Shown: positions 1-64,000, counted from the stretch's first letter. The stretch is 64,000 nt of DNA from Actinomycetota bacterium (GCA_018268595.1 JAFDWH010000002.1:1-64000), one strand, 5' to 3'. Numbers and translations are program-made. Notes: generated from the sequence alone by a model not told the origin.

Positions 1-1
1 C

Positions 2-463
2 GCGCCCGGCGACGCCGCCGCCCGCCGCGACGCCGCCGCCCGCCGCGCCGCCGCCGAGCGGCGCGCCGCCGCGCAGCACGTGCAGCCGCTGCGCTGGCCG
101 GACGACTGGCCGTGGGAGGACACGCGCCTCGCGATGGTCGCGGCGACGTACGCGAAGCAGATCGGCCGCGCGGTCGCGTTCTCGCTCGCCGCCTTTCGGC
201 AGGCGTTCGCGGGCGGACGCACGCTCGACGAGGACACGCTCCTGATCGCCGCGGCCGCCTGCGAGATGCACCCGCGCGCGGTGCTGCAGGCGCTCCGTCG
301 CGCGTCGGTCGCGGCCGCGCTCGACGCCGCGACGGCCGCGGCGGCGGCGGCCGGCGTCACGCGCGTGCCGTCGATCGTCGCCGGCGACATGGTCTTCGAA
401 GGCGAGGACGCCGTCGAGCGCGCGGCCGCCGCGCTCACGACGCGAGGAGCGGCGCCGGCGTGA
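2..463 (+). CDS. DsbA-family thioredoxin-fold oxidoreductase, C-terminal part (5' end outside window)
   Basis: The reading frame is open to the left edge, so the start lies outside the window; an internal GTG at 80 is only a possible start. The visible part has an Ala-rich helical region, then a segment typical of DsbA/2-hydroxychromene-2-carboxylate isomerase proteins: a cis-proline strand (TRVPSIVAGDMVFEGED) followed by a C-terminal helix. The N-terminal active-site strand is not in the window, so a redox CXXC cannot be checked. The stop overlaps the GTG of the next small gene, which suggests co-translation. Family placement rests on the C-terminal pattern only. Confidence 0.6.
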   Translation, partial: APGDAAARRDAAARRAAAERRAAAQHVQPLRWPDDWPWEDTRLAMVAATYAKQIGRAVAFSLAAFRQAFAGGRTLDEDTLLIAAAACEMHPRAVLQALRRASVAAALDAATAAAAAAGVTRVPSIVAGDMVFEGEDAVERAAAALTTRGAAPA

Positions 464-693
464 CCGCTCGGCGCGCCTATCGCCTGATCGTCACGCGCGG
501 CGGGGCGGGGCCCGCGTGGCTCGCCGGTCCGAGACGGATCGACCACGTCGAGATCGTCGCGGTCGACAGCGGCGAGGTCGTGCTGTTCTGGGACCTTCCG
601 GCCGTGCAGGCGCGCCGGCTCGTGCGCGCGCTGCGCGAGGACCTCGGCCGGCTGGAGGCAGACGAGTTCCTGCTGGCGTGGGGTGCGGAGTGA
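460..693 (+). CDS. Small hypothetical protein (77 aa)
   Basis: GTG start at 460 overlaps the TGA of the DsbA-like gene (GTGA), a normal coupling in this genome, and the frame closes at 693. The product reads MTARRAYRLIVTRGG..., with a beta-rich middle (DHVEIVAVDSGEVVLFWDL) and an amphipathic C-terminal helix ending in an acidic stretch. No signal peptide or membrane segment is seen. I do not recognise the family. The fold looks like a small globular domain, and the residue mix (few Arg runs, regular hydrophobic spacing) argues for a real gene. Confidence 0.6.
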   Translation: MTARRAYRLIVTRGGAGPAWLAGPRRIDHVEIVAVDSGEVVLFWDLPAVQARRLVRALREDLGRLEADEFLLAWGAE

Positions 694-735
694 CGCCCGA
701 AGGCCGAAGCGGCCAGTCCGGGTAAGGTCAAGCGC

Positions 736-1965
736 ATGGCTTCGACACCGGCAGCGAGACAGCGCCGGAGCCGATCCGATGACGGCCCGGCGCCGCTGCC
801 CGAGCCCGCCGCGGCGCGCGAGTGGCTCGCCACGATGCAGCTGATCCGCCGCTTCGAGGAGCGCGCCGGCGAGCTGTACGCGAAGGCGAAGATCGGCGGC
901 TTCCTGCACCTCGCGATCGGCGAGGAGGCGACGATCGTCGGCGCGGCGCGCGCGCTGCGCGACACCGACTACCTGATCTCGACGTACCGCTCGCATGGCC
1001 ACGCGATCGCGCGCGGGACGCCGCCCGAGGCGGTGATGGCCGAGCTGTTCGGCAAGCAGGACGGCTGCTCGCGCGGACGCGGCGGCTCGATGCACATGTT
1101 CGACCTCGAGCGGCGCTTCATGGGCGGCTACGGCATCGTCGGCGGCAACCTGCCGATCGCGGCCGGCTTCGGCCTCTCCGCCGAGCTGCTGGGGACGGAC
1201 GACGCGACGCTCTGCATGTTCGGCGACGGCGCCTCCAACCAGGGCACGTTCGGCGAGACGATGAACCTCGCGGCGCTGTGGCGGCTGCCGGTCGTCTTCA
1301 TGGTCACGAACAACCAGTTCGGGATGGGCACCGCGCTCGCGCGCCACTCCGCGGTGACGGATCTCCAGCGCAAGGGCGAGTCGTTCGGCGTGCCGGGCGT
1401 GCGCTGCGACGGGATGGACGTCGCCGACACCTACCGCGTCGTCTGCGACGCGCTGAAGCGCGCGCGCGAGGAGCGCCAGCCGCTGCTGGTGGAGGCCGTC
1501 ACCTACCGCTTCCGCGGCCACTCGATGGCGGACCCGGAGGAGTACCGCACGAGAGAGCAGGTCGCCGAGTGGCGCAAGCGCGACCCGATCGCGCTGTGGT
1601 CGAGACGGCTCGTCGAGGCGGGCGTGCTGGACGAGGCGGCCGTCGAGGCGCTCGACCGCGAGGCGGTCGCGCAGGTCGACGAGGCCGTCGCGTTCGCCGA
1701 CGCGTCCCCCTTCCCCGCGCCCGAGTCGCTCTACGACGACGTCTACGTGCTGGGCGACCAGGTGCGCGGCTGGTACTCGGTCGACGAGCGCACGCCCGAC
1801 GTGCACCGCGGCGAGGAGGAGCGCGAGCGCGGCGTCCACCCGAGCACGCGCGAGGAGTACGACCAGCACGCCGCCGGGCCGCACGAGTCCGGCGACGCGC
1901 CGCGGCCGGCCGACGAGGCGCAGGACGCCGGTGAGCGCGCGCACGACGGGGAGCGGGGCGGCTGA
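736..1965 (+). CDS. pdhA: Pyruvate/2-oxo-acid dehydrogenase E1 component, alpha subunit
   Basis: The thiamine-diphosphate-dependent E1-alpha decarboxylates a 2-oxo acid and, with E1-beta, passes the acyl group to lipoyl-E2 in the cytoplasm. The TPP/Mg motif GDGASNQG lies at about residues 163-170 and ends in the usual NN pair near 192. Other family signs are YRSHGH, the GGSMHMFD loop and FRGHSMADPEEYR. The product has 409 residues. About 55 residues after VYVLGDQ form an acidic, low-complexity tail longer than in typical family members. The stop and the next ATG share one base (TGATG). Substrate (pyruvate, acetoin or a branched-chain acid) cannot be fixed from sequence alone. Confidence 0.9.
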   Translation: MASTPAARQRRSRSDDGPAPLPEPAAAREWLATMQLIRRFEERAGELYAKAKIGGFLHLAIGEEATIVGAARALRDTDYLISTYRSHGHAIARGTPPEAVMAELFGKQDGCSRGRGGSMHMFDLERRFMGGYGIVGGNLPIAAGFGLSAELLGTDDATLCMFGDGASNQGTFGETMNLAALWRLPVVFMVTNNQFGMGTALARHSAVTDLQRKGESFGVPGVRCDGMDVADTYRVVCDALKRAREERQPLLVEAVTYRFRGHSMADPEEYRTREQVAEWRKRDPIALWSRRLVEAGVLDEAAVEALDREAVAQVDEAVAFADASPFPAPESLYDDVYVLGDQVRGWYSVDERTPDVHRGEEERERGVHPSTREEYDQHAAGPHESGDAPRPADEAQDAGERAHDGERGG

Positions 1966-2957
1966 TGGCGGTCGTGCGCTACCGCGAGGCGCTCAACCAG
2001 GCGCTGCGGGAGGAGATGACGCGCGACGAGCGCGTGTTCCTGATGGGCGAGGACATCGGCGTCTTCAACGGCGCCTACAAGGTCACCGCCGGGCTGCTGG
2101 AGGAGTTCGGCGAGGCGCGCGTGCGCGACACGCCGATCTCCGAGAACACGATCGTCGGGATGGGCGTCGGCGCGGCGATGACCGGCACGCGCCCGGTCGT
2201 GGAGCTGATGACGATCAACTTCTCGCTGCTGGCGATGGACCAGATCGTCAACCACGCGGCGCACATCCGCTACATGTTCGGCGGGCAGGTGGCGGTGCCG
2301 CTGGTCGTGCGGATGCCGCAGGGCGCCGGCCACCAGCTCGGCCCGACGCACTCGCACTCGTTCGAGGCGCTGTACCTGCACGTGCCCGGCCTGCTGGTGG
2401 CGGTGCCCTCGACGCCGGCCGACGCGAAGGGGCTGCTGAAGTCGGCGATCCGCGACGACAACCCGGTGATCTTCATCGAGCACGAGTACCTCTACGGCCA
2501 GCGCGGTGACGTGCCCGACGCAGACGACGGGGACCACCTCGTGCCGTTCGGCAGGGCCGCCGTGCGGCGCGAGGGCGAGGACGCCACGATCGTCGGCATC
2601 TCGCGCATGGCGCTGACCGCCGTGCGAGCGGCCGAGGCGCTGGCCGACCAGCACGACGTCTCGGCCGAGGTGATCGACCCGCGCACGCTGCGGCCGCTGG
2701 ACCTCGACACGATCCTCGCGTCGGTGCGCAAGACGAACCGCTGCGTGATCGTCGAGGAGGGCTGGCCGCACGGCGGCGTCGGCGCGAACCTGGCGGCGTT
2801 GATCCAGGAGCAGGCGTTCGACTGGCTCGACGCGCCGGTCGGGCGCGTCACCGGCGCCGACGTGCCGATGCCCTACTCGAAGCCGCTCGAGCAGATCGCA
2901 TTCCCCCACGAGCCGCAGGTCGTCGACGCCGTGTTGGCGACGCTGCGGGACAGCTAG
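1965..2957 (+). CDS. pdhB: Pyruvate/2-oxo-acid dehydrogenase E1 component, beta subunit
   Basis: Beta partner of the preceding E1-alpha; together they form the alpha2beta2 decarboxylase. At 330 residues it has normal length. Diagnostic stretches are MGEDIGVFNGAYKVT near the N terminus, GPTHSHSFEALYLHVPGL in the middle, FIEHEYLYG, and the C-terminal transketolase domain with VEEGWPHGGVGANLAALI. The ATG overlaps the last base of the alpha gene's stop, so the two are translationally coupled. The E2 gene follows 12 bases after the stop. Confidence 0.92.
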   Translation: MAVVRYREALNQALREEMTRDERVFLMGEDIGVFNGAYKVTAGLLEEFGEARVRDTPISENTIVGMGVGAAMTGTRPVVELMTINFSLLAMDQIVNHAAHIRYMFGGQVAVPLVVRMPQGAGHQLGPTHSHSFEALYLHVPGLLVAVPSTPADAKGLLKSAIRDDNPVIFIEHEYLYGQRGDVPDADDGDHLVPFGRAAVRREGEDATIVGISRMALTAVRAAEALADQHDVSAEVIDPRTLRPLDLDTILASVRKTNRCVIVEEGWPHGGVGANLAALIQEQAFDWLDAPVGRVTGADVPMPYSKPLEQIAFPHEPQVVDAVLATLRDS

Positions 2958-2969
2958 AGAGGACCGCCC

Positions 2970-4292
2970 GTGCCCGACGTCGTCATGCCCCGCCTGTCCG
3001 ACTCGATGGAGGAGGGCACGATCCTCAGATGGCTCGTGTCGTCGGGCGACTCGGTCTCGCGCGGGGACGAGATCGTGGAGATCGAGACCGACAAGGCGAA
3101 CATGACGTATGAGGCGGACGCGGACGGCGTCTTGGAGATCGTCGCTTCCGAGGGCTCGACGCTGGCGATCGGGGAGCTGATCGCGCGGATCGGGGGTTCG
3201 GATGGCGGCGCCGGCTCGTCCGAGGGTCCGGCCGCGCGGCGGGCGGGTCCTGTCGCGCCGGCGGGCGAGGACACGCCTGCCGGCGCGCCCTCGTCCGGCG
3301 GCGCGCCACCCGCCCGATCGGCGTCGGCTGCGCCGGCCGAGGCGGCTGCTCCCTCCCCCTCGTTGCCCTCCGGCGAAGCGCCCGACGGCCGCGTCAAGGC
3401 TTCCCCGGTCGCGCGGCGGCTGGCGCGCGAGCGGGGCGTGGACCTGGCGGTGCTGACGGGGAGTGGGCCCGGCGGGCGGATCGTGAAGGCGGACGTGGAG
3501 GCGGCGGAGGCCGCGCCCGCCGCAGCCCCGGCGGCGCCGGCGGCCGCGCCGCGCGAGGTGCCCGGGCCGGTCGCGTCCGGCGGCGAGCGCGGCGGCGGCA
3601 AGGGCGAGACGACGGTCGAGCAGCTGTCGCGGACGCAGCAGACGATCGCGCGGCGGATGGCGGAGGCGAAGGCGACGATCCCCGACTTCCAGGTCTCGAC
3701 CGAGGTCGACATGGCGGCGGCGGTCGCGGTGCGCGAGCAGCTCAAGGCGCTCGCGACCGACGAGCATCCGGCGCCGTCGTTCAACGACTTCGTCGTGAAG
3801 GCGGCCGCGCTCGCGCTGCGCGAGCTCCCGCGCGCGAACGGCGCCTACCGGGACGGCCGCTTCGAGCTGTACGAGCGCGTCAACGTGGGCGTCGCGGTCG
3901 CGGCGGAGAACGCGCTGGTCGTGCCGACGATCTTCGACGCGGATCAGAAGTCGCTCGGCGAGATCGCGCTCGAGGCGAAGGCGCTCGCCGCGCGCGTGCG
4001 CTCCGGCGCGATCACGCCGCCCGAGCTGAGCGGCGGCACGTTCACCGTCTCCAACCTCGGCATGTTCGGCGTGACGCAGTTCACCGCGATCGTCAACGGC
4101 GGCCAGGCGGGGATCCTCGCGGTCGGCGCGCTGCGCGACGCGGCCGTCGTCGTCGACGGCGCCGTCGTGCCGGGCAAGCGCATGAGCCTCACGCTCGTCG
4201 CCGACCACCGCATCCTCTACGGCGCCGACGCCGCGCAGCTCCTTGCGCGCATCCGTGAGCTGCTGGAGGCGCCGCTCGCGCTGGCGCTCTGA
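2970..4292 (+). CDS. pdhC: Dihydrolipoamide acyltransferase E2 component of 2-oxo-acid dehydrogenase
   Basis: E2 core enzyme that carries the acyl group on lipoyl-lysine and transfers it to CoA. GTG start at 2970 after AGAGAGGA. Order: one lipoyl domain (1-75, attachment lysine in ETDKANM near residue 42), a Pro/Ala linker, a peripheral subunit-binding domain (about 141-178, VKASPVARRLARERGVDL), a second Ala-rich linker, and the catalytic domain (about 210-440). The catalytic motif reads DHRILYGAD; the usual HRXXXDG aspartate is Tyr, a variant known from plastid and cyanobacterial E2 proteins. No E3 gene follows, so a lipoamide dehydrogenase must be encoded elsewhere. Confidence 0.92.
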   Translation: MPDVVMPRLSDSMEEGTILRWLVSSGDSVSRGDEIVEIETDKANMTYEADADGVLEIVASEGSTLAIGELIARIGGSDGGAGSSEGPAARRAGPVAPAGEDTPAGAPSSGGAPPARSASAAPAEAAAPSPSLPSGEAPDGRVKASPVARRLARERGVDLAVLTGSGPGGRIVKADVEAAEAAPAAAPAAPAAAPREVPGPVASGGERGGGKGETTVEQLSRTQQTIARRMAEAKATIPDFQVSTEVDMAAAVAVREQLKALATDEHPAPSFNDFVVKAAALALRELPRANGAYRDGRFELYERVNVGVAVAAENALVVPTIFDADQKSLGEIALEAKALAARVRSGAITPPELSGGTFTVSNLGMFGVTQFTAIVNGGQAGILAVGALRDAAVVVDGAVVPGKRMSLTLVADHRILYGADAAQLLARIRELLEAPLALAL

Positions 4293-4377
4293 GGCGCGCC
4301 GGCGCACGTCGGCGACGCGCGACTCGACTCGCGCTGTCATCACTGTCTATCTGGCAAGAGGTGAATGCTATGAGGTG

Positions 4378-5049
4378 ATGCTGCCTCCGCCGGAGAGCTT
4401 CCGCGAGACGGAGGGCGGCGACCGGTACGGGATCGTGCTGGCGGTCGCGCTGGCGACCGTCGTGTTCCTGATCGTCGCGCCGGAGTCGTCGTGGAGCCGC
4501 GCGATCGGGCTGCTGCTGTCGGGCGGGATGCTGTTGACGGTCGTCGTCACGAGCCGCGGCAACGTCGAGCTGCGCAAGCGCGCCGGGCTGCTGCTGGCGC
4601 TCGGCACGCTCGTCGTGTTCGCCGCGATCGGCTTGGAGTGGATCCCGCAGGGGATCGGCGCCGCGCTCAGCGGCGCGCTGGTGCTGATCACGCTCGTGCA
4701 GCTCGTGCGCGGGCTCGCCGTCCTGCTGCGCGTGCGCGGCGTCACGGTCCCCGCGGTCGCCGGCGCGCTGGGCGTCTACCTGCTCGTGGGGATCGTGTTC
4801 GCGTTCGTGATCAGCACGATGGCCAAGCTCGGCCCCGGCCCCTACTTCGCGCAGGGCACCGACGGCAGCCAGAGCCAACGCGTCTACTTCAGCTTCACGT
4901 CGATGACGACGACCGGCTACGGCGACCTCAGCCCGGCGACGCGCGGCGGGCGCGCGGTCGCGGTGCTGGAGATGCTGACGGGGCAGATCTACCTCGTGAC
5001 CGTGATCTCGCTGCTGGTCGGGAACCTGCGCCGCCGCCGCGACGGCTGA
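4378..5049 (+). CDS. Two-pore-domain-type potassium channel protein
   Basis: Membrane protein of 223 residues with several N-terminal hydrophobic segments, then a pore region with the potassium selectivity filter TTTGYGD at residues 177-183, followed by a last transmembrane helix (GQIYLVTVISLLVGNL) and a basic tail. This is the ion-channel-2 (PF07885) pattern. It has no C-terminal RCK domain, so ligand control by NAD or nucleotides is not expected in this polypeptide. I chose ATG 4378; a GTG sits just before it at 4375. It ends five bases before the next gene, and the pair is probably co-transcribed. Confidence 0.85.
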   Translation: MLPPPESFRETEGGDRYGIVLAVALATVVFLIVAPESSWSRAIGLLLSGGMLLTVVVTSRGNVELRKRAGLLLALGTLVVFAAIGLEWIPQGIGAALSGALVLITLVQLVRGLAVLLRVRGVTVPAVAGALGVYLLVGIVFAFVISTMAKLGPGPYFAQGTDGSQSQRVYFSFTSMTTTGYGDLSPATRGGRAVAVLEMLTGQIYLVTVISLLVGNLRRRRDG

Positions 5050-5054
5050 CCGCG

Positions 5055-5819
5055 ATGGCGGCGCGGCTCGGATCGCTCGCGCGCGCCTGCTTCGAGCGGC
5101 TCGTCGAGCTGCAGTTCGTCGACCGCTCGGTCGCGCTCGGATCGCTCGCGTTCACGGCGATGGTGCCGCTGCTCGTGATCGCGTCGGCGTTCCTGCCGGG
5201 CTCCGACGGGCTCGCGAACGAGCTGATCGATCGCTTCAGGCTGCAGGGCGACACGGCGCAGCTCGTGCGCGACGTGTTCGCGCAGCCGGACGCGGTGCGC
5301 CAGTCGGTCTCGTGGCTCGGCATGCTGCTGCTGGTCGTCGCCGCGCTCAGCTTCACGCGCGCGCTGCAACGCGTCTACGAGCGTGCGTGGCGGCTGCGGG
5401 CGCGCGGCCTCGCGGGCACGCGCGCGGGGCTGATCTGGATCGGCGGGGTCGTGCTGTGGTCGACGGTGTTCGCGTCCGCGCGGCAGTGGCTCGTCGACCT
5501 GACCGGCCCGGTCGGGACGCTGACGGTGCTGCTCGCCGGCAACGCGGCGGTGTGGCTGTGGTCGCCGTGGGTCTTGCTGGCCGGACGCGTCGACTGGCGC
5601 GCGCTCGTGCCGACGGCGTTGCTGACGTCGGTCGCGATGACGGCGATCGGCATCGGCTCGGTGATCTACATGCCGGCGGCGATCGGCCGCGCCGCGACGC
5701 ACTACGGCTCGATCGGGATCGCGATCGCGCTCGTGTCGTGGCTGGTCGGGATCGGCTTCGCGCTGACGGTCTGCGCCGGCGTCGGCGCGGTGCTGGGCGG
5801 CAAAGCTAGCGAGGAGTGA
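5055..5819 (+). CDS. YihY/BrkB-family inner-membrane protein
   Basis: The 254-residue protein starts at ATG 5055, directly after the channel gene. It has about six hydrophobic segments, with family-like patterns near the N terminus (VDRSVALGSLAFTAMVPLL) and in the centre (ALSFTRALQRVYERAW, the conserved region of the YihY/UPF0761 family). The family was once called RNase BN in error; members are envelope proteins of unclear function. The last 14 bases overlap the 3' end of vapC on the other strand, so the two operons converge tail to tail. Confidence 0.75.
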   Translation: MAARLGSLARACFERLVELQFVDRSVALGSLAFTAMVPLLVIASAFLPGSDGLANELIDRFRLQGDTAQLVRDVFAQPDAVRQSVSWLGMLLLVVAALSFTRALQRVYERAWRLRARGLAGTRAGLIWIGGVVLWSTVFASARQWLVDLTGPVGTLTVLLAGNAAVWLWSPWVLLAGRVDWRALVPTALLTSVAMTAIGIGSVIYMPAAIGRAATHYGSIGIAIALVSWLVGIGFALTVCAGVGAVLGGKASEE

Positions 5820-6237
5820 GCGGATTCATCCAGCGGATCGGCTCGAACCGCGAGAAGTCGCGATCGGTGCTGCACACCGTCAGACCGTGCTCGACCGCGA
5901 GCGCCGCGAGGTGGGCGTCGTTCGCGACGTCGTGACGCGTCTCCCCGCGCAGCAGCTCGCTGAAGATCGCCTGATGCCGCTCGGTGGGGAGGGGAATCCA
6001 TGCCTGCGGCTGGGCGAGCCAGCGCTCCGCGCGCGCCCACGCTTCGCGCAGCGGAACCGGGCGCCGCACGACGTTCGGGTTGCCCATCAGGCGGACGAAC
6101 GCGAGCAGCGTCGGCCACGGGATCCCGACGCGGTCGGGCGCGTTCATCACCTCCTCGAACCACGCGCGCGCCGGCTCGTGGTGCGGCGACTCGCGCGCGT
6201 GCGCGTAGACGAGCAGGTTGGCGTCGAGCAGGATCAC
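5806..6237 (-). CDS. vapC: PIN-domain toxin, VapC type
   Basis: A 143-residue PIN-domain ribonuclease toxin. The N terminus MILLDANLLVYAHAR carries the first metal-binding Asp; further acidic residues typical of the active site are in DVANDAHLAALA and STDRDF near the C terminus. PIN toxins of VapBC pairs cleave tRNA or rRNA and are held inactive by VapB. The GTG start overlaps the TGA of the upstream antitoxin gene (GTGA), the standard arrangement with antitoxin first. The target RNA cannot be inferred from sequence. Confidence 0.88.
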   Translation of the reverse strand: MILLDANLLVYAHARESPHHEPARAWFEEVMNAPDRVGIPWPTLLAFVRLMGNPNVVRRPVPLREAWARAERWLAQPQAWIPLPTERHQAIFSELLRGETRHDVANDAHLAALAVEHGLTVCSTDRDFSRFEPIRWMNPLTPR

Positions 6238-6482
6238 AGCCGCGGCGGGTCGATCAGGTCAAGCGCAGCGGTGACGTCGTCAACGTCGATCAACAGCTCG
6301 CCGACGTCCAGCGGCTCGACTCTGAATCGCTCCGGCGTGGCCGTTCTCGCGGACTCGCGCTCGTGCTCCAGCCCCACGCGCAGCAGGTGGTTGACCTCCG
6401 TCTTGAGCGAGCTGTGCCGCTCACGCCGGCGCCGGTCGAGCTGAGTCGCGACGTCGGGGTCGAGCGTGAGCGTGGTGCGCAT
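6234..6482 (-). CDS. vapB: Antitoxin, VapB type (ribbon-helix-helix)
   Basis: Small 82-residue protein. The N terminus MRTTLTLDPDVATQLDRRRR matches a ribbon-helix-helix DNA-binding domain (strand then two helices, with TEVNHLLRVGL as the second). The C-terminal half (FRVEPLDVGELLIDVDDV) would wrap around the toxin. It precedes and overlaps vapC by four bases. Such antitoxins usually repress their own promoter. The upstream stretch 6483-6516 is short and relatively AT-rich (catagaatgcttgatgtctt) and is the likely promoter. Confidence 0.85.
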   Translation of the reverse strand: MRTTLTLDPDVATQLDRRRRERHSSLKTEVNHLLRVGLEHERESARTATPERFRVEPLDVGELLIDVDDVTAALDLIDPPRL

Positions 6483-6516
6483 GCATCACAGCATAGAATG
6501 CTTGATGTCTTGATGT

Positions 6517-7098
6517 CTAGCGCCCCGCCTCGAAGACCGCGTTCGGCATGCCGCCGTCGCGGCGCACGGCGCCGTACGCGCGCACGACGACGCACCAGGC
6601 GCGGCCGTTCGCCGGGTCGGGCGCGCACGTGCGGTAGACGCTGCCGGGGACGATCGCGACCGTGTCCGCCAGCGCGAGGTGGCGGCGGAACGGCGGCGGC
6701 GCGTACGTGCCGATCCACGCGACCGCGCGCGCGTGCGCGTCGGCGAGCGCGCGCGCGTCGCGCGCGAGCACGCGGTGGTGCAGCGCGCCGGCGGCGACGA
6801 GGCCGGCGCTGACGAGCAGCACGAGCGCGACGCCGGCGCGGTCGCGCGCGACGACGACCGGCAGCTCGGGCCGCGCCCGCCGCCACGCGATCCCGACGAA
6901 CGGCGCGAGCGCGGCGACCGCCACGAGGTTGAGGAAGCCGGCGAGCAGCAGCGCGGCGAGCAGGTTCGTGCGCCCGTCGCCGGCGAGCGGGCGGAAGTGG
7001 ATCAGCAGCGCGTCGGCGAGCGTCAGCGCGACGGCGAGCGGCGCCAGCCAGGCGCCGCGCAGGCGCCAGCGCAACCGGGCGGCCCACACGCGTTCCAC
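6517..7098 (-). CDS. Hypothetical integral membrane protein (193 aa)
   Basis: The product has three clear hydrophobic helices: LAPLAVALTLADALLIHF, NLLAALLLAGFLNLVAVAALAPFVGIAW and GVALVLLVSAGLVAAGAL. An extracytoplasmic-looking C-terminal region of about 75 residues follows, with two cysteines (TCAPDP, WCVVV) that could pair. I do not recognise the family. It lies 21 bases downstream of the TIM44-like gene on the same strand and is probably in its operon. Confidence 0.6.
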   Translation of the reverse strand: MERVWAARLRWRLRGAWLAPLAVALTLADALLIHFRPLAGDGRTNLLAALLLAGFLNLVAVAALAPFVGIAWRRARPELPVVVARDRAGVALVLLVSAGLVAAGALHHRVLARDARALADAHARAVAWIGTYAPPPFRRHLALADTVAIVPGSVYRTCAPDPANGRAWCVVVRAYGAVRRDGGMPNAVFEAGR

Positions 7099-7119
7099 AC
7101 GCCGAGAGTACGGGACCGC

Positions 7120-8385
7120 TCAGGCCACGCCGACGATCCGCCATGGCCGCTCGTCCGGCCCTGACAGCGCGAGCGTCCAGCGCTCGCGCGTCGTCGTCTC
7201 GCGCTCCTTCGAGCCGGACAGCACCGCCGCGTCGTCGCGGTCCTCGACGTAGCGGCGGCCGCGCACCTCCAGCTCGAGCGTCATCGTCGGAGGCGTCGCC
7301 GCCGGGTCGAGCGCAGCGATTCGCAGGCGCGCGACGCGCGGCCCCCGGATCACGAGCCGCGTCTTGCGCGACGGGTCGCCGGGATGCAGCAGCGCGTCGG
7401 CCGCGGCCGGCGTCGCGACGTCGAGCAGGTCGCGGTCGGCGCCGTCGACCGCCTCGGCCCACGCGGCGACGGCGCGGCGGGCGGCGGCCTCCAGCACGTC
7501 CGGCGCCCAGCGCCCGTCCACGAGCGAGAGGTCGAGCGCGGCGGCGCGCGCGTCGCCGGCGAAGTCGAGGTCGGCGACCTCGGCGGTCGCGACGCCCGCC
7601 GGCAGCTTGTCGGCGACGGCGACCTCCACGAGCGACGCGTCGCGCATGCGCTGCTCGTCCTGCCAGGGCGTCGCGACGATCTCCTCGCCGAGCACGTGCG
7701 CGCCCTCCGCGTCGGACTCGATCGAGGCGACGATCCAGGCGCCGTCGCGGCGGGCGAGCGTCCAGTACTCGGTGAGCGTCACGCGCTCGCCGCTCGCGCC
7801 GGTGCGGTTGATGTGCGCCCCCCACTCGGTCTCGACGTAGTCGCGCAGGCGCGCGGTGATGCGGCACGTGACGCGGTCCTCGTCCTCGCCCTCGCGGTTC
7901 ACCAGGCCGAGGTACTCGACCGAGTCCACGCCGAGCACCTCGACGCGGTTGTGCCAGCCTCTGTCGGCGAAGTCCGCGAGCCGGCGGCGCCACTCGACCA
8001 GCAGGTCGGGGCTCAGCAGCTCGCGGAGGCGCTCGTCGTCGCGCGCGTCCCATGCCATCTGCGCCGCCCGGAAGAGGCGTGTAGCGGTGTAGACGACCGT
8101 GTCGGCCGCAAGCTGCATGTCGTCGTCGGCCGCCTCCGCGGCGGCCAGCTCGACGCGCCGCCGGCGTGACTCGCGGCGCTTGCGCGCCCGGCGCGCCTTC
8201 AGCACCGCGTAGAGCACGAAAGGCAGCACGGCGATCACGATCGCGAGCAGGACGAGCGGGCTGCCGCTGGGGGATCCACCGCCGTAGCCGCCGCCTCCCC
8301 CGCCGCCGAAGCCGCCACCGCCGCCGAAGCCGGACGAGCCGCCGCCGGCCGACGCGAGGAGGATGGCGAACGCGAGCGCGAGCAT
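7120..8385 (-). CDS. TIM44-like domain membrane protein
   Basis: A 421-residue protein. A hydrophobic N-terminal segment is followed by a Gly-rich stretch (FGGGGGFGGGGGGGYGGG) and a second membrane helix (LVLLAIVIAVLPFVLYAVL). After it comes a long soluble domain whose first half (SPDLLVEWRRRLADFADRGWHN, VTLTEYWTLARRDGAWIVASIES) matches the bacterial TIM44-like/NTF2-fold pattern. A second, related NTF2-like repeat appears at the C terminus (RERWTLALSGPDERPWRIVGV). Function in bacteria is not established. It reads divergently from the second dehydrogenase operon. Confidence 0.72.
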   Translation of the reverse strand: MLALAFAILLASAGGGSSGFGGGGGFGGGGGGGYGGGSPSGSPLVLLAIVIAVLPFVLYAVLKARRARKRRESRRRRVELAAAEAADDDMQLAADTVVYTATRLFRAAQMAWDARDDERLRELLSPDLLVEWRRRLADFADRGWHNRVEVLGVDSVEYLGLVNREGEDEDRVTCRITARLRDYVETEWGAHINRTGASGERVTLTEYWTLARRDGAWIVASIESDAEGAHVLGEEIVATPWQDEQRMRDASLVEVAVADKLPAGVATAEVADLDFAGDARAAALDLSLVDGRWAPDVLEAAARRAVAAWAEAVDGADRDLLDVATPAAADALLHPGDPSRKTRLVIRGPRVARLRIAALDPAATPPTMTLELEVRGRRYVEDRDDAAVLSGSKERETTTRERWTLALSGPDERPWRIVGVA

Positions 8386-8481
8386 GCCCGCACGCTACCG
8401 CGCGGGCGCCGGCGCGCGAGCCGAATACGTGGACGTTCACCCACCCGAACGGGGGGACGAGCCCGAAGTACCGTTCGCGCG

Positions 8482-9561
8482 ATGGAAGCCCTGTCGCCGC
8501 GCCAGGCCGAAGCCCGGCCCGAGCGCGCGGCGGCGGACGAGCCGGCGCACCTCACGCGCGCGGATCGCGTCGAGCTGCTGCGCGCGATGCTGCTGATGCG
8601 TGCGATCGAGGCGCGCGCGCTGACGCTCTACCGCCAGGGGCGCGTCCCCGGCTCCTTCTACGACGGCTTCGGGCAGGAGGCGGTGTCGGTCGGCGCCGCG
8701 TTCGCGCTCGGCCCGCGCGACCGCCTCTGCCCGCTGCACCGCGACCTCGGCGCGCACCTCGTCCGCGGCGTCGAGACGACGCGGATCCTCGCCCAGTACA
8801 TGGGTCGCGCGAGCGGCGTCACCGGCGGGCGCGACGGCAACGTCCACTTCGGCGACCCGTCCGTCGGCGTGATGGGGATGGTCTCGATGCTGCCCGACAT
8901 GATGTGCGTCGCGACGGGCATGGCGATGGCGTTCAAGCTGCGCGGGGAGGCGCGCGTGGCGCTCACGTGGTTCGGCGACGGCGCGACCTCGCGCGGCGAC
9001 TTCCACGAGGCGATGAACTGGGCGGGCGTGCAGCGGCTGCCGGTCGTGTTCGTGCTGGAGAACAACCAGTTCGCCTACTCGACGCCGCTGGAGAAGCAGT
9101 TCGCGGTCGACCCGGTGGAGCGCGCGCGCGTGTACGGGTTCCCGGGCGTGACGGTCGACGGCAACGACGCCGAGGCGGTGTTCCAGGCGGTGCGCGTCGC
9201 GCGCGAGCGCGCGCTCGCCGGCGAAGGGCCGACGCTGGTGGAGGCGGTGACGATGCGCATGCACGGCCACGCCGCGCACGACGACATGCGCTACGTGCCG
9301 CCGCAGCTGCTGGCCGAGTGGGCGGCGCGCGATCCGATCGAGCGCCAGGAGCGGCGCGTCGCCGCTCTGGGCGTGGACGTCGAGGCGCTGCGCGCCGAGG
9401 TGGACGCGGAGGTCGAGGCGGCCGCGGCGGAGGCGCTGGCGGCGCCGCTGCCCGACCCGGCCGACGCGACGCGCGGCGTGTTCGCCGAGGGCGCGCCGCA
9501 GCCGCTCGGCGACGGGCGCGCGCCGTGGAGCGGGTTCGCGCCCGCGGAGGCGCCCGCGTGA
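8482..9561 (+). CDS. 2-oxo-acid (branched-chain/acetoin-type) dehydrogenase E1, alpha subunit
   Basis: Second E1-alpha of the window, 359 residues, clearly diverged from the one at 736. The TPP motif GDGATSRGDFHEAMN ends in the NN of ENNQFAYSTP. GGRDGNVHFGDPSVGVMGMVSMLPDM replaces the GGSMHMFD loop of the first copy, as is usual in branched-chain and acetoin types. MHGHAAHDDMRYVP is the phosphorylation-loop region. It starts a compact operon with E1-beta, E2 and lipB. The substrate is probably a branched-chain or related 2-oxo acid, by inference. Confidence 0.88.
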   Translation: MEALSPRQAEARPERAAADEPAHLTRADRVELLRAMLLMRAIEARALTLYRQGRVPGSFYDGFGQEAVSVGAAFALGPRDRLCPLHRDLGAHLVRGVETTRILAQYMGRASGVTGGRDGNVHFGDPSVGVMGMVSMLPDMMCVATGMAMAFKLRGEARVALTWFGDGATSRGDFHEAMNWAGVQRLPVVFVLENNQFAYSTPLEKQFAVDPVERARVYGFPGVTVDGNDAEAVFQAVRVARERALAGEGPTLVEAVTMRMHGHAAHDDMRYVPPQLLAEWAARDPIERQERRVAALGVDVEALRAEVDAEVEAAAAEALAAPLPDPADATRGVFAEGAPQPLGDGRAPWSGFAPAEAPA

Positions 9562-10526
9562 TGGCGACGATGACCTACCTGGAGGCGATCTCCGACGCCC
9601 TGCGCGAGGAGATGCGCGCCGACGAGCGCGTCTTCGTGATGGGCGAGGACGTCGGCGCGTTCGGCGGCGCGTTCAAGGTCACCGACGGGTTCGTGGAGGA
9701 GTTCGGCGAGGCGCGCGTGATCGACACGCCGCTGGCGGAGGCGGCGATCGTCGGGGCGGCGGTCGGCGCCGCGGTGGTGGGGATGCGGCCGGTGTGCGAG
9801 ATGCAGTTCGCCGACTTCGTCGCGTGCGGCTTCGACCAGCTCATCAACGTCGCCGGCAAGACGCACTACCGCTTCGGCCTCGCGGTGCCGCTCGTCGTGC
9901 GGCTGCCGAGCGGCGGCGGCTTCTCCGGCGGCCCGTTCCACTCGCAGAGCCCGGAGGCGTGGTTCATGCACGCGCCGGGCCTGAAGGTGGTGGCGCCCTC
10001 CACGCCGGCCGATGCGAAGGGGCTCTTGACGGCGGCGATCCGCGACCCCAACCCGGTCGTGTTCCTCGAGCACAAGCACCTCTACCGGCGCGTGAAGGGC
10101 GAGGTGCCGGCGGGCGCGTACGAGACGCCGATGACCGCGCGGATCGCGCGCGAGGGCAGCGACCTGACCGTGATCGCCTACGGCGCGATGGTGCACGCCG
10201 CGCTGGAGGCGACGGCGGACCTGGACGGCGCGTCGGTCGAGGTGCTCGACCTGCGCTCGCTCGTCCCACTCGACGAGCAGGCGATCCTCGCCTCGGTCGC
10301 GAAGACGTCCAAGGTCGTGATCGTGGACGAGGCGAACGAGACCTGCGCGGCCGGCGCCCAGGTCGCCGCCCTGATCGCCGAGCGCGCGTTCGAGCAGCTC
10401 GACGGCCCGATCCGCCGCGTCGCCACGCCCGACGTCCCGATCCCCTTCAGCCCCCCGCTCGAACAGGCGACGATCCCGTCCGTCGAGCGCATCCGCGATG
10501 CCTGCCGAGACCTCCTCGACTACTGA
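9561..10526 (+). CDS. 2-oxo-acid (branched-chain/acetoin-type) dehydrogenase E1, beta subunit
   Basis: A 321-residue transketolase-fold partner of the preceding alpha subunit; its ATG shares one base with the alpha stop (GTGATGG). Family signs: MGEDVGAFGGAFKVTDGF, GGPFHSQSPEAWFMHAPGLK, FLEHKHLYR and VDEANETCAAGAQVAALIAE. The last 29 bases overlap the start of the E2 gene, a longer overlap than elsewhere in the window and a sign of tight coupling. Length is normal for the family. Confidence 0.9.
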   Translation: MATMTYLEAISDALREEMRADERVFVMGEDVGAFGGAFKVTDGFVEEFGEARVIDTPLAEAAIVGAAVGAAVVGMRPVCEMQFADFVACGFDQLINVAGKTHYRFGLAVPLVVRLPSGGGFSGGPFHSQSPEAWFMHAPGLKVVAPSTPADAKGLLTAAIRDPNPVVFLEHKHLYRRVKGEVPAGAYETPMTARIAREGSDLTVIAYGAMVHAALEATADLDGASVEVLDLRSLVPLDEQAILASVAKTSKVVIVDEANETCAAGAQVAALIAERAFEQLDGPIRRVATPDVPIPFSPPLEQATIPSVERIRDACRDLLDY

Positions 10527-11697
10527 CGTCGTCATGCCCCAGCTCGGCGTCTCGGTCGTCGAGGGAACGGTGATCAGATGGCTCGTCGCGGAAGGCGACG
10601 AGGTCGCCGCCGACCAGCCGCTGTGCGAGGTCGACACCGACAAGATCGTCACGGACATTCCCAGCCCGGCCAACGGGACGCTCCAGGAGATCCTCGTCGA
10701 CCAGGGAGAGACCGTCGAGGTCGGGACCCTCCTCGCGTTGATCGCTCACGCCGGTCGGGCGGGTGGCGGTGAGGATGCACGTGCCCCGGTCGCAAGACCG
10801 GGGTGCGCGCACCCGGAGCCGACAGGACCCGCCCGCAGCAGCGCTTGGCTCTCACCCGTCGTGCAGCGGCTGGCGGCTGAGCACGGCGTCGACCTGTCGT
10901 CCGTCACCGGCACGGGCCGCGACGGGCGAATCCGCAAGCAGGACGTGCTGGCGGCAGCCACCCACGCGAACGGCGACAGGCCCCTGCACACCGAGAGCCC
11001 GTACACCGCCGCCGACGCGCCCGGCCAGCTCTCCCGCATGCGCCGCGCGATCGGCGCGCACATGAAGCGCTCGCTCGATACGGCCGCGACGTGCACGACC
11101 TGGATGGAAGCCGACATGACGCGCGTCGAACAGGCCCGCAGAGGCGCGAAGGCCAGCAGCCTGCTCGGCGTCACGCCGCTGCCGATCGTCGCGCGCGCGG
11201 CGATCGACGCGCTCGCCGAGCATCCCGCGCTGAACGCCACGCTGGAGGGCGACCGCTACACGCGCCACGAGGCGGTCCACCTCGGCGTCGCCGTCTCGCT
11301 CGGCGAGGACGGGCTGATCGTGCCCGTGATCCGCGACGCGCACACGCTGACCGTCGAGCAGCTCGGCGTCGCGATCCGCGAGCTGGCGCGGCGCGCGCGC
11401 AAGCAGCAGCTGACGCCGGACGAGGTGCGCGGCGGCACCTTCACGATCACGAACCCCGGCCAGTTCGGCTCGCTGATGGCGACGCCCGTGATCAACCAGC
11501 CGCAGGTCGCGATCCTCGACCTCGAGGCGGTCGTGAAGCGGGCTATCGTCGTCACCGACGACGACGGCAACGACGTGATCGAGATCCGCCCACAGACGAT
11601 CCTCGGCCTCTCCTGGGACCACCGCGCGCTCGACGGCGCGCAGGCCGCGCAGTACCTCGGCGCGGTGCGGCGGCGGCTGGAGCGCTGGGATGGCTGA
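10498..11697 (+). CDS. 2-oxo-acid dehydrogenase E2, lipoyl acyltransferase
   Basis: A 399-residue E2. One lipoyl domain (about 8-85, attachment lysine in VDTDKIVT near residue 49), a subunit-binding domain (LSPVVQRLAAEHGVDLSSVTGTGRDGRIRK split over residues about 121-150), and a catalytic domain ending with the intact motif DHRALDG. The linker after the lipoyl domain contains a DNA hairpin with a GCAA loop (10780-10807) that reads in frame as a Pro/Arg-rich insert. The stop overlaps lipB by eight bases. No dedicated E3 lies nearby. Confidence 0.92.
   Translation: MPAETSSTTDVVMPQLGVSVVEGTVIRWLVAEGDEVAADQPLCEVDTDKIVTDIPSPANGTLQEILVDQGETVEVGTLLALIAHAGRAGGGEDARAPVARPGCAHPEPTGPARSSAWLSPVVQRLAAEHGVDLSSVTGTGRDGRIRKQDVLAAATHANGDRPLHTESPYTAADAPGQLSRMRRAIGAHMKRSLDTAATCTTWMEADMTRVEQARRGAKASSLLGVTPLPIVARAAIDALAEHPALNATLEGDRYTRHEAVHLGVAVSLGEDGLIVPVIRDAHTLTVEQLGVAIRELARRARKQQLTPDEVRGGTFTITNPGQFGSLMATPVINQPQVAILDLEAVVKRAIVVTDDDGNDVIEIRPQTILGLSWDHRALDGAQAAQYLGAVRRRLERWDG
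10780..10807. repeat. Perfect hairpin with GNRA loop inside the E2 linker
   Basis: Eight perfect base pairs (CCCCGGTC at 10784-10791 with GACCGGGG at 10796-10803) close a GCAA tetraloop. Four more pairs, two of them G-U, extend the stem to 10780-10807. It lies in the coding region between the lipoyl and subunit-binding domains, a place that tolerates insertions. It could be an inserted palindrome or an mRNA structure; the sequence alone does not decide. Confidence 0.55.
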
Positions 11698-12520
11698 GGT
11701 GTCCGCCTGGGGGCCCGCCTCCGGCGGCCATGTGGCCGCCTCCGGCACCCCTCCCGAGCTGCTCGTCGTGCGGCTCGGCGTCGTCGAGTACCGCACGGCG
11801 CTGGCACTGCAGGAGGCGGTGCGCGAGCGGCGCATCGCCGGCGAGCTGCCGGACGTGCTGCTGCTGGTCGAGCACCCGCCCGTCTACACGCAGGGCCGCC
11901 GCTCGAAGCCGGAGGACCTGCCGTTCAGACCCGAGTGGTACGCCGAGCAGGGGATCGACGTCGTGCCGGTGCGGCGCGGCGGCCAGCTCACGTACCACGG
12001 CCCCGGCCAGCTCGTCGGCTATCCGATCGTGCAAGTGGACGACGTGGTCGCCTACCTGCGCACGCTGGAGGAGGCGCTGATCGCCGCGCTCGGCGACGAG
12101 GGGATCGCGGCGCGCAACCGCCCCGAGGACGGGATCGAGTACACGGGCGTGTGGATCGAGGAGCGCAAGGTCGCCTCGATCGGCGTGCACGTCAGCCACC
12201 ACGTCACGACGCACGGCTTCGCGGTGAACGTCGACAACGACATGCGCCCGTTCGAGTGGGCCGTCGCGTGCGGCCTGCACGGCGTGCGCATGACCTCGGT
12301 CGCGGACGAGCGTGGCGAGACCGCGCTCACGCGGCCGCCGGCAAGCGAGCCGCTCGCACCGCAGCGCGCGCCCTCCCCCGCGCTCGCCCAGCTCGCCGAC
12401 CGCGTCGTCGCGCGCTTCGCCGAGGCGTTCGCCCGCACCCCGGTCGAGGCCGCGGCGGAGGCGCTCGGGGTGCCCGTCCCGGAGCCCGCGCGCAGCGGAC
12501 TTCCGGCCGGGCAGGCATGA
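11690..12520 (+). CDS. lipB: Lipoyl(octanoyl) transferase
   Basis: LipB moves octanoate from octanoyl-ACP to the lipoyl domains of E2 proteins. The family motif RGGQLTYHGPGQLVGYPI is present. KVASIGVHV holds the catalytic lysine and AVACGL the acyl-accepting cysteine. The 276-residue protein carries an N-terminal extension of about 20 residues (coding for a palindrome at 11723-11740) and a loose Pro/Ala-rich C-terminal tail. The ATG lies inside the E2 gene (eight-base overlap), so lipoylation is coupled to production of its substrate protein. lipA lies 4.7 kb downstream. Confidence 0.93.
   Translation: MAEVSAWGPASGGHVAASGTPPELLVVRLGVVEYRTALALQEAVRERRIAGELPDVLLLVEHPPVYTQGRRSKPEDLPFRPEWYAEQGIDVVPVRRGGQLTYHGPGQLVGYPIVQVDDVVAYLRTLEEALIAALGDEGIAARNRPEDGIEYTGVWIEERKVASIGVHVSHHVTTHGFAVNVDNDMRPFEWAVACGLHGVRMTSVADERGETALTRPPASEPLAPQRAPSPALAQLADRVVARFAEAFARTPVEAAAEALGVPVPEPARSGLPAGQA
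11723..11740. repeat. Palindrome in the 5' coding part of lipB
   Basis: GGCGGCCA (11723-11730) and TGGCCGCC (11733-11740) are perfect inverted copies two bases apart, flanked by two direct copies of CGCCTCCGGC. It starts 33 bases after the lipB ATG and encodes the non-conserved N-terminal extension. It may be an inserted element or a translation-affecting hairpin. Confidence 0.45.
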
Positions 12521-12529
12521 TTCGGCGCC

Positions 12530-12988
12530 ATGCGCATCTCCGCGAAGGTCGACTACGCCGTGCGGGCTGCGATCGAGCTGGCGGTCGCCGGCGACGAGCG
12601 GCTCACGAAGGCTGACGCGATCGCGCACGCGCAGGACATCCCGCCGAAGTTCCTCGAGAACATCCTCGGGGACCTGCGCCAGGGCGGCCTCGTGCGCAGC
12701 CAGCGCGGCGCCGAGGGCGGCTACAAGCTCGCGCGTCCCGCGAGCGAGATCACGGTCGCCGACGTGATCCGCGTGGTCGAGGGCCCGATGGCCTCGGTGC
12801 GCGGCGGCCGTCCCGAGGACGTCGAGTACGCCGGCAGCGCGGAGCCGCTGCGCAGAGTGTGGATCGCCGTGCGTCAGGCGCTGCGCGAGGTCAACGAGCA
12901 CGTCACGCTCGCCGACCTCGCGAGCGGCAGACTGCCGAGAGCCGTCGAGGCGCTGACGCGCGCCGACGACGCTTGGCTCACCCGCTGA
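12530..12988 (+). CDS. Rrf2-family transcriptional regulator
   Basis: A 152-residue winged-helix regulator; the N terminus MRISAKVDYAVRAAIELA and the wing GLVRSQRGAEGGYKLARPA are typical of Rrf2. The usual three-cysteine Fe-S ligand cluster is absent (no Cys in the protein). It therefore resembles the cluster-free CymR-type members, which control sulfur metabolism with a partner protein. It lies between lipB and the convergent sulfate importer operon, so a role in sulfur control is a reasonable inference. A hairpin follows its stop. Confidence 0.85.
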   Translation: MRISAKVDYAVRAAIELAVAGDERLTKADAIAHAQDIPPKFLENILGDLRQGGLVRSQRGAEGGYKLARPASEITVADVIRVVEGPMASVRGGRPEDVEYAGSAEPLRRVWIAVRQALREVNEHVTLADLASGRLPRAVEALTRADDAWLTR

Positions 12989-12997
12989 GCGCCGACC

Positions 12998-13038
12998 ACT
13001 GCGGATCTGCCCTCGCCAGGCGAGGCGAGATCCGCAGT
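12998..13038. repeat. 41-bp palindrome between convergent rrf2 and cysA; likely terminator or REP-like element
   Basis: ACTGCGGATCT (12998-13008) pairs perfectly with AGATCCGCAGT (13028-13038). An inner stem CCTCGCC/GGCGAGG (13011-13017, 13019-13025) sits inside. No T-run follows. The position between two convergent genes suits a bidirectional terminator. Its sequence resembles the palindrome at 30971-31013 (shared CACTGC...GCCTCGC...GCGAGGCGA...GCAGT), which points to a dispersed element. Confidence 0.65.
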
Positions 13039-13040
13039 CG

Positions 13041-14027
13041 TCACGCGCTGAGCGCGTCCGCCTCCGGCGCGCGCGTCGCGAGCGCGCGCGGCAGCACGGT
13101 CGAGCGCACGTGCACGATGTCGCCGACCGCGAGCTCCAGCTCGTCGGCCTCGCCGCGCGTGAGCTGGACCGCCAGCTCCTGACCGTCGCCGAGCACCAGC
13201 TCCGTGCGCACCTCGAAGCCGAGGTGCACGACGCGCGCGACCTGCGCCTCGAACGAGCCGGCCCTCGGCTCGACCGACAGCGCGATGTCGTGCGGGCGCA
13301 CGAGCGCGTCGCCGAGCTGCGTGACCGGCCCCAGGAAGCGCATCACGAACGGCGTCTCGGGGCGGTCGTACAGCTCGCGCGGGGTGCCGACCTGCTCGAT
13401 CCGCGAGTGGTCCATCACGGCGATCTGGTCGGCGATCGACATCGCCTCCTCCTGGTCGTGCGTGACGAGCAGCGTCGTCACGTGGACCTCGTCGTGCAGC
13501 TTGCGCAGCCATTCGCGCAGGTCGGCGCGGACCTTCGCGTCGAGCGCGCCGAACGGCTCGTCGAGCAGCAGCACTCTCGGCTCGACCGCCAGCGCGCGCG
13601 CGAGCGCCATCCGCTGCCGCTGGCCGCCGGACAGCTGCGACGGGTAGCGCGTCTGGTAGCCGGCGAGCCCGACGATCTCCAGCAGCTCGTCCACGCGCGA
13701 CGCGATCTCCGCCTTCGGCCGCTTGCGCACGGCCAGCCCGAACGCGACGTTGTCGCGCACCGTCATGTGCTTGAAGGCGGCGTAGTGCTGGAAGACGAAC
13801 CCGATCCCGCGCCGCTGCGGCGCGACCGACGTCTGGTCCTCGCCGTGGATCGTGACGCTGCCGACGTCGGGCGACTCGAGCCCGCCGATGATCCGCAGCA
13901 GCGTCGACTTGCCGGAGCCGCTCGGGCCGAGCAGGGCGGTCAGCGACCCGTCCGGCACCGACAGCGAGACGTCGTCGAGGGCGACGTAGTCCCCGAAGCG
14001 CTTGGTCACTCTCTCGACGAGGATCAC
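13041..14027 (-). CDS. cysA: Sulfate/thiosulfate ABC transporter, ATP-binding protein
   Basis: A 328-residue importer ATPase. Walker [11 protein letters not shown]-loop [14 protein letters not shown], signature [15 protein letters not shown] and Walker [17 protein letters not shown] are all intact. A C-terminal TOBE-like regulatory domain of about 90 residues follows. It powers uptake of sulfate or thiosulfate through CysT/CysW. The GTG start overlaps the TGA of cysW, and it is the last gene of the cysP-T-W-A operon. A palindrome separates it from rrf2. Confidence 0.92.
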
Positions 14028-14998
14028 GTGTCCCCCTCCTCACGTCGTGGCGGGTCGGTCTCCCGATGAGCGCGAGTCGTATGGCGCCGGATCGTGGATG
14101 CCGGGCGCCGCACGCGATGTGAAGGCGCAGCAATGCTGCGTCGAACATCGCGGGTGGCGAACCGGCGCCGCGAGACGGTGCCAGACGGCCGCAGATCATC
14201 GGGAGAGCGGCCCGGGATGGCGGTCATCGCGAGCAGCGTCGCCAGCGCGATCAGCGCCAGCAGCGCCGAGGCCGCGTAGGCGCCCGCGAGGTCGAAGTTC
14301 CCGAAGCGCTTCTCGACCAGCAACGTGAGCGTCTCCGTCTGGCCCGCGATCTTGCCGGACACGACCGAGACGGCCCCGAACTCGCCGATGCAACGCGCGA
14401 CGCTCAGCACGACGCCGTACGCGACGCCCCAGCGGATCGACGGCAGCGTGATGCGGCGGAAGGTCGTCCAGCCGCCGGCGCCGAGCGTTGCCGCCGCCTG
14501 CTCCTGCTCGTCGCCGACCTCCTTCAGCACCGGGGTCACCTCGCGCACGACGAACGGCAGCGAGACGAAGATCGTCGCCAGCACGATCCCCGGCACCGAG
14601 AAGATCACCTGCACGCCGGCGTCCGCAAGCGCGCCGCCGAGCCAGCCTCTGGTCCCGTACACGAGGATCAGCGAGAGGCCGATCACGACCGGCGAGATCG
14701 CGAACGGCAGGTCGATGACGGCGTTCACGAGGCCCTTGCCGCGCCACTCGCCGCGCGCGAGCGCCACCGCCATCACGATCCCGAACAGCGTGTTGAGCGG
14801 CACCGCGATCGCCGTCACCTCCAGCGTCAGCTGGAAGGCGTGAATCGCGGCTGGGGTCGTGATCGAGTCCCACACGGCGCCGACCCCGTGCTCGAACGTG
14901 CGGTAGAAGATCAGCGCGACCGGCACCAGCAGCAGCAGCGCCAGGTAGCCGAGCGCGAGCACGCGCAGCGAGATCTGCCAGCGGCGGTCAACGGTCAT
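14024..14998 (-). CDS. cysW: Sulfate ABC transporter permease CysW
   Basis: An inner-membrane permease with six hydrophobic segments and the EAA-like loop [30 protein letters not shown] split across the fourth to fifth helices. INALFGIV-like and [11 protein letters not shown] stretches match CysW. The family core ends near residue 265 ([18 protein letters not shown]). A tail of about 58 residues follows, very rich in Arg and of low complexity, and is not expected in CysW. That tail contains a 38-bp DNA palindrome (14114-14151), which suggests that inserted DNA has extended the gene. Confidence 0.88.
14114..14151. repeat. 38-bp nested palindrome in the cysW tail
   Basis: The outer stem GCGATGT (14114-14120) pairs with ACATCGC (14145-14151). 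The inner stem CGCAGCA (14126-14132) pairs with TGCTGCG (14134-14140) around one A. The layout (outer stem, 4-5 base internal loop, seven-base inner stem, tiny loop) is the same as for the palindromes at 12998 and 30971. Confidence 0.6.
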
Positions 14999-15806
14999 GG
15001 CGCGCTCCCCAGTGGCCGAGCGCGCGGATCCCCAGCAGGACCGCGAGCGAGACGAGCAGCAGCACGGTCGAGACGGCGGCGGCGCTGACGGGCGCGTCGC
15101 TCTCGATCAGCTTGAAGACGTAGACCGAGCCGACCTGCGTTCTGAACGGGATGTTCCCGCTGATCAGCACGACCGAGCCGAACTCGCCGACCGCGCGCGC
15201 GAACGCGAGGGCGGCGCCGGACAGGATCGCCGGCACGAGGTTCGGCAGCACGATGCGGCGGAAGATCGTCGCGTTGCGTGCGCCGAGCGACAGCGCCGCC
15301 TCCTCCATCTCGCGGTCCAGCTCGATCAGCACCGGCTGGACCGAGCGGATCACGAACGGCAGCGTCACGAACAGCAGCGCGAGCAGCACGGCCGACTGCG
15401 TGTAGGCGAGGTCGATGCCGAACGGGCTTCTCGGCCCGTAGAGCGTCAGCAGCACGAGACCGGCGACGATCGTCGGCAGCGCGAACGGCAGGTCGATCAG
15501 CGCGTTGACGATCCGCTTGCCGGGGAAGCGGTCGCGCACGAGCACCCACGCGATCAGCGTCCCGCCGGCGACGTTGATCGCCGCGGTCGCGAGCGAGACC
15601 AGCAGGGTGAATCTGAGCGCCGCGACCGCCTGTCTGCTGCTGACCGCGTCCCAGAAGGCGCCGACGCCGCCGTCGAGCGAGCGAACGAGGACGGCCGACA
15701 GCGGCAGCAGCACGATCACGCTGAGGTACAGCGTGGCGACGCCGAGGCCCAGCGCTCCCGTGTGGGAGCGCCGGGCGGAGCGAGCAGTGACGGCGAGCGC
15801 GCTCAC
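14988..15806 (-). CDS. cysT: Sulfate ABC transporter permease CysT
   Basis: A 272-residue permease partner of CysW, starting at GTG 15806 where it overlaps the cysP stop (GTGA). The longer upstream extension of this frame is a shadow of cysP. Conserved stretches are LIDLPFALPTIVAGLVLLTLYG, split by the third helix, and the EAA-like loop LDREMEEAALSLGARNATIF. VGEFGSVVLISGNIP is typical of CysT. It overlaps cysW by 11 bases. With CysW it forms the membrane channel of the importer. Confidence 0.9.
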   Translation of the reverse strand: MSALAVTARSARRSHTGALGLGVATLYLSVIVLLPLSAVLVRSLDGGVGAFWDAVSSRQAVAALRFTLLVSLATAAINVAGGTLIAWVLVRDRFPGKRIVNALIDLPFALPTIVAGLVLLTLYGPRSPFGIDLAYTQSAVLLALLFVTLPFVIRSVQPVLIELDREMEEAALSLGARNATIFRRIVLPNLVPAILSGAALAFARAVGEFGSVVLISGNIPFRTQVGSVYVFKLIESDAPVSAAAVSTVLLLVSLAVLLGIRALGHWGARHDR

Positions 15807-16843
15807 TTGGCGGTCGACACCCCCGCGTCCTCCTCGAGCTTCGCGATCGAGCCTCTGTCGACGTCGAAGAACTGGTCGTTGACCTTGCTCCAGCCGCCGA
15901 GCTGGTCGATCGTGAAGAGGCCGGGCGGGTCGGGGAACAGCCCTCTCGCCTTCGCGGCGGCCAGCACGGCCGCGTTGACGGGCCGGTAGCCCCAGTCGGC
16001 GAAGCGCTGCTGCGCCGGCTTGCTCAGCACGTAGTCGAGGAACTGCTGCGCGGCCGCCGGCGCGGCTCTCGTCTTCGCGATGTCGATGTCGATCTTGATC
16101 GTGTCGTCGGGGACGACGTAGTCGACGTCCTCGCCCTTCTTCTGCGCGGTCGTCGCCTCGTACTCGTAGGACAGCAGCACGTCGCCGTTGCCGCCGGTGA
16201 AGTCCGACAGCGCCTCGCGGCCCGACTTGTCCTGCACCGGCACGTGCGCGATCAGCTTTCTGACGTAGTCGAGCCCGGCCTGCGGGTCCTTGCCGGCGTG
16301 CGACGCCTGGCCGTAGGCGGCGAGCAGGTTCCACTTCGCGGCGCCCGACGAGAACGGGTTCGGCGTGAGCACCTTGATGCCCGGTCTGAGCAGGTCGTCC
16401 CACGTCTTGATGTGCTTCGGGTTGCCCTTGCGCACGACGAACGCGACGACCGACGTCGTGACGAGCCCTCTGTTCGGCGTCGTGTTCCAGCTCGGGTCGA
16501 CGATGCCGGCGTCGACGAGGCGCGTCATGTCGGGCTCGGTCGAGAACGTCACGACGTCGGCTCTGAGGCCGGCTTCGACGGCGCGGCTCTGGTCGCCGGA
16601 GGCGCCGTAGGAGGTCTTGAAGCCGACGCCCTTGCCGGCGGCGGTCTGCTGGAAGGCCGGGATGATCTCGTCGTAGACGACCTCCGGCGTGGAGTAGGCG
16701 ACGAGCGAGAGCGTCGTCTTCGCGTCGCCGCCGCCGCTGACGTCGGATCCGCCGGCGGTGTCCGATGCGCCGCCGCAGCCCGCCATGGCCGCCAGCGCCA
16801 CCAGCGTGAGCAGTGCGAGGACGGTCTTGCGTACGTGCGACAT
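15803..16843 (-). CDS. cysP: Sulfate-binding lipoprotein
   Basis: A 346-residue periplasmic-type binding protein anchored as a lipoprotein: signal peptide MSHVRKTVLALLTLVALA then lipobox AMAGC. Sulfate-binding family patterns include LVAYSTPEVVYDEIIPAFQ, YGASGDQSRAVEAGL, NTTPNRGLVTTSVVAFVVRKGNP and TPNPFSSGAAKWNLLAAYG. It is the first gene of the cysP-T-W-A operon, with AAGGAG just upstream of its ATG and an operator-like promoter region at 16884-16980. It could bind sulfate or thiosulfate (Sbp or CysP). Confidence 0.92.
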   Translation of the reverse strand: MSHVRKTVLALLTLVALAAMAGCGGASDTAGGSDVSGGGDAKTTLSLVAYSTPEVVYDEIIPAFQQTAAGKGVGFKTSYGASGDQSRAVEAGLRADVVTFSTEPDMTRLVDAGIVDPSWNTTPNRGLVTTSVVAFVVRKGNPKHIKTWDDLLRPGIKVLTPNPFSSGAAKWNLLAAYGQASHAGKDPQAGLDYVRKLIAHVPVQDKSGREALSDFTGGNGDVLLSYEYEATTAQKKGEDVDYVVPDDTIKIDIDIAKTRAAPAAAQQFLDYVLSKPAQQRFADWGYRPVNAAVLAAAKARGLFPDPPGLFTIDQLGGWSKVNDQFFDVDRGSIAKLEEDAGVSTAK

Positions 16844-16883
16844 CGGAACTCCTTCAAGTCGGTAGGGATTCAGTGGTTTGAGA

Positions 16884-16920
16884 GTTATACACTATCCCCA
16901 CAGGACATGTCGGGATAGTG
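16884..16920 (-). promoter_or_regulatory. cysP promoter overlapped by an inverted repeat
   Basis: Read on the minus strand, CCGACA (16913-16908), an 18-base spacer and TATAAC (16889-16884) form a plausible promoter 41 bases before the cysP start. The perfect inverted repeat CACTATCCC (16890-16898) / GGGATAGTG (16912-16920) covers the spacer and the -35 element, so a bound protein would block RNA polymerase. Rrf2-family regulation is an inference from the nearby gene at 12530. Confidence 0.6.
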
Positions 16921-16948
16921 GGAGTAGTGGGGATTCCCAGGCGGTCGA

Positions 16949-16980
16949 GCTATTCCATGAGTTGCAACCTGTGGAATAGC
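16949..16980. promoter_or_regulatory. Second operator-like inverted repeat upstream of cysP
   Basis: GCTATTCCA (16949-16957) and TGGAATAGC (16972-16980) are perfect nine-base inverted copies with 14 bases between. The half site resembles that of the first repeat (CTATYCC / GGRATAG), with similar spacing. This suggests two sites for the same regulator, about 60 bp apart centre to centre. Confidence 0.55.
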
Positions 16981-16994
16981 GACGCGCGATATAG

Positions 16995-17150
16995 CGAGCC
17001 GAGGGCCGCGCGAGCTACCGCATCGCCGACCCCTTCATCCGCGCCAAGCTCGTGCTGTTCGGACGCGAGCGCTTCAGCGACCGGCTGCGCGCGACGGCCG
17101 CCGAGGAGGACGTGCTGCTCGTGAGCGCCGCCGACCTGTTCGCGCCGTAG
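16995..17150 (+). pseudogene. Remnant of a DUF234-type archaeal-ATPase-family gene
   Basis: After an in-frame TAG at 16992 the frame reads SYRIADPFIRAKLVLFGRER and continues to ...DVLLVSAADLF before TAG at 17148. YR(I/F)ADPF(I/L)R is the start of the C-terminal DUF234 region of AAA ATPases of the ATPase_2 family, and a nuclease-like ending of the form VLFxRxxFxxxL...DVLLV is usual for them. Here the two parts are joined with most of the middle missing, and there is no start codon or N-terminal ATPase. Family naming is from pattern memory. Confidence 0.5.
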
Positions 17151-17199
17151 CGCCGGCCGGCCGTCGCGCCGGGGGCGTCGCCGCTACCGTTCACGGTCG

Positions 17200-18180
17200 A
17201 TGAGCGCCACCGAGGAACGCAGACACGTCACGCGCTCGCGCGCGAACCCGGGCGGGATGGACGTGCTGAAGGTGCTGGGCCCCGAGGTCCGCCCCTTCCG
17301 CGAGCGCAAGCCGCCGTGGTTCAAGGTTCCCGCCCCCGGCGGCCCGAAGTACCGCGAGCTGACGGGCATGATCAAGCAGGAGAACCTGCACACCGTCTGC
17401 CAGGAGGCCGCCTGCCCGAACGTCGGCGAGTGCTGGGAGCGCGGCACCGCCACGTTCATGATCCTCGGCGACACCTGCACCCGCCGCTGCGGCTTCTGCA
17501 ACGTGCAGACGGGCAAGCCGACCTGGAACGACCCGCTCGAGCCCGCGCGCGTCGCGCGCAGTGTCGCGAAGATGGGCCTGCGCCACGCGGTCATCACGAG
17601 CGTCGACCGCGACGACCTGCCCGACTACGGCGCGTCCGCCTTCGTCGGCGTGATCCGCTCGATCCGCATGCAGGCGCCGACGTGCAAGGTCGAGGTGCTG
17701 ACGCCCGACTTCCGCGGCCAGGAGATGCCGCTCGCGAAGGTGATCGCGGAGCGGCCCGACGTCTTCAACCACAACGTCGAGGTCGTGCCGCGCCTGTACC
17801 CGGTCGCGCGGCGCGGCTCGGAGTTCCTGCGCTCCTGCCGCGTGCTGAAGAACGCGAAGGAGATGGGCGGCGACGAGGTCACCACCAAGTCCGGCTTGAT
17901 GGTCGGGCTCGGCGAGACGCACGAGGAGATGGTCGAGACGTTCGCGATCCTGCGCGAGCACGAGGTGCAGGTCCTGACCGTCGGCCAGTACCTGCGCCCG
18001 ACCGAGCGCCACCTGCCGATCGTCCGCTACTGGCACCCGGACGAGTTCAAGGCGCTCGAGGAGGCGGCGTACGCGCTCGGCTTCGACCACATCGCCGCCG
18101 GGCCGCTCGTGCGCAGCTCGTACCACGCCGACCAGCACGTGCCGCAGGAGCAGCCGGGCCACGGGCCGCTGGCGGCGTAG
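17200..18180 (+). CDS. lipA: Lipoyl synthase
   Basis: A radical-SAM enzyme that inserts two sulfurs into octanoyl groups on E2 lipoyl domains. The 326-residue protein has both cluster motifs: CQEAACPNVGEC for the auxiliary, sacrificial Fe-S cluster and CTRRCGFC for the SAM cluster. Other family signs are ITSVDRDDLPDYGA, HNVEVVPRLYPVAR, KSGLMVGLGET and the C-terminal RSSYHAD, whose Ser completes the auxiliary cluster. It acts after LipB (11690). ATG 17200 is used. Confidence 0.96.
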   Translation: MSATEERRHVTRSRANPGGMDVLKVLGPEVRPFRERKPPWFKVPAPGGPKYRELTGMIKQENLHTVCQEAACPNVGECWERGTATFMILGDTCTRRCGFCNVQTGKPTWNDPLEPARVARSVAKMGLRHAVITSVDRDDLPDYGASAFVGVIRSIRMQAPTCKVEVLTPDFRGQEMPLAKVIAERPDVFNHNVEVVPRLYPVARRGSEFLRSCRVLKNAKEMGGDEVTTKSGLMVGLGETHEEMVETFAILREHEVQVLTVGQYLRPTERHLPIVRYWHPDEFKALEEAAYALGFDHIAAGPLVRSSYHADQHVPQEQPGHGPLAA

Positions 18181-18189
18181 GGACGCGCC

Positions 18190-18702
18190 GTGGACGTCGA
18201 GCAGGCGATCCGCGACCGTCGCACGCACAAGGTCTACGGCCCCGAGCCGGTCGACCGCGCGACGCTCGCGGAGCTGCTCGAGCTCGCGCGCTGGGCGCCG
18301 AACCACCACCTGACGAACCCGTGGCGCTTCCGCGTCCTCGGTCCCCGCGCGCTCGCCGCGCTGAAGCAGGCGGCCGGGCCGGAGGCGGCCGGCAAGCTCG
18401 ACCGCGCGCCGACGCTCGTGTGCGTCTCGGTCGTGCAGCCGGGCGAGGACCCGGTCGCCGACGAGGAGGACCTGCTCGCGGCCGGCTGCGCGACGTACGC
18501 GATCCTGCTCGGCGCGCACGCGCGCGGGCTCGCCGCCTACTGGCGCACGCCGGCCGTGCTGCGCACGCAGGAGGGCCGCGCCGCGCTCGGCATCCCCGAG
18601 GGCGAGCGTGCGATCGCGCTCGTGCACCTCGGCCCGCTGCGCCAGGCGAAGGCGCCGCCGGAGCGCGCGCCCGCCGCCGACGTCGTCACGTACTTGGACT
18701 GA
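18190..18702 (+). CDS. Nitroreductase-family flavoprotein
   Basis: A 170-residue FMN-binding nitroreductase. The N-terminal pattern AIRDRRTHKVYGPEPVDRATLAELLELARWAPN is typical of the family (Arg residues that bind FMN phosphate, then the AP(S/N)xxxxQPW-like loop, here NHHLTNPWRF). AGCATYAILLGAHARGLAAYW is the second conserved part. It starts at GTG nine bases after lipA. Substrate unknown; it is not clearly BluB. Confidence 0.82.
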   Translation: MDVEQAIRDRRTHKVYGPEPVDRATLAELLELARWAPNHHLTNPWRFRVLGPRALAALKQAAGPEAAGKLDRAPTLVCVSVVQPGEDPVADEEDLLAAGCATYAILLGAHARGLAAYWRTPAVLRTQEGRAALGIPEGERAIALVHLGPLRQAKAPPERAPAADVVTYLD

Positions 18703-18731
18703 ACGGGTAGGTTGCGGCCCCCGCCCGCACC

Positions 18732-19580
18732 GTGTTCCCCATCAAGGACAACATCCCGACGGACCGGCTGCCGCTCGTCACGATCCTGCTGATCGCGGCG
18801 AACGTGCTCGTCTACTTCTTCCTGCAGGGCGGCGGCATCGCGCACGGGCCGCGCGAGGCGCAGGTCGTCAAGTACGGCGCGATCCCCTACGAGATCACGC
18901 ACCCCGGCCAGCAGTGCGGGACGACCGCGACGGTCGCCGGCGGGGCGCGCCTGCAGACGGGCGGCCAGGTCGTGTGCCCGGGCGAGACGGTCACGCTGAG
19001 CGACGGCAGCACGGCGACGGTCGCCGCGACGAGCGGCGGCGGCCACGTGTCGGCGTGGCTGACGCTCGTGACCGCGATGTTCCTGCACGGCGGGATCCTC
19101 CACCTGCTCGGCAACATGCTGTTCCTGTGGATCTTCGGCGCGAACGTCGAGGACGCGATGTCGCGCCTGCGCTACCTCGCCTTCTACCTGCTCGGCGGAC
19201 TGACGGCGGTCGGGCTGCAGGTCGCGATGGACCCCGGCTCGGCGGTGCCGACGGTCGGCGCCTCGGGCGCGATCGCGGCCGTGCTGGGCGGCTACATCCT
19301 GCTGTATCCGCGGGCGCGCGTCGTCGCGCTCGCGTTCCTGATCCTGCTGTTCACGCTGATCGAGCTGCCGGCGTGGGTGCTGCTCGGCCTGTGGTTCGTG
19401 GAGCAGGCGGTCTTGACCGTCGCGCAGCTGACGCAGCCGGCCGGGACGGGGGGCGGCGGCGGGGTCGCGTACGCGGCGCACGTCGGCGGGTTCGTGTTCG
19501 GCCTGCTCGCGATCCGCGCGTTCGCGCAGCGGCGCAAGTCGCTGCCGCCACCCTCGGCCGTTCCGGCGTGGTCGACGTGA
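18732..19580 (+). CDS. Rhomboid-family intramembrane serine protease
   Basis: A 282-residue membrane protein with a GTG start. The catalytic serine is in GASGAIAAVLGG and the catalytic histidine in AAHVGGFVFGLLA. The HxxxN-like HGGILHLLGNMLFLWIFG in an early helix is the other signature. A loop of about 80 residues between the first two helices (ITHPGQQCGTT... to SAWLTL) has two cysteines. Rhomboids cut single-pass membrane proteins inside the bilayer. The stop overlaps the next small gene. Confidence 0.9.
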   Translation: MFPIKDNIPTDRLPLVTILLIAANVLVYFFLQGGGIAHGPREAQVVKYGAIPYEITHPGQQCGTTATVAGGARLQTGGQVVCPGETVTLSDGSTATVAATSGGGHVSAWLTLVTAMFLHGGILHLLGNMLFLWIFGANVEDAMSRLRYLAFYLLGGLTAVGLQVAMDPGSAVPTVGASGAIAAVLGGYILLYPRARVVALAFLILLFTLIELPAWVLLGLWFVEQAVLTVAQLTQPAGTGGGGGVAYAAHVGGFVFGLLAIRAFAQRRKSLPPPSAVPAWST

Positions 19581-19759
19581 GACCGCGCACGGCCGTCACC
19601 GCCGTCGCGATCGTCTTCATCGGCGGCTTCGCGTTCCTGACCGTCTCGGCGGCGATCGCGCACGGCGTCGACGTGCTCACGATCGTCTCGCTCGGCCTGC
19701 TCGTGCTGTTCGCCGTCGGGATCCTCGGGGCGCTTGCCTCGCACGACCCCGACGAGTAG
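19577..19759 (+). CDS. Small membrane protein (60 aa)
   Basis: GTG at 19577 overlaps the rhomboid TGA (GTGA). The product has two hydrophobic helices (AVTAVAIVFIGGFAFLTVSA and VLTIVSLGLLVLFAVGILGA) and an acidic end (SHDPDE). The family is not recognised. Coupling suggests it works with the rhomboid or is an accessory of it, by inference from position only. Confidence 0.65.
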   Translation: MRPRTAVTAVAIVFIGGFAFLTVSAAIAHGVDVLTIVSLGLLVLFAVGILGALASHDPDE

Positions 19760-19767
19760 CGCCGCCG

Positions 19768-20382
19768 CTACGCAGCCGAGCGCGTCGCCGGCGCCTCGCG
19801 CACGAGCGCGGGCAGCAGCGGCATCACCCGGCGCACGAGCGTCGTCTGCGCGGCCAGCAGGCGCTCCCGCTGCGGACCCCAGCCGAGCCCGTAGGCCGCG
19901 CGCAGCGTCGGCGGCAGCAGGCCGACCGTCGCGAGCTTGAGCGCGTCGTGGGCGGGCCGCAGCGGCAGCGGCAGGCGCCGCGGGCGCAGGATCTCCTGCG
20001 CGACCTCGCGCGCGGCCGGCGTCACCTCGAGCACCTGCTCGACCGTCTCGTCGTACCAGCGCATGAACGCGCCGAACGTGTCGGGAACGGTCTCGGGCGC
20101 GACGTCGCAGTCGAGCAGGAAGCGGCGCTGCTCGGCGTAGTAGGCCTCGACGTCCGCGAGCCTCAGCGGCCCGACGTAGCGCGTGTAGAGCAGCAGCGTC
20201 GTCTCCACGCGCGTCGCCCACAGCCAGCGCAGCTCGGCGTCGTCGTACGGCGCGTCGCCGTCGCCGACGCCCGGGTGCGCCACCTGCAGCAGCAGCTCGC
20301 GCCCCGCGCCCAGCAGCACGACCGACTCGCGCCTGACGCGCCCGCTGACGCTCTCGGCCCCGACGGGCCCACGGTCCGACAT
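19768..20382 (-). CDS. DUF2236 (oxygenase MpaB-like) protein, short form
   Basis: A 204-residue protein starting at ATG 20382 behind GAGGAGAGAGG. VVLLGAGRELLLQVAHPGV matches the start of DUF2236/latex-clearing-protein-like oxygenases, and the middle (DDAELRWLWATRVETTLLLYTRYVGPL) the next conserved block. In longer members these blocks are separated by about 45-50 residues that include an Arg/Thr and a His motif; here they are joined directly (HPGVGDGDAPYDDAEL). The protein may therefore be a natural deletion form with altered or lost haem chemistry. Confidence 0.68.
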   Translation of the reverse strand: MSDRGPVGAESVSGRVRRESVVLLGAGRELLLQVAHPGVGDGDAPYDDAELRWLWATRVETTLLLYTRYVGPLRLADVEAYYAEQRRFLLDCDVAPETVPDTFGAFMRWYDETVEQVLEVTPAAREVAQEILRPRRLPLPLRPAHDALKLATVGLLPPTLRAAYGLGWGPQRERLLAAQTTLVRRVMPLLPALVREAPATRSAA

Positions 20383-20496
20383 CGCCCTCTCCTCTCTCCT
20401 CAAAGACGAGACGGCGCCTCCCGCAGATGACGGTAGCGATGCCACGCGAGAAGATGCGCCGGTTCGCGCCCGGCGCGCTATCGTGCGCCCAGCGAT

Positions 20497-20510
20497 TGAT
20501 TGGTCAGTCA
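20497..20510. promoter_or_regulatory. Near-palindromic operator upstream of the acyl-CoA dehydrogenase pair
   Basis: TGATTGGTCAGTCA matches its own reverse complement at 10 of 14 bases and lies 29 bases before the GTG of the first dehydrogenase. The pattern TGAYTG-NN-CARTCA is typical of TetR-type regulators of fatty-acid and sterol genes. No TetR gene is in the window. Confidence 0.5.
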
Positions 20511-20538
20511 GCCAGCCCGCCTGAGGGGAAGGAGCGCC

Positions 20539-21753
20539 GTGGACCTCAACGACACGCCCGAGCAGGCCGCATATCGCGCCGAGGTGCGCGCCTGGCTCGA
20601 GCAGAACGCCGTCCATGCGCCCGCCACGCGCGGCCGCGGGGACGAGCAGGAGGCGGTCGCCGCGCACCGCGCCTGGCAACGGCGGCTCGCCGAGGCCGGC
20701 TACGTCGGCGTGACGTGGCCGGCCGAGCACGGCGGGCAGGGCAAGGGTCCGCTCCACCAGGTCGTCGTCAACCAGGAGATCGCGCGCGCCGGCGTGCCGG
20801 GGATCCTCGACGCGATCGGCGTCGGCATGCTCGGCCCGACGCTCATCGCGCACGGCAGCGACGAGCAGAAGCAGCGCTACCTCGCCCCGATGCTGCACGG
20901 CGACGAGGTCTGGTGCCAGCTGTTCTCCGAGCCGGCCGCCGGCTCCGACCTCGCCGGCATCCAGACGCGCGCCCGCCAGGAGCCGGATGGGTCGTGGCGG
21001 CTCTCCGGCCAGAAGGTGTGGACGACGAACGCGCAGTTCGCCGCCTACGGGCTGCTGCTCGCGCGCACCGATCCCGACGCGCACAAGCACAAGGGCCTCA
21101 CGATGTTCGTCGTGCCGATGGACGCGGAGGGCGTGACGATCCGCCCGCTGCGCCAGATCTCCGGCGAGCCCGAGTTCAACGAGGTCTTCTTCGACGACGT
21201 CAAGCTCGCGCCCGACGCCGCCGTCGGCCCCGTCAACGGCGGCTGGGGCGTCGCCCTCACGACGCTGATGTTCGAGCGCCTCACGATCGGCGCCGGCTCG
21301 GAGGGCATGGGCTACCGCGCCGACCGCTTCGCCGCGGCGATCGCGAGCGACCCGGTCGCCGCGAAGGACCCGGAGGTGCGCGCGCGCTTCGGCGCGCTGG
21401 CGACCGAGCTGCTCGCGCTGCGCTTCACCGGCTACCGCCTGCTGACGGCGATCTCGCGCGGCCAGATCCCCGGGCCGGAGGCCGGCATGGGCAAGATCAC
21501 CGCGGTCAACGGCGCGATCGCGGCCGGCGACCTGATCGCCGACGTGCTCGGCCCGGAGGCGCTCGACCCGGACAGCGAGTGGTCGTACCTGATTTCGTTC
21601 CTGCCTGGCTTGAAGTCGGCCGGCGGGACCGAGGAGATCCTGCGCAACACGGTCGGCGAGCGCGTGCTCGGCCTGCCGCCCGAGCCGCGCCTCGACAAGG
21701 GCGTCCCGTTCAGCGAGCTGCGCGCGAAGGAGCGTCAGGAGGTGGCGTCGTGA
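20539..21753 (+). CDS. Acyl-CoA dehydrogenase
   Basis: An FAD-dependent acyl-CoA dehydrogenase of 404 residues. GTG 20539 is chosen because GGGAAGGAG lies eight bases upstream and the protein then begins VDLNDTPEQAAYRAEVRAW. Conserved stretches are CQLFSEPAAGSDLAGIQTRA (FAD/substrate loop), GQKVWTTNAQFA, and SAGGTEEILRNTVGERVLGLP at the C terminus, where Glu-rich GGTxEI is the family end motif. The gene overlaps the next dehydrogenase by four bases, as in heteromeric FadE pairs of actinobacteria that act on steroid or branched substrates. Confidence 0.9.
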   Translation: MDLNDTPEQAAYRAEVRAWLEQNAVHAPATRGRGDEQEAVAAHRAWQRRLAEAGYVGVTWPAEHGGQGKGPLHQVVVNQEIARAGVPGILDAIGVGMLGPTLIAHGSDEQKQRYLAPMLHGDEVWCQLFSEPAAGSDLAGIQTRARQEPDGSWRLSGQKVWTTNAQFAAYGLLLARTDPDAHKHKGLTMFVVPMDAEGVTIRPLRQISGEPEFNEVFFDDVKLAPDAAVGPVNGGWGVALTTLMFERLTIGAGSEGMGYRADRFAAAIASDPVAAKDPEVRARFGALATELLALRFTGYRLLTAISRGQIPGPEAGMGKITAVNGAIAAGDLIADVLGPEALDPDSEWSYLISFLPGLKSAGGTEEILRNTVGERVLGLPPEPRLDKGVPFSELRAKERQEVAS

Positions 21754-22898
21754 ACTTCGACCTGTCCGACGAGCAGGTCCTCCTGCGCGAGGCGGCGAGA
21801 GACGCCTTCAGCCGCGTGAGAACGGTCGAGGCGGCGCGCGAGGCGCTCGAGGGCGCAGCGCTGCCGGACCTGTGGGCGACCGCGCAGCAGGCCGGCTGGA
21901 CCGGGCTGCTGCTGGACGAGCAGCACGGCGGCGCCGCGCTCGGCGCGATCGACGCGATGCTGGTGGCGGCCGAGGCCGGCCGCGTGCTGGCGAGCGTGCC
22001 GCTGCTCGGCCACCTGCCGGCGACGGCGATCGCGAACGCCGGGGCCGGCGGCCTCGACGAGGGCACGCTCGGCAAGCTCGCGAGCGGCGAGCTGCGCGCC
22101 GCGTACGTGCCGGCGCGACCGGGCGACGACGTCGACCCGGCGTGGACGACCGAGCCGCGCAGCGGCCGCCGGCGCGCGCCGGCGCCGGCCGTCGTGCGCG
22201 GCGACGAGGGCCTCGCGACGGTCAGCGGGTCGGTCGCGTGGGTGCCCGACGCGGTCGGCGCCGACGTGCTGGTGGCGGTCGGCATGGAGGCGGGCGGGCC
22301 GGTCGCGGTGGCGCTCGGCGCGAGCGCCGAGGGCGTGACCGTCGAGCCGGCCGGCGGCGTCTACGACGCGACGCGCCCGCTCGGCCACGTGACGTTCGAC
22401 GACGCCTGCGGCAGGGTCCTCGCGGCCGGCGAGGTGGAGCTGCGGCGGGCGTGGTTCCTCGCGCACGCGCTGATCGCGGCCGAGTCGCTCGGCGCGGTCG
22501 AGGAGTGCCTCGAGCGCTCGGTCGCGTACGCGAAGGAGCGCTACACGTTCGGGCGCGCGATCGGCTCCTACCAGGCGATCAAGCACGCGCTCACGGAGGT
22601 GCTGCGGCGCCAGGAGAACACGCGCTCGCTGCTCTACTACGCCGGCTGGGCATACGACTCCAAGCCCGACGAGTTCGCGGCGGCGGCGAGCGCCGCGCGC
22701 GCGGCCGGCGGCGCCGCGCTCGACTTCGCCGCGCGCGAGCTGATCTCGGTGCACGGCGGGATCGGGGCGACGTGGGAGCACGACGCGCCGCTGTTCTTCC
22801 GCCGCGCGCAGGTGTCGCGCCGCCTGCTCGGCGGCACCGGGGACGCGGTCGACCGGCTCGCCGGCGAGCTGCTCACGGGGGCTGCAGCCGCCGCGTAG
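21750..22898 (+). CDS. Acyl-CoA dehydrogenase, divergent partner subunit
   Basis: A 382-residue dehydrogenase starting at GTG 21750, overlapping the previous stop (GTGA). It begins VNFDLSDEQVLLREAARDAF and has AKERYTFGRAIGSYQAIKHAL and ELISVHGGIGATWEHDAPLFF. The FAD loop of the first copy is replaced by a divergent region, and the substrate-binding part is shorter. This matches alpha2beta2 acyl-CoA dehydrogenases in which only one subunit keeps the catalytic residue. A joint enzyme is inferred from overlap and divergence. Confidence 0.85.
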   Translation: MNFDLSDEQVLLREAARDAFSRVRTVEAAREALEGAALPDLWATAQQAGWTGLLLDEQHGGAALGAIDAMLVAAEAGRVLASVPLLGHLPATAIANAGAGGLDEGTLGKLASGELRAAYVPARPGDDVDPAWTTEPRSGRRRAPAPAVVRGDEGLATVSGSVAWVPDAVGADVLVAVGMEAGGPVAVALGASAEGVTVEPAGGVYDATRPLGHVTFDDACGRVLAAGEVELRRAWFLAHALIAAESLGAVEECLERSVAYAKERYTFGRAIGSYQAIKHALTEVLRRQENTRSLLYYAGWAYDSKPDEFAAAASAARAAGGAALDFAARELISVHGGIGATWEHDAPLFFRRAQVSRRLLGGTGDAVDRLAGELLTGAAAAA

Positions 22899-22970
22899 CC
22901 GCTCGCCTTTGCCGTTCCTTGGCGATCGCTGAAGCTGCGGCTTAGGTCGCGGAGGCAGGATCGCCTCGAC

Positions 22971-24632
22971 GTGCCTCTCTCCTCACCGCCCCGCCGCCCG
23001 GCCCGCCGCTTCGTGCGGGTCGGTGCGGTGGGAGCGCTCGCCGCCGGCCTCGCGCTCGCCGGCTGCGGGACGGGCTCGCATCGCAGCGACGTCGCGAGCG
23101 CCGGACACGCGGGGATCGGCGTCCCGGCGGCGCGCCGCACGGGCCCGCGCGACATCCACACGATCAGACACGTGATCGTCGTGATGCAGGAGAACCGCTC
23201 GTTCGACTCCTACTTCGGGACGTTCCCCGGCGCCGACGGGATCCCCCGCCACGACGGGCGCTTTATGGTGTGCGTCCCCGACCCGCGCGCCGGCCGCTGC
23301 CAGCGCCCGTATCACGACCCCTCGCTCGTCAACGGCGGCGGCCCGCACGACGCGGCGCCGGCGCGCCTCGACGTGCACGGCGGCAGGATGGACGGCTTCG
23401 TGCGGATGGCGGAGTCCTCCGGCGGGCGCGGCTGCGGCGCGACGACGGGCGTCTGCTCGCCGTCCTCCCCGCCCGACGTGATGGGCTGGCACGACGCGCG
23501 CGAGATCCCCAACTACTGGCGCTGGGCGCACGACTACACGCTGCAGGACCACCTGTTCGCCTCGAACGCGTCGTGGAGCCTGCCGGCGCACCTGTTCCTC
23601 GTCTCCGGCTGGTCGGCGAGCTGCACGCGGAACGGGGACCCGCTGAGCTGCCGCGGGAACATCCAGCTCAACGGGTTCCACACGAGCCAGATCGCGGGCG
23701 CCGGCGCGGGCCGGGTCCGCCGCGTGCGGTCGGGCCTGCGGCCGCTCGTGCGCTGCCTCGGCGCGAACGGGGTGCCGCGGCGCGGCTGGGGCCTCGACCT
23801 GCACAACCCGGCGATGCCGCGCGCGCTCGCCGCCTGCCGGGCGCTCGCGCCCGCGCGCGTGGCGCGACGGCTCGCGCCCGACGCCAACTACGCCTGGACC
23901 GACCTCACGTGGCTGCTGCACAGAGCCGGCGTGAGCTGGCGCTACTACGTGCACGGCGGCCTGCAGCCCGACTGCGCCGACGGCGACGCGAACTGCGGGC
24001 CGGCGACGCAGAGCGCGCGCACGCCGGAGATCTGGAATCCGCTGCCGTCGTTCACGACGGTCAAGCAGGACCGGCAGGTCGGCGACGTGCAGGACGTCTC
24101 GAACTTCTTCGGGGCCGCACGCGCGGGCACGCTGCCGTCGGTCGCGTGGGTCGTGCCCGACCAGGCGCACTCGGAGCATCCGCCGGCGAGCATCGCGACC
24201 GGGCAGGCGTGGACGACGCGGGTCGTGGACGCGGTCATGCGCTCGCCGGACTGGAGCTCGACCGCGATCTTCCTCGCGTGGGACGACTGGGGCGGCTTCT
24301 ACGACCATGTCACCCCGCCGCGCGTCGACGCCGCCGGCTACGGGCTGCGCGTGCCGGGGATCGTGATCTCGCCGTGGGCGCGGCGCGGCTTCGTCGACCA
24401 CCAGACGCTGTCGTTCGACGCGATCAACAAGTTCATCGAGGACGACTTCCTGCACGGCGCGCGCATCGACCCGCGCACCGACGGACGCCCGGACCCGCGG
24501 CCGGACGTGCGCGAGACGGCGCCGCAGCTCGGCGACCTGCGGCGCGCGTTCGACTTCTCCCAGCGGCCCACGCCGCCCGACCCGCTGCCGCCGTACCCGG
24601 CGCCGGGCCCGGCGTCGCCGTCGGGCAGCTGA
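22971..24632 (+). CDS. Secreted phosphoesterase (phospholipase C/acid phosphatase family lipoprotein)
   Basis: A 553-residue exported protein: basic N terminus, hydrophobic core and lipobox LALAGC near residue 29. The phosphoesterase (PF04185) motif [20 protein letters not shown] lies near 70; later metal-site regions are [10 protein letters not shown] and [17 protein letters not shown]. It probably cleaves phosphate esters such as phospholipid head groups outside the cell. Start is GTG 22971 behind GGAGG. The C terminus is Pro-rich ([16 protein letters not shown]), perhaps a wall-spanning tail. Confidence 0.85.
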
Positions 24633-24656
24633 CGTCACGCGCACTCGACGCCGACG

Positions 24657-24902
24657 TCACGTCGCGTCAGGCAGGTCCCTCCCACGCGCGTCCACCTCGC
24701 CGACCGACGTGCCGAGCGCGTCGACGATCCGCCCGACGGACGACCACCGCGGGTCGACGTCGCCTCGTTCGATCTCGCCCAGATGCCTAGAGCTCAGGTG
24801 CGCTTGCGCTCCGAGCTGCGCCAGGGTGAGATGCCGAACGCGACGCTGCTCCCTGATGGCGAGTCCGAGTTGCTGAGGTGTCGCCGTCATTTGTACCGGC
24901 AT
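24657..24902 (-). CDS. Small XRE-family helix-turn-helix regulator
   Basis: An 81-residue protein that is almost only an HTH_3 domain: LGLAIREQRRVRHLTLAQLG, then AQAHLSSRHLGEIERGDVDP, then IVDALGTSVGEV. The inverted repeat GATGGT-N6-ACCATC (24904-24921) lies just upstream of its start and may be an autoregulatory operator. It ends close to the convergent phosphoesterase gene. The intergenic region to the right is clearly more AT-rich than the surroundings. Confidence 0.8.
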   Translation of the reverse strand: MPVQMTATPQQLGLAIREQRRVRHLTLAQLGAQAHLSSRHLGEIERGDVDPRWSSVGRIVDALGTSVGEVDARGRDLPDAT

Positions 24903-24903
24903 A

Positions 24904-24921
24904 GATGGTTAAGAGACCATC
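24904..24921. promoter_or_regulatory. Inverted repeat at the XRE gene start
   Basis: GATGGT (24904-24909) and ACCATC (24916-24921) are perfect inverted copies six bases apart. They lie within a local AT-rich stretch that separates the XRE gene from the small ORF and ybjQ-like gene on the other strand, so one site could serve both directions. Confidence 0.45.
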
Positions 24922-25000
24922 CATAGTTCACTTTTGCGGTGTATGGGATTCACCGTTAGCCTGCATACCGCCTGGGGGTGAGCACCAGGCGCCTACGACC

Positions 25001-25153
25001 ATGTCGATGATGCCCACTGTCGCACTCGCGCTACCCGTCGACGTCGGCGTGTACCCGTGGGCGTTGCTGGCGCTTCACGCGGCATGGCGACTCCCCGACT
25101 GGGTCGGCAAGTGGCTCGCCGTCCGCGAGCGCTGGCATCGTCACCGCCCATGA
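25001..25153 (+). CDS. Small hypothetical protein (50 aa)
   Basis: From ATG 25001 the product reads MSMMPTVALALPVDVGVYPW and ends in WLAVRERWHRHRP: one hydrophobic segment and a basic tail. The frame is open back to an ATG at 24905. Its TGA overlaps the ATG of the YbjQ-like gene (ATGA), and this is the main reason to accept it. Family unknown. Confidence 0.4.
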   Translation: MSMMPTVALALPVDVGVYPWALLALHAAWRLPDWVGKWLAVRERWHRHRP

Positions 25154-25509
25154 GCAACGACGAGATCATCATCACGACCATGAACGACCTCCCCGGCTAC
25201 GAGGTGGAGGAGGTGTACGGCGAGGTGTTCGGGCTGATCGTGCGCGCCCGCAACGCCTTCTCGAACATCGGCGCTTCGTTCCGCACGATCGTCGGCGGCG
25301 AGGCGAAGGGCTATACGAAGCTGCTCGCGGACAGCCGCGAGCACGCGGTCGACCGGCTCCGCGAGGCGGCCGCCGAGCGGGGCGCGAACGCGGTGCTGGC
25401 GATGCGCTTCGACTGCAACGAGATCGGCGACATCATGAGCGAGGTCGCCGCCTATGGGACCGCCGTGCGCGTGCGGCGCGTCTACGCGCCGCCGGCGGCG
25501 GGGGCGTAA
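25150..25509 (+). CDS. YbjQ/UPF0145-family protein
   Basis: A 119-residue protein starting MSNDEIIITTMNDLPGYEV at ATG 25150. It matches the YbjQ family: ITTMNDLPGYEVEEVYGEVFG at the N terminus, YTKLLADSREHAVDRLREAA in the centre, and ANAVLAMRFDCNEIG followed by a beta strand (AAYGTAVRV). The family forms pentamers and is often called putative heavy-metal binding; function is not settled. It is translationally coupled to the small ORF before it. Confidence 0.88.
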   Translation: MSNDEIIITTMNDLPGYEVEEVYGEVFGLIVRARNAFSNIGASFRTIVGGEAKGYTKLLADSREHAVDRLREAAAERGANAVLAMRFDCNEIGDIMSEVAAYGTAVRVRRVYAPPAAGA

Positions 25510-25532
25510 CGGGCGCACACTCCTCAATCAAG

Positions 25533-25573
25533 AGTGTCATTTTGACCCCCTGATAGGGGTGCAGAGTGACACT
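25533..25573. repeat. Nested palindrome between convergent genes
   Basis: AGTGTCA (25533-25539) pairs with TGACACT (25567-25573), and CCCCT/AGGGG lies inside (about 25546-25559). A further copy of ACACTC just upstream (from 25517) can pair with GAGTGT at 25532-25537, so two alternative folds exist. Its position between the YbjQ-like gene and DUF3891 gene fits a bidirectional terminator or a REP-like element. Confidence 0.55.
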
Positions 25574-25607
25574 GCGCCTGAGCGGAGCGCGGCAGCGAAG
25601 CGGCCCG

Positions 25608-26393
25608 CTACCGCTGCGCGTAGATCCGCACCGTCTCGAACGGCGTCGCCGCGAGGTCGGCGCGGAAGGCGTCGTGGTCGGGCCAGGCGCGCTTGCGCAC
25701 GAGCCGGCGGCGGAGCGTGAGCGCCGTCGTGTCCTCGACGAACGGATAGGGGTCGAAGCGCACGCGCCACGGGCCGAGCGGCGAGATCGCGATCCGCAGC
25801 GGGTCGCCGCCGTCGCCGGTCGGGACGCCCTCGCACGCGCCGGGCGCGCCGACCTCGACGTCGGCGAGGCCGAAGTAGAGCGAGACGACGTCGAACACCT
25901 GCAGCAGCGCGTAGCTCGTCCAGCGCCACGTCTCGTCGGCGTCGAGCATGCGGCGCAGCGCGACCTGCCGGTCCTCCTCCTGCTGCACGAACGCGTCGAC
26001 GATGTCGCGCTCGTCGTCGGGGATCGTGCGCGGGGGCGAGGGCATCGCGCCGTAGCGCTGCCGGTAGAGGCCGCTCATGTGCATCGAGACGAGCAGGCCG
26101 GCGGCCGGGTCCTCCTCCGCGACCACCTCCACGCCGGCGCGGTAGAAGGCGAGGTGGACGGGCGCAGGGACGGTCAGGAACGACTGCGGCGCGCCGTCGG
26201 CGTCGAGCCGCGGCTGTTGCTCCCACGTCGCCCAGCCGTCGTCGTGGCGGCGCGCGGCGTGCACGAGCGGCGCGTACGGCTGCGGCCGCGCGAAGCCGGG
26301 TCCGCCCCACGCCTCCGCGAGCTGGGCCGCCAGCTCAGCGTGGTCGGTCTGCAAGACGATCTGCCAGGCGTCGCCGGCGTCGCGCACGAGCAT
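25608..26393 (-). CDS. DUF3891 family protein
   Basis: A 261-residue soluble protein. The pattern is that of DUF3891: start QIVLQTDHAELAAQLAEAWG, then VHAARRHDDGWATWEQQP with a His-His-Asp cluster, VSMHMSGLYRQRYG, and LLQVFDVVSLYFG. The HD-like arrangement (TDH...RRHDDGW...SMH) suggests a metal-dependent phosphohydrolase fold, but no activity is established. It is a single gene, facing the YbjQ-like gene across a palindrome. Confidence 0.82.
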   Translation of the reverse strand: MLVRDAGDAWQIVLQTDHAELAAQLAEAWGGPGFARPQPYAPLVHAARRHDDGWATWEQQPRLDADGAPQSFLTVPAPVHLAFYRAGVEVVAEEDPAAGLLVSMHMSGLYRQRYGAMPSPPRTIPDDERDIVDAFVQQEEDRQVALRRMLDADETWRWTSYALLQVFDVVSLYFGLADVEVGAPGACEGVPTGDGGDPLRIAISPLGPWRVRFDPYPFVEDTTALTLRRRLVRKRAWPDHDAFRADLAATPFETVRIYAQR

Positions 26394-26463
26394 GCGGCGA
26401 GCCTACCCGCTGGGACGCGACGGCCCCGAGTCGCAGCGGCCGCGCGGTTCCTTGGCGATCCGC

Positions 26464-26585
26464 GTCAGACATGCCGCACACGAGGCGGCAGCATCGGATC
26501 CCCCCGAGCAAGACGAAACCCCGGCGGTTTGGCCTGCCCTGCCGAAGCGGGGCTACACAGGGACCGTTCCGGGGCTTTGTCTGAC
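26464..26585. promoter_or_regulatory. Structured leader upstream of the Abi-like gene
   Basis: Nested inverted repeats occupy the gene-free stretch before 26597. GTCAGAC (26464-26470) pairs with GTCTGAC (26579-26585). GACGAAACCCCGG (26512-26524) pairs with CCGGGGCTTTGTC (26569-26581) at 11 of 13 bases. TGCCGC (26472-26477) pairs with GCGGCA (26485-26490). The two longest cannot form in full at once because they share 26579-26581. It could be a structured RNA leader, a terminator or an inserted element. Confidence 0.5.
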
Positions 26586-26596
26586 CGTATCACGCG

Positions 26597-27274
26597 ATGC
26601 AGGCAGATACCAGGCCCACGATCGGCGACGACCGGCTCCTGTCGCTCATCAGCCGCGAGCGCATCGGCGGCTACGTGGCCCAGCGCGGCAGCGTGCACGC
26701 CGCGATCGAGCTGTACCGCTGGAACGCCGCGGTAAGCGCCGCCTTCTGGCCGGCGCTCGGCCACGTCGAGGTGGCGCTGCGCATCGCATTGAGCGACGTC
26801 CTTGCCGCACGGCATGAGCGCGCGGGACGCGCCGGCTCGTGGCTGGACGATCCCGACTCGGAGCTGGACGCGCGCATGCGGCGTCACGTCGCGGCGGCAC
26901 GCCGACGGCTCCTCCAGCGCGGCAAGCGCCCGAGCGAGGGCCAGACGATCAGCGAGCTGGGGTTCGGGTTCTGGCGCTTCCTGATCACGCGGCGGAACAC
27001 GACGCTGTGGCCGGACCTCGCGAGCGCCTTCCCGGGCGCGCCGGACCGGCGGCGGAAGACGGTCGAGGACCCGGTCGCCCGGCTGCACGAGCTGCGCAAC
27101 CGCATCGCGCACCACCAGCGCGTCTGGAACCGCGACCTCGCGGCACGCTACGCCGACGTGCTGCTCGTCGCCGGCTATCTCGACGCGGACCTGCCGGCAT
27201 GGATCGCGCACGACTGCCGCGTTCCGGCGCTGCTGCGGGAGCGGCCGTCCGCTTCCGTCACGCCCCGCCGCTAA
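26597..27274 (+). CDS. Abi-like (Abi_2/HEPN-type) protein
   Basis: A 225-residue protein with the Abi_2 pattern: a helical N-terminal part with LYRWNAAVSAAFWPALGHVEVALRIAL, a centre with GFWRFLITRRNTTLWPDL, and a HEPN-type RX4H motif in ELRNRIAHHQRVW. Family members are linked with abortive phage infection and are likely RNases. The start ATG 26597 follows the structured region at 26464-26585. The gene stands alone, converging on the glycan cluster with a four-base overlap at its 3' end. Confidence 0.8.
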   Translation: MQADTRPTIGDDRLLSLISRERIGGYVAQRGSVHAAIELYRWNAAVSAAFWPALGHVEVALRIALSDVLAARHERAGRAGSWLDDPDSELDARMRRHVAAARRRLLQRGKRPSEGQTISELGFGFWRFLITRRNTTLWPDLASAFPGAPDRRRKTVEDPVARLHELRNRIAHHQRVWNRDLAARYADVLLVAGYLDADLPAWIAHDCRVPALLRERPSASVTPRR

Positions 27275-28446
27275 GGCGCCACCCCCGCCGCGTCCAGCAG
27301 CGGGGCGAGCGCGGGCGCGGGGGCGAAGCAGCGCTCCGCCAGGGCGCGCGCAGCGGCGCTGTGGCGCGCGTAGTCGGCGACGATCGCGTGGGCGCCGGCG
27401 CGCGCCTCGTCCGGCGTGTCGAAGGCGATCAGGCCGTCGCCGACCGGGAGGTGCTCGGAGAAGCCGGTGTCCTGCACGAGCGCGGGGCGGCCGCTGGCGA
27501 GGTAGCGGACCGTGCGGTCGCTGAACCAGCCGCTGCGCGTCTCGACGTAGACGCCCTGGGCGGTCGAGAACTCGGCGCCGGAGCCGCGCACGAAGCGGCG
27601 GAAGCTGTCTATGTCGCCGACGAGCGCCGGGTCGAGCAGGCGCCAGCCGCCGGCGCGCAGCCGCGCGGCGTCGTGCGCGTCGGCCGGGTGGATGTCGAGC
27701 GCCGCGGCGAACGGCAGCCCGGTCGTCTCCGGCAACGACGCGTAGCGGCGGAACTCGTGCGCCTTCAGGCCGTACGAGCGTCCCTCCCACACGGGCCGCC
27801 CGTACGCGCCGCGCCAGCTCGCGACCGTCGTGAAGCCGCCGAAGTCGCGGCGCTCGTCGGGCGGCGGCAGCGGCCAGCGGTCGAGCACGACCGGCTGGCG
27901 TATCGGGCGCCACTCGATCCCGCTCGTCGGCAGGTCGCAGCGCTCGGTCCCGACGTTCGCGCCGACGGTGAAGTGCAGCTCGTGGCCCTCCAGCCCCGCC
28001 GCTTCGCCGCCGGAGGCGTGCCAGATCTGCGTGTAGCCGGGGTCGAGGTCGACGAACACGCGGCGGGGCAGCCGCTCCAGCGCCGGCCGCCAGCGCAGGT
28101 GGCCGCTGATGTTGACGAGCAGCGCCGCCTCGCCGAGGCGCTCGAGCAGCTGCTCGCGCGACATCCCCAGCACGCGCCCGTCGTCGGGGCAGACGAGCGC
28201 AGCGTCGCCGTCGAAGCCGAACGCCTCGGTCGTGCCGCGGAAGACGGCGGCGTTCGCGCTCGCGGCGAAGTCGGCCGGGCGCCCGACGGCGTCGACGCAG
28301 TCGGCGGCGGCGAGCTGCTCGACGAACAAGACGCGGAAGCCCAGCTCGCGCAGCGCCTCCGCCCAGCTCAGCCGCACCCACACGCTGCCGCCGTGGCGGT
28401 GCTTGTTGGCGAGCGCGCCGGCGACCGCGATCGTCGTGGGGCTCAT
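27271..28446 (-). CDS. CgeB-like glycosyltransferase, paralog 1
   Basis: A 391-residue GT-B-like protein, first of four related units in this cluster. ATG 28446 gives MSPTTIAVAGALANKHRHGG. Shared landmarks: FVDLDPGYTQIWH near residue 135, WRPIRQPVVLDRWP near 200, FTTVASWRGAYGRPVWEG, and RSGWFSDRTVRYLASGRPAL followed by VQDTGF near the C terminus, as in CgeB/YkvP-type transferases. It would be cytoplasmic and add a sugar from a nucleotide donor. Its ATG overlaps the DUF6270 gene stop. Confidence 0.75.
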   Translation of the reverse strand: MSPTTIAVAGALANKHRHGGSVWVRLSWAEALRELGFRVLFVEQLAAADCVDAVGRPADFAASANAAVFRGTTEAFGFDGDAALVCPDDGRVLGMSREQLLERLGEAALLVNISGHLRWRPALERLPRRVFVDLDPGYTQIWHASGGEAAGLEGHELHFTVGANVGTERCDLPTSGIEWRPIRQPVVLDRWPLPPPDERRDFGGFTTVASWRGAYGRPVWEGRSYGLKAHEFRRYASLPETTGLPFAAALDIHPADAHDAARLRAGGWRLLDPALVGDIDSFRRFVRGSGAEFSTAQGVYVETRSGWFSDRTVRYLASGRPALVQDTGFSEHLPVGDGLIAFDTPDEARAGAHAIVADYARHSAAARALAERCFAPAPALAPLLDAAGVAP

Positions 28447-29189
28447 CCGACCGGCACCCGCCCGGTCAGCCGCAGCAGCGTCTCGCTCGCGTGGGCGTTG
28501 TAGCCGGGCACGTAGTGGTAGGGCTCCAGCTCCCATCTGTGGTGCGCGTCGGCGAGGTGCGTCGCGGGGTCGACCGCGATCGTCGCGCCGACGCCGCCGA
28601 GCGCCTCCTCGAGCGCGTCGTAGGCGTCGCCGAGCATCGCGTTCTGCAGCTCGCTGAGCTGGCGCCGTTCCTCCGGGAACGTGTGCACCGCGCCGTCGCG
28701 CTCGAAGTGGGTGCACCACAGCGCGCGGTGCAAGACGATCCGCTCGCGCGGGACCAGCTCCAGCACGCGCGCCGCGAAGTCGGGCGCGGCCTGCGCGAAC
28801 AGCGCGCGCCCGTCGGGCGACATGCGGCGGATCGGCATCAGGCCGAGGTCTGTCGCGTCGTCGAGGCCGGCCGCCTGGAAGGCGGAGGAACGGGTCACGA
28901 AGGAGCCGCTCGTGCACAGCACGTCGAAGCGCTCGTCGATCAGGTCGATCACGAGCCAGTCGGGGCGCGTCGCCTCGAGCGAGGCGAAGAACGTCTTGCC
29001 GAAGTCGGCCAGCACGCAGCGGCGCTGCCACTCGGACGGGATCGCGACGCGCTCCGGCGCGAGCGGCACCGGCGTCGCGACCGCGCTGATGACCGACGAG
29101 CGCGCGCCGTAGTGGCCGAGCGCCGCGCGCAGGCGCGGGTCCTCGAACAGGTCGCGCGAGACGCAGCTGCCGAAGATCGCGACGCTCAC
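28443..29189 (-). CDS. DUF6270 family protein
   Basis: A 248-residue protein starting at GTG 29189 with VSVAIFGSCVSRDLFEDPRL. The GSCVSRD start is the family mark of DUF6270, often found in capsule and surface-glycan clusters; the GSC/GSxxSRD pattern recalls SGNH-type hydrolases. Further landmarks are DWLVIDLIDERFDVL and PYHYVPGYNAHASE near the C terminus, giving a possible Asp/His pair. It overlaps both neighbours by four bases. An acyl-ester hydrolase or transferase role is an inference. Confidence 0.72.
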   Translation of the reverse strand: MSVAIFGSCVSRDLFEDPRLRAALGHYGARSSVISAVATPVPLAPERVAIPSEWQRRCVLADFGKTFFASLEATRPDWLVIDLIDERFDVLCTSGSFVTRSSAFQAAGLDDATDLGLMPIRRMSPDGRALFAQAAPDFAARVLELVPRERIVLHRALWCTHFERDGAVHTFPEERRQLSELQNAMLGDAYDALEEALGGVGATIAVDPATHLADAHHRWELEPYHYVPGYNAHASETLLRLTGRVPVG

Positions 29190-30361
29190 GCCGCCGCCTC
29201 CACGACCCGCCGCCGCGGCGTCCTCCGCCGCGCGCCGCCCACCTGCTCCAGCAGCCGCGCGAGCACGCGGTCGGAGTCGAAGCGCTCCTCCGCCAGCGCG
29301 CGTGCCGCCTCGGAATGCCACGCGTAGTCGCCCGCGATCGACTCGACGCACGCGGCCGCCTCGTCGAGCGTGTCGAACGCGAGCAGCCCAGCGCCGAGCG
29401 GGTAGAGGTCGCCGAGCCCGGTGTCCTGCGCGACGACCGGCCGGCCGGCGGCGAGGTAGCAGATCGAGCGCTCGCTGAACCAGCCGCTGCGCGCCTGCAC
29501 GTACATCCCCTTCGCGACCATCAGCTCGGCCGTCGACTCGGCGATGAACGCGCGGTAGGCGGCCGGCGTCGTCGCGACGTCGGCCGGGTCGACGAGCGAC
29601 CAGCCGCTGTCGCGCAGCAGCGCGAGGTCGGGCGTCTCGGCCGCGTGGATCGCAAGCGCCAGCTCGAACGCGCGACCGGTCAGCGCCGGCAGGCGCGCGA
29701 AGCGGCGGAACTCGTGCACGCGCAGGCCGTAGCGCTTGCCGGCGTAGTCGACCGGCCCGTACGCGCCGCGCCAGCTGGCGACGCTCGTGAAGGGCCGCCG
29801 CGGCGGGTCGCTCGCACGCGGCCAGTGGTCGAGCACGACCGGCTGCGGCGTCGTGACCCACTCCAGCCCGCACGTCGGGATCTCGCAGTCAGGCCGCCCG
29901 ATCCGCTCGCCGATCGTGACGTGCGCGTCGTGGCCGGAGAGCACGTCGGCGAGCCCCAGCTCGCACCACATCTGCGCGAAGCCGGGGTCGGTGTCGAGGA
30001 AGACGCGCCGCCGCGCGAGGCCGAGCAGCTCCTCGTCGGCGCAGAAGCCCATCACGTTGAGCAGCAGGTCGGCGTCCTGCACGAAGCGCCGCACGCGCCC
30101 GCGGGGCGCGCCGGCGTGGCCGCCGCTCGGCAGCGCGACCGTCCACGCGTCCGCCAGCCCGTGCTCGCGCATGACCGCGTCCACGTAGGCGACGCTCTCG
30201 GCGGCGTCCCCGCCGGCGTGCTCGAGGCTGTCGAGCAGCAGCACCTCCCAGCCGAGCCGCTTGAAGCCGAGCAGGTACTGCAGGAACTGCCACGTGTGGC
30301 CGGCGTTGTGCGCCTTCTGCGCGACGCTGCCGGCGATCGCGATGCGGCCTCTGGGGGTCAT
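29186..30361 (-). CDS. CgeB-like glycosyltransferase, paralog 2
   Basis: A 391-residue protein starting MTPRGRIAIAGSVAQKAHNAGH at ATG 30361. It has the same landmarks as paralog 1: FLDTDPGFAQMWCELG, VTTPQPVVLDHWPRA, FTSVASWRGAYGPVDYAGKR, and RSGWFSERSICYLAAGRPVV followed by AQDTGLG. The product ends in a basic tail (RRRTPRRRVVEAAA). It overlaps the downstream DUF6270 gene and the upstream GT2 gene by four bases each. Donor and acceptor sugars are unknown. Confidence 0.75.
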   Translation of the reverse strand: MTPRGRIAIAGSVAQKAHNAGHTWQFLQYLLGFKRLGWEVLLLDSLEHAGGDAAESVAYVDAVMREHGLADAWTVALPSGGHAGAPRGRVRRFVQDADLLLNVMGFCADEELLGLARRRVFLDTDPGFAQMWCELGLADVLSGHDAHVTIGERIGRPDCEIPTCGLEWVTTPQPVVLDHWPRASDPPRRPFTSVASWRGAYGPVDYAGKRYGLRVHEFRRFARLPALTGRAFELALAIHAAETPDLALLRDSGWSLVDPADVATTPAAYRAFIAESTAELMVAKGMYVQARSGWFSERSICYLAAGRPVVAQDTGLGDLYPLGAGLLAFDTLDEAAACVESIAGDYAWHSEAARALAEERFDSDRVLARLLEQVGGARRRTPRRRVVEAAA

Positions 30362-31722
30362 GCGGCGGCGTCCAGGTCGAAGATCAGGCAGTCCGCGTCG
30401 GCGTGCAGCGGCGCCCGCAGCCGCGCGGCGAGCCCGGCGTAGTGGTCGAGCCACCACAGCGAGGCGCTGGGAACGACGAGGTGGGAGAGCCCTTGCGCCT
30501 GCTGCTCCTCCAGGTGCGCGACCGCCGCCGCGTCGTCGGGCGGGTAGGCGGCGGCGGGGAAGTTGCGCCCGCGCCGGCCGGAGAGGCGCAGCAGCGTCGG
30601 GTCCCACTTCGTGACGGTGCCGAGGATCGCGTCCGGCGGCGTGATCGTGCGGACGGTGCGGGCGATGCGTCTCAAGGTCGCCTCCCAGTCGGGGTCGGGC
30701 GCGGCGCGGTCGGCGAGCGCGTCGCCGTAGCGGGTGCCGACGAGCGCGCCGGCGCAGCGGTCGAGCAGCGCGTTGGAGGCGACGAAGGCGGCGTAGTCGT
30801 CACCGCTGGCGCTCGCGCGGGCGAGCCGCGCGAGGCCCCGCGCGAGGTCCGGCCGCTGCCGCGCGGCGAGCGCGAGCGCCCGCAGTGCCGCCCGTCGCTC
30901 GCCGCGCAGGTGGAGGTCGCCGGCCGCGAGCAGCGCCTTAGCCGCCAGCGCGCTGCGCGCTCTGCGCGACCACTGCATGTCTTGCCTCGCTATGCGAGGC
31001 GAAAGATGCAGTGCTCGGCGGATCACGCGCGCGTCGCAGCGCAGGCGCGCGCCGGTCGCGCGCGTCGCGGCCGAGATCGACGCGGCGTGCTGGCGGTAGC
31101 GCGCGACGGGGGCGGCGCGGTAGGCGACCGCGCCCTGCAGGGCCAGGCGCAGCCAGCAGTCCCAGTCGCTGCTGCTGGGACCGACGGAGACGAAGCCGCC
31201 GGCGGCGAGCAGCGCGGAGCGCCGCGCCACGACCGTCGAGGTGACGAACTCGTTGGCGAGCAGCAGCTCGCCGAACGCTGCGGGGCTCTCCTCGACGGCG
31301 TCGCCGTCGAACGGCCGCCGCCACGGCGGCAGCCTGCGCCCGCTCTCCTCGACGATCTCAGCGGCCGCGTGCACGACCGCGACGCCGGGGCCGCGCTCCA
31401 GCACGTCGACCTGGGCCGCCAGCGCGCCGGGCAGGTACGCGTCGTCGGCGTCGAGCCACGCCACGTACGGCCCCCGCGCCGCCGCCAGCAGCGCGTTGCG
31501 CGCTGCCACGACGCCACGCGGACGGCGATGGCGCAGCACACGCACGCGCGGATCGCGCGCGGCGAGCGACGCCGCGACGGCGGCCGTCCCGTCGCCCGAG
31601 CCGTCGTCGCACACGAGCAGCTCGAGCGCGAGCGGCTGCGCGAGCGCGCTCGCCAGCGCCTCGCCGAGGAAGCGCTCGGCGTTGCGCACGGGGACGCAGA
31701 CGCTGACGAGCGGCGCGCTCAC
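30358..31722 (-). CDS. Family-2 glycosyltransferase with C-terminal WWLDHY domain
   Basis: A 454-residue protein from GTG 31722. The GT2 domain (about 1-240) has LVSVCVPVRNAERFLGEAL, the UDP-binding CDDGSGDGT and the DxD-type WLDADDAYLPGALAAQ. Residues about 330-450 form a second domain: ILGTVTKWDPTLLRLSGRRG, then GLSHLVVPSASLWWLDHYAG and CLIFDLD. The same domain ends the 1519-residue neighbour. Between them the frame passes through a palindrome (30971-31013) that encodes ALHLSPRIARQDMQW. Confidence 0.8.
   Translation of the reverse strand: MSAPLVSVCVPVRNAERFLGEALASALAQPLALELLVCDDGSGDGTAAVAASLAARDPRVRVLRHRRPRGVVAARNALLAAARGPYVAWLDADDAYLPGALAAQVDVLERGPGVAVVHAAAEIVEESGRRLPPWRRPFDGDAVEESPAAFGELLLANEFVTSTVVARRSALLAAGGFVSVGPSSSDWDCWLRLALQGAVAYRAAPVARYRQHAASISAATRATGARLRCDARVIRRALHLSPRIARQDMQWSRRARSALAAKALLAAGDLHLRGERRAALRALALAARQRPDLARGLARLARASASGDDYAAFVASNALLDRCAGALVGTRYGDALADRAAPDPDWEATLRRIARTVRTITPPDAILGTVTKWDPTLLRLSGRRGRNFPAAAYPPDDAAAVAHLEEQQAQGLSHLVVPSASLWWLDHYAGLAARLRAPLHADADCLIFDLDAAA
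30971..31013. repeat. 43-bp REP-like palindrome inside the GT2 gene
   Basis: CACTGCAT (30971-30978) pairs with ATGCAGTG (31006-31013); the inner stem GCCTCGC (30984-30990) pairs with GCGAGGC (30994-31000) around TAT. It is closely similar to the palindrome at 12998-13038. It lies in frame inside a coding region, between the GT2 core and the C-terminal helical part, and adds about 14 codons. Confidence 0.65.
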
Positions 31723-34700
31723 GCGGCCGCCTTCGCCTTCGCGCGCGGACGGCGTCTGCGCGGCGGGGCCGACGTGAGGTCGAACGCGACGCACGTCTGC
31801 GGGTCGGCCGGCAGCGCGGCGCAGCGCTGCTCGAGGTGACTGCGGAAGTCCTCGTAGTGGTCGAGCCACCACGACGACGTCGCCGGGATCACGAGGTGCG
31901 TGGCGCCGCGCGCGCGCAGCTCGTCGAGGTGGCGGATCGCCGCCTCGCCGTCGCGCGGATGGTGCCCCGCGTACACGCCGCCCTCCGCCTGCGGGAAGTG
32001 CCAGCCGACGCGGCCGTCGAGCGCGATCAGCTCGTCGTCGCCGCGCGAGACGACCAGCACCGTCGAGCCCGCCGGCACCGCCGCCGCGACGAACTCGCGC
32101 ACGCCCTGCGCGACGATCCGGCCGCGCAGCTGCTTCTCGAGCGCGTTGCGCTGCACCTCCAGCGCGTTGAGCTGGCGCTCGAGCGTCTCGATCAGAGCCG
32201 GCGCCTCGTGGCGCTCGCCGGCCGGCACGACCGGCGGCAGCGCCAGCGCGGCGTGGTAGAGCGTCTCCAGCTCGTCGAGCTGGCGCGCGAAGCCGAAGCG
32301 CTCGTGCGCCCGCGCGACGGCCGCCGCGCCCATCCGCTCGCGCAGCGCCGGGTCGGCCGCGAGCTGCGTCAGCCGCTCCGTCAGCGCCGCCGCGTCGCGG
32401 CGCCCGACGACGAAGCCGGTCTCGCCGTCGGCGACGTTCTCGCCGAGCCCGTCGGCGTCGGTGCAGACGATCGGCAGGCCCATCGCCTGCGCCTCGATCA
32501 CCGACACGCAGAAGCCCTCCGAGACCGCCGGGTGCAGGCACACGTCGGCCCACGCCATCGCGTTGCGCACGTCGTCGGCGCGGCGCGCGCCCGGCAGCTC
32601 GACGTGGCGCTCGAGCCCGAGGTCGTGGATCGCGAACAGGATCGACTCGCGGTGCGGGCCGTCGCCGAGGATGCGGTGCTCGACCGCGACGCCGGCGTCG
32701 AGCAGCGCGCGCACCGCCTGCAGGCCGAACTCGTGGCCCTTCTTCCAGTGCAGCCGCCCGACGCTCAGCACGCGCAGCGGGCGCTTGGCGGTGCCCACCG
32801 CTCCGTACGTGCGCGCGGGCGCGGCGAAGCGCGACAGGTCGGCCGCGTCGGTGATGACCATGTGCGGCTTGTCGGGCGGGCAGCCGCGCCGCTGCGCGCG
32901 CGCCCACACGTCCTGCGAGACGCAGTTGACCATGTCGGCGTGCGCCCACAGGTCGTCGTAGACGTGCGGGTCCTCGAGGCCGTGGTAGTTGATGTCGTAG
33001 CCGCGGAAGGAGACGACGACCTTGCAGCCGAGGATGTCGCGCATGTGCATGCGCCCGAGCGCGAGCGTGCCGTAGCCGAAGTGCACGAGGTCGGGCTGCA
33101 GCTCGGCCAGTTGGGCCTCGAAGTCGTGCACGACGTGGACGCGCTCGCGCGACTCGAGGTGGCGTCTGAGCTGCGGGAAGTAATGGTGCTGGTCTCTGTT
33201 GGAGCGGTTGCAGAGGACGTGGATGTCCCAGCCGCGCTCCAGCAGCCCGGCGAACTCGTGCGCGAAGAACGTCTCGCTGAACTTCGGGAAGTGGTCGGTC
33301 ACGAGCACGATCCGTCTGCCGTCGCCTCTCGGCGCGACGCCGCGGCGCGCAGCTGCGGCGCCGACGCCGGCCGGCGCGCCGCCGCCCGCGGCCGCCGGCC
33401 GGATCGCCTCCGCGGGCGCGCGCCTGCGCCCCAGCAGCTCGTCGCCGAGCGCGCGTGCCGCCGCGCGCAGCGGGTCCGTCTCGGCGCCCGCTTCGCCGGC
33501 GGGCGCGGCCGCGGCGGCGCCCGCCGCGAGCCCGCGCAGCGGGCGCATGCAGCGTTCGTCCCATTCCTCTCTGACGAACTCGAGGCAGCGGCGCACAAGC
33601 GCCTCGGGCGCGTCGACCAGCTCGTCGAACGTGACGCGCAGGACGCGGTCGCCGAGCGTGCGCTCGGCCTCCAGCCCGGCGCGCGCGCCGGCCATCCAGC
33701 GGTCGGCCGCCTCGCCCTCGCTCAAGCGCAGGCGCAGGTGCGCGGGGATCTGCGTGCCGCCGGTCGCGCCGGCCGAGCTGAGCGCCGGGTCCGACAGCGA
33801 GCGCACGACCGCGTCGCTCTCGCGCACGACGTGGATGAAGCGCGCGTCGGGGAACAGCCGCGCGAGCATCGGCACGTTCGCGGTCAGCTCGGGCGCGCCG
33901 TCGACCCAGCGCTCGAGCTTGTCGCCGATCAGCGACGCGGCGGCGCGGCCGAACACGCGCGAGAAGCGCTCGGGGCCGAAGCCCTCCGGCTGCGTGCGCG
34001 CGTGGATCGCCGGCAGCTGCTTCGCCAGCTCCGCCATCCAGGCGGTGTCGATCGCGGCCGGGATCGCCGGATGCTGGCCGAGCGCCCACGCGAGCGCGCT
34101 GGCGCCGGAGCGCGGCGCGCCGATCACGAAGATCGGGCGCGGCGCGCCGCCTCTGCGCGCGGGCCGCGGCGGAGCGGCCGGGCGCGGCGCGGCCGCCGCG
34201 AAGCCGTCGGCGGGGCGACCGCTCAGCGCCGGGCCGGCGAGCTGGCGCAGGCCGACCGGCGGCGCGACCTCGACCGGGGCGAGGTCCGGTCTCTGCCCTG
34301 CGGCGACCGCCGCCGCGTTGCGTCTCGCGCAGTCCCACAGCAGCTCCATCACGCGCTGGCGCTCGGGCGATCTGAGGCCGGTCGCGCGCGCCGTCGTCAG
34401 CGAGTTCTCGCGGATGCGGCGGTAGTAGGCGTGGTCCGCGACGTTGACGACGCGCGCGATGTGCTGCGCGCGGCGCAGCAGCTCCGCGTCCCCGCTGAAG
34501 CGCAGACCGGTCGCGAAGCCGCCCAGCGCGCGCAGCAGGTCGCGCGTGACGATGCTCGTCGGGTGCAGCAGCGGGAACGCGGTCGGCTTGGCCGCGAACG
34601 CCTTGTGCACGTCGAGCGGCCACGGGATCGGCGTGACCTCCGGCTCCTCGCAGAAGACGCGGATCTCCTGCGTGCCGATCAGCTCGGCGCCGGTCTTCTC

Positions 34701-36278
34701 ACCGGCCGCGAGCAGCCGCTCCAGCCGCTCGGGCGCCGACCAGTCGTCGGCGTCCTGGAACATGTAGGCGTCGTAGTCGGTCTCGTCGATCACCTGCTGG
34801 ACGAGGCGGTAGGGGCCGACGTTGCGGTCGGCGTGCAGCAGCGTCACGCGGGAGTGGCGCGCGACGATCTCCAGCGGCGGCGCGTCGGAGGCGTCGTCGA
34901 TCACGACGATCCCGTCGAGCGGGCGCGTCTGCTCCTCCAGCGAGGCGAGCGCGTCCTCGAGCCACTCCTCGCACTGGTAGTGGGGGATCAGCGCGCACAC
35001 GCGGGAGTCGCCGTTGAGCCTGTGCCGCCCCTTCTTCGTGTCCTGCGTCTGCTCGCCTCGGTCCTTGGCGGTCATCTTGCGGTCCCTCGCGTCCTTCTTC
35101 GTTGTCGTGATCCCCACCACGTCCAGCAGCTCCTGCAGCACGCGCGTCGCCTCGAAGCGGTCGCGCGCGATCGCGCGCGCCGACTCCCGCTGGCGCGCGT
35201 AGTCCGACTCGATCTGCTCCACCGCCGCGACCGCCTCGTCGAGCGTCGAGACGGGGAACAGCCCGGCGCCCGTCGGCAGCGCGACGCCGAAGCCCGTGTC
35301 CTGCGTGATCACCGGCCGCCCGGCGGCCAGGTACGTCGCGCTGCGGTCGCTGAACCAGCCGCTGCGCAGCGCCACGTTCTGCTCCTTCGCGACGGTGAAC
35401 TCGGCGCGCGAGCCGGCGACGTAGCGGCGGTAGTCGTCGCCGTGCGGGTCGAACGCGAGCGCGTCCCGCACCCCCCAGCCGCGCCGCTCCAGCTCGGCGC
35501 GGTGCTCGGGTCGGTAGCTCGCGAGCGCCAGCTCGAAGGCGGCGCCGGTGCGCGCCGGCAGGTCGAGGAAGCGCGTCCACTCGCGGTCCTTGCTCCACGC
35601 GTAGTCGCGTCCGTCGAGCGTCACGCGGCGCCACGACTGGTGCCAGTTGCCGACCGTCGTGTAGGCGCGGCCGGGCGGCGTCGCGACACCGTCCCACAGG
35701 TCGCAGACGACCGGCTGGCGCGTCGGGTGGAAGCGGAAGCGCTCGGACACCGGCAGCCCGCAGCCGGGCTTGCCGAGGTTCTCCGCGAACGTGAAGAAGG
35801 CGCAGTGCGGCTCGAGGAACTCGGCGCTCGAGCGGACGCCGTTGTGCAGCTCGATCTGGAGCTGCACCGGGTCGGTCTGCAGGTACGCGAGCCGCCCGCT
35901 CGCGCTGTGCTCGGGCAGCGGCGGCGTGCCGCCGTGCAGGTTGATCACAAGCTCGGCGTCGCGGTAGAGGCGCCGCAGTCCCGCCGCGCTCAGCGGCCCG
36001 TGCACGGGCGCGCCGGCGTCGTGCAGGGCATGGTAGGCCCACCGGCCGCCGAGCCCGAAGCGGCGCAGCACGCGCTCGACGAACGCGGCCGCCTCGCGGC
36101 CCGCGTCTGCGTCGGCGGCGCCCATCAGCATCGACGGCGTGCGCCCGTGCGCCTCGACGTACCACGGCTCGAAGCCGAGGGCCTGGAAGCCGAGCAGGTA
36201 GTGGACCGTCTGCCACACGACGCCGGGGACGGGCAGCTTGGCCATCATCCCCAGCAGCACGATCCGCCGGCGGCTCAT
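31719..36278 (-). CDS. Five-module protein: CgeB-like GT, GT2, sulfotransferase, GT4 and WWLDHY domain
   Basis: One open frame of 1519 residues from ATG 36278. Modules: CgeB-like transferase (1-395; RSGWFSDRSATYLAAGRPVI near 305); Lys/Asp-rich linker; GT2 (425-650; VVIDDASDAPPLE, MFQDADDWSAPERLERL); sulfotransferase (714-905; PAPS site IGAPRSGASALAWALGQHP near 720, 3'-phosphate site VRESDAVVRSLSDP near 819); GT4 (990-1345; LVTDHFPKFSETFFAHEFAG, LSVGRLHWKKGHEFGLQA, HPAVSEGFCVSVIEAQAMG); a short coiled coil (LETLERQLNALEVQRNALEKQL, interrupted); and a WWLDHY domain (1395-1500). No stop separates the modules; I saw no frameshift signature. Likely a surface-glycan assembly and sulfation enzyme. 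Confidence 0.8.
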   Translation of the reverse strand: MSRRRIVLLGMMAKLPVPGVVWQTVHYLLGFQALGFEPWYVEAHGRTPSMLMGAADADAGREAAAFVERVLRRFGLGGRWAYHALHDAGAPVHGPLSAAGLRRLYRDAELVINLHGGTPPLPEHSASGRLAYLQTDPVQLQIELHNGVRSSAEFLEPHCAFFTFAENLGKPGCGLPVSERFRFHPTRQPVVCDLWDGVATPPGRAYTTVGNWHQSWRRVTLDGRDYAWSKDREWTRFLDLPARTGAAFELALASYRPEHRAELERRGWGVRDALAFDPHGDDYRRYVAGSRAEFTVAKEQNVALRSGWFSDRSATYLAAGRPVITQDTGFGVALPTGAGLFPVSTLDEAVAAVEQIESDYARQRESARAIARDRFEATRVLQELLDVVGITTTKKDARDRKMTAKDRGEQTQDTKKGRHRLNGDSRVCALIPHYQCEEWLEDALASLEEQTRPLDGIVVIDDASDAPPLEIVARHSRVTLLHADRNVGPYRLVQQVIDETDYDAYMFQDADDWSAPERLERLLAAGEKTGAELIGTQEIRVFCEEPEVTPIPWPLDVHKAFAAKPTAFPLLHPTSIVTRDLLRALGGFATGLRFSGDAELLRRAQHIARVVNVADHAYYRRIRENSLTTARATGLRSPERQRVMELLWDCARRNAAAVAAGQRPDLAPVEVAPPVGLRQLAGPALSGRPADGFAAAAPRPAAPPRPARRGGAPRPIFVIGAPRSGASALAWALGQHPAIPAAIDTAWMAELAKQLPAIHARTQPEGFGPERFSRVFGRAAASLIGDKLERWVDGAPELTANVPMLARLFPDARFIHVVRESDAVVRSLSDPALSSAGATGGTQIPAHLRLRLSEGEAADRWMAGARAGLEAERTLGDRVLRVTFDELVDAPEALVRRCLEFVREEWDERCMRPLRGLAAGAAAAAPAGEAGAETDPLRAAARALGDELLGRRRAPAEAIRPAAAGGGAPAGVGAAAARRGVAPRGDGRRIVLVTDHFPKFSETFFAHEFAGLLERGWDIHVLCNRSNRDQHHYFPQLRRHLESRERVHVVHDFEAQLAELQPDLVHFGYGTLALGRMHMRDILGCKVVVSFRGYDINYHGLEDPHVYDDLWAHADMVNCVSQDVWARAQRRGCPPDKPHMVITDAADLSRFAAPARTYGAVGTAKRPLRVLSVGRLHWKKGHEFGLQAVRALLDAGVAVEHRILGDGPHRESILFAIHDLGLERHVELPGARRADDVRNAMAWADVCLHPAVSEGFCVSVIEAQAMGLPIVCTDADGLGENVADGETGFVVGRRDAAALTERLTQLAADPALRERMGAAAVARAHERFGFARQLDELETLYHAALALPPVVPAGERHEAPALIETLERQLNALEVQRNALEKQLRGRIVAQGVREFVAAAVPAGSTVLVVSRGDDELIALDGRVGWHFPQAEGGVYAGHHPRDGEAAIRHLDELRARGATHLVIPATSSWWLDHYEDFRSHLEQRCAALPADPQTCVAFDLTSAPPRRRRPRAKAKAAA

Positions 36279-38326
36279 CGCTCGCCTCCGGCCACGATCG
36301 ACAGGCGCGGCTCGTCGGTCTCCCACAGCCCCAGCTCGCCGAGCACGCTGCGCGCCGTGCGGATCGCCGGCTCGAGCGGGTCGTCCTTGCGGATCCGCCG
36401 CATCGCCAGCTGCTGCAGCTCGGCGATCGCCTCCGGCTGGAGCGTGACCGGCTGCTGCGGGAGCGGCGCGCCCTGCTGCGCCGCGTGCAGCTCGGCGTAG
36501 AGGCCATCGTGCGCGAGCAGCTCGGCGTGCGTCCCCTGCTCGACGACGCGGCCGTCGTCGACCGCGAGGATCAGGTCGGCGTCGCGGATCGTCGAGAGGC
36601 GGTGCGCGACGACGAACGTCGTGCGCCCGCGGATCAACCGCGCGAGCGCGTCGAGGATCACGGCCTCGGTCTTCGAGTCGATCGACGAGGTCGGCTCGTC
36701 GAGGATCAGCACCGGCGCGTCCTTCAGGAACGCGCGCGCGACCGAGATGCGCTGGCGCTCGCCGCCCGACAGCAGCGCGCCGCGCTCGCCGAGCTTCGTG
36801 TCGTAGCCCTTCGGCAGCGCGCTGACGAACGCGTGCGCGTTGGCCGCGCGCGCCGCCGCCTCGACCTCCTCGTCGCTCGCCTCCAGCCGCCCGTAGCGGA
36901 TGTTCTCGCGGATCGAGGCGCCGAACAGCAGCGGCTCCTGCAGCACGACGCTGATGCGCGAGCGCAGCTCGTTGAGCCGCAGGTCGCGCACGTCGTGGCC
37001 GTCGAGTGTGACGCGCCCGCGGGCCGGGTCGTAGAAGCGCGTCAGCAGACTCAGCAGCGTCGACTTGCCGGCGCCGGTCGGCCCGACGATCGCGACGCAC
37101 TGGCCCGGCTCGACGCGGAAGCTGACGTCCTTCAGCGTGCCCTGCCGCCCTCCGTAGGCGAAGTCGACATGCTCGAACGCGATCGCGCCGCGTACCTGCC
37201 GCAACGCCAGCGCGCCCGGCCGCTCGACGATCTCCGGCTCCGTCTCCAGCAGCTCGAACGCGGAGCGCAGGCTGATGAACGCCTGCTGGAGCGAGCTGAA
37301 CGTCGTGGAGATCTGCTCCAGCGGCTTGTACATCGACGCGATGTAGCCCATGACGACGACCAGCTCGCCGACCGTCATGTCCTTCTGCAGCACGTGGCGC
37401 GCGCCGAAGCCGAGCACGAGCGCGGTGCCGACCGCGGTGATCATCGTGACCGCGAGCGTGAAGACGGTCTGGCGCACGGTCAGGTTCACGCGCGCGGCGA
37501 CCGCCTGCTCGCCCTGCGCGCGGAACTTGCCGTACTCGTGGCGCTCGCGGCCGAACGCGACGATCACGCGCAGCATCGACATCGCCTCGTGCACGATCGT
37601 CAGCGAGTCGCCCTCCAGCTTGCGCACGCTGTAGACGCGCGGCTCGATGTGGCGCGTGTAGTAGCCGGCCGACAGGTAGACGAACGGCACGACCGTCAGC
37701 GACAGCAGCGCGAGCGTCGGCTGGATCTGCTCGATCACGACGAACATGCCGACGAGCGTGAGGACGCTCTGCAGCAGCGGGGGGATCGACACGGTGACGG
37801 CGCCGACGGCAGCCGCCTGCGTGTTGATCTGGAACATCAGCTTCCCCATCTGCTTGCTGTCGTGGTAGGCCATCGACAGCTTCTGCGCGTGCCGGAACAT
37901 GTCGCTGCGCAGGTCCAGCACCATGCTCTGGTCGAGCTTCGTGTTGACGTAGTTGTCGTAGACCGCGAGGCCGTGCTCGAGCGCCGTCACGACCAGCCCG
38001 GCGATCACCGCGACCGCCAGCAGCTGGTAGGTCGAGAGGCCGTCGAGGAAGCCGAGCAGCGCTGGCGGCGGCTTGTTGCCGAGCACCGTGTCGAGCAGCA
38101 GCGCGAGCGGCCAGGGGCTCAGCAGCGCCATCCCGGCGGAGGCCGCCATCAGGATCAGCGAGACGACCGCGAGGCCCTTGTGCGGGCGCAGGTACGGCCC
38201 GATGTGGCGGAAGTCGAGCAGGAACGCGAACGGGCTCTCGGCCTCGTCCCTGCGCCGCATGGAGGCGAGGCGGCCGACGCTCGCGAGCGCGCGGCGCGGG
38301 AGGTGGGCGAGGTCGCGCCGGCTCAC
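36275..38326 (-). CDS. ABC exporter, fused permease and ATPase (MsbA-like)
   Basis: A 683-residue half-transporter from GTG 38326 behind GGAGGA. Six membrane helices (residues about 45-340) precede an ATPase with Walker A GPTGAGKST, Q-loop VVLQEPLLFGASIREN, signature LLSGGERQRISVARAF and Walker B VLILDEPTSSIDSKTE, then the H-loop VVAHRLSTI. A C-terminal extension of about 90 residues follows the ATPase. It probably exports the glycolipid or glycan product of the cluster. It overlaps the glycosidase-GT2 fusion and the five-module gene by four bases each. Confidence 0.88.
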   Translation of the reverse strand: MSRRDLAHLPRRALASVGRLASMRRRDEAESPFAFLLDFRHIGPYLRPHKGLAVVSLILMAASAGMALLSPWPLALLLDTVLGNKPPPALLGFLDGLSTYQLLAVAVIAGLVVTALEHGLAVYDNYVNTKLDQSMVLDLRSDMFRHAQKLSMAYHDSKQMGKLMFQINTQAAAVGAVTVSIPPLLQSVLTLVGMFVVIEQIQPTLALLSLTVVPFVYLSAGYYTRHIEPRVYSVRKLEGDSLTIVHEAMSMLRVIVAFGRERHEYGKFRAQGEQAVAARVNLTVRQTVFTLAVTMITAVGTALVLGFGARHVLQKDMTVGELVVVMGYIASMYKPLEQISTTFSSLQQAFISLRSAFELLETEPEIVERPGALALRQVRGAIAFEHVDFAYGGRQGTLKDVSFRVEPGQCVAIVGPTGAGKSTLLSLLTRFYDPARGRVTLDGHDVRDLRLNELRSRISVVLQEPLLFGASIRENIRYGRLEASDEEVEAAARAANAHAFVSALPKGYDTKLGERGALLSGGERQRISVARAFLKDAPVLILDEPTSSIDSKTEAVILDALARLIRGRTTFVVAHRLSTIRDADLILAVDDGRVVEQGTHAELLAHDGLYAELHAAQQGAPLPQQPVTLQPEAIAELQQLAMRRIRKDDPLEPAIRTARSVLGELGLWETDEPRLSIVAGGER

Positions 38327-40908
38327 GAGCGATCCTCCTCCGTGCCGCGCACGGCGCGCAGCGCGACGGCCGTCGCGGCGCCGCACTCGAACGTCGCGCA
38401 CGCGAGCAGCAGCGTCAGCGGCGCACCGGCGAGCGCGGCCGTCGCCCACTCCTCGAACGCGCTCGCCGCCGCCGCGCAGGTCGCCAGCCCGCCGAGCGCC
38501 AGGCGCCCGAGCCGCGGCAGGCACGGCTGCAGGCGCACGCGCACGAGCTGGCGCCCGCGCCCGTGCTCCTCGACCGCGGCGCGCACGCGCACGCCGCCGA
38601 ACGCGCCGGCCGCCGTGTGCAACTCCCAGCGCTCGCAGCCGCCGCCGCGGCGCACGCGCAGGCCGCCGGCGCGCAGGCCGTCCTCGAGCACCGCGACGTG
38701 CTCGGTCAGCGTGCACCAGCGCTCGTGCCAGGCCGACACGACGCGCGGGCGCGGCAGGCGGAAGCCGCGCCGGCAGCCGCGGCGCCACGGCGTCAGCCCG
38801 CGCTCGACGCGGCCGGCGAGCCGCGCCGCCGGCTGCAGCAGCACGAGCAGCGCGGTCAGCGCGCCGCCGGCGAGGCGGCGGTGCGGCGGCCGGTCGCGCA
38901 CGTCGCAACGGCGGGCGGTCGCGAGCGCCTGCCACAGCGGCAGGGCGAGCGCGAGCGCGAGCAGCGGGAGCGCGGCCAGCAGCGGCCGCGCGAGCAGGCC
39001 GAGCGCGCTCGTCGCGGCGAGCCCGGCGACCACGAGCCACCACTCGGGCGCGCCCGCGAGCGCGACCAGCAGCGGCTGCGGCCGCTCGATCCCGGGCTGG
39101 AAGGCGCCGCCGCCGAACTGGCCGTAGTAGACGCGCTGGCGGCGCAGCGGCACGGAGCCGCGGCCGTAGATGCGCCCGCCCCAGGCGAGGTGGCCGGGCG
39201 TGTTGTACTTCTCCGGCCAGGTGTGCTCGAGCAGCGCCTCGGCGCGACCGTAGCCGCGCTGCTGGCGCCAGAAGCGGCGCACGCTGCCGCGCCGGTGGTG
39301 CCACACGACGGCGGCCGGGTGGAAGCCCAGCGTCCAGCCGCGCTCCTGGATCCGCCAGCAGACGTCGACGTCGTCGCCGGCGACGCGGTAGCGCGGGTCG
39401 AAGCCGCCGATCGCCATCAGGCGATCTCTGCGGAACGCCATGTTGCAGCCCGGGATGTGCTCGGCGACGGTGTCGCTCAGCAGCACGTGGACCGGCCCGC
39501 CGGGCGCGTTCGCGACGCACTCGGCGACGAGCCCGTCGCTGGGGATCGGCAGGTTGGGGCCGCCGACGCCGGCGTGGACGCCGTCGCGCAGCGCGAGCGC
39601 GACGTAGTCGAGCCACTGCGGGTCGGGGTAGGCGTCGTCGTCGATGTAGGCGACGAGCTCGCCGCTCGCCGCCTCCATGCCGACGTTGCGGGCGGCGCTG
39701 AGGCCGCGGTTCGGCGTCGAGATCAGACGCACGCCGGGCCGGGCGGCGGCGATCCGCGCGGTGTCGTCGGTCGAGCCGTCGTCGACGACGATCGTCTCGT
39801 AGTCGGGATAGTCGAGCCGGGCGATCGCGTCGAGCGTCTCGCCGATCGTGGCGGCGCCGTTGCAGGAGCAGACGACGACGGACACGCGCGCCCGGCGCGC
39901 GGCGCGCGTGTCGCCGAGCGGCAGGCGCGCGTACGCGCCGCGCGCGGCGGCGAGCGCCGGCTTCGGCCGCCGTGCGCGGTCCACCAGCCCGAAGTCCCAG
40001 TCGGTCACCTCGGCGCCGCCGGTGTGCCACGCGTCGGTCCACGCGAACAGGAACGTGCCGGCGCAGCCGCCCGCGAAGCTCGCGCGGACTTGCTCGCGCA
40101 GCGCGCGCGCCTGCGCCTCGCGTCCGTGGCGGCGGCTGTCGAGCCCCAGCTCGCTGATCACGAGCGGCCGCTCGCCGGCGCGATTCTGCAGGCGCGCGAG
40201 GTAGGCGGCGAGCTTCGCCGGATCCTCCAGGTAGACGTTGTAGGAGACGTAGTCGAGGCCCGGCAGCTCGAGGTACTCGGTGCTGGGGAAGCTGGCGTAG
40301 CTGACGAGCGCGCCCGGGTCTTCCAGCTTCGCCGCGCGCCGCAGCCGCTCGACGAAGCGCTCGACGGCGCGGCGGCCGTGCCAGCGCACGATCGAGGCGG
40401 GGATCTCGTTGCCGACGAGGAAGCCGAGCAGCGCCGGGTGCCCGGCGCAGGCGGCGACGCCCGCGCGCACGCGCGCTTCGATCGCGGCGGCGCGGCGGCG
40501 CGAGTCGAGGAACGCGACGTGCTGCTCCCACGGCAGGCCGACCGTCACCCACAGGCCGTGGCGCAGCGCCGCGTCGAGCAGCCAGCGCGGCGGGACCGTG
40601 TAGGTGCGCAGCGCGTTGATCCCGTTGGCGGCCATCGCGGCGAGGTCGGCGTCGACCTGCGCGCGGCCGGGGTAGGGCGCTCCGTCCTCTGCGGGCGCGA
40701 ACGTTCCGTACGTGACGCCCGCCAGCCACAGCCGCTCCGCGCCGACCGCGAGGAACTTGCCGTCGACGTGCGGGCGGGGGCCGTCGGCCTGCGGGCGCGG
40801 ACCGGCGTGCGGCGGCGCGACCGGGGCGAGCAGCGCCGGACGGCGGAGGATCGGAGTGTCTGCGAGAGGGCGGCTCGGAGCGGCCGCGGTGCCCAGCTGC
40901 GTCGTCAT
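38323..40908 (-). CDS. Fusion of a TIM-barrel glycosidase-like domain and a membrane GT2
   Basis: An 861-residue protein from ATG 40908. Residues about 45-335 look like a GH2/GH5-type barrel: DGKFLAVGAERLWLAGVTYG, LLGFLVGNEIP (acid/base Glu after Asn), VISELGLDSRR (candidate nucleophile Glu), FLFAWTDAWHTGG. Residues about 350-640 are GT2: RARVSVVVCSCNGAATIGETL, IVVDDGSTDDTARI, AYIDDDAYPDP, and CWRIQERGWTLGFHPAAVVWHHRR (Q/RXXRW-like region). Several hydrophobic helices follow. It may make and trim, or sense, the same polymer. It starts the minus-strand glycan operon, opposite the gene at 41047. Confidence 0.82.
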   Translation of the reverse strand: MTTQLGTAAAPSRPLADTPILRRPALLAPVAPPHAGPRPQADGPRPHVDGKFLAVGAERLWLAGVTYGTFAPAEDGAPYPGRAQVDADLAAMAANGINALRTYTVPPRWLLDAALRHGLWVTVGLPWEQHVAFLDSRRRAAAIEARVRAGVAACAGHPALLGFLVGNEIPASIVRWHGRRAVERFVERLRRAAKLEDPGALVSYASFPSTEYLELPGLDYVSYNVYLEDPAKLAAYLARLQNRAGERPLVISELGLDSRRHGREAQARALREQVRASFAGGCAGTFLFAWTDAWHTGGAEVTDWDFGLVDRARRPKPALAAARGAYARLPLGDTRAARRARVSVVVCSCNGAATIGETLDAIARLDYPDYETIVVDDGSTDDTARIAAARPGVRLISTPNRGLSAARNVGMEAASGELVAYIDDDAYPDPQWLDYVALALRDGVHAGVGGPNLPIPSDGLVAECVANAPGGPVHVLLSDTVAEHIPGCNMAFRRDRLMAIGGFDPRYRVAGDDVDVCWRIQERGWTLGFHPAAVVWHHRRGSVRRFWRQQRGYGRAEALLEHTWPEKYNTPGHLAWGGRIYGRGSVPLRRQRVYYGQFGGGAFQPGIERPQPLLVALAGAPEWWLVVAGLAATSALGLLARPLLAALPLLALALALPLWQALATARRCDVRDRPPHRRLAGGALTALLVLLQPAARLAGRVERGLTPWRRGCRRGFRLPRPRVVSAWHERWCTLTEHVAVLEDGLRAGGLRVRRGGGCERWELHTAAGAFGGVRVRAAVEEHGRGRQLVRVRLQPCLPRLGRLALGGLATCAAAASAFEEWATAALAGAPLTLLLACATFECGAATAVALRAVRGTEEDRS

Positions 40909-41046
40909 CGTTCCCGCTCTGGAAGGGGCGGGCGAACATAGGGGCGGGCGCCGGGACGGTCGATCTCACCTTGGACGTGCGTCCGAGCGCGTTGGTGAGG
41001 GATGGTGAGGTTTCCCCCTGGGAGATGGGGTGGGGACCCCAGGTAA

Positions 41047-42186
41047 ATGAAGCTGCTTAGTAACGCTGTTAATACACGTGTGGTAGTCGGCGGGATGGTC
41101 GCCTCCGTGCCCGGCCACGGCGGCGCGACGTGGGCCGCGCTGCAGTACGCGCTCGGCCTGCGCGCGCTCGGCCACGACGTGCTGCTGCTCGACGAGGTGC
41201 GCGGCCCGGGCGACCCGGCCGCGCGCGCGGCGTGCCTCGCGCACGTGGTCGACGCGTTCGGGCTGGAGGGGCGCGCCGCGCTGCTGACCGGCGCGGGCGG
41301 CAGCGTCGGCATCGCGTACGACGAGGTGGTCGCGTTCGCCGCGAGCGCCGACCTGCTCGTCAACCTCGCCGGCACCGTGCGCGACCCGCGCGTGCTGGAG
41401 GCGGTCCCGCGGCGGCTGCTGGTCGACCTCGACCCGGCCTTCACGCAGCTCTGGCATGCGCAAGGGGTCGACGTCGGGATCGCCGCGCACGACCGCTTCG
41501 CATCGGTCGGGCTGCGCCTGCACGCGCCCGAGTGCGACGTGCCGGACGGCGGCGTGCGCTGGGAGCCGACGCTGCCGCCGGTCGCGCTGGAGCGCTGGCC
41601 GGCGGCCGGCGAGGAGCCGACCGAGGGGCTGACGGCGATCGCCAACTGGCGCTCGTACGGCACGCTCGAGCACGCGGGCGTGCGCTACGGGCAGAAGGCG
41701 CACAGCGTGCGCGCGCTGATCGACCTGCCGCGGCGACTCGCCGAGCCGCCGCGCTTCGCGCTGCTGATCGACCCGGCGGAGGCGCGCGACATCGCAGAGC
41801 TGCACCGCCACGGCTGGGTGCTGATCGACGCCGCGCACGAGACCGCCACGCCGGAGGGGTACGCGCGCTTCGTGCGCGCCTCGGAGGCGGAGCTGGGGAT
41901 CGCGAAGGAGGGCTACCTCGTCAGCCGCTGCGGCTGGTTCAGCGACCGCTCCGCCTGCTACCTCGCGAGCGGGCGACCGGTGATCGCGCAGCGCACCGGC
42001 TGGCAGCACGTGCTGCCGGAGGGCGAGGGACTGCTCGGCTTCGACGACGCGGCCGGGGCGGCGGAGGCGGTCGCAGCGGTGCGCGCCGAGCCGGCGCGTC
42101 ACGCGGCGGCGGCGCGCGCGCTGGCCGAGCAGTGGCTCGACGCGCGGCGCGTGCTGCCGGCGCTGCTGGAGGTGGGACTCGGGTGA
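41047..42186 (+). CDS. CgeB-like glycosyltransferase, paralog 4
   Basis: Fourth unit of the CgeB-like family in the cluster (the third is the N-terminal module at 31719-36278). Landmarks: LVDLDPAFTQLWHAQG, RWEPTLPPVALERWP, AIANWRSYGTLEHAGVR, and SRCGWFSDRSACYLASGRPV followed by IAQRTGW. At 379 residues it is slightly shorter than its relatives. ATG 41047 gives an AT-rich start (MKLLSNAVNTRVVVGG); GTG 41080 is an alternative that would match the short N termini of the paralogs. It opens the plus-strand operon with APH and ChbG genes. Confidence 0.73.
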   Translation: MKLLSNAVNTRVVVGGMVASVPGHGGATWAALQYALGLRALGHDVLLLDEVRGPGDPAARAACLAHVVDAFGLEGRAALLTGAGGSVGIAYDEVVAFAASADLLVNLAGTVRDPRVLEAVPRRLLVDLDPAFTQLWHAQGVDVGIAAHDRFASVGLRLHAPECDVPDGGVRWEPTLPPVALERWPAAGEEPTEGLTAIANWRSYGTLEHAGVRYGQKAHSVRALIDLPRRLAEPPRFALLIDPAEARDIAELHRHGWVLIDAAHETATPEGYARFVRASEAELGIAKEGYLVSRCGWFSDRSACYLASGRPVIAQRTGWQHVLPEGEGLLGFDDAAGAAEAVAAVRAEPARHAAAARALAEQWLDARRVLPALLEVGLG

Positions 42187-43136
42187 GCGGCGGCGCGCCC
42201 GACGCCGCCGGCGTGCGCCCGCCGGCGCGGCCCGCGTCGCGGGTCGCCGACGACGCGCTGGCCGACGCGCTCGCGGCCGCGCTGCCGCCGCCCGTCCGCA
42301 TCCGCGCGCGGCGCGACTCGCCGTACGCGTCGAGCTTCCCGCTCGCCGAGCTGGACGTCGAGGCCGGCGACGGCGAACGGCTGACGGTCGTGTGGAAGGA
42401 CCTCACGCCGGCCGCGCTGCTGCCCGGCGGGCGCGCCGCGCGCAGCGAGGGAGTCCCCGACCCGGCGCGCGAGCTGCGCGCCTACGCGCTGCTCGACGGC
42501 GCCGGGCTCGGCACGCCGCGCCGGCTCGCCGCCGTGCACGCGCCGGGGCGCGCGTGGCTGTTCCTGGAGGCGGTGCACGGCGCCCGGCTGGAGCACGTCG
42601 GCGAGCCGGCCGCCTGGCGGGCGGTCGCGCGCTGGCTCGCGCGCGCGCACGTGGCCCTGACGGCGCGGGCCGCGGACGACCCGGAGTGGCCGCCGCCATG
42701 GCAGCCGCCCGCGCTCGCCGCGCGCGAGCCGCGCGTCGTAGCGCTCCTGCCCGCACTCGACGCCGCCCGCGCGCGCCTCGCCGCCGCGCCGCCGGCGGTC
42801 ATCCACGGCGAGCTGTACGCCGCCAACGTGCTGGTCGCGGGCGAGCGCGTCTGCGCGCTCGACTGGGAGACGATCGCGCGCGGCCCGGCGCTGCTCGACC
42901 TCGCGGCGCTCACCGCCGGCGCGTGGGACGACCCCGACGAGCCGCTCGCCGAGGCGTACCGCACGGCGCTGCCCGCTCCCCCGCCGCGCGACGCGTTCCA
43001 CGCCGACCTCGCCGCCGCCCGCCTGCTGACGGCGGCGCGCTGGCTCGCCGCGCCCGCCGGCTGGACGCCGCCGCCCGAGCAGGCGCGCGACTGGCTGAGC
43101 GACGCGGAGGCGATCGCGGGGAGAATGGAGCCATGA
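42183..43136 (+). CDS. APH/choline-kinase-like phosphotransferase
   Basis: A 317-residue protein from GTG 42183 that overlaps the previous stop. The kinase pattern is present: ERLTVVWKDLTPAAL (Lys for ATP), AWLFLEAVHGARLEHVGE, the catalytic loop VIHGELYAANVLV (His-Gly-Glu in place of HGD, with the following Asn), and VCALDWETIARGPALLDLA (Asp-Trp-Glu metal site). It may phosphorylate a sugar or amino sugar of the glycan pathway, or act as a resistance enzyme. The HGE variant makes the degree of activity uncertain. Confidence 0.75.
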   Translation: MSGGAPDAAGVRPPARPASRVADDALADALAAALPPPVRIRARRDSPYASSFPLAELDVEAGDGERLTVVWKDLTPAALLPGGRAARSEGVPDPARELRAYALLDGAGLGTPRRLAAVHAPGRAWLFLEAVHGARLEHVGEPAAWRAVARWLARAHVALTARAADDPEWPPPWQPPALAAREPRVVALLPALDAARARLAAAPPAVIHGELYAANVLVAGERVCALDWETIARGPALLDLAALTAGAWDDPDEPLAEAYRTALPAPPPRDAFHADLAAARLLTAARWLAAPAGWTPPPEQARDWLSDAEAIAGRMEP

Positions 43137-43840
43137 CCGACGGCCGCCGCCTGATCGTCAACGCCGACGACTTCGGCCTCAGCGCCGGCGTCAACCGCGG
43201 CATCGCGCAGGCGCACGAGCAGGGGATCCTCACGAGCGCCTCGCTGATGGTGCGTGCCGGGCACGCGGCCGAGGCCGCCGCCTACGCGCAGGCGCATCCC
43301 GAGCTGAGCGTCGGGCTGCACGTCGACCTCGGCGAGTGGCACTACACCGGCGAGCACTGGGTCGCGGCGTACGAGGTCGTCGACACGGCCGACGACGCGG
43401 AGGTCGGCGCGGAGGTGGCGGCGCAGGTCGAGCGCTTCTGCGCGCTGACGGGGCGCGCGCCGACGCACCTCGACGCGCACCAGCACGCGCACCGCTCCGA
43501 GCCGGCGAAGTCGATCGTGCTGGCGTTCGGCCGCCGCTTCGGCGTGCCGGTGCGCAGCTTCACGCCCGGGCTGCGCTACGAGGGCGGCTTCTACGGCCAG
43601 TCCGGCAAGGGCGAGCCGTGGCCGGAGGGGATCGCGGTCGGGGCGCTGTGCGAGCTGCTGCGGGCGCTGCCGCCGGGCGCGAGCGAGCTGGGCTGCCATC
43701 CGGGGATCGACGACGACTCCGGCTCCTCCTACTGCGCCGAGCGCACGGTCGAGACGGCGACGCTGTGCGACCCGCGCGTGCGCGCGGTCGTCGCCGAGGA
43801 GGGGATCGCGCTGCGCTCCTATCTGGACTGGCGCGACTAA
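43133..43840 (+). CDS. ChbG/YdjC-like carbohydrate deacetylase
   Basis: A 235-residue protein starting MTDGRRLIVNADDFGLSAGV at ATG 43133, overlapping the kinase gene (ATGA). Metal and catalytic patterns: NADDFGLS (Asp-Asp), VGLHVDLGEW, HLDAHQHAHR (His ligands) and ELGCHPGIDDD. ChbG removes acetyl groups from N-acetyl sugars such as chitobiose. Here it may deacetylate an amino sugar in the glycan. It is the last gene of this plus-strand operon. Confidence 0.88.
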   Translation: MTDGRRLIVNADDFGLSAGVNRGIAQAHEQGILTSASLMVRAGHAAEAAAYAQAHPELSVGLHVDLGEWHYTGEHWVAAYEVVDTADDAEVGAEVAAQVERFCALTGRAPTHLDAHQHAHRSEPAKSIVLAFGRRFGVPVRSFTPGLRYEGGFYGQSGKGEPWPEGIAVGALCELLRALPPGASELGCHPGIDDDSGSSYCAERTVETATLCDPRVRAVVAEEGIALRSYLDWRD

Positions 43841-43870
43841 GACTTACTCCTTCTTGGGTCGCGGCCGGTA

Positions 43871-44836
43871 GTGTGCCGCGCCATCAGCGCTGTCGCCGAC
43901 ACCTCTCCCGCCGCTCCGTCGCAGGACGACGTCGAGCCGGCCGTGCACGAGACGCTCGACCGCGTCCTCACGGGCCTCGTGACGGTCGTGCCGGTGCTGG
44001 CGCTCGGGCTCGTCGCGTGGCAGCTGTGGGCGGTCGCGCTCGGCTGGAACGACATCTTCGTGTTCCTCGTGATGTACGTGACCACCGGGCTCGGCATCAC
44101 GGTCGGGTTCCACCGGCTGTTCACGCACCGGTCGTTCAAGACGACGCGGCCGGTGCGGATCGCGCTGGCGGCGTTCGGCTCGATGGCGATCGAGGGCCCG
44201 ATCATCAGCTGGGTCGCCGACCACCGCAAGCACCACGCCTTCTCCGACCGGCTCGGCGATCCGCACAGCCCGCACGTCGAGCATGGGCACGGGCTGCGCG
44301 GGGCGCTGAAGGGGCTCGCGCACGCGCACGTCGGCTGGCTGTTCATCCACACGCAACGCGGGCGCAAGACGCGCTACGCCCCCGACCTGATCGCCGACCG
44401 CGACATCGCCTGGGTCGATCGCACGTTCTTCCAGTGGGCGATCGGCGGCTTCCTCCTCTCGTTCGCGCTCGGCTTCGCGTTCGGCGGCGCCGACAACTGG
44501 AAGGACGGCCTCACCGGCATGCTGTGGGGCGGGCTGGTGCGGGTGCTCGTGCTGCACCACGTGACGTACTCGATCAACTCGCTCTGCCACTACTTCGGCC
44601 GCAGACCGTTCGCGACCGACGACCAGTCGCGCAACCTCGCCTGGCTCACGCCCTTCTCGTTCGGCGAGGCGTGGCACAACGGCCACCACGCCTTCCCCAC
44701 CTCCGCGCGCCACGGGCTGGAGCGCGGCCAGCTCGACATCTCCGCCGGCGTCATCGCCGGGCTCGAGCGCGTCGGCCTCGCGTGGGACGTCGTGCGCGTC
44801 GACCCCGCGAAGCTGGCCGCGAAGCGCGTGGCGTAG
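43871..44836 (+). CDS. Acyl-CoA desaturase (membrane fatty acid desaturase)
   Basis: A 321-residue di-iron membrane desaturase. The three histidine boxes are clear: HRLFTHRSF, HRKHHAFSD and HNGHHAFPTS. Four hydrophobic helices surround them, and the spacing matches delta-9 acyl-CoA desaturases. It introduces a double bond into membrane acyl chains. GTG 43871 is the available start; a start further in (around VADTSPAAP) is possible. It is a single gene between the glycan operon and a convergent hydrolase gene. Confidence 0.9.
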   Translation: MCRAISAVADTSPAAPSQDDVEPAVHETLDRVLTGLVTVVPVLALGLVAWQLWAVALGWNDIFVFLVMYVTTGLGITVGFHRLFTHRSFKTTRPVRIALAAFGSMAIEGPIISWVADHRKHHAFSDRLGDPHSPHVEHGHGLRGALKGLAHAHVGWLFIHTQRGRKTRYAPDLIADRDIAWVDRTFFQWAIGGFLLSFALGFAFGGADNWKDGLTGMLWGGLVRVLVLHHVTYSINSLCHYFGRRPFATDDQSRNLAWLTPFSFGEAWHNGHHAFPTSARHGLERGQLDISAGVIAGLERVGLAWDVVRVDPAKLAAKRVA

Positions 44837-44845
44837 GCCGCGCGC

Positions 44846-46414
44846 TCAGCGCCGCGGGCCGCCGGGGACCTCGTCGCGCTTGGCGGGCAGCACGGCGGAG
44901 GCGGGGCCGTTGGGGCCGGGCGGGAGGCGGCGCGGACCGGCGGAGGCCGTCCGTGCGGCGGCGGCGGTGCGTGCGCTGCTGGCGGACGCGTTCGCGCGCG
45001 CGACCCAGTCGACCGGGGCGAGCGGGCTCTTGAGCAGCGCCGGCCAGGTGAGCGCGTCGACCTGACCGCTCGCCGGCAGGCCGTTGCGCGTCTGGAAGTC
45101 CGCGACGGCGCTCGCCGTCCCCGGGCCGTACTGGCCGTCGATCGTGACCGGCTCGCCGGCGCCGGCGAGGTGCTGCTGCGCCCACACGACGATGTCGCCC
45201 TTCGAGCCGACCTTGCCACCGCTGCCGGCCTTCAGCGTCGGCCACAGCGTGTCCGGTCTCGCGAGCGGGTCGAGCGGCGCGCCGAGCGCCTCCCAGTCCG
45301 AGTCGCTCGCGAACTGCCACACCCACCAGCTCAGCCCGCGCGCGCCGTAGGCGGTCGAGAGCTGGCGGAAGCGGCGCACGTCGGCCGCCTTCGGCCCGTC
45401 GTAGGCCTGCCCGAGCGGGAAGATCGCCGTCTCGTACGGGAGGTTCCACTGGTAGGTGTGCGCGAGCGACTGGTCGACCGTGTCGCCGATCGTCTTCCAG
45501 TACACCTGCGGCAGGTTGAACGTCGCACCGCTCGGCCCCAGGAAGACGCTGTAGGGCAGCGCCGGGTGGTAGTCGACGTACGGGAACGAGGTCAGTCCGA
45601 CCGGGAAGTCGGCGCCGACCAGCTCGCGCAGCTTCGCGAGGTAGCGCTGCGCCTGGGCGTAGCGGCCCTCGTAGGAGGTCTCGGCGTCGATCACGAAGCA
45701 GTCGGCGCCGGCGTCCTTCGCGGCAGCCGCCGCGACCGCCTCCTTGACCGGCTCTCTGCCGTAGACGAACTGCCAGCCGCACACGCGCAGGCCGGTCGCC
45801 TTCAGCGCCGCGACCGCGTCCGCGCTGAACTGCGACCAGACGCTCGTCCCGTCGGCGCTCTTGACGAAGACGGTGCCGACGCCGTGCGCCTGCGCCTGCG
45901 CGGCGATCGCGGCGGGGTCGCCGCCCTCGGACTTCGACAGGTACCAGATCCACATCCCGCTGCCGTCGAACGCGCTCGGTCCGGGCGGCGGCGAGCCGCC
46001 CGTCGGCCGCGAGCGCGGCGGGTTGCGGACGTGGATGCGGACCGCGTTGGAGTACTTGCGCCCGGGATTGACGACGCGGATCGCGCCGCTGATCGCGTCG
46101 CCCGGCACGCGCACGAGGATCCGCGTGCGCGTGCGGAAGCGCCCGCCGACCGCGCGCAGCCCGACGCGCGCGCCCGCTCTGGAGCGCACCGGGAAGACGA
46201 CCTTCGCGCGGCGGCTCATCCCGCCGGCGCCGACGAGCACCCGCCCCGTGCGCGTCACGACCTTGTGCGAGACGCACGGGTAGGGAACCGACGAGCAGCG
46301 CACGAAGACGATCCGCGGGTGGCCGGGGCGCGACTTGGCGGCCTGCGCCGTCGGCACGCCGAGCGCGCACAGCAGCGCGACGGCGAGCGGGATGCGAAGA
46401 CGGGCGAAGGTCAT
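44846..46414 (-). CDS. Secreted protein with IPT-like, glycosidase-like and peptidoglycan-binding domains
   Basis: A 522-residue exported protein with a signal peptide (MTFARLRIPLAVALLCALGVPTA, split by the cut at AQA-A). An Ig/IPT-like domain (about 30-130) is followed by a TIM-barrel-like region (about 150-395) with GMWIWYLSKSEGGD, GADCFVIDAETSYEG, VGLTSFPYVDYHPALPY and GLSWWVWQFASD, as in GH25-like proteins. A peptidoglycan-binding domain 1 (about 405-470) has TIDGQYGPGTASAVADFQ. The tail is Ala/Pro-rich. It probably acts on or binds the cell wall; the catalytic pair is not certain. Confidence 0.75.
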   Translation of the reverse strand: MTFARLRIPLAVALLCALGVPTAQAAKSRPGHPRIVFVRCSSVPYPCVSHKVVTRTGRVLVGAGGMSRRAKVVFPVRSRAGARVGLRAVGGRFRTRTRILVRVPGDAISGAIRVVNPGRKYSNAVRIHVRNPPRSRPTGGSPPPGPSAFDGSGMWIWYLSKSEGGDPAAIAAQAQAHGVGTVFVKSADGTSVWSQFSADAVAALKATGLRVCGWQFVYGREPVKEAVAAAAAKDAGADCFVIDAETSYEGRYAQAQRYLAKLRELVGADFPVGLTSFPYVDYHPALPYSVFLGPSGATFNLPQVYWKTIGDTVDQSLAHTYQWNLPYETAIFPLGQAYDGPKAADVRRFRQLSTAYGARGLSWWVWQFASDSDWEALGAPLDPLARPDTLWPTLKAGSGGKVGSKGDIVVWAQQHLAGAGEPVTIDGQYGPGTASAVADFQTRNGLPASGQVDALTWPALLKSPLAPVDWVARANASASSARTAAAARTASAGPRRLPPGPNGPASAVLPAKRDEVPGGPRR

Positions 46415-46527
46415 CGGCGCGGCGACGCGGCGGCGGGGCCGCCAAGCCGGTCAGCTTAGGCCCCGCCACGCCCCCGGGCTGGGCGCGTCGTTGCATGTGG
46501 GAACACGCGCCCCGCGCCGAAGGTTCG

Positions 46528-46839
46528 CTACGCGATCTCCAGCGCCTCGTACACCTCCACCGTGCCGCCGCCGTCGAGCACCGGGGCGCCCTTTGCCTTC
46601 GCGGTCGCCTCCTCGAGGCTCGCGGCCGTGATGATCGAGTAGCCGCTGAGGTGGTTCGGCGCGCCGCCGTTGCCGCCGCCGGCGGTGACGGTCGCGGAGG
46701 CGCCGAACGGGTTGCCCATGTCGACCAGCGCGTCGCCGAGGCCGCCGAGGAACGACTGCCAGGCGGCCATGCTCGCCTGCCGCTCCTCGTCGCTGCTCGC
46801 CACGCGGCCGCCGGTGTATGCCAGCACGTACTTCGCCAT
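46528..46839 (-). CDS. YCII-related domain protein
   Basis: A 103-residue protein starting MAKYVLAYTGGRVASSDEER at ATG 46839. It follows the YCII/DGPF pattern: an N-terminal beta strand with a KYVL start, a helix with AAWQSFLGGLGDALVDMGNPF, and the end GYSIITAASLEEATAKAKG then VEVYEAL. The fold is a ferredoxin-like dimer; function is unknown. It is the last gene of a trio with an SRPBCC protein and an ArsR regulator, a common set in actinobacteria. Confidence 0.85.
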   Translation of the reverse strand: MAKYVLAYTGGRVASSDEERQASMAAWQSFLGGLGDALVDMGNPFGASATVTAGGGNGGAPNHLSGYSIITAASLEEATAKAKGAPVLDGGGTVEVYEALEIA

Positions 46840-46862
46840 CGTCCTGCTCCTTCGGTCGGGGG

Positions 46863-47330
46863 TCAGCGCGCGGCGGCGACGCCGCTGCGCGCGAAGCTGT
46901 CGAGCACGCCGTTCCAGCCTCTGGCGTGGTTGGCGCGCGAGGTCTCGTCGAGCAGGCCGGCGTGCTCGATCACGACGGTCGTGCGACCGGGCTCCTGCTC
47001 GCGGAACGTCACCGCGACCTCGCTCTCGTGGTTGGCGTAGGGGCCGGTCCCCTCCCACGCCCAGCTGTAGACGAGCCGCTCCGGCCGCGAGATCTCGCGG
47101 TAGGTGCCGTACACGACCATGTCGTCTCTGTCGGGCACCCGCATCTCGAGCCGGTAGCCGCCGCCGACGCGCAGGTCGAGCGCGGCGATCGTCACCTCGT
47201 GCGCCGGGTCGGCCTTCCACCAGCGCTTCAGCACCTCGGGGTTCGTCCAGGCGTCGAAGACGGCGTCGGCCGGCGCATCGAAGGTGCGCTCCACGCGCAC
47301 CGTGCCGGTGTCCACGTCAATGCTGCTCAT
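46863..47330 (-). CDS. SRPBCC (AHSA1-like) protein
   Basis: A 155-residue protein from ATG 47330. It has the START-like/Activator of Hsp90 pattern: VRVERTFDAPADAVFDAWTN, LKRWWKADPAHEVTIAALDL, RVGGGYRLEMR, and ETSRANHARGWNGVLDSFA near the C terminus. Members bind small hydrophobic ligands and are usually co-transcribed with an ArsR regulator, as here (four-base overlap with the gene upstream). Ligand unknown. Confidence 0.88.
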   Translation of the reverse strand: MSSIDVDTGTVRVERTFDAPADAVFDAWTNPEVLKRWWKADPAHEVTIAALDLRVGGGYRLEMRVPDRDDMVVYGTYREISRPERLVYSWAWEGTGPYANHESEVAVTFREQEPGRTTVVIEHAGLLDETSRANHARGWNGVLDSFARSGVAAAR

Positions 47331-47665
47331 GCTCCGTCCTCCTGCTCCTTGAGGAATTCCTCGACCACGTCGAGCTTGCGCTCCCACAGCGCCCGCTGTC
47401 TCGCGAGCCACGCGTACGCCTCCTCCAGCGAGGCGCCGTTGAGGCGCAGGCGGTGGGTGCGGCCGTCGATCACGCGCACGATCGCGCCCGCCTCCTCCAG
47501 CACCCTCAGGTGCTTGCTGATCGCGGGCTTGGAGACGGGGAAGTCGTGCGTCGCCTCGCCGACCGTCAGCTCGCCCTCCGCGAGCCGCTCGAGGATCGTG
47601 CGGCGCAGCGGGTGGGCGACGGCGACGAACGAGCGGTCGAGCGTCGCGGCTTGACTGTTAGCCAT
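47327..47665 (-). CDS. ArsR-family transcriptional regulator
   Basis: A 112-residue winged-helix protein from ATG 47665. It reads AVAHPLRRTILERLAEGELT, VGEATHDFPVSKPAISKHLR, VLEEAGAIVRVIDGRTHRLR: the ArsR helix-turn-helix and wing. No metal-site cysteines are present, as in members that pair with AHSA1 proteins. Its start codon lies inside the 20-bp palindrome 47656-47675, a probable autoregulatory operator. The trio ArsR-SRPBCC-YCII is one operon. Confidence 0.88.
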   Translation of the reverse strand: MANSQAATLDRSFVAVAHPLRRTILERLAEGELTVGEATHDFPVSKPAISKHLRVLEEAGAIVRVIDGRTHRLRLNGASLEEAYAWLARQRALWERKLDVVEEFLKEQEDGA

Positions 47666-47675
47666 ATGGTTAACA
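47656..47675. promoter_or_regulatory. 20-bp palindrome over the arsR-like start codon
   Basis: TGTTAGCCATATGGTTAACA equals its reverse complement at 18 of 20 bases and covers the ATG (47665-47663). It stands out as AT-rich in a GC-rich region. The position suits repression of its own operon by the ArsR protein, by blocking either transcription or translation start. Confidence 0.65.
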
Positions 47676-47732
47676 ATACGGACACCGGCGGTCGCGCGCA
47701 AGCCGGGCCATGCGAGCCGGGCGCGCGCCCGC

Positions 47733-49262
47733 TCAGGCGCGCACGCGCACGATGCGCGCGGCGGCGGGAGCGCCGCCTGCCGTCCCCGGCCGCACGAGCG
47801 TCACGTACGCGCTGCGGCCGGCGAGCGCCGTCGTCCACAGCAGTGTGTCGGTGCGGCCCGGCGTGCCGGGCGGGCAGCGGCTCGGCTCGCTGCCCTGCGT
47901 CGTGTAGCCGGGCTCGTGGCCGGCGTCGCGGCGCGCCGCGCTGCCGATCGTCAGCAGCGTGCGCGCGGCGCGCAGCGTGCGGGTGGAGACCATGCGCAGC
48001 CGCTGGCTGCAGTACGTCGCCTGCACGAACAGCAGGCGGCCGCCCGCGAGCGCCGGCTGCGAGAGCTGGCCGGTGCGCGTGGCGAGCACGATCCGGCGTC
48101 TGCGCGTCGCGAGGTTGGCGATCGCGATGCGGCTCGCGCCGCCCGTCGTCGCCGCGTAGGCGAGATGGTCGCCGGACAGCGCCGGACGGTCGATCGACGC
48201 GCGTCCCGCGCCGCCCGCGACGAGCCGCGCGACGCCGCGCGCGGCCGGCGTCGCCTTCGCGACCGGCAGCGGCAGCGCCCACAGCGCGTCCCCGCCGCCG
48301 CGCCGCGTGACGCGCCACACGAGCCAGCGGTCGGAGACCGCGAGCTGCGTCGCGCGCGGCGCGTCGAGCTGCGCGACGGTCGCCCCGCTCGCGCGGTCGC
48401 GCACCGCGAGCGTCGCGCCGGCGAGCGTCGCGACGTAGCGCCCGCCGACCGCGACCGCCCGCGCCGGCAGCTCGCTGCGCGCGTCGCCGCCGACCAGCAC
48501 CGCGCCGGCGCCGCCGAGCCGCTCGTAGGCGAGCAACGCGCCGGCCCGCGAGGGGTCGGTCCCGGCCGACACGACGAGCTGCGCGGCGCTCGCGCTGCCG
48601 CTCGCGAGGAACGCGACGGCGAGCGCGGCCAGCAGCGCGCCGTCGGCCAGTCGCAGGCGGCGCAGCAGCACCGGCCGCTCCGCCATCGCCAGCTCGAGCC
48701 GCTGCCCGAGCGTCGCGTAGCGCGGCGCCATCAGGATCACCGGCAGCGCGCGACCGGCGCCGAAGCCGAGGCCGATCAGCAGGCCGGCCTGCACGTCGCC
48801 GATCGCGACCGCGATCCCGGCGAGCGCCCACACCGCGAGCGTCAGCACGAACGTCGTGAAGCCGAGCCCGAGCAGCACGCCGTAGAGGCCGGCGGCGAGC
48901 GGCAGCGGCAGCGTGCGCCGCCACGGCTCCGGCACCTGACGGCGGATCTGCGGGACGATCCGCACGCCCCGCAGCTCGCCGAACGCGCACGCCAACGCGA
49001 CCGTTCCCGCGACGACCGCGCCCGCCTCGCTTCCCGCGCCGCCGAGCGCACGGCCCAGCGCGGCGAGTGCGGTGAACGTGATTGCGCCGCCGGCGAGCGC
49101 GCCGAGCGCGAACGTCGCGCAGCTCGTCGCGACCGTGCGGCCGCCGGCGTCGGCGCGGCGGCTGCCGAGCGTCTCGACCATCGAGAAGCCGCACGGCGAC
49201 CACGCGCCGGTGACGCCGGCGACGAACGCGGTCGCGAGCAGGATCGCGGCGGTCGCGCTCAT
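47733..49262 (-). CDS. MauF/CcdA-like membrane protein with C-terminal propeller-like domain
   Basis: A 509-residue protein. The first half (about 1-215) has six hydrophobic helices; the start GAWSPCGFSMVETLG resembles MauF (WSPCGWS) and CcdA-type thiol carriers. The second half, after a further hydrophobic segment, has repeated strand units (GALLAYERLGGAGAVLVGG, AVAVGGRYVATLAGATLAVR, DRWLVWRVTR, GDHLAYAATTGGAS, GGRLLFVQATYC), as in a beta-propeller. MADH large subunit MauB is also a propeller, so the fusion is notable. Cys pairs sit in the membrane part and in YCSQ/RCPPG. Function is inferred from its two neighbours. Confidence 0.62.
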   Translation of the reverse strand: MSATAAILLATAFVAGVTGAWSPCGFSMVETLGSRRADAGGRTVATSCATFALGALAGGAITFTALAALGRALGGAGSEAGAVVAGTVALACAFGELRGVRIVPQIRRQVPEPWRRTLPLPLAAGLYGVLLGLGFTTFVLTLAVWALAGIAVAIGDVQAGLLIGLGFGAGRALPVILMAPRYATLGQRLELAMAERPVLLRRLRLADGALLAALAVAFLASGSASAAQLVVSAGTDPSRAGALLAYERLGGAGAVLVGGDARSELPARAVAVGGRYVATLAGATLAVRDRASGATVAQLDAPRATQLAVSDRWLVWRVTRRGGGDALWALPLPVAKATPAARGVARLVAGGAGRASIDRPALSGDHLAYAATTGGASRIAIANLATRRRRIVLATRTGQLSQPALAGGRLLFVQATYCSQRLRMVSTRTLRAARTLLTIGSAARRDAGHEPGYTTQGSEPSRCPPGTPGRTDTLLWTTALAGRSAYVTLVRPGTAGGAPAAARIVRVRA

Positions 49263-49266
49263 GCGC

Positions 49267-49839
49267 TCAGCACGGCACCTGGGTCTGGAAGTACATGACG
49301 CAGAAGACCTTGCGACCGGCGTAGCAGTAGCCGGTCAGCGCGGCGTCGCCGTTGATGCGCGTCCGGTGGTAGCCGCAGCAGTCCATCAGGCGGCGCACCT
49401 TGCCGCCGCAGCAGCGATACCAGGAGCCGTCGACGCGCGTGGGGAAGCCGTATCTCTCCGGGATGCCGTCCTGGCAGACGCGCGTGCGCGGAGCCGGGGG
49501 GAGCGGGCGCCCGTCGGGGCCGGTGAGGCGGCGGCCGTGCTCGTCGAGCGGATGGCCCGAGCGGTCGACGGGGCGGCCGAGGTCGTCGACCGGGTGGCCG
49601 TCGCGGTGGCGCAACGGGTAGCCGTGGATGTCGACGCGCGGGATGCCGGTCGGGTGCGGGCAGGAGGCGGTCGTGTAGGTGTGTCCGCAGTAGTGGTAGG
49701 CCTCGGCGTCCTCCTCGCCGGCCGCGAGCGCGGCGGTGCCGGTGGCGGCCGCGATCAGCCAGGCGCTCGTGCGCGCGAGGAAGCCGCGGCGGTCGGTGTC
49801 GGCGGCGAGCGCGTCGCTGAGGCGGCGGCGGTCAGGCAT
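49267..49839 (-). CDS. Tat-exported Cys-rich protein resembling methylamine dehydrogenase light chain
   Basis: A 190-residue protein with a twin-arginine signal (DTDRRGFLARTSAWLIAAA). The mature part has ten cysteines, with CC pairs in SWYRCCGG and MDCCGYHRTR. MauA (MADH light chain) has the same DCCGY block and a Tat-type leader. MauA forms tryptophan tryptophylquinone from two Trp; here the mature part has only one Trp (in GSWYRCC), so standard TTQ cannot form. The middle is a Gly/His/Asp-rich repeat-like region (HGYPLRHRDGHPVDDLGRP). It lies between MauF-like and MauE/thioredoxin genes, which fit its oxidation or cofactor maturation. Confidence 0.6.
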   Translation of the reverse strand: MPDRRRLSDALAADTDRRGFLARTSAWLIAAATGTAALAAGEEDAEAYHYCGHTYTTASCPHPTGIPRVDIHGYPLRHRDGHPVDDLGRPVDRSGHPLDEHGRRLTGPDGRPLPPAPRTRVCQDGIPERYGFPTRVDGSWYRCCGGKVRRLMDCCGYHRTRINGDAALTGYCYAGRKVFCVMYFQTQVPC

Positions 49840-50758
49840 GGGCCGGCTCCCGCCGCTCGGCGTCGGGGCCGGGCTCGCGCTCGCGCTCCTCGCGTTGGCG
49901 CGCCTCGCCGGTCGCGACGAGCGCCTCGAGCTGGCGCGCGCTGTTGAACGTGCCCTGCGCGAGGACCGTCCCGTCGAGCGACAGCACGAGCGCGTAGGGG
50001 CTGCCCGGGATCGCGAGCGCGCGCCACACCGCCTGGTCCTCGACCTCGTCGAAGACCTCGACGGCGAGCAGCGGGTCGCGCCGCAGGGCGGCGACGGCCG
50101 GCTCGAGCGCCTGGCACATCGGACAGCCCTCGGAGGAGAAGACGGCGAGCGCGTGGCGCGCCGAGGGCTGCGGCACGAAGCGCTCGATCAGCGCGACGCG
50201 GCTGCCGCGCGCGGGTCCCTCGCCGTCGATCTCGAGCGGGAGCTGCGGCGGGAGCGCGCGGCGCAGCTCACCGACCTCGCGCGCGAGCGCGAGCAGCAGC
50301 AGCGCGAGCGCGGCGATCGCCGCGAGCGCGACGCCGAGCCCGGCGGCGAGCCACGCGTCGGTGCTCGGATCCGTGTCCGGGACGAGCGGCAGCGCTGCGT
50401 ACGCCGCCGCCAGCGCAAGCGTGCGGGCCAGCGCGCCGCGTGTCACGCGCGAGCGCGCGCCGAGGCAGCCGCACGGCTGGCCCGCCTTGCCGGCGCGCAG
50501 CGCGCGGGCGAGCAGCGCGGCGAACGCGAGCATCAGGCCGGCCGCCGCCCACGCGGCAGCGTCGATGCCGGCCGCGACGCCGACACCCAGCAGCGCCTCC
50601 GCGGCGACCGCGGCGCCCCACGCGAGCGAGCGCGCCCGCGGTGCGCGCAGGCCGAACGTCGCGAGCGCCGCGCGCGTGCGGGCGGGGGCAGCCAGCTTCG
50701 CACCCGCCGAGCCGAGCAGCACCAGCCCGAGCGCCACGTCCGCGATCGTCGCCAGCAT
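49832..50758 (-). CDS. MauE/DoxX-like membrane protein fused to a thioredoxin domain
   Basis: A 308-residue protein; ATG 50758 is used, and a GTG four codons upstream is possible. The N-terminal half has four hydrophobic helices and the MauE mark GQPCGCLGARS. The C-terminal half is a thioredoxin-like domain with active site SSEGCPMCQALEP, as in MauD. It thus combines MauE and MauD, which in mau operons are needed for disulfide formation and stability of the light chain. It overlaps the MauA-like gene by eight bases. Confidence 0.75.
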   Translation of the reverse strand: MLATIADVALGLVLLGSAGAKLAAPARTRAALATFGLRAPRARSLAWGAAVAAEALLGVGVAAGIDAAAWAAAGLMLAFAALLARALRAGKAGQPCGCLGARSRVTRGALARTLALAAAYAALPLVPDTDPSTDAWLAAGLGVALAAIAALALLLLALAREVGELRRALPPQLPLEIDGEGPARGSRVALIERFVPQPSARHALAVFSSEGCPMCQALEPAVAALRRDPLLAVEVFDEVEDQAVWRALAIPGSPYALVLSLDGTVLAQGTFNSARQLEALVATGEARQREEREREPGPDAERREPAHA

Positions 50759-50853
50759 CGCGCGGATCACACCAGATCGCCCGGAGCCCCTGCAAGCCCC
50801 GTGTCCCCGCGCATCGCCAGCCCACCGTCCGCAGTTAGACTCGAAGCGACCAC

Positions 50854-50925
50854 GGGGGCGTGGTGCTAACGGGAACACGCGGCCTTTGCAAGGCTGAGTT
50901 GGGGGTTCGATTCCCCCCGCCTCCA
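50854..50925 (+). tRNA. tRNA-Ala (anticodon TGC)
   Basis: The acceptor GGGGGCG (50854-50860) pairs with CGCCTCC (50918-50924) and contains the G3-U70 pair that marks alanine tRNA. The anticodon arm is CGGCC-TTTGCAA-GGCTG, with TGC at 50887-50889. The T-arm is GGGGG-TTCGATT-CCCCC, and A73 is 50925. The D-arm is weak: three pairs (GTG/CAC), T at position 14 instead of A, and a four-base variable loop. CCA is not encoded. TTAGAC about 17 bases upstream may be its -10 element. Confidence 0.8.
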
Positions 50926-50929
50926 TCGC
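50904..50929. repeat. Left copy of an att-like direct repeat in the tRNA-Ala 3' end
   Basis: The 26 bases from the T-arm to just past the tRNA end recur at 62024-62048 with two substitutions and one missing C. Integrating elements commonly use the 3' end of tRNA genes as attachment site, leaving such repeats at both borders. Confidence 0.6.
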
Positions 50930-51458
50930 ACGGGAAACGGTTGCAATCGATGGCCTTCCTGTGTCCTGACGAGCGCCCGCGACAGCGCCTGCGGCCATTG
51001 CTGACGCTCATCGGCGACGTCGCCGATCGGGATGCCCCAGCCGCGGGTGGGGCTCAGGCGAGGCGCAGGACCTGCAGGAAGACGCGGCGCGTAAGAACAG
51101 GCCGACAGCCCTTCTGACCCGTCCGTGGAAACGCCTGCGGCTCTCGATATCCGACACCAGAGCTGTCCTCTAAGAGTCCTAGAGCGTTGGCGCCAGACAA
51201 CTCCGGCACCGCCGATCGCCGGCGACCGAGCGTGGTAGATGCTCGCACGGAATTCGACCGGTCTGCCAAGTTTGAGCATTGACAAAGCTCAGACCTCCGA
51301 CATAGGTTGCGCGGCGCGAAGCCGGCGGGAGGCGCTCGGCAGCGTGGGGGCCGCCGTGTGTTGCGGTCTCCTCCGATGGATCCGTGACGAGTTCTTCGCT
51401 GGAGGCTTCGACGTTGGGCACATTGAGGACGTGGGCAGACAGACGGGTTGCGGGCCGA
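50926..51458. other. Gene-free stretch between tRNA-Ala and the RHS gene
   Basis: About 530 bases without a convincing gene: frames here translate to low-complexity or tRNA-shadow peptides. The clearest element is a promoter-like pair TTGACA (51279-51284) and TAGGTT (51303-51308) with 18 bases between, pointing at the RHS gene and leaving a leader of about 150 bases. No integrase fragment could be read here. Confidence 0.45.
51279..51308 (+). promoter_or_regulatory. Candidate promoter of the RHS gene
   Basis: A perfect -35 hexamer TTGACA, an 18-base spacer and a 4-of-6 -10 hexamer TAGGTT. It is the only good housekeeping-type promoter seen between the tRNA and the RHS reading frame. Confidence 0.45.
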
Positions 51459-52598
51459 ATGAGTGCCCGCGGCTTACGTGTAGGGGCCCGGAGACATCGG
51501 CGCCGACGTATGGGCGCTTCACGACTCGCGGTTCTGCTTCCTGCGCTCGCAGTTCTGTCCGCGGCGGTGTGCTCGGCGGCTGCGTATGCGACGCCGCCGT
51601 CGTCGGCGATTCGCTACGGCTACGACGCGGCGGGGGAGCTGAAGTCGGTCACGGACCCCTCCGACATGACGGCGCTGTTCGGTTGGGACTCTGTCGGCAA
51701 CCTGCTTTCGATCGGCAATCAGCCGGCCGGTGCGTTGTCGTTGATCCAGGTGGCGCCCGTTCAAGGGTCGGCTGGGGACCGCGTCACGCTCTACGGGACG
51801 GGATTCAGCTCGAATGCGACCGACGACGCGGTGTCGTTCAACGGGACGGCTGCGTCGGTGGTGTCGGCAACCGCGTGGGAGCTTGTCGTGACCGTGCCGG
51901 CGGGGGCGACGACCGGCCCGGTGAGCGTGACGACGCCGTCGGGCTCGGCGACGAGCGACGAGTCGTTCACGGTTGTCGCGCGTCCGGCGATCACGGGGAT
52001 CTCGCCGACCGTCGTGAACGCGGGGGACACCGTCACGGTCGGAGGCTCGGCGTTCGACTCGGCGCCGGCGAACGACACGTTGATCGTCAACCGCACGCAC
52101 GTCGACGTCGCCTCCGCGTCTGCGGCGGCGCTGTCGTTCGTCGCTCCGGCGATCGGCTCGGGACCGGTCTCGGTGGCGACGCCGGATGGTCAGGCGACGG
52201 GGCCGGATCTGTTCATCGCGCCCTCGGGGCGCACCGCGGCCAGTGTTGCCACGACGGATCGTGAGAGTCGGGGACGTCCGCACGGTGAGCATCCCGACGG
52301 CCGGCAAGGTCGCGCTCGTGGTCTTCGACGGCAGCACCGGACAGCAGCTGCTGATCCAAACGTCGCAGAGCACCTTCGCGTCGGCCCCGCGCGTGTCCGT
52401 TCAGAGTCCGAACGGCTCGACGCTCGTGGCGGCCACGACGAACAGCTTCGTCGACCAGTTCACGCTGCCGACGAGCGGCACGTACACGATCATGGTCGAC
52501 GCCTCGAGCACCGGAGCCGGCAGCATCTCGCTCGCGCTCAAGAGCGCGACCGACGTGACGACGACGGTGACGCCGTCGGCGACCGGCGGAAGAGGTGA
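51459..52598 (+). pseudogene. RHS/YD-repeat protein, N-terminal fragment (frameshifted)
   Basis: ATG 51459 (or 51510) gives a clear signal peptide: MGASRLAVLLPALAVLSAAV. Next come a YD-repeat-like pair (RYGYDAAGELKSVTDPSD, ALFGWDSVGNLLSIGNQP) and two IPT/TIG domains (IQVAPVQGSAGDRVTLYGTG; ITGISPTVVNAGDTVTVGGS). Sensible coding ends near 52260 (DLFIAPSGRTAASVATTD); beyond that this frame is Arg/His-rich nonsense up to the stop, while the next frame takes over. Together with the two following fragments it was once one secreted giant protein. Confidence 0.7.
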
Positions 52599-55500
52599 GC
52601 TGTCGACGACGCTCGCCGGTCAGAACATGGCGTTCGCGTTCGACGGCAGACAGGGCCAGCGGATCGCGTTCGAAGAGGGGTTCCCGGCCGGGCTCTCGCA
52701 CGCGCTCTCGCTGCGCAAGCCGGACGGCACCGCGTTGTGGGGCCCGACGTTCACGTCGAGCTCGCTGGGTTACTACTGGGTCGACGTGCAGACGCTTCCG
52801 GCGGACGGCACGTACACGATCTACTCCGACCCGAGCGGGACGGCGACCTCGTCCTCGACGCAGGTCACGGCCTACGACGTGCCGGCGGACGTGAGCGGCA
52901 CGCTGGCGCCGTCGCAGGCGGGCGACGCGAGGACCTTCGCGACGACGCCGGGGCAAAACGCGGTCTACACGATCAACGGCACGGCCGGGCAGCGCGTCTC
53001 GCTGCTGGTGAGAGGCTCGACGTATCCGCGGTTGCCGAACGTGTCGATCGTCAAGCCGGACGGGTCGAACCTCGTCGCGCCGTCGAGCACGAGCTTCGTG
53101 GACGCGGTGGCGCTGCCCAGCAGCGGCACCTACAGAGTGGTCGTGGATCCGCAGTACGCGGACGGCGGTCAGCTGACGCTGACGGCGTACGACGCCGCTG
53201 ATGCGACGGCTGCGGTGACGCCGTCGGCGACGGGTGGGAGCGGCGAGCTCGCGACGTCAGTGCCGGGTCAGAACGTGGCGTTCACGTTCACGGGCACGCA
53301 GGGTCAGCGGATCGCGTTCGAAGAGGGCTTTCCGGCATCGCTGTCGCACTCGGTCACGCTGCGCAAGCCGGACGGCAGCGCCTTGTCTGGCCCGACGTTC
53401 ACGAGCAGCTCGCTCGGCTTCTACTGGCTTGACGCCCAGACGCTGCCGATGAGCGGGACGTACACGCTCTACTTCGACATCAGCGGGACGGCGACGTCGT
53501 CCTCGACGCGGGTGAAGGTCTACGACGTGCCGGCGGACGCGGGCGGCACGTTGGCGCCGTCGGCGGCGGGCGACTCGGCGACCTTCTCGACCACGCCGGC
53601 GCAGAACGCGGCCTATACGTTCAGCGGCAGCGCCGGCCAGCGGATCTCGCTGAGCGTGAGAGGGTCGACGTATCCGCGGCTGCCATACCTCTCGATCGTC
53701 AAGCCCGACGGGTCGACGCTGGTCTCGCCGACCAGCACGAGCTTCGTCGACGCGGTCACGCTGCCGAGCACGGGTACCTACAGAGTGGTGGCCGACCCGC
53801 AGTTCGCCGACTCCGGGCAGCTGACCCTGACGGCCTACGACGCGAGCGACGCGACGACGAGCGTCACGCCGTCCGCCGCGGGCACGGACGCGAGACTCTC
53901 GACGAGCGCGCCGGGGCAGAACATGGCGTTCACGTTCAGCGGCACGGCCGGGCAGCGGATCGCGTTCAAGGAGGCATTCCCGACGAGCGTGGACCACTAC
54001 CTGTCGCTCAAGAAGCCGGACGGCACCGCGCTCTGGGGTCCGACGTTCATCAGCGGCAGCTGGGGTGGCTACGCGGTCGACACGAAGACGCTGCCGGTGA
54101 ACGGCACGTACACGATCTACGCCGATCCGACCGCAAGCCTGACGTCGTCCTCGACGACCGTGACGGTCTACGACGTGCCGGCGGACGTGAGCGGCACGCT
54201 GACGCCGTCGCAGACGGGCGACGCGGTGACGCCAGCGACGACGCCCGGGCAGAACGCGGTCTACACGTTCAGCGGGACGGCCGGGCAGCGCGTCTCAATC
54301 GCGGCCGCCAGCTCGACCTATCCCAACCTTCCGAAGCTCTCGATCGTCAAGCCCGACGGATCGAACCTCGTCGCGCCGACCAGCACGAGCTTCGTCGACG
54401 CGGTGAGCCTGCCGAGCAGCGGGACCTACAGAGTGGTGGTCGACCCGCAGAACCTCGACGCCGGCCAGGTGAGAGTCACGGCCTACGACGCGGCGGACGC
54501 GACGATGGCGGTGACGCCCTCTGCCTCGGGTGGTGCGGGGGATCTCTCCACTGTGGCGCCTGGGCAGAACATGGCGTTCACGTTCACTGGGACGGCGGGC
54601 CAGGTGATCGCGTTCAAGGAGCTGTTCCCGACCACCGTCAACCACTACCTCTCGATCAGGAAGCCCGACGGCAGCAACCTGTGGAGCCCGACGTCGATCC
54701 TCGGAGGCTGGGGCGGCTATTGGGTCGACAAGACGACCCTGCCGGCGAGCGGCACCTACACGATCTACGCCGACCCGAACGGCTCGCTGACGTCGACCTC
54801 GAACAGCATTGCCCTCTACGCGGTCCCGCCCGACGTGACCGGGACGATGAGCATCGGCGGGCCGGCCGTCAGCTTCACGACGACGCCCGCGCAGAACGCG
54901 AGCTTCACGTTCTCCTCGCCGGCGAACAAGACGATCCACCTGAGCTTCTCCAACGTGACGGAGACGGCGAACTGGACGCTCAAGAACCCCAGCGGCGGCA
55001 CGGTCACGAGCAGCACCATCAACAGCGGCGGCACGGCGACCGTCACCGCGACGTTGGTAACCGCGGGCACGTACACGCTCGTGGTCGATCCGCAGAACAA
55101 CGCGGGCGGCGGGATGACGCTGACGCTGACCGACCCGCCCGGCTTCACGCGGCCGTTCATCACCGACACGACGCTGCCGGCGGTGTTCCGAGAGCCGCCC
55201 TCGATCCACGCGATCATGGCGCGCCTGCATTGGGGTCGCCCGCTTCGCTGCGACCCGCAGCGGCCGCGTCACGCACCCGACGGCGCCCGCATGCGGACCC
55301 GCACGACTGCCTGCGCGAGCAGCGCCGCGACACCCCACACGGTCTTCCACGTCCCGTCCGACGTGCGGCGCCGACTGCAGCTCGACGGGCCGGCTCGCGA
55401 CGTCGCGATCGACCAGCCGGGCCAGAAGGCCACGGTCCAGTTCACCGCGCCTGACAGAGGTCGGGTCGCGCTCCACGTCGAGCGGGCGAGCGCAGGCGCC

Positions 55501-57219
55501 TACCTCTTCCTGCTCGGGCCCGACGGCCGCAAGGCGATGGCGCCGCGCCCGCTTCCACGCGGTCCTGAGACCGTTGCGCTGCAGCTGCGCGAGGGCGGCG
55601 CGTACGTCGCGCTGATCCTCCCGGCCCGTGGCGCTCCCGCCTCATTCCGCCTGCGGCTTGCGACGCCGGAAGGCGACGCTCGCTCACGGCGTGCCTCCGC
55701 GGCCGCGAGAGGCCACCCGCACGGCCGCGCGACCGACACGCGTGCGCGACGCCGGACGCCGAGACGGCAGCGCCGAGCGGCCAGGCGGTCTGTGCAGCGC
55801 CGGTCCGCAGACCACGCGCGCTCTCGCGCGCATCGGCGCCAGCGTCTGCCCCTGTCGAACGTCGACCGCTCGCACGCGGCTCTGCACGTCCAGTTCCGCC
55901 CGGGCGTTGCGCGCACGTGGATCCCGGCGGGCGTGAACCTGCGCGGCGATTGGGAGACGGGACGGTCGTCCTCGCCGTGGCAGCAGATTGGGGAGCTGCA
56001 GGCGCCGGCCGGCGTCACCGCGCTCGCCGGCCAGGCGCTGCGGCTGGACGGGACGCCGCTCGCGGGCGTGACGATGGCGATCGACGGCAGCAGAGCGAGC
56101 GCGCGAACCGATCGCAACGGACGCTTCCTGCTCGAGGGCGCACCCGCCGGCCACCACGTGCTGACGATCGACGGTGGCACGGTCAAGGACCGCGGGGCGC
56201 GCTACGGCTTCTTCAAGGTCGGCGTCGACCTGCACGCCGGGCAGACCGTCGACCTGGGCTTCCCGGTCTGGATGACGCAGCTCGATCGCGTCGGCAACAC
56301 GCACGTCGAGAGCCCGACGCGGCGCGACGTCGTGCTGAGGACGCCGCGCATCCCGGGGCTGGAGGTGCGGATCCCCGCAGGGTCCACGATCCGCGACCGC
56401 AACGGGCGCCTCGTGCACGACCTGAACATCACGCAGGTGCCGGTGGACCGGCCGCCGTTCCCGTTGCCGCCGCACGTCCAGGTGCCGCTGTACTTCACGG
56501 TGCAGCCGGGCGGCGCCTACCTGAGCAAGGGCGCGCAGATCATCTACCCGAACTACACGCACCTCCCAGCCAGACAGCGCGTGGACTTCTGGAACTACGA
56601 CGCGGAGGGAAGAGGCTGGTACGTCTATGGCCGCGGCACGGTCAGCGACGACGCCAAGCAGGTCATCCCGGACCCGGACGTGCGGGTGTGGGAGTTCACC
56701 GGCGCGATGATCAGCAGCAGCCCGAGCCCGCCGGGCGTCGGCCCGGTGCCCGGCGGCGGCTCCAGCGACGGAGACCCGGTCGACCTGCAGACGGGCCTGT
56801 TCGTCTACCGCAAGACCGACCTGTTCCTGCCCGACTCGGCGCTGCCGATCGCCGTGCAGCGCACGTACCGTCCCAACGACAGCAACTCATACGCGTTCGG
56901 GGTTGGGACGACGCTCAAGTACGACATGCGGTTGTGGTCGGTGCACCTCGCCTGGGACGAGCTGGGACGGCGCGGTGTACGAGGCGCAGAACGCGCCGGG
57001 CGAGTTCTACGGCTCGAAGTTCGTCTTCAACGGCGCCGTGCCGGGATGGGACCTGACGCTCAGAGACGGCACCGTGTACCGGTTCGGCGACAACGCGCCG
57101 CTGCAGGCGATCATCGACCGCTACGGCAACACGCTCACGCTCACCCGCTCCGCGGGACAGAACGGCAACATCACGAGAGTCACGGCGCCCAACGGACGCT
57201 GGGTCAGATTCGCCTATGA
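52261..57219 (+). pseudogene. RHS/YD-repeat protein, central fragment (tandem beta-domains, carboxypeptidase-like region)
   Basis: Sensible coding resumes at 52261 (RVGDVRTVSIPTAGKVALVV). Four 216-residue tandem repeats follow, each two Ig/PPC-like beta units (GQNMAFTFTGTAGQRIAF..., GTYTIYADP). Then comes a degraded Arg-rich segment (about 55690-55850), a carboxypeptidase-regulatory-like domain (LRLDGTPLAGVTMAIDGSRA, GRFLLEGAPAGHHVLTIDGG), and the RHS lead-in PVDLQTGLFVYRKTDLFLPD. Sense is lost after YDMRLWSVHLAWDELG near 56960; the rest up to 57219 is out of frame. The segment before the loss appears to lack about 25 residues of the usual RHS lead-in. Confidence 0.7.
52567..55140 (+). repeat. 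Tandem repeat, exact 648-bp period, four units
   Basis: The start word GTGACGCC (or GTCACGCC) recurs at 52567, 53215, 53863 and 54511, spaced exactly 648 bp (216 codons). Units 1-3 are closely alike; unit 4 diverges in its second half. Each unit encodes an A part (VTPSATGG...GQNMAFTF...) and a B part (DVPADVSGTLAPS...GQNAVYTF...). Exact spacing points to recent duplication and recombination. Confidence 0.85.
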
Positions 57220-59929
57220 CGGCGGCAACCGCGTCACGCAGGCGACCGACAACGCCGGGCGGGTCGTCGCCTACACCTACGACGCCGGCGGCCGGCTCGC
57301 GACGGTGACCGACCCGGTCGGCAACCAGACCGCCTACACGTACGACGCGAACGGCAACATGACGACGATCCACGACGCGCGCGGTCACGACTACGTGACC
57401 AACGTCTACTCCGGCGGGTTCGTCGTGCAACAGACGATGGCCGACGGCGCGACCTACCAGTTCGACTACGACATCGCGGTAGATCCCGTCACCCTCGAAT
57501 CCCGCGTCGCCGGAAACACCGTCACCCAGCCCGGCGGACGCAGAGACAGACACGTATTCGACCTCGCTGGCTACGAGACGTCCGTCACGCGCGACGTCGA
57601 CGGTCCGAATCCGCAGACGACCAGAATCAGACGCTCGGCCTCTGAGCTCCCGACGGACATCACCGATCCGCTGGGTCACACGACGACGATCGGATACGAC
57701 GGCGGCGGCCGGCCGACATCGATCACCCGCCTCGCGGGGACGCCCGACGCCAAGACCACCTCGATGACCTACGAGCCGACCTACGGCCACCTCACGAGCG
57801 TCACCGACCCGCTCGGGCACACGAGCCGCTTCACCTTCGACGTCAAGGGCCGCCTCACGGCAGCTCAGGACGCCACCAGACGCACGACGAGCTACGCGTA
57901 CAGCAACCCGGACGGGCTGCCCACGAGCATCACCGATCCGGCCGGCAACGTCACGCAGCTCGCCTACTACGCGGGCGACCTGACCGCCGTCACCGACCCG
58001 GCCGGGAACCGCACGAGCGGCTACTACGACGCCGCCGGGCGGCTCGTGGCCGCGACCGACCCGGTCGGCGACCGCACCCGCTACGAGTACGACGGCGACA
58101 ACGAGCTCACGAGAGTCACCGACCCGATGGGCCACGCCACGACGCTGAGATACGACCCCGACGGGAACCTGCTCGCGGTCGGAGACGCACGCGGCAACAC
58201 CACGACGATGACCTACGACCCGCTCGGGCGCGTGCTCACGAACACCGACGGGCTGAACCGGACCGCCACGTTCGCGTACGACCTCGACGGCCACCTCGTG
58301 CGCACGACGAGCCGGCGCGGCGTCACGAGCGCCTACCAGTACGACACCCTCGGGCGCCTGAGATTCGCAGGGGCCGGAGCCGCCGACGCCCAGGGCAACG
58401 CGCCGTACGAGAGCTCGGTCACGTACACGTACGACGCCGGCGATCAGCTGCTCAGCGCCGACGACACGCAGGCCGGCACCTTCGGCTTCGGCTACGACGA
58501 CTTCGGCCGCATCACGTCCGCGACGACCCCCGACAGCGCTCAAACGTTCGGCTACGACGCGGCCGACCGGCTGGCGAGCGCAGTCGTCAACGGTACGCTC
58601 ACGACCTACGGCTATGACGACGCGAACCGACTCACGAGCGCCGCACAGGGCGGCTCGACGGCGAGCGTCGGATACGACGGCGCCGGCCGGCGTTCGTCGG
58701 TCGCACTGCCCAACGGCGTGACGAAGGCATACACCTACGACACCGCCTCGCGCCTGACCGATCTCGACTACATGCTCGGACAGACCTCGGTCGGCGACCT
58801 CCACTACGCCTACGACGCAGATGGCCACCGCTTGGCGCAGTGGGGCAGCCTCGCGCGCGTCTCGATCCCGGCGCCGATGGCCTCGGCGACCTACGACGCC
58901 GCGAACGAGCGCACCGCCCAGGGCGGACAGACGCTGCTCTACGACGGCGACGGCAACCTGCTCGACGACGGCACGACGACCTACGCATGGGACGCGCGCG
59001 ACCAGCTCGCCAGCACCGCCGGCCCCGGCCTGAACCTCAGCTACGCCTACGATCCGTTCGGCCGCCGTATCGGCAAGACCGTCAACGGTCAGCAGACGCG
59101 CTACGCGTACATAGGCGCCAACGTCGCGCAGGAGCTCAGCGGCGGTCTCGTCGCGTCGAACATGCTCAGCGGGCTCGCGATGGACGACCTGTTCGCCCGC
59201 ACCGAAGCAGGCTCGACGTCGAGCTACCTCACCGACGCGCTCGGCAGCGTGCTCGCACTGAGCGACAGCACCGGAACAGCGACGACGTCGTACACGTACG
59301 GCCCGTTCGGCGAGACCTCCGCATCCGGCGCGGCCAGCACGAGCGCGTTCCAGTTCACCGGACGCGAGAACGACGCCAACGGCCTCTACAACAACCGCGC
59401 GCGCTACTACAGCCCCGACATGCAGCGCTTCACCAGCGAGGACCCGATCGGCATGGCCGGCAGCGGCACCAACCTCTACCGCTACGTAAACAACGACCCG
59501 CTCGACTACATCGATCCGACGGGGAGGATTTGGACGCCGCCGATGATCCCGCTGATCAATCCGTTCGACACGGGTCATGCGGCCGTTGATGCAGCTACGC
59601 CCCCCACCGGGTACACCGCGCTCAACTTCGACGGCTTCGTCGGCCTCGGGCTCGGTCTCAGCGCCCAAGTGAGCTGCCACGGGAAGGTCAGTTTCGGGCT
59701 GAACGGCGGTATTGGGGTGGGAGCTGGTATCAGCCTGACGCACCAGACAGGTACGCCCACGAACGGAGAAATCTCGATCGTCGGAGGTGGGCAATACGGC
59801 ACCGGCGCCGCCAACGCGAGCGTGAGCACGAGCGATGGCAGCGGCGGCTTCGGCGTAGGTCCCGGTTGGGGCTTTGGTGCTTCGCTCGGGCTCTCGACGA
59901 CTATCGGGCCGAAGGATCATGGCTGTTAG
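56975..59929 (+). pseudogene. RHS/YD-repeat protein, core and C-terminal tip (frameshifted from its N-terminal part)
   Basis: Sense resumes near 56963 (VYEAQNAPGEFYGSKFVFNG); GTG 56975 is the first plausible start. About 20 YD repeats of the form YDAAGRLxxxTDPxGN make the shell-forming RHS core, which ends with the classic RARYYSPDMQRFTSEDPIG and NLYRYVNNDPLDYIDPTGR. A tip of about 135 residues follows: a Gly-rich, beta-barrel-like sequence (GFVGLGLGLSAQVS, GLNGGIGVGAGISL) ending in Cys. No known nuclease or deaminase motif is seen. It overlaps a small membrane-protein gene by 11 bases. Confidence 0.75.
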
Positions 59930-60368
59930 CTACATCGTCACCGGCGTACTGGCAATAGCCGTCCTCGTGTATGTCGCCCGCAGAATCGGACGCGGCCCGC
60001 TGATGATCCTTGGGCGTCGTCTGACCGGGTCGCTGCCGTTGCGTCCGCCGGGATCCGAGCCTGGCGCGGAGCGGTGGTTCGCCGCCGGGGGGGTAGCGAT
60101 CTTCTTGGGGCTCGGCGTTGCGGCACTTCTTGCTAAGCAGGTGGGCTACCCGATCACGGCGCTCGGCCTGTTGCTGGTGTCCTATACCGGCGTACTGATC
60201 GTGCTGGATCGCAGGGGGGCTGCGAGAGCGTTCGCGCGTCGTTCCTGGTCGGAGTTCGGCATGACGGTTCCAAACCCGGTGCTGAGCATGCGGGTCATCG
60301 GCGCCGGGATGGCGTTCGTCGGGCTCATTGGCGCGGCAGTCGTACTTGCGGCGGCATTCCGGTCTTAG
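59919..60368 (+). CDS. Small membrane protein downstream of the RHS tip (149 aa)
   Basis: ATG 59919 behind GAAGGA, overlapping the RHS stop by 11 bases. Four hydrophobic helices (MAVSYIVTGVLAIAVLVYVA; FAAGGVAIFLGLGVAALLA; ITALGLLLVSYTGVLIVL; VIGAGMAFVGLIGAAVVLAA) with basic loops. The family is not recognised. In polymorphic-toxin loci the gene directly after the toxin tip usually encodes immunity, so this is a candidate membrane immunity protein, by position only. Confidence 0.6.
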   Translation: MAVSYIVTGVLAIAVLVYVARRIGRGPLMILGRRLTGSLPLRPPGSEPGAERWFAAGGVAIFLGLGVAALLAKQVGYPITALGLLLVSYTGVLIVLDRRGAARAFARRSWSEFGMTVPNPVLSMRVIGAGMAFVGLIGAAVVLAAAFRS

Positions 60369-60373
60369 GCCCC

Positions 60374-60742
60374 ATGCTGAGACGTGAGATCAGTTGGCTC
60401 GGCCTTCGCGAGGTCTTCTGCTGGTTCCTGTTCATCGTGATGGCTGCCGGTGCCATCGGAGTCGGGGGGCCTGACCGCCTCCGTTACGCGTTGGGCGCCG
60501 GCATAGCGGCCCTCGGCGCGATGGGATGCCGCTCGCTCCAGAAGCAGCGCGCGCTTCCAGCCGAGCAGCGCCGACCGCGCCGCCCACGGAACGTCCTTGC
60601 GTGTTCGCTCGGGTCCTGCGGATTGATCCTGGTCGTCATGAACGCCCGCAAGCAGCACTTCGTGCGCGTCATCGGGCACTTGACCGGCCGAGCAGACTCG
60701 ACCGTCGCCGATGCATTCGGACGCTCGAGCCGAGACAGATGA
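60374..60742 (+). CDS. Small membrane protein (122 aa)
   Basis: ATG 60374, five bases after the previous stop. Helices FCWFLFIVMAAGAIGVGG, LRYALGAGIAALGAMGC and VLACSLGSCGLILVVMNA are separated by a basic loop (KQRALPAEQRRPRRPRN). Family not recognised. It forms an operon with the gene before it and overlaps the upstream part of the DyP frame. Confidence 0.55.
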   Translation: MLRREISWLGLREVFCWFLFIVMAAGAIGVGGPDRLRYALGAGIAALGAMGCRSLQKQRALPAEQRRPRRPRNVLACSLGSCGLILVVMNARKQHFVRVIGHLTGRADSTVADAFGRSSRDR

Positions 60743-60749
60743 CCCGCGC

Positions 60750-62015
60750 GTGAGCGCGCGACGCGACGCTCGGACGGACGGCGGCGGCGATCCCCTGCGG
60801 ATCTCGCGTCGTGCGGCGCTCGGGTCGGCTGGCGCTGCCGGGATGCTTGCGGCGCTCGCGCAGGCCGGCTGCGGATCGGGCAGCACGGCGACGTCATCGC
60901 CCGTGCTCTTCTTCGGCGAGCACCAGGCGGGAATCGCGACGCCAGCGCAGGACAAGCTGAGCTTCACCGCGCTCGACTTCACCTCGACGAGCGCGATGGA
61001 TCTGCGCGATCTGCTGCGGGTCTGGACGCAGGCGGCCGCCGCGCTCACCGCTGGAAGGACGCCGCCCGCGCTGACCGACCTCTCCGGCGCGGCGACGCCC
61101 GACAGCCTCGAGGCCCTCGGCCTTGGAAGCGCACGGCTGACCATCACGATCGGACTCGGGCCCGGCTTGTTCGAGCAGGCCGGCGAGGACCGGCTGGGGC
61201 TTCGGGCGCGGCGCCCGCCGGCGCTCACGCCGCTGCCGTCGTTGCCGGGCGATGAGCTTCAGCCGGCGCGCTCAGGCGGGGATCTGTGCATCCAGGCGTG
61301 CGCGGACGATCCGCAGGTCGCCTTCCACGCGACGCACACGCTGCTGCGACTCGCGCACGGCGCCGCGGTCGCGCGCTGGTCGCAAGTGGGCTTCGGCCGC
61401 ACCTCGAGCACGAGCCGGACGCAGGAGACGCCGCGCAACCTCATGGGCTTCAAGGACGGCACGAACAACCTCAAGCGCGAGGACGCCGGCGCGCTCCAGC
61501 GCCATGTATGGGTGGGCAGCTCCGAGGCTCCCGCGTGGATGCGCGGGGGCACGTACCTCGTCGCGCGTCGCATCCGGATCCTCTTCGACGTCTGGGACGC
61601 CACCGACCTCGGCGGCCAGGAGCGAGCGATCGGACGCCGGAAGGTGAGCGGCGCGCCCCTGGGCGCCGAGCGCGAGCACGACCCCGTCGACCTGCACGCG
61701 ACCACCGCGAACGGGCCAACCATCCCCATGGACGCTCACATACGCCTCGCGGCGCCCGAGACGAACGGCGGCATCCGGATCCTGCGTCGCGGCTACTCGT
61801 ACTTCGACGGCGCCGATCCCGACACCGGGCAGATCGACGCCGGCCTCTTCTTCCTCTCCTTCCAGCGCGACCCGCAGCACTTCGTCGCCCTCCAGCGCCG
61901 GCTCGGCGTGCAGGACGCGCTCGCAAAGCACCTCTCGCACACCGGCAGCGCGATCTTCGCCGTCCCACCCGGACCACGCCGCGGAAGCTTTCTCGGCGCG
62001 TCGTTGTTCGGCTGA
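60750..62015 (+). CDS. efeB: DyP-type peroxidase, EfeB-like, exported
   Basis: GTG 60750 gives a Tat leader with ISRRAALGSAGAAGMLAAL followed by a Cys (QAGCGSG, possible lipobox). The DyP signature GFKDGTNN (catalytic Asp) and the haem-side RRGYSYFDGADPD are present, with the haem-ligand His in the region ARWSQVGFGR or earlier FHATHTLL. At 421 residues it has normal length. EfeB usually lies in an efeUOB iron-uptake operon; no efeU or efeO is near. An ATG at 60711 is an alternative start. Confidence 0.85.
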   Translation: MSARRDARTDGGGDPLRISRRAALGSAGAAGMLAALAQAGCGSGSTATSSPVLFFGEHQAGIATPAQDKLSFTALDFTSTSAMDLRDLLRVWTQAAAALTAGRTPPALTDLSGAATPDSLEALGLGSARLTITIGLGPGLFEQAGEDRLGLRARRPPALTPLPSLPGDELQPARSGGDLCIQACADDPQVAFHATHTLLRLAHGAAVARWSQVGFGRTSSTSRTQETPRNLMGFKDGTNNLKREDAGALQRHVWVGSSEAPAWMRGGTYLVARRIRILFDVWDATDLGGQERAIGRRKVSGAPLGAEREHDPVDLHATTANGPTIPMDAHIRLAAPETNGGIRILRRGYSYFDGADPDTGQIDAGLFFLSFQRDPQHFVALQRRLGVQDALAKHLSHTGSAIFAVPPGPRRGSFLGASLFG

Positions 62016-62023
62016 CGGCCAGC

Positions 62024-62048
62024 GGTCCGATTCCCCCGCCTCTATCGC
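62024..62048. repeat. Right copy of the tRNA-Ala 3'-end repeat
   Basis: GGTCCGATTCCCCCGCCTCT at 62024-62043 plus ATCGC copies the T-arm and acceptor 3' side of the tRNA at 50904-50929 (two substitutions, one deleted C). No full tRNA is formed here. It lies nine bases after the DyP stop and is the likely right border of the island. Confidence 0.6.
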
Positions 62049-62107
62049 CGCAGGGACCGGGTCGCCAGCCCCGCAACTCGGCACTGCCGCCGGCCGCCCA
62101 AGCCCCC

Positions 62108-63775
62108 TCACGGCAAGTTCGTCGCTCCCGCCTGCTGGCTGATCGCGGGGACTGGGATCGGGGTGCCGGTGGTGCCGCGGCCGGGGCAGTAGGAGACGGC
62201 TCCGCCGCCCGCGTGCGGGAGCAGCGCCCACACGCCCATGCCGCTGTCGAAGCGCACGCAGGGCCGCGTGCCGGGCGGCGCCGGCTGGTACATCAGCAGC
62301 GCGTAGCCGGGCAGGATCACGCCGAACGCTATGCGCGACGCGACGGAGATGCCGGCCATGCGGCCGAGCACCGACAGGCCCGCGCCGTTGAAGTCGCCGT
62401 GCTCGGGACCCGCAACGGCCGGATCCCAGTAGATCGTCCGCACGCCCGCCCGGTGCAGGCCGCGCAGCAGCGCGAGCACGTCGCCGTCGCGCCGCGGCCC
62501 GGACACGAGGTAGTCGTGGTTCGCGTAGACGACGACGCGGTCGCGCGGCGGCACGCCGACGCCGAGCGCGGCGCCGAGGTTCCCCGGCAGCCGCTCGGGG
62601 ATCGGACCGCCGACGCCGAACGTCATGCCGAGCGTCGTCGCGACGACCGCGGCCGCCAGGCCGCCCCCGGCGACCGTCCGCCACGCGCGCGGCAACAGCG
62701 CGATCCACGCCGTCCCCAGCACCGCCAGGTACACGATCATCGGCAGCGCGTAGCGCATGTCCTTGTGCGTCAGGATCGTCAGCAGCAGCCACGCGCCGCC
62801 GAGCCCGCCGAGCAGCTCCGGCACGACCGACGCCCGCACCTCCGGCCGCCGCAGCCGCGCGAGCGCGACCGCCACGCCGACGAACGCGAACAGCGCGAGC
62901 GGCGCGAACAGCAGGCCGTTCAGCGTCGCCCACCCGTACCACTCGACGTTCGCGGCCGACAGCAGCGGCGGCCGCGCGAGCGGCGGCACCGGGAACAGCA
63001 GCCCTTCGCCCGTGCGCGACGCGCTGTAGATCTTCCCCAGCACGTCGTGCTTGTGGACGTACCACGGCGCGCCGAGCAGCAGCGCGAGCCCGGCGAACAG
63101 CGCCAGTCCGCGCATGTTGCGCCAGCCGCCGCGCGCCAGCACGACGACGATCAGCCCCGTCACGTAGAGCGGGAACTGCTCCTTCGTGCCGGTCCCGATC
63201 CCGATCGCGAGGCCGGCGAGCGCGGCGACGCCGACGCGGCTGAAGCGCTCGCTCGCGAGGATCAGCCACACCGAGACGGCGACCATCGTCGCCTCGAACG
63301 TGTCGATTATGAAGACGTGCAACTGCTCGATCAGCAGCGGCGCGCCGAGCGCGAAGGCGACCGCCAGCGCGCCCGCGGTCGCGCCCGCGACGCGCCGCCC
63401 GACGCGGTAGCAGGCGAGCGCGAGCAGCGGGACGCAGACGAGGTTGGCGCCGAGCACGACGGCGTTGCGTCCGACCCCGCCGACGATCGCGATCAGCCCG
63501 CCGAGCAGCAGCCCGTACGGCGGGTAGTAGGCCGGGTAGTCGAAGATCGCGCCGACGTCCGCGTGCAAGGTGTAGTCGCGGAAGCGGAACGCCGCCCACA
63601 GCTCCTCGGCCGCGTCGCCGTACGGGACCGCGTGGTCCTGCGTGAGCCACCACAGCGTCAACAGCACGAAGACGGCGACGAGCGCCGCCGCGCACCACGC
63701 GCTCGCACTCCACGACGGGACCATCGCCCCGCTGCGCGTCCTGCGCGGACGCGCGACCGCTCCCCCAAGCGACAT
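62108..63775 (-). CDS. GT39-like (PMT-type) glycosyltransferase, multi-pass membrane protein
   Basis: A 555-residue protein. The first extracytoplasmic loop has the family's acidic residue in PYGDAAEELWAAFRFRDY, then FDYPAYYPPYGLLLGGLI. About ten hydrophobic helices follow (AVVLGANLVCVPLLALACYR, ALFAGLALLLGAPWYVHKHD). A C-terminal soluble domain (about 415-555; RDRVVVYANHDYLVSGP) ends outside or at the membrane. Such enzymes move mannose or arabinose from polyprenyl-phosphate carriers onto surface molecules. It is not clearly linked with a neighbour. Confidence 0.75.
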   Translation of the reverse strand: MSLGGAVARPRRTRSGAMVPSWSASAWCAAALVAVFVLLTLWWLTQDHAVPYGDAAEELWAAFRFRDYTLHADVGAIFDYPAYYPPYGLLLGGLIAIVGGVGRNAVVLGANLVCVPLLALACYRVGRRVAGATAGALAVAFALGAPLLIEQLHVFIIDTFEATMVAVSVWLILASERFSRVGVAALAGLAIGIGTGTKEQFPLYVTGLIVVVLARGGWRNMRGLALFAGLALLLGAPWYVHKHDVLGKIYSASRTGEGLLFPVPPLARPPLLSAANVEWYGWATLNGLLFAPLALFAFVGVAVALARLRRPEVRASVVPELLGGLGGAWLLLTILTHKDMRYALPMIVYLAVLGTAWIALLPRAWRTVAGGGLAAAVVATTLGMTFGVGGPIPERLPGNLGAALGVGVPPRDRVVVYANHDYLVSGPRRDGDVLALLRGLHRAGVRTIYWDPAVAGPEHGDFNGAGLSVLGRMAGISVASRIAFGVILPGYALLMYQPAPPGTRPCVRFDSGMGVWALLPHAGGGAVSYCPGRGTTGTPIPVPAISQQAGATNLP

Positions 63776-63838
63776 CGCCCAACGATAGACAACGCCGGCT
63801 CTCGGCGCACCGCTTCCGCGGCCCGCCGCGCCCGGCGC

Positions 63839-64000
63839 TCAGCCGAGCCGCACCGGCAGCGTGCGCAGCTGGTTGACGAAGCCCGAGACGACGTACTCGG
63901 GCCGGCCGGCCAGCTCCATCCGCGGGTAGCGCGCGAGCGTCTCCTCGAACAGCACGCGCAGCTCGAGCCGCGCGAGCGCCGTGCCGAGGCAGAAGTGCCG
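63839..64000 (-). CDS. Cytochrome P450, C-terminal end (rest outside window)
   Basis: The minus-strand frame, open at the right edge, reads RHFCLGTALARLELRVLFEE and ends ...QLRTLPVRLG before TGA. FCLGTALARLE is the end of the haem-binding signature (FGxGxHxCLGxxLAR) and contains the haem-thiolate Cys, here preceded by His-Phe. The I helix and the rest are outside the window. Confidence 0.85.
   Translation of the reverse strand, partial: RHFCLGTALARLELRVLFEETLARYPRMELAGRPEYVVSGFVNQLRTLPVRLG

What the first reader, a model, noticed from the sequence alone, without database searches (positions are those of the whole stretch)
47733..50758. Reduced Mau-like locus: Cys-rich Tat protein, MauE-thioredoxin fusion and MauF-propeller fusion
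Seen: a Tat-exported protein with ten mature Cys and a DCCGY block like the methylamine dehydrogenase light chain; a MauE-like (PCGCLG) plus thioredoxin (CPMC) protein; a MauF/CcdA-like protein (WSPCGFS) with a propeller-like C-terminal half. Known: MauF, MauE and MauD mature MADH, whose large subunit is a propeller. Only one Trp is in the mature light-chain-like protein and no MauG or separate MauB is present, so TTQ chemistry as known cannot operate. A new cross-linked or quinone-bearing secreted protein, or a disulfide-rich surface protein, is possible.
Basis: partly seen in the sequence, partly recalled or inferred. Interest (0 to 1): 0.72.

Follow-up and report, generated by a model that had tools for sequence, protein, structure and literature searches.

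The report
Mau-type maturation cassette; MauF selenoprotein family
Three adjacent genes make a secreted protein with ten cysteines plus the membrane machinery that probably builds its disulfides, and in many relatives one part of that machinery (MauF) uses the rare amino acid selenocysteine, which points to MauF as a redox enzyme.

Summary
Three tightly packed minus-strand genes encode a MauE-MauD fusion, a Tat-exported protein with ten mature Cys and one mature Trp, and a MauF fused to a beta-propeller. The trio is conserved across Solirubrobacterales. Over 56 homologues the ten Cys, the Trp, DCC and GYC are invariant.

MauE, MauD and MauF homology is solid. The Cys-rich protein is at best a remote MADH light-chain relative: it fails PF02975 and is linked through Thermomicrobium light chains and a cell-wall-binding family. 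No MauG was found in the genome and no electron carrier recurs beside the genes. The position matching TTQ Trp108 is an invariant Tyr. Known TTQ chemistry is therefore unlikely; a disulfide-rich envelope protein is favoured.

Following the cassette gave an unexpected result. MauF relatives in many Actinomycetota and in Thermomicrobium carry in-frame TGA exactly at the conserved Cys of WSP(C/U)G: 48 TGA, 27 Cys, no TAA or TAG. A hairpin 3' of the TGA shows strong covariation in TGA genes and none in Cys genes. tRNA-Sec and SelB are enriched in TGA genomes. MauF is thus a Sec/Cys redox family; the window holds the Cys form. This predicts a catalytic thiol/selenol in MauF.

The parts
49832..50758 (-). 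MauE-MauD fusion: MauE membrane domain plus MauD-like thioredoxin domain (P0001, 308 aa)
   Evidence: PF07291 E 1.3e-14, 55 bits over cut-off 27; BLASTP to Paracoccus MauD E 2e-7; MauE CxC invariant in 38/38 and Trx CxxC in 52/52 aligned homologues
50465..50473 (-). MauE CxC motif (Cys96, Cys98)
   Evidence: invariant in aligned homologues
50114..50125 (-). Thioredoxin active site CPMC (Cys212, Cys215)
   Evidence: invariant in 52/52 aligned homologues
49267..49839 (-). Tat-exported MauA-position protein with ten mature Cys (P0002, 190 aa)
   Evidence: 56-sequence alignment, ten Cys and Trp140 invariant; remote light-chain link
49420..49422 (-). Trp140, invariant, aligned with MADH Trp57 by way of the T. 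roseum light chains
49375..49383 (-). Asp153-Cys154-Cys155 (DCC), aligned with MADH Asp76-Cys77-Cys78
   Evidence: invariant
49327..49329 (-). Tyr171 of GYC, at the position of MADH Trp108
   Evidence: invariant in 56/56; register from the low-threshold profile alignment, low confidence
47733..49262 (-). MauF plus beta-propeller fusion (P0003, 509 aa)
   Evidence: BLASTP to Paracoccus MauF E 2e-8, 33% identity; AF2 model of the C-terminal domain
49191..49193 (-). MauF Cys24 codon (TGC) of WSPCGFS; in-frame TGA (selenocysteine) in 48 of 75 distinct contexts compared
47736..48581 (-). Beta-propeller domain (P0003 residues 228-509), inferred extracytoplasmic
   Evidence: AF2 pLDDT 88.5, pTM 0.87; Foldseek propellers incl. 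MADH heavy chain 2gc4_A at rank 42; sequence profile to TolB E 7e-5

Best explanation
This is a dedicated export-and-oxidative-maturation cassette derived from the Mau set. Shown: a MauE-MauD fusion, a Tat-signal ten-Cys protein at the MauA position, and a MauF-propeller fusion form a conserved, tightly packed operon; MauF relatives use a selenocysteine or cysteine codon at one conserved position. Inferred: Tat exports the P0002 precursor; the thioredoxin domain (CPMC), coupled through MauE (CxC) to the membrane and with the MauF thiol or selenol (Cys24 here, Sec elsewhere), forms or proofreads five disulfides; the mature protein then docks on the propeller tethered by MauF, as the MADH light chain sits on its heavy chain. 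The product is most likely a disulfide-rich envelope or surface module, not a TTQ amine dehydrogenase.
For: Operon geometry and synteny in 52/53 (MauD) and 48/53 (MauF) loci. MauE, MauD and MauF homology. Ten invariant Cys in 56/56. Redox motifs invariant. Related domains fused to LGFP or CWB2 cell-wall modules, with MauE/D/F beside them. Propeller model, secreted separately in L168. Sec/Cys exchange in MauF: 48 TGA, 25 TGC, 2 TGT, no TAA/TAG, no other stop in 9,880 codons of the conserved region. SECIS-like helix 96.7% paired with covariation above 500/500 shuffles, absent in Cys genes (40.1%). tRNA-Sec 29/36 vs 12/24 and SelB 30/36 vs 11/24 genomes (Fisher p 0.022 and 0.004; genomes are related, so p values are generous). 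Published speculation that MauE makes disulfides in the MADH beta-subunit (PMC7794033).
Against: No biochemical data; the direction of electron flow (oxidising or reducing/isomerising) is not determined by sequence. The AF2 model of P0002 is moderate (pLDDT 73.5) and gives no convincing known fold. P0002 itself has no cell-wall module, so surface location is inferred from relatives. A non-enzymatic role leaves the invariant Trp and Tyr unexplained. Docking on the propeller is by analogy only, and relatives such as L099, L171, L172 and L174 lack a propeller.
Confidence: 0.65

Rival explanations
1. The MauF/MauD part supplies electrons outward (DsbD-like), so the cassette reduces or isomerises disulfides in P0002 rather than forming them.
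For: MauF has a single conserved Cys/Sec in a membrane protein and travels with a thioredoxin domain; Sec is often used in oxidoreductase active sites (PMC1794560, abstract).
Against: Ten invariant Cys in an exported protein call for formation of disulfides; no Pfam match of MauF to DsbD/CcdA; MauE is the partner proposed in print for disulfide formation.
Confidence: 0.2
2. P0002 carries a new protein-derived cofactor made from the invariant Trp140 and Tyr171, an aromatic pair at the TTQ Trp57/Trp108 positions, and is a quinoprotein.
For: Trp140 and Tyr171 invariant in 56/56; Trp at both positions in T. roseum and G451 light-chain relatives; propeller partner.
Against: No MauG in the genome or in 12 other genomes/records; no cytochrome or cupredoxin is a conserved neighbour; the Trp108 alignment is low confidence; LGFP relatives have Gln before the equivalent Cys; some relatives have no propeller.
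Confidence: 0.08
3. P0002 is a precursor of a ribosomally made modified peptide (RiPP-like) and the Mau proteins are its modifying enzymes.
For: MauE/MauD homologues next to precursors with 8 or more Cys were proposed as candidate RiPP clusters in Streptomyces (PMC7794033).
Against: P0002 is a 190-aa Tat protein whose ten Cys and C-terminal half are conserved along the mature chain, with no sign of a variable core peptide; no peptidase or RiPP enzyme is a conserved neighbour.
Confidence: 0.07
4. The in-frame TGA in MauF relatives is not Sec: those genes start at the downstream ATG (SMVET) or are broken.
For: Public annotation of T. roseum MauF (TRD_RS11410) starts just downstream of the TGA.
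Against: The frame upstream encodes the same membrane segment and WSP motif; only TGA, never TAA/TAG; covarying hairpin only in TGA genes; no other stop in 9,880 codons; Sec machinery enriched.
Confidence: 0.04

Closest known systems
mau operon of Paracoccus denitrificans (MauF, MauB, MauE, MauD, MauA)
   Same: MauE, MauD and MauF are homologous; a Tat-exported Cys-rich protein sits at the MauA position; a propeller is present
   Different: E-D and F-propeller are fused; no MauG, amicyanin or MauJ beside them; P0002 fails the MauA models and lacks the second TTQ Trp; the propeller is not recognised as MauB (PF06433)
Thermomicrobium roseum megaplasmid cluster (NC_011961.1)
   Same: MauF, MauD, MauE and light-chain-like proteins with propeller proteins; no MauG on the record
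   Different: several light-chain/propeller pairs; two tested light chains pass PF02975; both TTQ Trp kept; MauF has a Sec codon
Actinomycetota LGFP or CW_binding_2 proteins with a Cys-rich N-domain
   Same: Tat-exported, MauE/MauD/MauF beside them; the CWB2-type domain aligns to the P0002 family at hhalign 94%
   Different: carry cell-wall repeats instead of a membrane-tethered propeller; MauF mostly Sec
MauE/MauD candidate RiPP clusters of Streptomyces (PMC7794033)
   Same: MauE/MauD next to a Cys-rich small protein, no MADH
   Different: no MauF, propeller or selenocysteine reported in the passages read
Bacterial selenoprotein genes with a SECIS hairpin 3' of UGA
   Same: in-frame TGA at a Cys position, covarying hairpin with its loop about 35-38 nt downstream, tRNA-Sec and SelB
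   Different: MauF as a member was not found in the literature library searched

Membership tests
MADH light chain (PF02975 / TIGR02659) | score over the curated cut-off | tested here: not met
   no hit for P0002 or any of 21 members; 0 of 296 phylum genomes over cut-off
MADH light chain (PF02975 / TIGR02659) | two Trp that form TTQ (57 and 108) | tested here: not met
   one mature Trp in P0002; Tyr at the second position
MADH light chain (PF02975 / TIGR02659) | homology to known light chains | tested here: inconclusive
   hhalign to T. roseum light chains 27%, 0/400 shuffles reach the score; direct to MADH not significant; CWB2 relative hits TIGR02659 at E 1.1e-5, far below its cut-off; VIA-align to 1mda_L Z 2.1
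MADH light chain (PF02975 / TIGR02659) | six disulfides | not testable with these tools
   ten Cys allow at most five
MauE (PF07291) | score over the curated cut-off | tested here: met
   55 bits, cut-off 27
MauD (TIGR02661) | equivalog cut-off | tested here: not met
   21.7 of 188.6 bits; homology by BLASTP E 2e-7
MauF | sequence homology to Paracoccus MauF incl. WSPCG and QVP motifs | tested here: met
   BLASTP E 2e-8, 33% over 208 columns; no model in the libraries used matches Paracoccus MauF
MADH heavy chain (PF06433) | score over the curated cut-off | tested here: not met
   no Pfam hit of the P0003 propeller; generic propeller fold
Complete MADH system | MauG (PF03150) in the genome | tested here: not met
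   0 matches in the 98.9%-complete genome and in 12 other genomes/records
MauF selenoprotein (relatives, not the window copy) | in-frame TGA at a conserved Cys, SECIS-like hairpin, Sec machinery in the genome | tested here: met
MauF selenoprotein (relatives, not the window copy) | selenium actually incorporated | not testable with these tools
   needs 75Se labelling or mass spectrometry

The most novel reading that the evidence does not exclude
P0002 and its relatives carry a new protein-derived cofactor formed from the invariant Trp140 and Tyr171 without MauG, with MauF (Sec or Cys) taking part in its maturation.
Probability: 0.07. Interest if true: 0.9.

Novelty: new variant of a known kind. 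Interest (0 to 1): 0.74.

Why it matters
A paper read here calls the exact function of MauD unclear and MauE's role in disulfides only speculated, and I know of no assigned function for MauF. A selenocysteine codon at one invariant MauF position in many bacteria predicts that this residue is a catalytic redox centre and makes a long-open step in MADH biogenesis directly testable. It also shows that Mau maturation genes accompany exported Cys-rich, probably cell-surface proteins across Actinomycetota, far outside methylamine metabolism. TGA-type genes can be misannotated with a late start, as in T. roseum.

Tried and rejected
PF02975 in the own genome and 296 phylum genomes gave only noise. P0002 family profile against PDB sequences: nothing relevant. 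Foldseek with the P0002 model: nothing; VIA-align gave 1mda_L at Z 2.1 among eight weak rows, not counted as proof. Sequence-profile searches between the P0002 family and light chains were not significant. P0002 not found on plasmids. Conserved neighbours beyond the trio: none in the Solirubrobacterales group. Promoter/terminator scan found nothing. The literature library holds open-licence papers only; no paper on selenocysteine in MauF was found there, which does not prove absence.

Full report
The window lies in a 3.57 Mb, 98.9%-complete genome. Its relatives by name are Conexibacter, Solirubrobacter and Thermoleophilia MAGs, so I place it in Solirubrobacterales (inference). Three minus-strand genes are packed without gaps: 50758-49832, 49839-49267 and 49262-47733. 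The first two overlap by 8 bp and the last two are 4 bp apart, so co-transcription and translational coupling are likely.

The first gene is a fusion of MauE (PF07291, E 1.3e-14, over cut-off) and a thioredoxin domain that matches Paracoccus MauD, including its membrane anchor (E 2e-7). The MauE CxC and thioredoxin CxxC are invariant in 38/38 and 52/52 aligned homologues. The third gene has an N-terminal half homologous to Paracoccus MauF (E 2e-8, 33% identity, with WSPCG). Its C-terminal half models as a beta-propeller (pLDDT 88.5), with Foldseek matches to prolyl oligopeptidase, TolB and, at rank 42, the MADH heavy chain, and a sequence-profile match to TolB (E 7e-5). In L168 the propeller is a separate protein with a likely signal peptide, so I infer that it is outside the membrane.

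The middle protein, P0002, has a Tat-type RRGFL signal, ten mature Cys and one mature Trp. Over 56 homologues the ten Cys, Trp140, Asp153-Cys-Cys, Asn163-Gly-Asp, Gly-Tyr171-Cys, Cys180, Tyr183 and the last Cys do not vary, and all but two sequences have exactly ten Cys. MauD lies upstream in 52 of 53 loci and MauF downstream in 48 of 53; several exceptions are contig ends. In one more distant group the order is D-A-F, with MauE fused to MauF in some and no propeller.

Is P0002 a MADH light chain? By the curated models, no. By descent, probably, through intermediates. Thermomicrobium roseum has several light-chain-like genes next to propeller-like genes, with MauE, MauD and MauF; two tested pass PF02975, and they align to MADH at 98.6%. 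The P0002 family aligns to them at hhalign score 26.6, above all 400 column shuffles (best 23.1), with Trp140 on Trp57 and DCC on Asp76-Cys77-Cys78. With a relaxed threshold Tyr171 falls on Trp108. A second family, L225/L226, aligns to P0002 at 94%, and one member touches TIGR02659 (E 1.1e-5, far below cut-off). In genome G451 the full order D-A-F-B-E occurs, and its B passes PF06433.

A phylum search with MauF found it in 75 of 396 genomes. In 23 of 29 such loci fetched because the P0002 profile had not matched, a Cys-rich protein with a GWW or WYAxGCC motif lies nearby, usually with MauE and MauD. Several of these are large Tat-exported proteins that carry LGFP or cell-wall-binding-2 repeats, which is why I favour an envelope or surface role. 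No MauG was found in the own genome or in 12 other genomes and records. No electron carrier is a conserved neighbour.

While aligning MauF I saw that many reading frames stop exactly after WSP and resume at G. Read directly from the DNA, the codon at the conserved Cys is TGA in 48 distinct contexts, TGC in 25 and TGT in 2, never TAA or TAG (earlier counts). Outside this site there is no stop in 9,880 codons of the conserved region. TGA forms include T. roseum, where the annotated start lies just downstream of the TGA, G451, and most LGFP-type loci. Cys forms include the window, Conexibacter, Solirubrobacter and Paracoccus.

Downstream of the TGA a seven-pair helix (columns 29-35 with 41-47 of A6) is 96.7% paired over 26 sequences, with changes on both sides in five pairs. 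All five measures exceed all 500 shuffles, and every slid register is far lower. The same positions in 21 Cys genes are 40.1% paired, no better than shuffles. Folding energies relative to mononucleotide shuffles also differ (mean z -1.13 against +0.03, p 2.7e-5). tRNA-Sec at 57 bits or more, a line I drew between true and background hits, occurs in 29 of 36 TGA genomes and 12 of 24 Cys genomes. SelB over cut-off occurs in 30 of 36 and 11 of 24; Fisher p 0.022 and 0.004, generous because the genomes are related. The window genome has both tRNA-Sec and SelB on C28, although its MauF uses Cys.

Conclusion. Shown by sequence: the conserved cassette, the homologies, and Sec/Cys codon exchange in MauF. 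Inferred: MauF is a thiol/selenol redox enzyme acting with MauE-MauD on the disulfides of P0002, and P0002 docks on the tethered propeller. Published work calls MauD's exact function unclear and MauE's role in disulfides speculative (PMC7794033). A Trp-Tyr cofactor is not excluded but has no positive evidence beyond conservation.

Noticed in passing
window 50854-50925: tRNA-Ala (TGC) on the plus strand just upstream of the cassette.
   Followed up: no
window 51384-57219: Long repetitive ORFs with YD/RHS-like and IPT/TIG-like sequence upstream, by eye; not analysed.
   Followed up: no
L161 1326 (NC_011961.1 position 479325): T. roseum MauF has an in-frame TGA at the WSP-U-G site; the public gene TRD_RS11410 starts just downstream of it.
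   Followed up: yes
L153 4905-9953 and L161 3700-9353: T. roseum megaplasmid carries several MADH light-chain-like genes next to propeller-like genes; some light-chain genes are unannotated.
   Followed up: partly
L090-L102: A conserved exported protein with a DPNDTRG...LD motif lies near the D-A-F genes in 11 loci; no convincing Pfam match.
   Followed up: partly
G000:C28 31673-32881: The window genome has tRNA-Sec and SelB side by side although its MauF is the Cys form; what it inserts Sec into was not searched.
   Followed up: no
window 46863-47701: An ArsR-like regulator ORF and a START/SRPBCC-like ORF beside the cassette, by eye only; not conserved neighbours.
   Followed up: no
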